Shown here piece by piece: positions 1-24,851 of a stretch of 24,851 nt of DNA. The stretch lies in IMG/VR virus record IMGVR_UViG_3300008450_004754, positions 1 through 24,851 of that record. One strand, 5' to 3'. The stretch comes from a virus. Position 1 is the first letter of the stretch; every line of letters begins with the position of its first letter. The translations under genes and the position numbers were made by a program. The notes under the pieces are model-generated. The model saw only the letters and a program-made list of their open reading frames with translations, had not been told where the DNA came from and ran no database searches.

Positions 1-18
1 TTACAGTTAGGATTCTAA
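1..18 (+). CDS. C-terminal end of an upstream gene (partial)
   Basis: The first 15 bases read as five codons (L-Q-L-G-F) followed by a TAA stop at 16-18. The last A of that stop is the first base of the next ATG, the TAATG junction seen repeatedly in this phage, so this is probably the tail of a structural gene that begins before the window. Nothing can be said about its function. Confidence 0.45.
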   Translation, partial: LQLGF

Positions 19-2675
19 TGTCAGATACACCAAAAGATTTACAGACTACGCCACAACCTGATACTGATAAAAACTATTTTAATTTTAAGGCTACTGGTTT
101 AAAGATTGATAAAAACTATGCAATTAAATTTCAATGGGTTTATCAAGATGGCACACTAAGCGATTGGTCTCCAGGGTATTTTGTAAATACATCAACAGAG
201 CAAATACCATCTTCTCCATCTGTAGATGTTCCATTAACTTCAACAGGAAACATTCCAGTTACTCTTTCTGTATTTCCAGTAAATGCTAAAAGAGTTGATA
301 TTTATGTAATAGGCGGAATATATGGAACTGGTAAGGTAGTCGACTCATTCCTTGCGGCAGGAACAAAAACAATTTCAATTTCAGACCCAGGTGTTTATCA
401 AGTTCAACTTATTGCAGTTACACCAAGTGGAATTAATGGAACACCTAGCTCTACATTTACAATTACAGTTTCAGCAAGCACAGTTGATACAACTGTTATT
501 CCAGGAGCACCATCTTCAGTAACTGTTGCTGGGTTTAATGATACTTCAGATCCATTGAATAGAACTGGGTATGCAAATATAAACTGGAATGCTGGTAGCG
601 GAGCAAAAGGATATTGGGTAGGATTATGGACAAGCGTTCCAGGATCAACTGATCCAATTAGACAAATTGAGGCAAGTGGAACATCTGTTAGAGTAGACGG
701 ACTAACAGTTGGAGCATCTTATTATTTCCAAGTTAGATCATTTAATACGTTCAATAATCCTTCTGTTTGGGTAGCACCAGTATCAAACTATCCAGTTTTA
801 GTTCCTGGAAACACTACAGCTCCTGGAGCAGTTACAATATCTGGAAGCGGTACCCCAAGAAGCATAGTTGTTTCGTGGACCGAGCCAGCAACTGCTGCTA
901 ATCTAGTTACATCTGGTGGATACTATGTTGCAAAATTATATACAAATGCTGCTGGATCTGGAACTCCTTTAGAAACAAGAACTTGTTTTTCAAACTCAGC
1001 AACCTTTGCAGGTTTAACTACTGGAACTTCTTATTACGTTACAGTTCAGCCTTATACAGCAGGAGCTAGCCCAGTAGCTGGAACATTGTCTGATGTATTT
1101 GGACCATTAATTCCTACAGCAGTTGAACCTCCAGATATTCAAGCAGATTTTATTTTAGCTAATAATCAATTTCAAGTCGGTGGAACAAGCGGAGCTAATG
1201 ATATTCATTTAAGCGCTTATACAAAAACAGTTGGTGGCCAATCTACAAAAGGAAGAATTTATATTGGTGGGCCAGAGACAAGTAGTAGCGATGCGGTAGG
1301 GCTTTACAATTCTTCTGGAACTCCATTTTATGCAGACAATCTAGGAAGATTCTCCCTTGGAGATAAGCTAACGTGGAGCGGTAGTGCATTAGATGTTAAA
1401 GGAACAATTGATGTAACTGGAGCTAGCACATTTTCAAGTTATGTAATTGCTGGAGCAACAAACTCAACATTTATAGGTATTGGATATCAAGTACCATATA
1501 GACTTTCAAGCGTACTACAAACTGGCGCAAACGCTATAAACGGAATTGTGCTTAATAGTAGTGGTTCAGTTGCAAACAGCGATTGGATAAAATCTGATGG
1601 AACATTTAGGCTTGCAAATGGCGCTCTTAAATTTTCTGGTGGACTTTTAGAAGCAACTGGAACAATTTCTGCAACATCTCTTTCTGCAAATGCTAGTATA
1701 GATTCTCCTCTTATTACTGGCGGAACATATAGAACATCAACAACTGTAGGAAATGGTTCTACTGCTGGAATTAAGATAGATACAAGCGGTATATACGGAT
1801 ATACTGCCTCATCTTCTACTCCTAATTTTTCAGTAAGCAACACTGGTATATTGACAGCAAATGCTGGTAATATCGGAAACTGGGTTATTAATTCTGGAAA
1901 GCTTGCAAGTTCTTCTGGAGCATCTCCATCAATTGAATTAGACCCACTAACCCCACAAATTGTTGTAAGAGGTAGTGGTTCATATGCTGGATACAACTTA
2001 ACAATTGCACCTCCAACTGGAATAACTGCAGGATCTACATTTTCTGTAACGCCAGCTGGATATTTAAGTTCAACCAGTGGAAGTATTGCTGGGTGGAACG
2101 TAACTTCATCTTCAATATCTAAAGCTTCATCTTATGTCGACGTATTTGGATCTACTTCAACACTAACAACAACACTAGGTTCTGATGCCAAGATAACTGT
2201 AAGTAGCACAAATGCACCCTACGGCTATGTTAATTTAGGAATTGATTCTGCAATAGTAACAGAAAATGCTAACCAAAAGGTTGAACTTGGTCCAAACGGA
2301 TTGGGTTTTGTAAATAAAACTCTTAATCTTGGGGTTCAAAGTGGTTATATGAGAATGTGGACAAACTCTGGAGATGGTGATTTTAATATATACTGGGATG
2401 GCTGGAGAACCGATCCGTCTTCTTATCCAGGAGCTGTTTCAGAAACTTATGCACCATTTCAATGGAGATGGTTAAATTATTCTACATCAGCAGAAAGACT
2501 CACGCATATTGCATCAATTACCTATGATACAAGCCCGCAAAGTTTAAGGCCTCTAGTTGTTGATACAGATGGAAGACAATACTTGGGTGCAAACTCATAT
2601 TTTTCAACAACACAAACAACAACACCATCATCTGGCACAGGGTCAAATGGTGATCTTTTTTATAGTACAGCGTGA
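18..2675 (+). CDS. Large tail/fibre protein with fibronectin type III domains
   Basis: An 885-residue, Ser/Thr/Gly-rich, low-charge protein. An N-terminal beta-rich region (about 1-155) is followed by two fibronectin-III-like modules, about 165-262 and 270-368, each opening with a Pro-Gly-Ala type linker and holding SYYFQVR or SYYVTVQ strands. From about 375 the sequence becomes a long beta-repeat region (for example FSLGDKLTWSG and ALDVKGTIDV near 445-470), which resembles the C-terminal parts of host-specificity and tail-tip proteins. The C-terminal ~150 residues are Trp/Tyr-rich. No signal peptide or membrane segment is present. AGGA at 9-12 precedes the ATG. By composition and position it is a virion tail, baseplate or fibre component likely to touch the host surface; the exact place in the virion is inferred. 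Confidence 0.8.
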   Translation: MSDTPKDLQTTPQPDTDKNYFNFKATGLKIDKNYAIKFQWVYQDGTLSDWSPGYFVNTSTEQIPSSPSVDVPLTSTGNIPVTLSVFPVNAKRVDIYVIGGIYGTGKVVDSFLAAGTKTISISDPGVYQVQLIAVTPSGINGTPSSTFTITVSASTVDTTVIPGAPSSVTVAGFNDTSDPLNRTGYANINWNAGSGAKGYWVGLWTSVPGSTDPIRQIEASGTSVRVDGLTVGASYYFQVRSFNTFNNPSVWVAPVSNYPVLVPGNTTAPGAVTISGSGTPRSIVVSWTEPATAANLVTSGGYYVAKLYTNAAGSGTPLETRTCFSNSATFAGLTTGTSYYVTVQPYTAGASPVAGTLSDVFGPLIPTAVEPPDIQADFILANNQFQVGGTSGANDIHLSAYTKTVGGQSTKGRIYIGGPETSSSDAVGLYNSSGTPFYADNLGRFSLGDKLTWSGSALDVKGTIDVTGASTFSSYVIAGATNSTFIGIGYQVPYRLSSVLQTGANAINGIVLNSSGSVANSDWIKSDGTFRLANGALKFSGGLLEATGTISATSLSANASIDSPLITGGTYRTSTTVGNGSTAGIKIDTSGIYGYTASSSTPNFSVSNTGILTANAGNIGNWVINSGKLASSSGASPSIELDPLTPQIVVRGSGSYAGYNLTIAPPTGITAGSTFSVTPAGYLSSTSGSIAGWNVTSSSISKASSYVDVFGSTSTLTTTLGSDAKITVSSTNAPYGYVNLGIDSAIVTENANQKVELGPNGLGFVNKTLNLGVQSGYMRMWTNSGDGDFNIYWDGWRTDPSSYPGAVSETYAPFQWRWLNYSTSAERLTHIASITYDTSPQSLRPLVVDTDGRQYLGANSYFSTTQTTTPSSGTGSNGDLFYSTA

Positions 2676-2680
2676 TATAA

Positions 2681-5083
2681 ATGCCTAGTATATGGAGAAA
2701 AACTGGCGGAAGCTGGGTTAAGCTTAAAACTGTTTATAGAAAAACAGGCGGATCTTGGCAGTCAGTAAAACGTGTATGGCGTAAGTCAGAAGGAACATGG
2801 CGATTAGTATTTCTTCAATCTATAACGCCATCTATTGCACAACAAGTTACTGTAACCATGACAACTGGAACTACTCAACTAAAAACACTAGTTGGAAGAC
2901 TTTATAGATGGAGCGACGCAACTTCTGTTTCATATCAGTTTACAAAAAGCACAAATGGAATTAGTTTTTCAAATATATCTGGAGCTTCAGGAACATCAAC
3001 AAATCCTGCAAGCGGTTTAAGTAATACGCTAGATCAATATACTCTAGTTCAAGCAGATGTTGCTGCAAATACTACAAATTATTATCAATATGTGTCAAGG
3101 GCATCTAACTCAACATATGGAACAGAGCAAACATCTGCTTCAGATTACATAACATTAGAGGCTCCTAGAGATCTTACTTTAAGCGCTACATCTAATTCTA
3201 CATCAGTAACTGTTTCTTGGACAAATGATACTCATTCTGGAAGGTATGAATATCAATATAAACTAGGTACGAGTTCTACATGGAACTCATCGTCTTTTAT
3301 TTCACCAGGAACAACTACAACAAACTTTACAATATCAAGCTTATCAAACAGTACTTCATATGATTTTAGAGTTCGTGGTTGGACTGGTACTAGTAATAAT
3401 TATGGATATTATGGAAACTGGAACTCGATAACTAAAAGTACAACTGGACTGCAGGCCCCAAATGCCCCAACTGGTTTATACGGAGATCTTGTAGGAACAG
3501 ATTCATTTTTCTTAGGATGGACAGCTTCTGTAACCGATTCTACGCATGACGCACCAACATCATACGATTACGGAGTTAGCACAAGTAACACTACTGCTCC
3601 AGCAACATTACTAACTGGAACTACTGGATCTGATGCACATCCAAGCAATAATCAATATAAAAATGTTCTTATTGAGAATACTGATTTATATCAACTAATT
3701 GATGAGTTAACTCCTAATACAGATTATTACGCCTGGGTAAGAGGAAAAAATAGTGCAGGAAATTCTTCTTGGGCGGTGTCTGCAAAAATTACTACAGATC
3801 CATTAAAGCCTCCAAATAATATTACTGGGCTTACTCATGACTCTGCATCAGCAGGCAAAAATTCTTTAAAATTTACATTTACTGCTCCAGCTGAAGATAC
3901 AACGCATGATTTAGCTCTTACATATAGATATTCATATAATACTACGAATGTTGCTCCGACTGGCACTGGAGACTATGAAACTTTAGATAATACTGCTTCT
4001 ATTACAATTGGTGGGTCTCTTCTTCCATTAACCGCAAATACTACTTATTATATATTTATAAAAGCTAAAAATAACGATGGCTTGTCAAGCAGTTGGGTTT
4101 CAGCAAGTGGAAAAACTTTAGCTGATTTAAATCCTCCAACTCAAGCTACTGGGTTAACCGTAACAAATAGATCTCCAAGTGGATTTGATTTTAGTTGGAC
4201 TGCAAATGGCGGTACCGCAACAAGTTTTAAAGTTGCATATAATACAACTGGTGTAACTCCTACACTAGACGGTTTTGAAGAAGGAAAATGGTATGACCCA
4301 TTATCAGCTTCAACATCTTACAGGTTTCAAGCACTGAACGCTAACACAACATATTATGCATATGTTAAAGGATATAATGATGACGGAACTGCGACAGCGG
4401 CAAGATCTGGAACAATAACTACTTTAGCAGCACCAGTTGTTTCTAATCCAACATGGTCTTCTAATGCTACTACTGGTAATTTTCAAAGAAGCAATTACTC
4501 TCAACTTACAACTCAAAAAAGTAGAACTACCTCAGTTATTACTGTCTATAAAAATGATGCTGGGGATACTACTACAAACCCAGGTAACTTAGCAACTCAA
4601 TATAGTACAACAAACAACACTTCAGTTACTTTAGCAAATTTAGCAACCCCATATGATGGAACAAGAACTGTAAGCGGAGCTTTTTCAAATAGAATTACAG
4701 CAAACGTAACTAGCTCTACAAGCCAGGCACTAACCAATGATATAGATGGAACCATTACTGGTAATACCAGATTAAGGTGGGGTTTTGATGATGGAACATT
4801 TACATCTTCAGGAAGTGGAACATATGCAGCAATTACAAATGAAGGAGTTGAATATGAAATATATGACACTCCAACTGGTGGCTCTCCAATAAAAACTGGT
4901 CAATACGATTATGATTTTACTTTAGACAGCCCAACCGTAAATGGAACATCTTATTATCACGTATTTTTATCTGGAAGAGACGGAATAGATAATAATGCGG
5001 CTCCAAAGTATATGAGAATTAGAGCATATGTTACAGACTATGATGGTAAATATTATTATGCTACTTTTAGTGGGAGAATCTAA
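2681..5083 (+). CDS. Fibronectin-III-rich tail protein with N-terminal Trp repeats
   Basis: An 800-residue protein. Residues 4-44 hold three tandem copies of a roughly 14-residue basic unit of the form (W/Y)RK-x-x-G-(S/T)-W. After a spacer come about four fibronectin-III-like modules (about 160-255, 258-372, 377-482, 486-585), each starting at a Pro-rich linker and carrying paired Tyr motifs such as TTYYIFIKA and TTYYAYVKG. A beta-rich C-terminus of about 200 residues follows. The gene starts five bases after the previous stop. Fn3 arrays are common on phage tail surfaces and are thought to help weak binding to cell-surface carbohydrate; here that is inference. The next gene starts in a TAATG overlap. 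Confidence 0.78.
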   Translation: MPSIWRKTGGSWVKLKTVYRKTGGSWQSVKRVWRKSEGTWRLVFLQSITPSIAQQVTVTMTTGTTQLKTLVGRLYRWSDATSVSYQFTKSTNGISFSNISGASGTSTNPASGLSNTLDQYTLVQADVAANTTNYYQYVSRASNSTYGTEQTSASDYITLEAPRDLTLSATSNSTSVTVSWTNDTHSGRYEYQYKLGTSSTWNSSSFISPGTTTTNFTISSLSNSTSYDFRVRGWTGTSNNYGYYGNWNSITKSTTGLQAPNAPTGLYGDLVGTDSFFLGWTASVTDSTHDAPTSYDYGVSTSNTTAPATLLTGTTGSDAHPSNNQYKNVLIENTDLYQLIDELTPNTDYYAWVRGKNSAGNSSWAVSAKITTDPLKPPNNITGLTHDSASAGKNSLKFTFTAPAEDTTHDLALTYRYSYNTTNVAPTGTGDYETLDNTASITIGGSLLPLTANTTYYIFIKAKNNDGLSSSWVSASGKTLADLNPPTQATGLTVTNRSPSGFDFSWTANGGTATSFKVAYNTTGVTPTLDGFEEGKWYDPLSASTSYRFQALNANTTYYAYVKGYNDDGTATAARSGTITTLAAPVVSNPTWSSNATTGNFQRSNYSQLTTQKSRTTSVITVYKNDAGDTTTNPGNLATQYSTTNNTSVTLANLATPYDGTRTVSGAFSNRITANVTSSTSQALTNDIDGTITGNTRLRWGFDDGTFTSSGSGTYAAITNEGVEYEIYDTPTGGSPIKTGQYDYDFTLDSPTVNGTSYYHVFLSGRDGIDNNAAPKYMRIRAYVTDYDGKYYYATFSGRI

Positions 5084-5319
5084 TGAGTTTTATAAAAGTA
5101 GAAAAAATGAATATTTGCAAAAATAGACTAAATGAATTAAAAGAAGAAAAGCGAATAATTATTGAAAAATTAAAAGAAAGTGCAGATCCTAATAGTCCAG
5201 GAGACTATACGGATGCAGAATCTTTAATTAAATATAGAGAAATAAATGATAGAATTAATGCTGTTATGGATGCCATAAAGGTATTGCAAGGCATTGATAG
5301 TAATGATATAATACAATAG
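5083..5319 (+). CDS. Small coiled-coil protein (78 aa)
   Basis: Helical, charged protein: a Lys/Glu-rich first half (ELKEEKR and IEKLKES runs), a central loop near 36-42, and a second helix with heptad-like spacing (INDRINAVMDAIKVL). No known domain recognised. It starts in a TAATG overlap with the preceding tail gene and is first of three small coiled-coil genes between the large tail proteins and the fibre-tip-like gene. This suggests a structural, assembly or chaperone role. Its last codons also contain a promoter-like sequence for the next gene. Confidence 0.65.
   Translation: MSFIKVEKMNICKNRLNELKEEKRIIIEKLKESADPNSPGDYTDAESLIKYREINDRINAVMDAIKVLQGIDSNDIIQ
5284..5312 (+). promoter_or_regulatory. 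Candidate sigma70-type promoter with extended -10
   Basis: TTGCAA (5284-5289), a 17-base spacer, then TATAAT (5307-5312) preceded by TGA (extended -10). It lies inside the last codons of the 78-residue gene. The predicted start near 5319 is just upstream of a strong AGGAGG and the ATG at 5330. Because it overlaps coding sequence in an AT-rich genome, chance is possible. Confidence 0.45.
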
Positions 5320-5329
5320 GAGGAAACAA

Positions 5330-5548
5330 ATGACTTATCAACTAACAAATGAAGAAAAAATATCTATTATAAACCAACATTTAAAAAATCTTAGTTTAAG
5401 TAGATATAGTATTGAAATTGGTAAAATGGAGGCTGCTGCTGTGCTCACACCTGAGCAATTGGCTGGAACCTCATATGATTCCCAGTTACAAGAAATTGAT
5501 TTAAAAATATCTGCTCTAACAACAGAGTTAACAGAACTATCCGAATAG
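5330..5548 (+). CDS. Small helical/coiled-coil protein (72 aa)
   Basis: Two predicted helices separated by a short Pro/Gly loop (LTPEQLAGTSY, about 38-48). The C-terminal helix has clear heptads (LQEIDLKISALTTELTEL). No enzyme motif. The Shine-Dalgarno AGGAGG is among the strongest in the window, so this product may be made in larger amounts than its neighbours. Its place among tail genes suggests a structural or assembly role; the family is not recognised by name. Confidence 0.7.
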   Translation: MTYQLTNEEKISIINQHLKNLSLSRYSIEIGKMEAAAVLTPEQLAGTSYDSQLQEIDLKISALTTELTELSE

Positions 5549-5555
5549 GAACAAG

Positions 5556-5741
5556 ATGGCAGAAAAAGCAGAATTAATTATAACAGCCCTACAACAGCGC
5601 ATTGGAGAAATTGTATCTAGCTATGAAACTCAAATTGCAATACTTAGGGCAGAAATTACAAAGCTTATGGAAGAGGAAGAGGCAAAGATTGAAGCTGTTG
5701 AGGACTACGAAGAGCACCTTAGCAATATCGTCTCCGACTAA
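5556..5741 (+). CDS. Coiled-coil protein, possible 5' half of a frameshifted gene
   Basis: A 61-residue acidic coiled coil (heptads such as IAILRAEITKLMEEEEAKIEAV) ending at a TAA at 5739-5741. GGAAC precedes the ATG. The next gene's frame (+1) is open across the final ~140 bases, and its conserved-looking domain begins right after this stop, with no ATG near it. Either this is a separate small protein, or its ribosomes shift +1 near the end to make a 176-residue fusion. A one-base error in the assembly would look the same. Confidence 0.6.
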   Translation: MAEKAELIITALQQRIGEIVSSYETQIAILRAEITKLMEEEEAKIEAVEDYEEHLSNIVSD

Positions 5742-6087
5742 TTTCCCTTCGGGTATCGCTGTTAAAACAGATAAAGATACATATTGGATTAAAGATGGTA
5801 AAAGGTATAGACTTATTTCTGATAGGGCCGCAGTGTCTTGGTCATTTACAACAGTAAATGCAACTGAGACGGCTTTAACAGGTTTTAAGGTTGCTGGTAA
5901 ACTAGGCTTTAGAGACGGAGCCTTGATCAAGAACATAGCAGATGGTAAAATATATCTAGTATCACAAAATAAGCTAAGACACATTGTGGACCCAGATTCG
6001 TTTACCAAGTACGGCTTGGACAGATCTAAGGTAATAGAAGTATCTGAGGCGGAAGTCTCAGCACACGATTTAGGAGAAAAACTATAA
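5689..6087 (+). CDS. Repeat-domain structural protein, start uncertain
   Basis: The believable part runs from about 5740 to the stop at 6085-6087. It holds two related units: GIAVKTDKDTYWIKDGKRYR near its start and DGALIKNIADGKIYLVSQNK further on, followed by HIVDPDSFTKYGLDRSKVIEVSEAE. That pattern (small hydrophobic strand, 'G-x-x-Y-x-(I/V)-x-x-(G/N)-K', then 'PD..F...G.....V..V...E') recurs in phage and bacterial surface proteins, probably as beta-repeat units. There is no ATG close to the domain. I chose TTG at 5689 because GAGG at 5679-5682 sits six bases before it. An upstream ATG at 5602 gives a very basic tail that looks like out-of-frame translation. A +1 frameshift from the preceding coiled coil is the other option. 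Confidence 0.5.
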   Translation: MKLLRTTKSTLAISSPTNFPSGIAVKTDKDTYWIKDGKRYRLISDRAAVSWSFTTVNATETALTGFKVAGKLGFRDGALIKNIADGKIYLVSQNKLRHIVDPDSFTKYGLDRSKVIEVSEAEVSAHDLGEKL

Positions 6088-6521
6088 TGGCATTTGTTGA
6101 TGGAGAACCGTTAGACGCATCAAAGCTTGGTGACCTTGAATTAAAGGTTAATAACCTTGCTGCAAAGATTCCGCAAATTGGTGCTTCAACTACTAATATT
6201 AGTATTACTGGTGCACAAAATAGTACTACTGCTCAACCACAGGCTACCGTTCAGCCAATGATTCAGGCTGAAAACTCTATCGAGTGGCTTCTTGTTCCAG
6301 GAAAAGTAAATGAACTCCCTATTAAATTCAAAAGCGATTTCCCTAAAACCCCTGTAGTTGTTGTTGGAAGCAGAATGTCTAGAACATCAGAAACATGGCA
6401 CCCAGGAATTAATGTTGCAACTCAGTCAACAAATACCAGCGGGTTTACAGCAATATGCTATATGCCAACAAGCGCAAAACAACATAAAGTTTGGTTAAAC
6501 TATATAGCAATAGCCTATTGA
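6087..6521 (+). CDS. Putative fibre-tip / receptor-binding protein
   Basis: A 144-residue protein. The N-terminus (DGEPLDASKLGDLELKVNNL) has the short helical form used to attach or trimerise fibres. A Ser/Thr/Gln linker (about 40-62) follows, then a beta domain (about 64-144) with the spaced pattern VNELPIKFKSDFPKTPVVVVGS, GFTAICY and a final HKVWLNYIAIAY. The 'F-P-x-x-P-V-V ... G-F ... W-x-x-Y-I-A' arrangement resembles H-type-lectin-like sandwiches at fibre tips; this is a resemblance by eye only. It starts in a TAATG overlap and is the last gene of the structural run, ending inside the next promoter. Confidence 0.6.
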   Translation: MAFVDGEPLDASKLGDLELKVNNLAAKIPQIGASTTNISITGAQNSTTAQPQATVQPMIQAENSIEWLLVPGKVNELPIKFKSDFPKTPVVVVGSRMSRTSETWHPGINVATQSTNTSGFTAICYMPTSAKQHKVWLNYIAIAY

Positions 6522-6545
6522 CAGGCTAGCAATATATGCTACAAT
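6518..6545 (+). promoter_or_regulatory. Near-consensus promoter at the start of the replication module
   Basis: TTGACA (6518-6523), a 16-base spacer, TGC extended element and TACAAT (6540-6545). The TGA stop of the preceding gene (6519-6521) is part of the -35 box. Predicted start about 6552. It is the best -35/-10 pair in the window, at the junction of structural and replication genes. Confidence 0.7.
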
Positions 6546-6558
6546 TTCTATAACATCT

Positions 6559-6583
6559 AAGTCACGACTCCGTGACTTTTTTT
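6559..6583 (+). terminator. Rho-independent terminator
   Basis: Arms AAGTCACG (6559-6566) and CGTGACTT (6571-6578) pair perfectly over 8 bp around a 4-base loop, followed by further T's to 6583. It works on the + strand only, since the other side lacks a T tract. It can end the structural transcript, but it also lies about 8 bases after the predicted start of the promoter just upstream. Confidence 0.8.
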
Positions 6584-6598
6584 ACGCAAGGAAAATTA

Positions 6599-7399
6599 AT
6601 GTCAAACGATTTGAAATGGATGCTATCGTCCGATCAGCAATTCCCGTATCAGGATGATAAGGCCATTGAGCTATGGTTTAAGGTAATGAAGTGGTTTAAG
6701 CCAGATGTTGTCGACTACCTTGGGGATACAGATGATCAGGCTTGTTATAGCAAGTATACAGAAGGTCGCTCAGCAGAGTTTATGAACCTTCATAAAACAG
6801 ATAGCAAAGATTTAATTGTGCCTATGATGCGACACGAGGCAAAGGGCGCAAGAGATTTTTATACAAAGACTCGTGACATGCTTCCAGATGCCCAGCTATT
6901 CTCAGCACTTGGAAATCATGATGTTCGTATCTTTAACTATGTTGATGCAAAACTTCCAGATTATATTAATGAAGTAACACCAGAAGCATTATGGTCGCTA
7001 GATTCATTAGGCTACGAATATATTTATTATAATGAACTTCCTAAGCGCCGTTTCGGAGACATTCACGTTCACCACGGGCTATCTATTGCAGCAACAGGTT
7101 CTGCAAGAAAAGATATGGAAGATATGCAGATCTCTTTAATTAGAGGACACTCACACCGAATTGCTTCACATATGGTAACATATGAGTTAAGAAATAATGG
7201 TGAGGGGGAAACTCTACGTGGCTATGAAATTGGACATATGTGCGATGAAAAGAGTGACGGAATGAAGTATACTCAGCATCATGATTGGCAAAAGGGATTT
7301 GCCGTTGCCCATATTGTAAATGATTATCCTCACATTCAAATGATTCATATTTCTCCAGACTATACATGCGTTGTGGATGGAAAGCTATTCTCCGTATGA
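6599..7399 (+). CDS. Calcineurin-like metallophosphoesterase
   Basis: Predicted dinuclear-metal phosphoesterase of 266 residues. Motifs appear in family order: D12-x-Q14 (first motif, usually D-x-H), GDTDD (41-45), GNHD (104-107), HVHHG (155-159) and RGHSH (181-185). Only the first motif departs, with Gln for His. The family covers protein phosphatases, nucleases and nucleotide phosphodiesterases, and the substrate cannot be read here. The ATG at 6599 is chosen over an in-frame ATG at 6572, which falls inside the terminator hairpin; AAGGA sits six bases before 6599. It is first in the replication module and the next gene overlaps its stop. Confidence 0.85.
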   Translation: MSNDLKWMLSSDQQFPYQDDKAIELWFKVMKWFKPDVVDYLGDTDDQACYSKYTEGRSAEFMNLHKTDSKDLIVPMMRHEAKGARDFYTKTRDMLPDAQLFSALGNHDVRIFNYVDAKLPDYINEVTPEALWSLDSLGYEYIYYNELPKRRFGDIHVHHGLSIAATGSARKDMEDMQISLIRGHSHRIASHMVTYELRNNGEGETLRGYEIGHMCDEKSDGMKYTQHHDWQKGFAVAHIVNDYPHIQMIHISPDYTCVVDGKLFSV

Positions 7400-7584
7400 T
7401 GAAATGTCAAAGATGTAATGGTAGAGTTTTTATTGACAGAGTATTCTCTCAAAAATTACACACAGAATTGTTTTGCATTCTATGCGGAAAGCGTTGGATG
7501 ATCAATAAGGAAACGAATGCGTTTGGTAAATGGCTAGAAAAAACAGACAGGGATTACGCAAAAAGTTCTTCTATTTCTTCCTAA
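7396..7584 (+). CDS. Small zinc-ribbon protein
   Basis: About 62 residues with two Cys knuckles, CQRC near the N-terminus and CILC about 25 residues later, followed by GKRW: a compact Cys4 zinc ribbon. The start ATGATG at 7396/7399 overlaps the stop of the phosphoesterase; an upstream in-frame ATG at 7366 lies well inside that gene and is not preferred. Such ribbons can bind nucleic acid or protein; the role is unknown. Its 3' end overlaps the next gene by 55 bases. Confidence 0.65.
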   Translation: MMKCQRCNGRVFIDRVFSQKLHTELFCILCGKRWMINKETNAFGKWLEKTDRDYAKSSSISS

Positions 7585-8012
7585 ACGGAAAGATCCATAA
7601 GGTTCTTAAAGCTTCTAGGGCAAAAGATGAAATAATTGCTTGGTGTTATCCAGACAAAAAGCGTGTGATGTATTCTTATTCTCAGGTTGAAAAGAGCATG
7701 GAGAAAGCTTACAGCATTATTGAGACTGGTGAAATATTAGGTAGACATAGAGTAACAATAGAAGAATATATTCTGCAGGGTAAAATTAAAAAGCCTCAGA
7801 AAGTTTATCCTATTAGTAATCCAGATAGTACATGGTCTAGATATATGCTAAGCGAATCGGACATTTTGGACATTCATCAATTTATTATTGATGCTGGTCA
7901 TATTAGGGATCTTCCATCACGCTCAGAATTACAGGCTCTTCTCAAACACAACTTAATATTGTATACTAAGACCGTTGACGGTTCGTTTGTACCTGTCTGG
8001 AAGGCGGAATAA
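7530..8012 (+). CDS. Putative helix-turn-helix (excisionase/MerR-like) DNA-binding protein
   Basis: 160 residues. A basic N-terminus (ARKNRQGLRKKF) leads to a short beta region. A segment around 68-90 (YSIIETGEILGRHRVTIEEYILQGKI) has the layout of a winged-helix HTH: 'x-tx-x-A/G-x-x-L-G-x-x-x-x-T/V-x-x-x-x-x-x-G'. The C-terminal part (about 110-160) is helical. It may regulate transcription or act in replication. The overlap with the preceding zinc ribbon and a weak ribosome site suggest coupled translation. HTH assignment is by pattern only. Confidence 0.55.
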   Translation: MARKNRQGLRKKFFYFFLNGKIHKVLKASRAKDEIIAWCYPDKKRVMYSYSQVEKSMEKAYSIIETGEILGRHRVTIEEYILQGKIKKPQKVYPISNPDSTWSRYMLSESDILDIHQFIIDAGHIRDLPSRSELQALLKHNLILYTKTVDGSFVPVWKAE

Positions 8013-8122
8013 TGGCAAGCAGTCGCATAGTTATATGTCCTGAGTGCAATAAAGAACTTGAGGTTCGATCTGATTTTGCACACATGACATTATCTAACCA
8101 TATTAAGAAGGAGCACAGATGA
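8012..8122 (+). CDS. 36-residue C2H2-type zinc-finger peptide
   Basis: An ATG at 8012 (TAATG overlap with the upstream stop) opens a 36-codon frame to TGA at 8120-8122, which overlaps the next ATG. It encodes ICPECNKELE near the start and LSNHIKKEH at the end: Cys-x2-Cys-x17-His-x4-His, a C2H2-type finger with a longer central loop than usual. Both junctions are clean, which supports a real gene despite its size. Likely a zinc-stabilised nucleic-acid or protein-binding peptide; function unknown. Confidence 0.6.
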   Translation: MASSRIVICPECNKELEVRSDFAHMTLSNHIKKEHR

Positions 8123-8322
8123 CAACTAGAGTTAAGGTAGACCTATCATTCACACGCAACCTCGGAAACTATGAAAGCATCAAGATAGGTGTTGGAGTAG
8201 AAGATGATCTTCGTGCTGGAGAGACTGTAAATGTGGCTACAGAAAGAGTATATAAGTTTGTAGAAGAAAAGCTTATTGAAAAGACTCGTGAAGTAGAAGA
8301 GGAACTAAAGCGTGGCAAATGA
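8119..8322 (+). CDS. Conserved-looking small phage protein (67 aa)
   Basis: A beta-rich first half (VKVDLSFTRNLGNYESIKIGVGVEDD) and a C-terminal amphipathic helix (RVYKFVEEKLIEKTREVEEELK). This layout is familiar from hypothetical genes next to phage helicase genes, but I know no function. GAAGGAG lies upstream. The start overlaps the zinc-finger peptide (ATGA) and the end overlaps the next gene by 11 bases. Confidence 0.7.
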   Translation: MTTRVKVDLSFTRNLGNYESIKIGVGVEDDLRAGETVNVATERVYKFVEEKLIEKTREVEEELKRGK

Positions 8323-8632
8323 GAAAGAGCCATATGTTTTAATTGGCCTATACGAATCATTATACAAAGAGCGATATAACAAGAAGCCACGTATAAATAA
8401 GTTTCGTGAAAAATGGGCTATGCAAGATGTTATTGATAGTGTAGGATTTGAACGTGCAAAGGAGTTGTTGATTTACTATTTTAAAACCAGTAAGTCGGGT
8501 CATCCTTTAAATTTCTTTTTCTATAACTTTGATAAGATTGACTACCTAAAGGTAGAGATTGAAAAGGATATTTTAAACCGTCGTGCTCTCAGGGAGGCGA
8601 CTAAGAAAATGGTAGAAGGCGGAGCAGAATGA
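8312..8632 (+). CDS. Hypothetical protein preceding dnaB, candidate helicase loader
   Basis: 106 residues, GTG start. Mostly helical and basic/aromatic (ESLYKERYNKKPRINKFREKWAMQ near the N-terminus, LNFFFYNFDKID in the middle, RRALREATKKM at the end). It ends in a four-base overlap with the DnaB-type helicase. Small basic proteins just before phage helicases are often loaders or replisome organisers; that is a positional guess with no motif to prove it. GAGGAAC upstream serves as the ribosome site. Confidence 0.6.
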   Translation: MANEKEPYVLIGLYESLYKERYNKKPRINKFREKWAMQDVIDSVGFERAKELLIYYFKTSKSGHPLNFFFYNFDKIDYLKVEIEKDILNRRALREATKKMVEGGAE

Positions 8633-9879
8633 ATACAGAGGCAGAATTAATCTCTGCAGTATGCAAGAATAAAGACATTAGCACACTGCTTGCTGACAAT
8701 GTAGATGAGATATTTACTTCACATAAAGATATTTGGGATAGTCTAAAATCATATTACTATAAGTTTAAAGCAGTACCAGAGGTCGGTATCCTAGTAGAAA
8801 GATTTAAAGACTTTGAGCCAGTTACAACTAAAGGCGAAACAGGATACTACTTAGATAAGCTTAAGAACGAATATCTTTCAAGTAAACTCAAGAGCATTCT
8901 AATTCATTCAGGATCGGCTCTCAAAGAAGATGCAGCATCTAGAGTTCTTGCAGACATGCAAAGTAAGTTGGCAAGTCTTAGCAAGTTTACAAACAATGTA
9001 CGTGATATCGATGTTACTGATTTAGAGGCAGCAGAGAATCACTTCCTTTCGGTCAAAGAGCGATCAGCGGCTATGGGCGGTAGCCCAGGAATCTTAACTG
9101 GTTTCGATGCTATTGATAAGGCGTATCCGACTGGTATGGCTCCAGGCCATCTCATAGTTGCTATCGGTTGGCCAGGACGTGGTAAGACATGGTTTACATC
9201 CTATCTTGCATGCAAGGCATGGGAGCAAGGATTCAAGCCGATGATTGTGTCTCTTGAAATGTCTCCAGAAAATATGCGTGACCGTATTTATACAATGCTA
9301 GGATCTGGTTTATTTCGTGCAAGTGATTTCTCTAAGGGCGATATCGATGTTGATACATTTAAGTCGTGGGGTCAGAAAAAGTTTACTGGAAAAAATTCAT
9401 TCATACTTGTATCAAATGAAGGTGCAGGAGATGTAACTCCAGCAACAATTCAGGGCAAGATTGATCAGCATAAGCCAGACTTAGTTATCCTTGACTATCA
9501 CCAGTTGTTTAATGATAACAAACGTTCAAACTCTGAAGTAGAGCGTAACCGAAATATTTCTCGTGAGTTTAAATTGCTTGCTGTATCAAACAACATTCCA
9601 GTAATTGATATTACTGCTGCAACAGCAGATGATATTTCAGATCAAGATAACCCACCTATGATGAGTCAGGTTGCTTGGTCAAAGGCAATTGAGTATGATG
9701 CTGATATGGCTATGGCTATTCATCGCTACCCAGGAACTAATATGATTGAAGTTGTATCTAGAAAGAATCGTCACGGGCATGAGTTTGACTTCTATCTAGA
9801 CTGGGATATTAATCGTGGTGTTATTACTCCGATTTATGAAAACCTTCCAGAGCTAAACAGTGACTCATCGAAAAATTAA
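8629..9879 (+). CDS. dnaB: DnaB-type replicative DNA helicase
   Basis: 416 residues with a RecA-fold SF4 helicase core. Walker A is GWPGRGKT (180-187) and Walker B is LVILD (285-289) followed by YHQL. The LEMS motif after the first core strands (VSLEMSPENMRDR) and the late R-K-N-R segment (VVSRKNRHG) are typical of the family. The ~130-residue N-terminal helical part stands where DnaB binds primase. It unwinds DNA ahead of the phage polymerase as a ring, presumably with the primase encoded one gene later and perhaps the small upstream protein as loader. The next gene starts 20 bases before its stop. Confidence 0.92.
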   Translation: MNTEAELISAVCKNKDISTLLADNVDEIFTSHKDIWDSLKSYYYKFKAVPEVGILVERFKDFEPVTTKGETGYYLDKLKNEYLSSKLKSILIHSGSALKEDAASRVLADMQSKLASLSKFTNNVRDIDVTDLEAAENHFLSVKERSAAMGGSPGILTGFDAIDKAYPTGMAPGHLIVAIGWPGRGKTWFTSYLACKAWEQGFKPMIVSLEMSPENMRDRIYTMLGSGLFRASDFSKGDIDVDTFKSWGQKKFTGKNSFILVSNEGAGDVTPATIQGKIDQHKPDLVILDYHQLFNDNKRSNSEVERNRNISREFKLLAVSNNIPVIDITAATADDISDQDNPPMMSQVAWSKAIEYDADMAMAIHRYPGTNMIEVVSRKNRHGHEFDFYLDWDINRGVITPIYENLPELNSDSSKN

Positions 9880-10162
9880 AAGATTTCAAATTGAAGTACA
9901 GTTTGATGACAACTCACGCCTAATAAGCTTGAGGCCACAGTATGAAAATCTGCTTACGCAGGACATGCGTGGAAAAGGATATGTTAGGGTACTTGACATA
10001 GACCCAGCATTTTCGGTAGAATTCACAGGCGAGACTTGGAAGTTCTTAATGAGCATCCATGGTGTATATGTGGGAAAGAAGAAAGCATGGCAATTAGAGG
10101 GTATAACACAAGGGAAGTTGATACCACGCAGTACACGCCAACGCATATCAAGTCAGTCTTAA
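9860..10162 (+). CDS. Hypothetical protein between dnaB and primase (100 aa)
   Basis: GTG start overlapping the helicase gene. Beta-rich and basic (FQIEVQFDDNSRLISLRP, KGYVRVLDIDPAFSVEF, WKFLMSIHGVYVGKKKAW). The final 25 residues are read in a second frame through the start of the primase gene, an unusually long overlap, so the C-terminus or the primase start may be misjudged. The family is not recognised. Its position suggests a replisome accessory role. Confidence 0.6.
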   Translation: MTHRKIKRFQIEVQFDDNSRLISLRPQYENLLTQDMRGKGYVRVLDIDPAFSVEFTGETWKFLMSIHGVYVGKKKAWQLEGITQGKLIPRSTRQRISSQS

Positions 10163-11079
10163 AATCTATAGGACTGAGTATTGTTGGCGAAACTGGTAAT
10201 GACTTTCTATGCTACTGCCCATTTCATTCTAATAGACACACATCTTCATTTAGCGTAAGCCGTGAGAAGGGCGCATTCATTTGCTTCAATCCTTCATGTG
10301 GAGAAGCTGGCACCTTACAAGAACTAGTCAAGCGTGTAATGAATAAGAATGAGTATGAGGCTATGCGCTTTATATCTTCTAAAGAAGCGGAAGCTCTAGA
10401 GAACTTTGACGAGTTACTTTCAGAGGCTATGGAAGAAAAACCCGTGTTCGAAGAATTTTCTCAAGAAACACTAGACAGATTGCATTCAGGCATGTCTAAG
10501 GAAGCCGTAGACTACCTTGCTTCAAGAGGAATTAATCAAGAGTCTATCGATCATTTCTGTCTCGGATACTCAGCATCGATGAATATGGTTATTACTCCAG
10601 TGCATAGTCCAGACGGAACTCCAATTGGATTAGTTGGTAGATCAATTGAGGGTAAGTCTTTTAAGAACAGTACTAATCTTCCTAAGAGCAAAACTTTATT
10701 TAATATTCATCGTGCTAAAAAAATTGGTGACCACGTTATAGTTGTCGAGTCTAACTTTGATGCAATACGTGTACACCAAGCGGGCTTTCCAAATGTTGTT
10801 GCTACGCTAGGCGGATTCTTATCAACAGAACAACATAATTTATTAAATAGACATTTTAACAAAATAACAGTAATGACAGACGCAGATTTGGCTGGCAGAG
10901 AATTAGGTCGAAGCATAGTCAATAAATTAAAGTTCAAGGACCTCTTGTGGGCTTCGTATGAATATGGTAAGATATATCCACATGATGCAAAAGATGCAGG
11001 CGATATGACTGATGAAGAAATAAAAGCTTGTATTAAAAATGCTGTATCCGATATAGAATACAGATCCTGGGATTCATGA
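10087..11079 (+). CDS. dnaG: DnaG-type DNA primase
   Basis: 330 residues from the ATG at 10087, which has a GGGAAAGAAG purine run upstream; an in-frame ATG at 10036 would add 17 residues. The N-terminal CHC2-type zinc motif has CPFH at 44-47 and the pair C66 and C71 (FICFNPSCG). The TOPRIM catalytic core has E221 (VVESNFD) and the D265-x-D267 pair (MTDADLAGRELG). It makes RNA primers for lagging-strand synthesis with the helicase. It lacks a clear DnaB-interacting C-terminal domain, as phage primases often do. Its stop TGA (11077-11079) doubles as the TGn of the next promoter. Confidence 0.9.
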   Translation: MAIRGYNTREVDTTQYTPTHIKSVLKSIGLSIVGETGNDFLCYCPFHSNRHTSSFSVSREKGAFICFNPSCGEAGTLQELVKRVMNKNEYEAMRFISSKEAEALENFDELLSEAMEEKPVFEEFSQETLDRLHSGMSKEAVDYLASRGINQESIDHFCLGYSASMNMVITPVHSPDGTPIGLVGRSIEGKSFKNSTNLPKSKTLFNIHRAKKIGDHVIVVESNFDAIRVHQAGFPNVVATLGGFLSTEQHNLLNRHFNKITVMTDADLAGRELGRSIVNKLKFKDLLWASYEYGKIYPHDAKDAGDMTDEEIKACIKNAVSDIEYRSWDS

Positions 11080-11085
11080 TATAAT
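11057..11085 (+). promoter_or_regulatory. Extended -10 promoter for the SSB-like/polymerase unit
   Basis: TGATATAAT at 11077-11085, where the TGA is also the stop codon of the primase gene. The -35 region at 11057-11062 (AATACA) is a weak 3/6 match. Predicted start about 11092. The leader then contains a small hairpin (GATGG at 11096-11100 with CCATC at 11108-11112) and AAAGGAG before the ATG at 11131. Confidence 0.6.
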
Positions 11086-11130
11086 GACAAATACAGATGG
11101 ATATATACCATCAACTATAAAGGAGAATAA

Positions 11131-11802
11131 ATGAGTATAGTAAAGGGTCTAAAAGACCTAAACAAAGCGCTAGACAAGCCTACCTACAGTGGTGGGGATG
11201 ACAGTAAGGCCCGCTGGCTTAAAGTTGAAGACGGCGAAAGCGTAAAGATTAGATTCCTCCAGGAACTAGATCCAGATTCACCAAATTATAATGACAAGCT
11301 TGGATGCGGTTTTATCGCATTGGAGCACACAAACCCAAAGGATTATCGTCGCAAGGCTCTGGACACAATGGAGTCTGAGGGTCGTGACTGGGCTAATGAA
11401 CAGCATCGCAAGGATCCAAAGGCTGGCTGGAAGGCCAGAACACGCCTATACATTAATGTATTGGTAGACGACGGTAAAGAAGAGCCGTATGTTGCAATTC
11501 TATCTCAGGGAACCAGTGGTAAGACAATCACACCTACCTTGATTGAATACGCTGGCGAAATGGGAAGCATCACTAACCTGATGTGGCGTATTAAGCGTAA
11601 CGGAACCAAAACAGATACCAGTTACACAATCATTCCACTTGCTAAGGATGAAACACCATTCGACTTTGCAAGTCTTGAATTGTTTGATCTTGAAAAGACA
11701 GCAGTTCGTCACGTTCCATATGCAGAGCAAGAAGCTTTCTATATGGGAGAAAATGGTGGTAACGAAGAGTCTTCTGCTACATCAAGCAGCGTAGACTGGT
11801 AA
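11131..11802 (+). CDS. Putative single-stranded DNA-binding protein
   Basis: 223 residues. A beta-rich core (VKIRFLQELD, GWKARTRLYINVLVDD, PYVAILSQG, NLMWRIKRNGTKTDTSYTIIPL) is followed by a flexible acidic tail rich in Gly/Ser/Glu that ends in D-W. An OB-like core plus an acidic C-terminal tail with a terminal aromatic residue is the design of phage SSBs of the gp32 and gp2.5 kinds. The place between primase and polymerase fits. It would coat single strands and recruit replisome partners by its tail. Identity rests on architecture and context, not on an alignment. A clear AAAGGAG and a dedicated promoter suggest high expression. Confidence 0.65.
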   Translation: MSIVKGLKDLNKALDKPTYSGGDDSKARWLKVEDGESVKIRFLQELDPDSPNYNDKLGCGFIALEHTNPKDYRRKALDTMESEGRDWANEQHRKDPKAGWKARTRLYINVLVDDGKEEPYVAILSQGTSGKTITPTLIEYAGEMGSITNLMWRIKRNGTKTDTSYTIIPLAKDETPFDFASLELFDLEKTAVRHVPYAEQEAFYMGENGGNEESSATSSSVDW

Positions 11803-11826
11803 TACAAAGTTAAAGGCGGAGAGTTA

Positions 11827-14800
11827 ATGTCATTTACACATTTGCATGTGCATTCATACTATTCATTGATGGATGGCCTTAACTCTCCTGCCGAACTTGT
11901 AAAAGCGGCAAAGGATGCTGGTCAAACAGCATTAGCAATAACAGATCACGGAACATTATCTTCTCATCGTGAAATGCAAATAGCGTGTCAGGAGCAGGGC
12001 ATAAAGCCAATCCTGGGAGTAGAAGCGTACATATCTCCAACAGATAGATTTGATCGCTCCTCTAAAACAGATAAGTCTATTCAGGCTTATAACCATATTA
12101 TTCTTTTGGCTAAAAATAAAAAGGGTCTAGAAAATATAAATACATTGCAGGAACTTGCTTGGAACGAAGGCTTTTATCATAAGCCAAGAATTGATAGAGA
12201 GGTGTTGAAGGAATATGCGGAAGGTATTATTGTTCTTTCTGGATGCCTCAATGGGCTTATTAGTAAGGCTATTGAACGCCAGGAATTCTCAGAAGCCAAA
12301 CTTATACTCAAAGACTTTAAACAAACTTTTGGGAAAGATTTTTACATTGAGGTTCAATCTCACAATCCAAAAGAAATCAACGAAAAGCTCTTAGAACTAG
12401 CAGACGAACTCAAAATTAAGGCGGTGGCGACAGGTGACGCCCACTTTGCTAAGGAAGAAGATCGTATTCTAGAAGAGGCAATGCTTATATTATCAACATC
12501 TCCTAAGTCAGATAAAGATGCAGACTTTGAAATGTCTCGTCAGATGAAAGATATGTTAGATAGATTTAACTATCTTTATCCAGATAGAAAGATATCATTC
12601 GTAGACTATAACCTATTTATTCAGACTAGGGCTGAAATTGAGGAAGACTTCAAGAAATCAGGGATTAATCGAACAGACATATTTGATAATACTATGGAGA
12701 TTGCTGAAAAAATTGGAGAATACGATTTTAACAGGGGTCTAGACCTTCTGCCTGTCCCTAAGACCAATGCTGACCAGAAACTGGCTCAGATGGCCTTAGA
12801 AGGCCTTAAGAGGCTAGATCTGGACAAGGATAAGGTCTACTTAGACCGTCTTGAGGAAGAGCTATCGGTAATCAAGGATAAGTCATTTGCATCCTATTTC
12901 TTGGTTGTAGCAGATATGGTTAACTGGGCAAAGGATAATAATATTATGGTTGGACCAGGTCGTGGTTCTGCCGCTGGATCTTTAGTTTGTTATTCATTAG
13001 GCATTACAGATGTTGACCCAATTGAATATGACTTACTGTTCTTCCGCTTTATTAATCCAGAACGTAATGACTTTCCAGATATCGATACAGACTTTGAAGA
13101 CCGCCGTCGTAAAGAAGTTAAAGATTATTTAAAGAAAAAGTTTAAGCATGTTGCATCTATTTCCACATACACTTACTTTAAAGATAAAGGAGTTGTTCGT
13201 GATGCTGCTCGTGTATTTATGGTTCCACTTTCAGATGTTAACCGTGCAATGAAATCTATTGATACTTTTGAAGACTTTATTGAGTCTCCAAATACTAAAG
13301 AGTTTAGAATTAAATACCCAGAAGTTGTTTGGCTTGCAGAAAGACTACGTGGAAAGATCCGAAGCGTAGGAGTTCACGCAGCAGGAGTTGTTGTTGCTAA
13401 GGATGATATTCGCAAGTATGCGCCAGTTGAGTCTCGTGAAGATGCACAGGATAAAGTTTCTGGCCGTATCCCAGTAGTTGCTTATGATATGGATACTGTT
13501 GCAGACATTGGTCTAATCAAGCTCGATGCTCTTGGACTTAAAACACTATCTGTTATTTCCGATACCTTAAAGTCTATTAAAGATAGAACAGGTAAAGATA
13601 TTAATCTATCAGAAATTTCTTTAGACGATAAGGCAGTATACAAAACCCTAAGCGAAGGATATACCAAGGGTGTGTTCCAAGCTGAAGCAACTCCATATAC
13701 TAACCTTCTTATTAAGATGGGCGTAGATAAATTCGAAGACCTTGCAGCATCGAACGCTTTGGTTCGTCCAGGCGCAATGAATACTGTGGGAGCGTCTTAC
13801 ATTAAAAGAAAGCATGGTGAGGAAGCAGTTGAGTATGTGCATCCTATTATGAAACCTTTTACAGAAAACACTTACGGTGTAATTATTTACCAAGAGCAGG
13901 TTATGCAGGCATGCGTACACTTAGGCGGAATGACTTGGTCAGAGGCTGATAAGGTTAGAAAGATTATCGGTAAGAAGAAGGATGCAACTGAGTTTGATCA
14001 GTTTAAGGATAAGTTTATTGAGGGTGCAGAAAAGCATATTAGTAAGAAACAGGCTCAGCACCTATGGCATGACTTTGAAGCACATGCTGGATATTCTTTT
14101 AACCGTTCTCACGCTGTTGCTTATTCTATGCTTTCATATCAGACTGCATGGCTAAAGACTTATTATCCATTGGAGTTTATGTTTTCAATTCTCAAGAATG
14201 AAAACGATAAGGATGCCAGAACAGAGTATCTGATTGAAGCAAAGAGACTTGGGTTAAAAGTTTTGCTTCCACACATTAATGAGTCTGACGTTTACTTTTC
14301 ATTACAAAAAGAAGCCATTAGATTTGGTTTGGCAGAAGTTAAATTTATTTCAGACAGCATCGCAAATAAAATCATAGAAAAGAGACCATATGCCAATTAT
14401 AAAGACTTTATCGAAAAGTCGTCTAAAAAAGGTAGCGGTATTAACAGCAGGGCTGTTAGTGCTCTCAACGCCATTGGTGGTGCTGCTTTTGACGATAATG
14501 CACGGCAGGGAACTGAAAAAGAAAACTACTACGAATTCTTAGGAATTCCTACATTTAGTTTAGATCTTCCACCAAGAATTAAAGCACAAGCAAGACCAAT
14601 ATCAGAGTTTGATGACCTAGGTTCATTCGTAATGTTTGGCATGGTTAAATCAATCAAGCGTGGAAATGGGTGGGCAAGAGTGGAGTTAGTAGATGAGACT
14701 GGATCTATTGGTCTATTTCATAATGAGCAGACTCCCATAGAGACAAACCAAATGTATTTTATTCTTGTAGGAGATAATCGTATTGCTAAATATATTAAGG

Positions 14801-15093
14801 TTAGCGATATCGATCCAAAGTCTACAGATATATTTGTTGATTATTTATATCGTAAAGAATATGACCTTGCCGATAACGAGTATATTGTGGTAAACTTTAC
14901 ACCTTATAAGACAAAGGCTGGCAAGACTATGGCACACATAGTTCTATCAGATAGAGATAAAAATTTAACTAGAGCTATTGTTTTCTCTAGTATGTACAAG
15001 ATTGCCTTAGCAAAAATGCGTGAGGGAATGAAATGTCAGGTAATACTATCCAAACTTGATGACGGAACCCTGATGATTAAGGAAATAAAATGA
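11827..15093 (+). CDS. dnaE: DNA polymerase III alpha subunit with intact PHP domain
   Basis: A 1088-residue C-family polymerase, slightly shorter than bacterial DnaE (about 1160). The PHP domain (1-210) keeps all nine expected metal ligands: H7, H9, D16, H41, E66, H90, C140, D204 and H206. The polymerase core has GPGRGSAAGS (376-385) and the catalytic P-D418-I-D420-T-D422-F signature. The fingers region carries HAGYSFNRSHAVAYS, and an OB fold follows near 930-1010 (FVMFGMVKSIKRGNGWARVELVDETG). It extends the phage DNA chains. A complete PHP site predicts built-in 3'-5' proofreading, as in actinobacterial DnaE1. I noticed no clear QxxLF-type clamp-binding peptide. GGCGGAG precedes the ATG. 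Confidence 0.94.
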   Translation: MSFTHLHVHSYYSLMDGLNSPAELVKAAKDAGQTALAITDHGTLSSHREMQIACQEQGIKPILGVEAYISPTDRFDRSSKTDKSIQAYNHIILLAKNKKGLENINTLQELAWNEGFYHKPRIDREVLKEYAEGIIVLSGCLNGLISKAIERQEFSEAKLILKDFKQTFGKDFYIEVQSHNPKEINEKLLELADELKIKAVATGDAHFAKEEDRILEEAMLILSTSPKSDKDADFEMSRQMKDMLDRFNYLYPDRKISFVDYNLFIQTRAEIEEDFKKSGINRTDIFDNTMEIAEKIGEYDFNRGLDLLPVPKTNADQKLAQMALEGLKRLDLDKDKVYLDRLEEELSVIKDKSFASYFLVVADMVNWAKDNNIMVGPGRGSAAGSLVCYSLGITDVDPIEYDLLFFRFINPERNDFPDIDTDFEDRRRKEVKDYLKKKFKHVASISTYTYFKDKGVVRDAARVFMVPLSDVNRAMKSIDTFEDFIESPNTKEFRIKYPEVVWLAERLRGKIRSVGVHAAGVVVAKDDIRKYAPVESREDAQDKVSGRIPVVAYDMDTVADIGLIKLDALGLKTLSVISDTLKSIKDRTGKDINLSEISLDDKAVYKTLSEGYTKGVFQAEATPYTNLLIKMGVDKFEDLAASNALVRPGAMNTVGASYIKRKHGEEAVEYVHPIMKPFTENTYGVIIYQEQVMQACVHLGGMTWSEADKVRKIIGKKKDATEFDQFKDKFIEGAEKHISKKQAQHLWHDFEAHAGYSFNRSHAVAYSMLSYQTAWLKTYYPLEFMFSILKNENDKDARTEYLIEAKRLGLKVLLPHINESDVYFSLQKEAIRFGLAEVKFISDSIANKIIEKRPYANYKDFIEKSSKKGSGINSRAVSALNAIGGAAFDDNARQGTEKENYYEFLGIPTFSLDLPPRIKAQARPISEFDDLGSFVMFGMVKSIKRGNGWARVELVDETGSIGLFHNEQTPIETNQMYFILVGDNRIAKYIKVSDIDPKSTDIFVDYLYRKEYDLADNEYIVVNFTPYKTKAGKTMAHIVLSDRDKNLTRAIVFSSMYKIALAKMREGMKCQVILSKLDDGTLMIKEIK

Positions 15094-15293
15094 CACAAGA
15101 TATCGAGGGCTTGGTTACTTCAATAAGCATTAATCAAGTTTTGGTAGCAGTATTAGAAGAGTATAAAAAGCTTACAGTTCCAACACTAAGATTTTTAGAT
15201 GCTGGAAAGTCAGAAAAAGAATTAGTAATTGATTATGATGAGGAAGGCCCATCATTTACATTTAGTTTAAGAGAGAAAAATGACACAGAGTGA
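15090..15293 (+). CDS. Hypothetical protein (67 aa) overlapping dnaE
   Basis: Starts in a four-base ATGA overlap with the polymerase gene. A helical N-terminal half (INQVLVAVLEEYKKL) is followed by short beta strands (KELVIDYDEEGPSFTFSL). Acidic. No motif recognised; tight coupling to the polymerase and pyrophosphohydrolase genes is the only clue. Confidence 0.65.
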   Translation: MTQDIEGLVTSISINQVLVAVLEEYKKLTVPTLRFLDAGKSEKELVIDYDEEGPSFTFSLREKNDTE

Positions 15294-15627
15294 TATCCTA
15301 ACAGAATACGGATTAGATGCATTGGCGGCAATGCTTCATGAAACAGCAAAAGAAAAGGGGTTTTGGGATGGAGAATATTCTCATGACAAGATTGGAAACA
15401 AACTTGCACTCGTACATTCAGAAGTTACTGAAGTACTAGAAGCAATTAGAAAAACAAAGGGTAGTGAGCAGGTCGTAGAAGAAATGGCTGATGTTATTAT
15501 CAGGCTACTAGATGTTTACGCTGCAATGAGAAATGAAGAACAAATTTTGCACAGCCTAGATGAGGTACTGGAAGCAAAGATTAATAAAAATAAAGAGCGT
15601 CCAAGACTTCACGGCAATTTATTTTAA
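15280..15627 (+). CDS. MazG-like nucleotide pyrophosphohydrolase
   Basis: 115 residues, all-alpha. The metal-binding pattern of the MazG/dUTPase-type superfamily is visible: HSEVTEVLEA (E-x-x-E) around 45-55 and VVEEMADVIIRLLD (E-E-x-x-D) around 68-82. These enzymes hydrolyse NTPs or dNTPs to the monophosphate and pyrophosphate, either cleaning the pool or, in some phages, lowering alarmones. Substrate cannot be decided here. The start overlaps the preceding gene by 14 bases, and the stop is followed at once by the next promoter. Confidence 0.85.
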   Translation: MTQSDILTEYGLDALAAMLHETAKEKGFWDGEYSHDKIGNKLALVHSEVTEVLEAIRKTKGSEQVVEEMADVIIRLLDVYAAMRNEEQILHSLDEVLEAKINKNKERPRLHGNLF

Positions 15628-15636
15628 TGCTATAAT
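15608..15636 (+). promoter_or_regulatory. Promoter for recA, extended -10
   Basis: TTCACG (15608-15613, 4/6 match), a 17-base spacer including TGC, then TATAAT (15631-15636). The extended -10 begins right after the TAA stop of the upstream gene. The predicted start near 15643 leaves a short, purine-rich leader of about 18 bases before the ATG at 15661. Confidence 0.65.
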
Positions 15637-15660
15637 GAGTAGAGAGAAGAAAGAATAATA

Positions 15661-16665
15661 ATGGAAATTGTATTAGATGATATATTAGCTAAATTAGATC
15701 CAAAAACTAGAGCAAGAGTTCAGTCTGCTGTTAGCGTTAATGTTGATAAGCAGTCAACTCCTAGTATTGGCTTAAACTTAGCATTAAAGGGTGGGCTTGC
15801 CTATGGAAGACAAATTCTTGTATGGGGAAATAAGTCTGCTGGTAAATCTTCCTTTTGTCTACAGATGATAGCATTGGCTCAAAAAGAAGGCAAGACCTGT
15901 GCCTGGATTGATGCAGAGCATTCTTATGATCCAGCATGGGCAGAACTATTAGGTGTAGATTCAGAAAAGCTTATCTATTCACCAGCAAAAACAGTAAATG
16001 ATATGGTAGATGTTGCTACAAAGCTTATGGATGCAGGCGTTGATTTAATTGTTGTTGACTCTATCTCAGCATTATTGCCAGCCATCTACTTTGAAAAAGA
16101 TGGAAATGAAATGAAGGATTTGCAAGACACTAAGCAAATCGGCGCCGAAGCAAAGGATATGACCCACGCAGTCAAGATGTTAAACTATGCAAACAAAAAC
16201 ACACTACTTGTTCTCATCTCACAACAACGAAACCAGTTTGGATCTATGCATGCTAGTCACATCCCCACAGGTGGCATGGCAGTCAAGTTCTTTTCTTCCA
16301 CTGTCATTAAACTCTGGTCGTCTGAGGCTGAAGCGAATGCTATTAAGGCTGGCGTTAAAGTTGGCGACAAGATTATTGAACAAAGAGTCGGAAGACCAGT
16401 TAATTGGATTATTGATTACAACAAAGTCGGCCCCCCTAATTTATCGGGACAGTACGACTTCTACTACCAAGGGGATGTTCTTGGTATAGATCTGATTGGA
16501 GAGACATTAGATGTTGCAGAAATGTGCGGAGTCGTGGAAAAAGGTGGCGCTTGGTACACCGTCAATGGTGAAAGATTCCAGGGCAGAGCAAAAGCAGTGC
16601 AGTACCTTCGTGATAACCCAGATGTAGTTGAAAAGCTACAGGAGGATATCCGTGCCAGATCTTAA
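15661..16665 (+). CDS. recA: RecA/UvsX-type recombinase
   Basis: 334 residues, RecA fold. Walker A is GNKSAGKS (56-63), the catalytic Glu lies in IDAEH (E86), and Walker B is LIVVD (129-133). The LISQQRNQFGS segment and the 'PTGGMAVKFFSS' region correspond to the L1/L2 and GG-motif area of RecA. It would form filaments on single strands and drive strand exchange for repair, recombination-dependent replication and concatemer formation. It lacks the long C-terminal domain of bacterial RecA, as phage forms do. It has its own promoter, and a downstream GTG gene starts inside its last codons. Confidence 0.9.
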   Translation: MEIVLDDILAKLDPKTRARVQSAVSVNVDKQSTPSIGLNLALKGGLAYGRQILVWGNKSAGKSSFCLQMIALAQKEGKTCAWIDAEHSYDPAWAELLGVDSEKLIYSPAKTVNDMVDVATKLMDAGVDLIVVDSISALLPAIYFEKDGNEMKDLQDTKQIGAEAKDMTHAVKMLNYANKNTLLVLISQQRNQFGSMHASHIPTGGMAVKFFSSTVIKLWSSEAEANAIKAGVKVGDKIIEQRVGRPVNWIIDYNKVGPPNLSGQYDFYYQGDVLGIDLIGETLDVAEMCGVVEKGGAWYTVNGERFQGRAKAVQYLRDNPDVVEKLQEDIRARS

Positions 16666-16840
16666 TGAATTTATATCTAAACCAGAAAAGGTTATGTCTC
16701 CAGAACTAGAAAAAATCGGTGGCAAGAAGCCTTGTGGTAAATGCGATAAAGATTCTGAAGAATATTTTTGGAATGCATCAGAACTAACTATATCTTGGGA
16801 TTGTCCAGACGGACATAAAAACTCTTATGTGGTGGGCTAA
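16652..16840 (+). CDS. Small zinc-binding protein (62 aa)
   Basis: Start chosen at GTG 16652 because a full AGGAGG (16640-16645) sits six bases upstream, inside recA; an in-frame ATG at 16628 lacks this. The protein has CGKC, then about 17 residues later CPDGH, giving a likely Cys3-His or related zinc site, plus aromatic residues (EEYFWN, TISWDC). The function is unknown. It overlaps the stop of recA and the next ATG (TAATG). Confidence 0.7.
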   Translation: MPDLNEFISKPEKVMSPELEKIGGKKPCGKCDKDSEEYFWNASELTISWDCPDGHKNSYVVG

Positions 16841-17154
16841 TGTCAGAAAGATCTGAAGTAAAGCGTGATGGCGCTAAGGCTCAAAAGAATTCTGGGCGTG
16901 GCGATTATCAAAAAGGTGATGCAAAATGGAAACAGTTTCTTGTAGACTATAAGGAAGCTTCCGCTTCGTTTACATTAAATAAACCTGTATGGTCAAAGAT
17001 CTGTACAGATACATTTAAGGTCAGCAGAGATATGCATCCAGCATTAAAGATTATTATTGGAACTGAGTCTAAAGTTAGACTTGGTATTATTGAGTGGGCA
17101 GTACTAGAAGAGCTGATCCAATTCTGGGAGGATAACAATGGCGAACAAGCGTAG
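16840..17154 (+). CDS. Putative PD-(D/E)XK nuclease, Holliday junction resolvase-like
   Basis: 104 residues. The basic start (AKAQKNSGRGDYQKGDAKW) followed by FLVDYKEASASF gives an Asp, then D-x-K about ten residues later, the core of a PD-(D/E)XK nuclease. The loop 'SGRGD.QKGD' and the strand 'PALKIII' after a helix resemble archaeal-type and phage Hjr resolvases. It could cut recombination junctions made by the neighbouring RecA, or nick branched DNA before packaging. The assignment comes from motif spacing only, and the family's usual upstream Glu is not obvious. Confidence 0.5.
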   Translation: MSERSEVKRDGAKAQKNSGRGDYQKGDAKWKQFLVDYKEASASFTLNKPVWSKICTDTFKVSRDMHPALKIIIGTESKVRLGIIEWAVLEELIQFWEDNNGEQA

Positions 17155-17266
17155 GTTTAACGATACTATTATTAAAAATGGTATGATTGTAAAGATTCGC
17201 AAGGACGGAACAATTAGATCGATAGTTGGTCCATATACACCAAACCATAAGAAGGTCAAGAAATGA
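17138..17266 (+). CDS. Basic 42-residue peptide
   Basis: GGGAGG lies six bases before the ATG at 17138. The 42 codons encode a Lys/Arg-rich peptide (MANKRRFNDTIIKNG, VKIRKDGTIRSIVGPYT, HKKVKK) with a short beta-hairpin-like middle. Probably nucleic-acid-binding by charge; family not recognised. It overlaps the preceding gene by 17 bases and the next by four (ATGA). Confidence 0.65.
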   Translation: MANKRRFNDTIIKNGMIVKIRKDGTIRSIVGPYTPNHKKVKK

Positions 17267-17418
17267 AAGAGATTCTCTATACAACATTAACTGGTATTGC
17301 CGTAGGCGGTATCTTTAGTATCTTTAAGCTTCCAATTCCAGCACCACCAGTATTTGCAGGGCTAATGGGCATTGTTGGTTTATGGATTGGCTATGGAATA
17401 GTTCAGAGGTTTATTTAA
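17263..17418 (+). CDS. XapX-domain small membrane protein (51 aa)
   Basis: 51 residues with two hydrophobic segments (about 5-20 and 30-48) joined by the loop FKLPIPAPP, the hallmark of the XapX family (DUF1427). The glycine spacing (GIAVGGIFS and GLMGIVGLWIGYG) also fits that family. XapX proteins are small inner-membrane proteins of unknown function. The gene begins in an ATGA overlap and ends in a TAATG overlap, so it is firmly part of the recombination operon. A role in remodelling the host membrane or as a holin-like protein is speculation. Confidence 0.75.
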   Translation: MKEILYTTLTGIAVGGIFSIFKLPIPAPPVFAGLMGIVGLWIGYGIVQRFI

Positions 17419-17522
17419 TGACCGCATTTTTATTTGGATTAATGATAGGATTTATAATTGGATATCCGATAGGACTATTCATAGACAAGTTAGACAAGAG
17501 GATTAAGAATGGCGGACGATAA
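17418..17522 (+). CDS. 34-residue single-span membrane peptide
   Basis: TAATG start. One hydrophobic glycine-rich helix (FLFGLMIGFIIGYPIGLFI, about 4-22) followed by a charged tail (DKLDKRIKNGGR), so the positive C-terminus is likely cytoplasmic. No family recognised. It sits directly after the XapX gene and overlaps the next gene by 14 bases. The two may form one membrane complex; that is inference from position. Confidence 0.6.
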   Translation: MTAFLFGLMIGFIIGYPIGLFIDKLDKRIKNGGR

Positions 17523-17847
17523 GAACACCCTTGAACTTATTAGTTCAATAACAGAGTTTAATGATCTTCATGAGTATATGAAGGATGAGCAGTTAGATAG
17601 AGCATTAGCAATTGTTGTTAAACTGCTTATGAATCCAGATGTACCTTCAGCAAAGGCCCCATATTTAATTATTGAGCTTCAGGCTATGTCTACAAAGTTT
17701 TCCATGATGGCTTCTTATTATTCTACTATAGCTAAAGATAAAGCTGGTACAACAAATAATAATAAAAAGAATATCTACTATTCAGCAAAGGAGTCAATCG
17801 ATAAACTTGTGGATGCCCTCAAGTATGTCGTTCGTTACAATGGCTAG
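17509..17847 (+). CDS. Hypothetical all-alpha protein (112 aa)
   Basis: Helical and mildly acidic (MADDKNTLELISSITEF, LDRALAIVVKLLMNP, AYL-type helix APYLIIELQAMSTKFSMMASYYS, then KESIDKLVDALKYVVR). An Asn/Thr/Lys-rich loop lies near residue 80. No catalytic motif. Its stop overlaps the start of the Cas4-like nuclease by eight bases, so it may be an accessory or regulatory partner of that nuclease. Confidence 0.65.
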   Translation: MADDKNTLELISSITEFNDLHEYMKDEQLDRALAIVVKLLMNPDVPSAKAPYLIIELQAMSTKFSMMASYYSTIAKDKAGTTNNNKKNIYYSAKESIDKLVDALKYVVRYNG

Positions 17848-18625
17848 AGATATAGTAAAGAATCTTAAATTTAAAAAGCATACTGGCAAACACTTCGATC
17901 CAGAAAAGTTTGCACAATTGCTTGATGAATCCTATCGCAATACAAAACGTGCAGACGGAGAGATGACTAAGAAGTCATTTAGCCCAAGTTCTCTTGGGTA
18001 CGGTCATGGCACATGTCCAAGATATTGGTATATGGCATTTAGCGGAGCAATGTTTATTGACGATAACGATGCTGTTGCTGTTGCTAATATGGCACAGGGA
18101 ACACAGGCACACGAGAGACTTCAAAAGTTAATTGCTACAATGCCAGAGTTTAGAATGGAAGAAGAGGAAATTGTAAACGAATATCCTCCAATTAGAGGCT
18201 TCATAGACTTGATTATGGAATATGATAACGAAATGGTTATTGGAGAAATCAAGACGGCTAAGCAGGAAGTATGGGATGCAAGACAGGCTGAGATGAAGCC
18301 AACAGCAAACCACATGCTCCAACTGCTTACATATATGAAATTAAAGAATGCTAAAGAAGGTTTCTTTCTGTATGAGAATAAAAATACTCAAGAGCTCATT
18401 GTTATTCCAATCTCAATGAATGAAAAGAATACAGAGATTATCGAAGACCTATTTGTTTGGATGTGCGAAGTATGGGATAACTTTAAAGAAGGAGATCTTC
18501 CTATGCGCCCAGAAGGAGCATCAAAGTCTAAGATGCCTTGCACATATTGCCCAATTAAAAAAGAATGTTACTCAGGTTTAATTGGAACAGTCCAAATAGA
18601 GTCATATAAGGTTCCTAAACTATGA
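17840..18625 (+). CDS. Cas4/RecB-like PD-(D/E)XK nuclease with Fe-S cysteines
   Basis: 261 residues from the ATG at 17840, just before the upstream stop; the in-frame ATG at 17807 lies deeper in the neighbour and is not preferred. The nuclease core has H91 (QAHERLQ), D123 (RGFIDLI) and E136-x-K138 (IGEIKT). Four cysteines, C59 (GTCPRYW) at the N-terminal side and C234, C237 and C243 (CTYCPIKKEC) near the C-terminus, match the split Fe-S cluster motif of Cas4 and AddB-type nucleases. Phages use such enzymes as exonucleases in recombination or to process host DNA. There is no CRISPR array or Cas1/2 here, so a replication/recombination role is more likely than adaptation. Confidence 0.85.
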   Translation: MARDIVKNLKFKKHTGKHFDPEKFAQLLDESYRNTKRADGEMTKKSFSPSSLGYGHGTCPRYWYMAFSGAMFIDDNDAVAVANMAQGTQAHERLQKLIATMPEFRMEEEEIVNEYPPIRGFIDLIMEYDNEMVIGEIKTAKQEVWDARQAEMKPTANHMLQLLTYMKLKNAKEGFFLYENKNTQELIVIPISMNEKNTEIIEDLFVWMCEVWDNFKEGDLPMRPEGASKSKMPCTYCPIKKECYSGLIGTVQIESYKVPKL

Positions 18626-18900
18626 TTTGTGCAAATAAAGAATGCGCTAAAGATTTTGAGCCAAAGACGCACAATCAAAAGTATTGTACTGATGAGTGCT
18701 GCAGAGTTGCAACAAATCGTAGGATTATGGAAAAGTATTATGAGAAGAAGGCTATTCGAAATGGTGCTGCTCGTGGATGTAAAAAATGTAATGCTCAGTT
18801 GAGCAGATATAATGAAACAACACTATGCGCCTCATGCCAAAAGAAAATAGACATAACTAAAAGATCTAAGATAATGGGTATGCTTGATGAAATTAGCTGA
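18622..18900 (+). CDS. Double zinc-finger protein (92 aa)
   Basis: Starts in an ATGA overlap with the Cas4-like gene. Cysteines come in two groups: CANKEC with YCTDECC about 14 residues later, and CKKC with CASC about 13 residues later. These give two treble-clef or ribbon-like fingers joined by a basic helix (NRRIMEKYYEKKAIRNG). The first finger with its basic helix resembles the DNA-binding fingers attached to phage endonucleases and homing enzymes, but no nuclease motif is present. Likely DNA-binding; exact role unknown. Confidence 0.7.
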   Translation: MICANKECAKDFEPKTHNQKYCTDECCRVATNRRIMEKYYEKKAIRNGAARGCKKCNAQLSRYNETTLCASCQKKIDITKRSKIMGMLDEIS

Positions 18901-19453
18901 GCTTGTTAAGACTAAAGCTAACCGAGTGTTGGGTATAGACGCATCTACGAATTCGGTTGCATTCTGCTTGATGGAAAATGATAAGCCGTTGAAGTGGGGT
19001 AAAATAGATTTTGTTGGTGCAGATATATATGAAAAGATATACGACGCTAAAAAGAAGATGCACGTAATGCTTGATGAATTAAAGGCTGACTATATTGCCG
19101 TAGAGGGTGCGATACTTGTCAGATCTCCTGATGCGGTAATAAAACTATCATATGTATATGGAGTTGTTATTGCTGAGCTTATGTCTACTGGAGCGTCTGT
19201 TATTACTATATCACCCAGTTCTTGGCAGGCATATATTGGAAATAAAAACCCAACAAAAGATGAGAAGCAGGCGATAAGAGTAAAGAACCCAGGATATGCT
19301 GATTCATGGTATAAAACTCAATTGCGTAATATGCGTAAGCAAAGAACTGTAGACTACTTTAATAAAAAGTATGGTCTATCACTAAAAGATTTTGATGTTG
19401 CAGATGCATTCGGCATTGCACACTATGCAAATAAGGTGTTGACAGAACGATGA
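18887..19453 (+). CDS. ruvC: RuvC-like Holliday junction resolvase
   Basis: 188 residues, RNase H fold. Acidic catalytic residues are D18 (LGIDAST), E73 (AVEGAIL) and D170/D173 (DVADAFGIAHY), the order seen in RuvC. 'SPSSWQAYIGN' and a basic stretch (KTQLRNMRKQR) fill the DNA-binding middle. It would resolve four-way junctions so that branched DNA can be packaged. ATG 18887 is preferred to the adjacent TTG at 18884, and both lie in the end of the zinc-finger gene. Confidence 0.82.
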   Translation: MKLAELVKTKANRVLGIDASTNSVAFCLMENDKPLKWGKIDFVGADIYEKIYDAKKKMHVMLDELKADYIAVEGAILVRSPDAVIKLSYVYGVVIAELMSTGASVITISPSSWQAYIGNKNPTKDEKQAIRVKNPGYADSWYKTQLRNMRKQRTVDYFNKKYGLSLKDFDVADAFGIAHYANKVLTER

Positions 19454-19596
19454 AGTTATATCAAAGCCAAACATGGCTATATCGTAGATACATAGTACAA
19501 AAGAAAACAGTTACAGAAATTGCAGCAGAGTGTGGCGTATCATCTATGACTATACAGAGATACTTAGAACAGTTTGGATTAATTAAGAAAAGATGA
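19450..19596 (+). CDS. 48-residue helix-turn-helix peptide
   Basis: ATGA overlaps at both ends bracket a 48-codon frame. The middle (TVTEIAAECGVSSMTIQRYLEQFGL) is a textbook HTH: hydrophobic first helix, Gly turn, Ser-Ser-x-x-Ile recognition helix. The rest is basic (LYRRYIVQKK at the N-terminus, IKKR at the end). It is a minimal DNA-binding protein without a visible effector domain, like short phage regulators or the region-4 part of sigma-like proteins. Confidence 0.7.
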   Translation: MKLYQSQTWLYRRYIVQKKTVTEIAAECGVSSMTIQRYLEQFGLIKKR

Positions 19597-20342
19597 AGAC
19601 AGAAAGAATTACAACAGAATCAATTACTTTTAGCAAAGTGTTGAATTCTTTTTATGTATATACTGGAGATCAAACAGATAAATACGTTCAGGCTACCTGC
19701 AGAGAACAGGGATACTGGGATAAAGAGCTTACAGAATGGATGATTCGTAACATACAGCCTGGCTGGGTGTGTTTGGATATTGGAGCGAATATATTCTACT
19801 TTACAGAAGTTATGGCAAGAAGGGTCGGACCATCTGGTCGTGTGCTGGCATTTGAGCCAATAGAAAGGCTATGCAAGTCATATACAGTTGCTACAATTCT
19901 AAACGATTATTCTAATGTTGGGCAGATTGATGTATTTAATATAGCATTATCAAATAAAAAAGATAACATGGTTTTAAATATTTGGGAAGAAAATATTGGC
20001 GGGTCTGGTATAGTTCATGAGCATCAGTCTGGTAATCATGGTCAGTATGGAAATTTTTACACAGAAGAGATAAATGCAGATACATTAGATTCAACATACA
20101 CTGGCAAAATTGATTTTATGAAGATAGATGTAGAGGGTCATGAAAGATTTGTATTTGAGGGATTTTCTGAGGAAGCCCGTAAATGTCCTTTGCTAGTTGT
20201 TGAACTTGGATCTGGACAACCAGATGAGTTTTTGGTAGAATTAAACGATAAATATACAATGGAATTTTTAAATGGGGAAGCGGCCACATTTGAAAGAATA
20301 AAAGAGCATGATGTAGTTAATGTTCTACTTAGGAGAAGATAA
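19593..20342 (+). CDS. FkbM-family SAM-dependent methyltransferase
   Basis: 249 residues, Rossmann methyltransferase. The SAM-binding motif LDIGANIFYF (61-70) differs slightly from the usual DIGANxGxF by having Phe where Gly is common. The acidic loop AFEP follows, and the FkbM signature MKIDVEGHE ends at residue 184. FkbM enzymes O-methylate sugars, polyketides or similar hydroxyls. In a phage the target may be a glycan, a modified nucleotide or a virion component; nothing here decides it. It lies in the same overlap-linked run as ruvC and the DUF1599-like gene. Confidence 0.82.
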   Translation: MKTERITTESITFSKVLNSFYVYTGDQTDKYVQATCREQGYWDKELTEWMIRNIQPGWVCLDIGANIFYFTEVMARRVGPSGRVLAFEPIERLCKSYTVATILNDYSNVGQIDVFNIALSNKKDNMVLNIWEENIGGSGIVHEHQSGNHGQYGNFYTEEINADTLDSTYTGKIDFMKIDVEGHERFVFEGFSEEARKCPLLVVELGSGQPDEFLVELNDKYTMEFLNGEAATFERIKEHDVVNVLLRRR

Positions 20343-20683
20343 TGCTTAAGCCAGTATTTGAAGATGTAACAACATTTAATTGTAGTGACCTATACCTAAG
20401 ATCTGTAGGTGCGCCAGCGGGTAATGCAATTTGGTCAACATGCCATGAGATTGCTCACATGCTTATTGAAAAGAATATATCATATGGCAACTCAGCCTTA
20501 GAGCCAGCTAGAATATTTTCGACGGCAGATAGCGTAGAGCAACTCAAGGTTAGAATCGATGATAAATTAAATAGAGTTAAAAATAATCAAGGTTACGCAG
20601 GAGATAATGATATTGATGATCTGATTGGCTATTTGGTTTTATATAAAATAGCTAAATCTCAGGTTGCTATTTCAGTCGACTAG
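20342..20683 (+). CDS. DUF1599-like protein (113 aa)
   Basis: TAATG start after the methyltransferase. The core 'LIEKNISYGNSALEPARIF' followed by 'VRIDDKLNRV' and 'DDLIGYLVLYKIA' matches my memory of the DUF1599 family (a nucleotide-modification-associated domain, all-alpha, found in phages). Conserved Lys-Asn-x-x-Tyr-Gly and Asp-Asp residues suggest a nucleotide-binding site, but no reaction is established. Its pairing with a methyltransferase is suggestive. It ends four bases before the next -10 box. Confidence 0.65.
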   Translation: MLKPVFEDVTTFNCSDLYLRSVGAPAGNAIWSTCHEIAHMLIEKNISYGNSALEPARIFSTADSVEQLKVRIDDKLNRVKNNQGYAGDNDIDDLIGYLVLYKIAKSQVAISVD

Positions 20684-20692
20684 AAGTATAAT
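20664..20692 (+). promoter_or_regulatory. Promoter for the terminase genes (possible leaderless mRNA)
   Basis: TTGCTA (20664-20669, 4/6), 17-base spacer, TATAAT (20687-20692). The -10 ends eight bases before the ATG at 20701, so transcription would start about at the ATG. No Shine-Dalgarno lies between, which points to a leaderless mRNA. Confidence 0.6.
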
Positions 20693-20700
20693 ACTAGTAT

Positions 20701-21240
20701 ATGGAAATTGAACTAGCAGATCATTATGATCGCATGAATAAAGTAGTTGAAGAACTGCTTAAAGGAAATAACCCAACCCAGATTGCCACTTTAACGGGCT
20801 TTAAACGTGCCGAAGTAGTTGAGCTGATAGGTGAGTGGAAAACAGTCGTACACAACGACACAGCGGCCAGAGAGAGGGCTAAAGAGGCTATTGTTGGAGC
20901 AGACCAACATTATGCAATGCTTATTAAAGAAGCCTGGAAGACCGTAGAAGATGCAGATCAGGCTGGTCAGCTTAGCGTTAAATCTGGAGCATTAAAACTA
21001 ATTGCAGATATTGAAGGCAAACGCATTGGTATGCTTCAAGAAGTTGGGCTTCTAGATAACGCAGAGCTTGCGACACAGTTAGCAGAAACAGAACGTAAGC
21101 AAGATATCCTTGTAAAGATTTTAAAAGAAGTAACTGCAACCTGTCCAAAATGTAAGATGGATGTTGCTAAGAGACTTTCTCAAATTACTGGAATAGTAGA
21201 GCCAGTAGTACTTGACGCAGAGGAATCTAGTGGATCTTAA
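20701..21240 (+). CDS. terS: Terminase small subunit
   Basis: 179 residues. An N-terminal HTH (about 12-40: VVEELLKGNNPTQIATLTGFKRAEVVELI) would bind the packaging site. A long helical oligomerisation region follows (about 60-140). Near the C-terminus a CPKC knuckle and an acidic end (DAEESSGS) may contact the large subunit. Identification rests on this layout and on overlap with the large terminase gene. It has its own promoter but no Shine-Dalgarno. Confidence 0.75.
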   Translation: MEIELADHYDRMNKVVEELLKGNNPTQIATLTGFKRAEVVELIGEWKTVVHNDTAARERAKEAIVGADQHYAMLIKEAWKTVEDADQAGQLSVKSGALKLIADIEGKRIGMLQEVGLLDNAELATQLAETERKQDILVKILKEVTATCPKCKMDVAKRLSQITGIVEPVVLDAEESSGS

Positions 21241-23020
21241 TTTTAATGATCTTATTGATATTCTAGATGGCGAAGAGTTTGATGAGCGTCCAGTAGATCT
21301 ACGAACATTTGTAACTAGTCCAGAATTTCTTGGACTGCCACCACTTTCAGAGTATCAGTATACATTAATTGAAAAGTCTTCTCAGGTTTATAAGGAATCA
21401 ACTCTAATAAAATTATTTGGTGAAGAAGAAGGCAAAAGAACATACAAGCAAACTGCTAACGAGGTTGTTGCTCAATTAGGCAAAGGTTCTGGAAAAGATT
21501 ATTGTTCTACAATATCTGTGGCCTATATAGTATATTTACTATTATGTTTAAAGGATCCAGCACATTATTATGGAAAGCCTCCTGGAGATTCTATTGATAT
21601 TATTAATATTGCTATTAACGCACAGCAGGCTAGCAACGTGTTCTTTAAAGGATTTAGAACACGCATAGACAAGTCGCCTTGGTTCGTAGGAAAGTATTCA
21701 GAAAAAGCTTCTGAAATTAAGTTTAATAAGAATATTACAGTTCACTCAGGTCACTCAGAGCGTGAGGCCTGGGAAGGATATAACGTTATTGTTGTTATCC
21801 TTGATGAGATTTCTGGTTTTAGCATTGAGAATACAACTGGACATGAGCAGGCAAAGACTGGTAGCGCTATCTATGAGATGTATAGGGCATCAGTTGATTC
21901 TCGCTTTCCAGACTACGGCAAGGTAATACTCCTTTCATTCCCACGATATAAGAATGATTATATACAACAGAGATATGATGACGTTATTGCTGAAAAAGAA
22001 ACTGTTATTAGGTCACATCATTTTAAACTAGACACAGATTTGCCAGATGGAACGGAAGGCAATGAGTTTGATATTGAGTGGGAAGAAGACCATATTGTTT
22101 CTTACAAGTATCCAAGAATGTATGCTCTTAAGAGACCTACATGGGAAATTAATCCTACAAGAAGTATAGATGATTTTAAGGTAGCCTTTTATAAAAATGC
22201 ACCAGATGCACTAGGAAGATTTGCATGCATGCCAGCAGAAGCAATTGACGCTTTCTTTAAGTCTAGAGAGAAGATCGAGAAAGCTTTTAATAACATGGCT
22301 CTTGCGGTAGATGACTTTGGTAGATTTGAAGACTGGTTTGCACCAGATCCAGATAAAGAATATTTCTTGCACGTCGACCTTGCACAAAAGCATGACCATT
22401 GTGCAGTTGCTATGGCGCATGTGCAGAAATGGGTGAATGTAAAAGTAACTGATACCTACTCTCAGCCAGCACCAATTGTAGAAGTTGATGCAGTTAGATA
22501 TTGGACACCGACTGCAGATAAATCTGTAGACTTTACAGAAGTAAAAGATTACATTTTGTCTCTTAGAACTAAGGGCTTCAAAATCCGTGTCTGCACATTT
22601 GACCGCTGGAATTCACACGATATGATGCAGCAGCTAAAGCAATACGGAATTAATACTGAAACATTATCTGTTGCAAAGAAGCACTATGATGATATGGCTA
22701 TGGTTGTTGCAGAAGATAGATTAACTGGGCCAGCAATAAAACTTTTAATTGATGAATTGCTTCAGCTTAAAATTATGAGAGATAAAGTTGATCACCCTAG
22801 AAAAGGTTCAAAAGACTTAGCGGACGCAGTTTGTGGATCTATTTATAATGCTATTAGCAGAAGCAGACCACAAAACAATGAAGAAATAGATATACATACC
22901 TATAGTTCTCTAAAGTGGGATAGAGAAGATGAGGATGACACAATAGTAACAAACATGATCAGGGCACCTAGAATGCCAAAAGATCTATCTGATGTATTAG
23001 ACGGAATGGAAATAGTATGA
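21230..23020 (+). CDS. terL: Terminase large subunit (ATPase and nuclease)
   Basis: 596 residues from GTG 21230, chosen because AGAGGA (21219-21224) sits five bases upstream; an in-frame TTG at 21212 lacks it. The packaging ATPase has Walker A GKGSGKD (84-90) and Walker B VVILDE (188-193), with E193 as the catalytic Glu. The RNase-H-like nuclease has D383 (HVDLAQKHDH), D458 (TFDRWNSHD) and D532 (DLADAV). It cuts concatemers and pumps DNA into proheads. The next gene overlaps its stop. Portal and capsid genes are not in the window and would be expected downstream or around the circular map. Confidence 0.92.
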   Translation: MDLNFNDLIDILDGEEFDERPVDLRTFVTSPEFLGLPPLSEYQYTLIEKSSQVYKESTLIKLFGEEEGKRTYKQTANEVVAQLGKGSGKDYCSTISVAYIVYLLLCLKDPAHYYGKPPGDSIDIINIAINAQQASNVFFKGFRTRIDKSPWFVGKYSEKASEIKFNKNITVHSGHSEREAWEGYNVIVVILDEISGFSIENTTGHEQAKTGSAIYEMYRASVDSRFPDYGKVILLSFPRYKNDYIQQRYDDVIAEKETVIRSHHFKLDTDLPDGTEGNEFDIEWEEDHIVSYKYPRMYALKRPTWEINPTRSIDDFKVAFYKNAPDALGRFACMPAEAIDAFFKSREKIEKAFNNMALAVDDFGRFEDWFAPDPDKEYFLHVDLAQKHDHCAVAMAHVQKWVNVKVTDTYSQPAPIVEVDAVRYWTPTADKSVDFTEVKDYILSLRTKGFKIRVCTFDRWNSHDMMQQLKQYGINTETLSVAKKHYDDMAMVVAEDRLTGPAIKLLIDELLQLKIMRDKVDHPRKGSKDLADAVCGSIYNAISRSRPQNNEEIDIHTYSSLKWDREDEDDTIVTNMIRAPRMPKDLSDVLDGMEIV

Positions 23021-23268
23021 GTATATACCAAGAAAAAGCTAAAGAGTGTAAGTGTTGTGGAAAACATGTACCGCTACCAACAGTACTAAAAGAGTATAAT
23101 GGTATACAGGTATGCCCTACGACATTTGCAAATATTGTAGAGTATAAAAGAATATGGAAGTCTTTGGGGACTAGACCTATGGGTAATATTAGAAAGCATT
23201 TTTCTGAATATGTACAGCAGGTAGTCGAAGAAACCATTGACAAAAATGAAGACGGCACGTTACAATAG
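23017..23268 (+). CDS. Small zinc-finger protein (83 aa)
   Basis: ATGA overlap with terL. The N-terminal CKCCGKHVP and later VCPTTF supply Cys/His ligands for a likely treble-clef zinc site. A basic middle (EYKRIWKSLGTRP) and an acidic C-terminus follow. The position just after terL hints at a packaging or nuclease accessory role. The last ~30 bases also hold the tRNA promoter. Confidence 0.7.
   Translation: MSIYQEKAKECKCCGKHVPLPTVLKEYNGIQVCPTTFANIVEYKRIWKSLGTRPMGNIRKHFSEYVQQVVEETIDKNEDGTLQ
23237..23266 (+). promoter_or_regulatory. Promoter for the tRNA gene
   Basis: TTGACA (23237-23242), 18-base spacer, TACAAT (23261-23266), lying inside the end of the upstream gene. The predicted start near 23273 is about three bases before the mature tRNA 5' end. 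Confidence 0.6.
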
Positions 23269-23275
23269 ACACTTG

Positions 23276-23349
23276 GCAACAGTAGCCAAGTTGGTTAAGG
23301 CCCCGAACTCATAATTCGGCTATCGTAGGTTCAAGTCCTACCTGTTGCA
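23276..23349 (+). tRNA. tRNA with anticodon CAU (Met or Ile2)
   Basis: A full cloverleaf can be drawn: acceptor GCAACAG with CTGTTGC, D arm GCC with GGC, anticodon stem CCGAA with TTCGG around loop CTCATAA (anticodon CAT), and T arm GTAGG with CCTAC around TTCAAGT. Discriminator A73; the CCA end is not encoded. The G1-C72 pair and the absence of a GGG/CCC anticodon stem exclude initiator tRNA-fMet. It is therefore elongator tRNA-Met or tRNA-Ile2, which reads AUA after lysidine modification of C34. The downstream gene's AAAGGAG begins within two bases of the 3' end. Confidence 0.93.
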
Positions 23350-23361
23350 CAAAGGAGATTT

Positions 23362-23679
23362 ATGTACGAAGAGGAAGAGGAAGATATGAAAATGTCACAT
23401 TATTTAGAGATAGGCGCTATTTCTTTAGAAGGTGTTGATGAAAATGGCGAAATGATATTTTCAATTAGTGAGAATGCAAAAGAGATAGCACCAGAATTAT
23501 GGCAAGCACATATAGAGTATGTTGACTCTGCTATGATGAAGTTGTATGAAGAAGGTTTGATGGAGGTTGAATACGATGAAAATCTTGAAGCAACTCTTCA
23601 TCTTAGTCCAGAAGGACACAAGATAGCAAAGGAAATGGGACTGATTGAAATGGATATCAGAGAAATCCCAAACGATTAG
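23362..23679 (+). CDS. Acidic hypothetical protein (105 aa)
   Basis: Strong AAAGGAG before the ATG. A very acidic start (YEEEEEDMKM), then an alternating helix/strand pattern (HYLEIGAISLEGVDENGEMIFSI, MMKLYEEGLMEVEYDENLEATLHLSPEGHKIAKEMG) with the outline of a winged helix: helix, strand pair, 'L-x-x-x-G-x-x-x'. No catalytic residues. Possibly a regulatory or DNA-mimic-like protein, given the charge, but unproven. Confidence 0.68.
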   Translation: MYEEEEEDMKMSHYLEIGAISLEGVDENGEMIFSISENAKEIAPELWQAHIEYVDSAMMKLYEEGLMEVEYDENLEATLHLSPEGHKIAKEMGLIEMDIREIPND

Positions 23680-23688
23680 GAGATAAAA

Positions 23689-23868
23689 ATGCCTTGGGAA
23701 ATTAAAAGAAATGCGGCTGGTTGCAAAGGATACGCTGTTGTAAAGCAGGGTAGCGGTGAGCTAGTAGGATGCCATGCTGGAGAAAGCGCAGCACAGGCTC
23801 AGCTAAGAGCCCTGTATGCATCTGAGTCAGATTCAGAAAAGATGAAGGATAAGAAAAAGATTCTTTAA
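23689..23868 (+). CDS. Small phage protein (59 aa) with a GCHxxxxxAxAQxxAL motif
   Basis: TAGGAGATAAAA precedes the ATG at 23689. The sequence has WEIKRNAAGCKGYAVV, then GELVGCHAGESAAQAQLRAL, YASES and a Lys-rich tail. The 'G-x-V-x-G-C-H-x(5)-A-x-A-Q-x-x-A-L-Y-A-x-E' arrangement is common in short phage proteins and at the ends of some head-module proteins. Its function is not known to me. The stop codon lies inside the AT-rich terminator hairpin. Confidence 0.7.
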   Translation: MPWEIKRNAAGCKGYAVVKQGSGELVGCHAGESAAQAQLRALYASESDSEKMKDKKKIL

Positions 23869-23877
23869 TCTTTTTTT
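23854..23877 (+). terminator. AT-rich rho-independent terminator
   Basis: Arms AAAAAGATT (23854-23862) and AATCTTTTT (23867-23875) pair over 9 bp around CTTT, followed by more T. Only one G-C pair, so it is likely weak. It overlaps the stop codon of the small upstream gene and lies just before the Hsp20 promoter. Confidence 0.5.
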
Positions 23878-23883
23878 AGGTTG

Positions 23884-23892
23884 TGATATAAT
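23884..23892 (+). promoter_or_regulatory. Extended -10 promoter for hsp20
   Basis: TGATATAAT at 23884-23892; the -35 region (TTTAAT, 23864-23869) is poor. Predicted start about 23899. The ~53-base leader begins with a hairpin (TAGG 23898-23901 with CCTA 23915-23918) and ends with GAAGGAGG before the ATG. Confidence 0.6.
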
Positions 23893-23951
23893 ATTATTAG
23901 GTCGCCAATAGGGGCCTATAAATTAACTTATTCGCTTGAAGGAGGAATAAA

Positions 23952-24371
23952 ATGGTAACAACATATACATGGGATCTTTTCAAGGATCCTTTTTTTATTG
24001 GCTTTAATCGTGAGATTGAAAGAATGGCTAACGTGCACAACGCTGCATCACGCCAATCATATCCACCATACGATGTATTAAAGCTAGACGATGACACATA
24101 TAGAGTGTCTCTTGCAGTAGCAGGATTCACAAAGGAAGACATTGATCTCTCAGTAGACAACGGAACCCTTGTGGTATCTGGAGAAATTACAGAAGTTACA
24201 GACGCAGAGGTTCTGCATAAAGGAATTGCTGCACGTAAATTCACACGCTCATTTGCTCTTGGAGAATATATGGAAGTCTCTAGTGCATCTCTAAAGGATG
24301 GCATGCTTCATATTAATATTGATCGCATTGTCCCTGAAGATAAAAAGCCAAAGACAATTAAAATCAAATAA
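23952..24371 (+). CDS. hsp20: Small heat-shock protein (Hsp20/alpha-crystallin)
   Basis: 139 residues. N-terminal aromatic segment (TYTWDLFKDPFFIGFNREIERM) as in IbpA-type proteins. The alpha-crystallin domain (about 38-128) runs from YPPYDVLKLDDDTYRVSLAVAGF through KEDIDLSV and GTLVVSGE to RSFALGEYMEVSSASLKDGMLHI. The C-terminal 'K-x-I-K-I-K' tail takes the place of the usual I-x-I oligomer motif. It holds unfolding proteins for refolding. Phage Hsp20 genes are known, especially in aquatic phages, and are thought to help with stress or virion assembly. It has its own promoter and a strong GAAGGAGG. Confidence 0.92.
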   Translation: MVTTYTWDLFKDPFFIGFNREIERMANVHNAASRQSYPPYDVLKLDDDTYRVSLAVAGFTKEDIDLSVDNGTLVVSGEITEVTDAEVLHKGIAARKFTRSFALGEYMEVSSASLKDGMLHINIDRIVPEDKKPKTIKIK

Positions 24372-24379
24372 GATATAAT
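24351..24379 (+). promoter_or_regulatory. Promoter for the structured-leader/FmdB-like unit
   Basis: AAGACA (24351-24356, 4/6), 17-base spacer, TATAAT (24374-24379), overlapping the end of hsp20. The predicted start near 24386 coincides with the first paired base of the structured leader, which supports both calls. Confidence 0.6.
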
Positions 24380-24384
24380 AGTAG

Positions 24385-24487
24385 TCTGCACCCCGTCACT
24401 GGGGAGTCGCAGATTATATGCGGGCCGCTACCCGCAGGATCCACCTGAGCACTGTGGCTAAACTGCTCCTTAACATTTAGGAGAGAT
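24385..24487 (+). promoter_or_regulatory. GC-rich structured 5' leader with alternative hairpins
   Basis: About 60% GC by hand count over 24385-24470, against mid-to-high 30s around it. P1: TCTGC (24385-24389) with GCAGA (24409-24413), enclosing CCCC (24391-24394) with GGGG (24401-24404). P2: TGCGGG (24419-24424) with CCCGCA (24431-24436). P3: GAGCA (24447-24451) with TGCTC (24464-24468). P4: CTCCT (24466-24470) with AGGAG (24479-24483), the Shine-Dalgarno of the next gene. P3 and P4 share bases and exclude each other. A 20-codon frame, ATG 24418 to TAG 24478-24480, lies inside it. Confidence 0.6.
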
Positions 24488-24670
24488 GTGCCAAACTATG
24501 ATTACAAGTGTGTTATATGTGAACACGCTAAAGAAATTAACAAACCAATCAGTGAATCAACAATGACAGAACTCTGTGATAAATGCGGTGCTGCAATGGT
24601 TAAACAGTTCGGTACATTTGGTATTCAGTTTAAAGGTTCTGGCTTTTACAAAACCGATAACGCTAAGTAG
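24488..24670 (+). CDS. FmdB-like zinc-ribbon protein (60 aa)
   Basis: GTG start with AGGAG four bases upstream. The family hallmark is clear: PNYDYKCVICEH at the N-terminus, CDKCG about 20 residues later, and the ending FKGSGFYKTD. FmdB-type ribbons are putative regulatory proteins; phage copies are frequent and their target is unknown. Its Shine-Dalgarno can be paired away by the leader hairpin just upstream, so translation may be controlled. Confidence 0.85.
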   Translation: MPNYDYKCVICEHAKEINKPISESTMTELCDKCGAAMVKQFGTFGIQFKGSGFYKTDNAK

Positions 24671-24675
24671 TTCAA

Positions 24676-24684
24676 TGATATAAT
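24676..24684 (+). promoter_or_regulatory. Extended -10 promoter
   Basis: TGATATAAT, five bases after the FmdB-like stop; no good -35 seen. Predicted start about 24691, inside the inverted repeat that follows. Confidence 0.6.
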
Positions 24685-24687
24685 TAA

Positions 24688-24710
24688 CTTGTTATAAAAG
24701 TTATAACAAG
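24688..24710 (+). repeat. Perfect 10-bp inverted repeat at a transcription start
   Basis: Arms CTTGTTATAA (24688-24697) and TTATAACAAG (24701-24710) around three bases. It starts four bases after the -10 box and ends in the AAG of AAGGAG (24708-24713). It could be a dimeric repressor operator or an RNA hairpin over the ribosome site. Confidence 0.75.
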
Positions 24711-24720
24711 GAGTTATTAG

Positions 24721-24851
24721 TTGACTAGGACTAAACTATGGAGATTAACATTAACAGCCATTTTAGGGTTTGGTTGGCTATTCCTTACACCTGCTTATAG
24801 TGATGATCCACTAAGTTTAGCCGCTCAAGAAATACAAGAGCTTAATGAAAA
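24721..24851 (+). CDS. Secreted protein with signal peptide (5' part only)
   Basis: TTG start supported by AAGGAG (24708-24713) seven bases upstream; the frame runs open to the window end (43 codons). The N-terminus is a clear Sec signal: basic start (TRTKLWR), hydrophobic core (LTLTAILGFGWLFL), helix breaker TP, and A-Y-S just before DDP as a likely cleavage site. The mature part begins as a charged helix (LAAQEIQELNE), like the coiled-coil fronts of actinobacterial NlpC/P60 hydrolases. That comparison, and hence a lysis or wall-remodelling role, is only a suggestion. Confidence 0.7.
   Translation, partial: MTRTKLWRLTLTAILGFGWLFLTPAYSDDPLSLAAQEIQELNE

Follow-up and report, generated by a model that had tools for sequence, protein, structure and literature searches.

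A conserved hairpin astride the predicted transcription start of a phage secreted-protein gene may hide part of its Shine–Dalgarno sequence in read-through RNA

The window analysed here is an entire virus record of 24,851 bases. Near its end a perfect palindrome lies between the promoter and the Shine–Dalgarno (SD) sequence of a gene for a secreted protein. The palindrome is probably, though by no means certainly, an RNA hairpin astride the +1 position that hides part of the SD in RNA reading through from upstream and frees it in RNA started at +1. Comparison of relatives shows that the arrangement of promoter, hairpin and SD is conserved, and that the arm sequence turns over while pairing is kept, with covariation of the RNA type. 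The start site, the read-through, the differential translation and the RNA stability are what we infer from these patterns.

A palindrome between promoter and Shine–Dalgarno sequence

The palindrome at 24688-24710 reads CTTGTTATAA-AAG-TTATAACAAG and, as the original prediction had described it, is a perfect 10-bp inverted repeat with a 3-base centre. The span first assigned to it, 24688-24713, is right as far as 24710; the last GAG is the remainder of AAGGAG and lies outside the palindrome. The repeat begins 3 nt past TATAAT (24679-24684), and its right arm continues into the AAGGAG of the secreted-protein ORF, which is spaced 7 nt from the start codon (Table 1).

No other inverted repeat in the window combines 10-nt arms with a centre of 3-8 nt. 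Dinucleotide shuffles of the window yielded a mean of 0.23 such repeats, with at least one in 10 of 60 shuffles, and 10-nt arms around a centre of exactly 3 nt appeared in one of the 60. The bare palindrome is only mildly improbable by itself, so its weight comes from conservation in relatives.

Table 1. Coordinates of the features discussed (positions in the window)
Feature	Position	Strand	Basis or remark
48-aa HTH protein	19450-19596		PHROG matches: phage DNA-binding proteins, HNH endonucleases
Hsp20 extended -10 box and start-anchored hairpin	box 23884-23892; hairpin 23899-23917	+	nt 7 paired in 43/44 distinct leaders
Zinc-ribbon promoter/leader with start-anchored hairpin	24371..24483; hairpin 24385-24413	+	possible pseudoknot; nt 7 paired in 33/36 distinct leaders
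Zinc-ribbon (FmdB-like) gene	24488..24670	+	Pfam Zn_ribbon_8, E 2.7e-9; PHROG 1076
Extended -10 element TGATATAAT of the secreted-protein gene	24676..24684	+	TGNTATAAT upstream in relatives
Hairpin	arms 24688-24697 and 24701-24710; loop 24698-24700	+	covariation and G-U wobbles in relatives
Predicted +1 (G, fourth base of 5' arm)	24691	+	from leaderless-looking ORFs
Shine–Dalgarno AAGGAG	24708..24713	+	sequence; AAG pairs with 24688-24690 (-3 to -1)
Secreted-protein gene, beginning	24721..24849	+	TTG start; ORF open at contig end

Conservation of the arrangement in relatives

The palindrome together with GGAG was found in 30 virus contigs, and 29 of these also hold a zinc-ribbon match. The loci compared (L001-L110) represent 90 distinct contigs, the window among them. 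As nearly all were gathered through the zinc-ribbon gene (the best 80 of 173 relatives in the protein scan were kept) or through the palindrome itself, the sample is limited to relatives at near and middling distance.

Of the 110 loci, 100 (80 of 90 distinct contigs) contain the N-terminus of the secreted protein; the other 10 are short or carry a more divergent gene. Every one of the 100 loci (80/80 distinct contigs) has TGNTATAAT at most 75 nt upstream of the gene, with the N variable and TG and TATAAT constant, and every one begins the gene with TTG. Their leaders amount to 37 distinct sequences, and folding predicts a paired nt 7 (counted from the box) in all 37. In two loci, L067 and L009, another gene follows the zinc-ribbon copy, yet the same locus holds the leader together with the secreted-protein gene; the leader thus belongs with the secreted-protein gene.

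RNA hairpin or DNA operator

A set of 42 distinct leaders was used to examine the pairing. Of these, 38 fall in one register, and the divergent L055, L066, L068 and L100 were excluded from the count of cells. The resulting 380 cells (38 leaders by 10 pairs) comprise 359 Watson–Crick pairs, 14 G-U pairs, no A-C and 7 other combinations, six of which occur at the first or last pair. The 38 leaders hold 20 distinct arm pairs, and the loop measures 3 nt in 29, 5 nt in 5 and 6 nt in 3 of 37 leaders.

A 49-tip tree that leaves out 5 rows showed 33 two-sided changes from one Watson–Crick pair to another; these events are not independent, since many pairs change on shared branches and hairpins seem at times to have been replaced whole. 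One-sided changes led to G-U in 11 cases and to other mismatches in 9, of which 7 affect the first or last pair; none led to A-C, and the one A-C state on the tree is at an inferred ancestor. Further, a 19-row alignment of hand-chosen leaders of equal length, longer-looped ones excluded, has 97.9% of its cells paired and changes on both sides in 6 of 10 pairs. On five measures, no shuffle out of 500 equalled the alignment even once. With the register slid, 34-63% of cells paired, a comparison biased toward the structure because the structure was read from those same sequences.

These patterns bear on the idea, put forward originally, that a dimeric repressor, possibly the 48-aa HTH peptide, uses the palindrome as its operator. 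The dyad is perfect and overlaps the promoter, and a small HTH protein is indeed encoded in the window (Table 1). However, the arms are replaced among relatives, the centre varies between 3, 5 and 6 nt, and departures from Watson–Crick pairing favour G-U. Nothing in a DNA dyad would steer one-sided transitions toward G-U over A-C, so the pattern is RNA-like and not operator-like. With 20 arm pairs among 38 leaders, there is no conserved half-site of the kind expected for a dimeric repressor. Nor does the arm have a second site: in six large relatives CTTGTTATAA occurs nowhere beyond this hairpin (four) or is absent and replaced by other arms (two). The search for copies that had been suggested found no further exact one in the window, and the 5 copies with one mismatch, against 3.88 expected, are what chance would give. 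The recognition helix of the peptide varies independently of the arms. A QRYLEKFG-type helix occurs in G001, where the arms are TTAAGCAAAC, and in G003 and G006, where they are CTTGTTATAA; G004 and G005 also have arms CTTGTTATAA and carry a YRALK-type helix. An operator is therefore very improbable.

At 6741-6754, inside an ORF, the window also contains a near-palindrome like the arm, CTTGTTATAGCAAG.

A predicted transcription start inside the 5' arm

Genes that appear leaderless calibrate the distance from box to start. Among 115 TGNTATAAT sites in six relatives, the ATG of an ORF of at least 45 aa lies at nt 7 in 14 instances, some of them one gene seen in two genomes, and at nt 6 or 8 in none. 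For all 1150 TATAAT sites, the ATG counts at nt 6, 7 and 8 are 1, 31 and 7; four control hexamers gave 1-5 ATG at nt 7 and at most 12 at any position. Leaderless mRNAs are described as frequent in Streptomyces (PMC4681348). Because the ATG of these genes stands exactly 7 nt past the box, nt 7 was taken as +1, and we infer that transcription of the secreted-protein gene begins at G24691, inside the 5' arm. This nucleotide is a purine in 49/49 distinct leaders of the secreted-protein gene, in 39/44 of Hsp20 and in 22/36 of the zinc-ribbon gene; given the lesser regularity in the two latter sets, the start rule is weaker there. As a separate observation, leaderless-looking genes are many in the six large relatives (G001-G006, loci L111-L143), and the 14 ORFs include lipoprotein-like genes.

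Were the start to lie upstream of 24688, every transcript would carry the whole hairpin, which would then act as a constant or temperature-sensitive damper. The A+U-rich stem adjoining the SD and the weakness of the TTG start (100/100 loci) would suit such a role. However, the start would have to fall no more than 4 nt from the -10 box, and the leaderless-looking genes say nt 7, which makes this account improbable.

Partial covering of the Shine–Dalgarno sequence

G24691 pairs with C24707, the base directly before AAGGAG, and the bases at -3 to -1 pair with AAG. With +1 at G24691, a locally started RNA would lack exactly the bases that cover the SD. Read-through from the zinc-ribbon gene is likely because its stop codon lies 5 nt before the extended -10 element and no terminator-like site is listed on the + strand between 24371 and 24676.

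The mechanism proposed is as follows. Read-through RNA from the zinc-ribbon and Hsp20 genes would carry all ten base pairs, and the pairs at -3 to -1 would cover the AAG of AAGGAG, so that translation of the secreted protein would be damped. RNA from the local promoter would begin at G24691 without these three bases, and the whole SD would be exposed. It would open with the remaining 7-bp stem, its first nucleotide paired, and this 5' stem should hinder 5'-end-dependent decay. With read-through RNA damped and local RNA open, the secreted protein would be made mainly from its own transcript.

Partition-function folds of the 42 leaders are consistent with this proposal. The mean unpaired fraction of the six SD bases is 0.26 in read-through RNA vs 0.71 in +1 RNA; it is 0.06 vs 0.81 for the first three bases and 0.46 vs 0.61 for the last three. 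Predicted access to the SD is greater in +1 RNA for 39/42 leaders, the exceptions being L011, L078 and L079, and L055 gains only slightly. Pairing at -3, -2 and -1 is retained in 35, 38 and 37 of 38 leaders, and the divergent L055, L068 and L100 form 5-7 bp between the bases just before the start and the SD region. The cover is partial, as the conserved hairpin does not take in the GAG of the SD. A lower helix, in which the -10 sequence would pair with the bases past the SD and so cover more, can be drawn for many leaders and is not conserved. Thus, the suggestion made at the outset of a block of the ribosome site by RNA has good support and takes a sharper form: the block is predicted for read-through RNA and not for RNA of the local promoter.

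A simpler role would be that of a 5'-terminal stabilising stem-loop only, one which shields the RNA from pyrophosphate removal and 5'-dependent RNases and for which the pairing between -3 to -1 and the SD is incidental. The first base of the +1 RNA is predicted to be paired in 45/49 leaders of the secreted-protein gene, and end conversion by RppH is described as impeded by a 5' hairpin (PMC3997798). However, a stabilising stem needs no pairs upstream of +1, yet these are kept at the frequencies given above, and the third of them (-1) shows two-sided changes. We regard a purely stabilising role as rather unlikely.

The hairpin also sits between two genes in read-through RNA, where a terminator or an RNA processing site might be expected. 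No T-run follows it, however, and it is absent from the listed terminator-like sites. The stem is also short for a double-strand RNase. Such a function deserves hardly any credence.

A scan for other SD-enclosing hairpins in six relatives returned 0 or 1 per genome; since it demanded deeper cover and missed this leader itself, the count does not imply uniqueness.

Start-anchored hairpins of the neighbouring genes

The Hsp20 and zinc-ribbon genes upstream are likewise preceded by hairpins anchored at the predicted start (Table 1). At other TGNTATAAT sites of six relatives, the first base of the +1 RNA is paired in 12/103, and in 3/38 of those with an SD and a start codon within 60 nt. When the RNA is begun one base later, the first base is paired in 18/49 leaders of the secreted-protein gene and 17/36 of the zinc-ribbon gene, and still in 43/44 of Hsp20. 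In Hsp20 and the zinc-ribbon gene, the base at nt 7 and the place of the hairpin foot are not strictly fixed.

The Hsp20 hairpin follows the pattern GGGTCGCC-NNNN-GGGGCCC; it has a conserved bulged G and begins at the predicted start or close to it (44 distinct leaders). Its stem often runs upstream of +1, with compensating changes and no SD there; such an extension, therefore, need not serve SD hiding.

The zinc-ribbon leader was compared in 43 variants (from L001-L110), in which stem pairs covary (CG/GC, AT/TA/GC, AT/CG/GC) around an invariant loop, CTGAGCA. The downstream TGCTC could pair with the GAGCA of this loop as a pseudoknot or, together with the next bases, with the AGGAG Shine–Dalgarno, and by its sequence the leader looks riboswitch-like. 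RNAalifold returned no structure for the zinc-ribbon upstream stretches, a mixed and gappy set, and pairing was counted by motif pattern. A search of 23850-24851 against Rfam, with E up to 5, gave no match at the gathering score; the sole match, to a snoRNA model within the Hsp20 gene, was below it. For four relatives the limit was E 1, and the 9 matches were four tRNAs, four Plastid-ycf2 and one IS009; the gathering score was reached by the tRNAs alone, with Plastid-ycf2 (opposite the tRNAs) and IS009 below it.

A broader and distinctly more tentative idea, which we would place on the doubtful side, is that the hairpins of all three genes serve as sensors of the birthplace of an RNA. The pre-start stretch of the secreted-protein gene would be an anti-Shine–Dalgarno, and only locally born RNA would be both 5'-protected and open.

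The secreted protein and the affiliation of the phage

The loci supplied 84 secreted-protein ORFs, duplicates counted, of which 56 are complete. Complete homologues have 499-701 residues and, judged by eye, a basic, hydrophobic signal-peptide-like N-terminus, a Pro-rich stretch and a hydrophobic C-terminus. Pfam places a PA14 domain in the protein of L033 (E 1.5e-6), that of L087 is just under the cut-off, and PA14 was not matched in the 499-residue protein of L071. PHROGs gave no match for the L033 and L087 proteins. The product had been thought possibly lytic; no lysis domain appeared in the three homologues scanned with Pfam or the two scanned with PHROGs. A role in the envelope is likely.

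In L087, the small ORFs past the secreted-protein gene (5195-6058; 65, 72 and 160 aa) look membrane-bound or lipoprotein-like and suggest an envelope gene cluster.

In the 'phages' collection, the terminase of the window is 62-64% identical to Streptomyces phage terminases among the 15 best of 367 records. The secreted protein matches just two records there, weakly and in part, and both are of Pelagibacter phage HTVC008M; the zinc ribbon has three distant matches, and 24640-24851 as DNA has none. In the genome contigs collection, 34 stretches fitted a search pattern, and none was confirmed as a relative of the secreted protein.

A further perfect 10-bp hairpin, CTCCTATGCT...AGCATAGGAG, occurs in G003 (31844) and in G006 (reverse strand, 4512 from the far end). 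Its 3' arm includes AGGAG, and another AGGAG and an ATG follow just downstream.

Significance

If the proposal is true, promoter-in-hairpin control like that of the T4 lysozyme gene would operate in phages with a Streptomyces-phage-related terminase, and the stretch downstream of an extended -10 promoter would double as an anti-Shine–Dalgarno. The many natural variants reveal the pairs that selection maintains, and the start site can be calibrated from leaderless-looking genes with no need of RNA data. The same reasoning could reveal start-anchored hairpins in other uncultured phages.

Comparison with known systems

In the literature covered, which leaves out most subscription journals, no report of this start-straddling hairpin element was found. 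Several described systems share parts of it.

The SAS/ESAS elements of Cluster K mycobacteriophages also belong to phages of Actinobacteria and also stand at translation starts and include AGGAG; about half have inverted repeats just upstream, as described in PMC3203893. However, SAS is given there as an invariant 13-bp sequence present 11-19 times per genome, whereas the arm described here occupies one site per genome and its sequence turns over. Repetition of the arm at many starts was not seen in the six relatives, which hold the arm at one site or none.

The seg43(25) hairpin of Aeromonas phage 25 is likewise stable and just upstream, with the ribosome site at the foot of the stem. PMC2988022 says of it that it does not sequester the ribosome site, whereas the full hairpin here includes the AAG of the SD.

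As in the 5'-terminal stabilising stem-loops of bacterial mRNAs treated in PMC3997798, the first transcribed base is predicted to be paired. The Bacillus end-converting enzyme is reported there to require at least 2 unpaired bases. By analogy, the 5' hairpin may protect the local RNA from decay. Unlike those stem-loops, the stem here extends to bases upstream of the predicted start, which pair with the SD.

A close parallel is offered by T4 gene e and I-TevI, whose long RNAs are described as folding so that the ribosome site is hidden, and whose late-promoter RNA is without the 5' part (PMC3014915, PMC2988022); soc and gene 49 are named in these sources as further hidden ribosome sites. There, the promoter lies at the 5' strand of a hairpin that covers the SD, so that long upstream RNA keeps the strand and RNA from that promoter lacks it; the arrangement here would be alike. 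The pairing of the SD in upstream-started RNA is found here by prediction (42 leaders), promoter and start are deduced from sequence and from leaderless-looking genes, and the window leader would lose just three bases of the strand. The box is not that of a T4-type late promoter, being TGATATAAT here vs TATAAATA in PMC3014915. Further, unlike in gene e and I-TevI, the SD is only partly covered in most leaders, and a 7-bp stem would remain at the 5' end. The control logic would be the same as that of T4 gene e and I-TevI, with a different promoter type, a partial cover, a remaining 5' stem and a different lineage.
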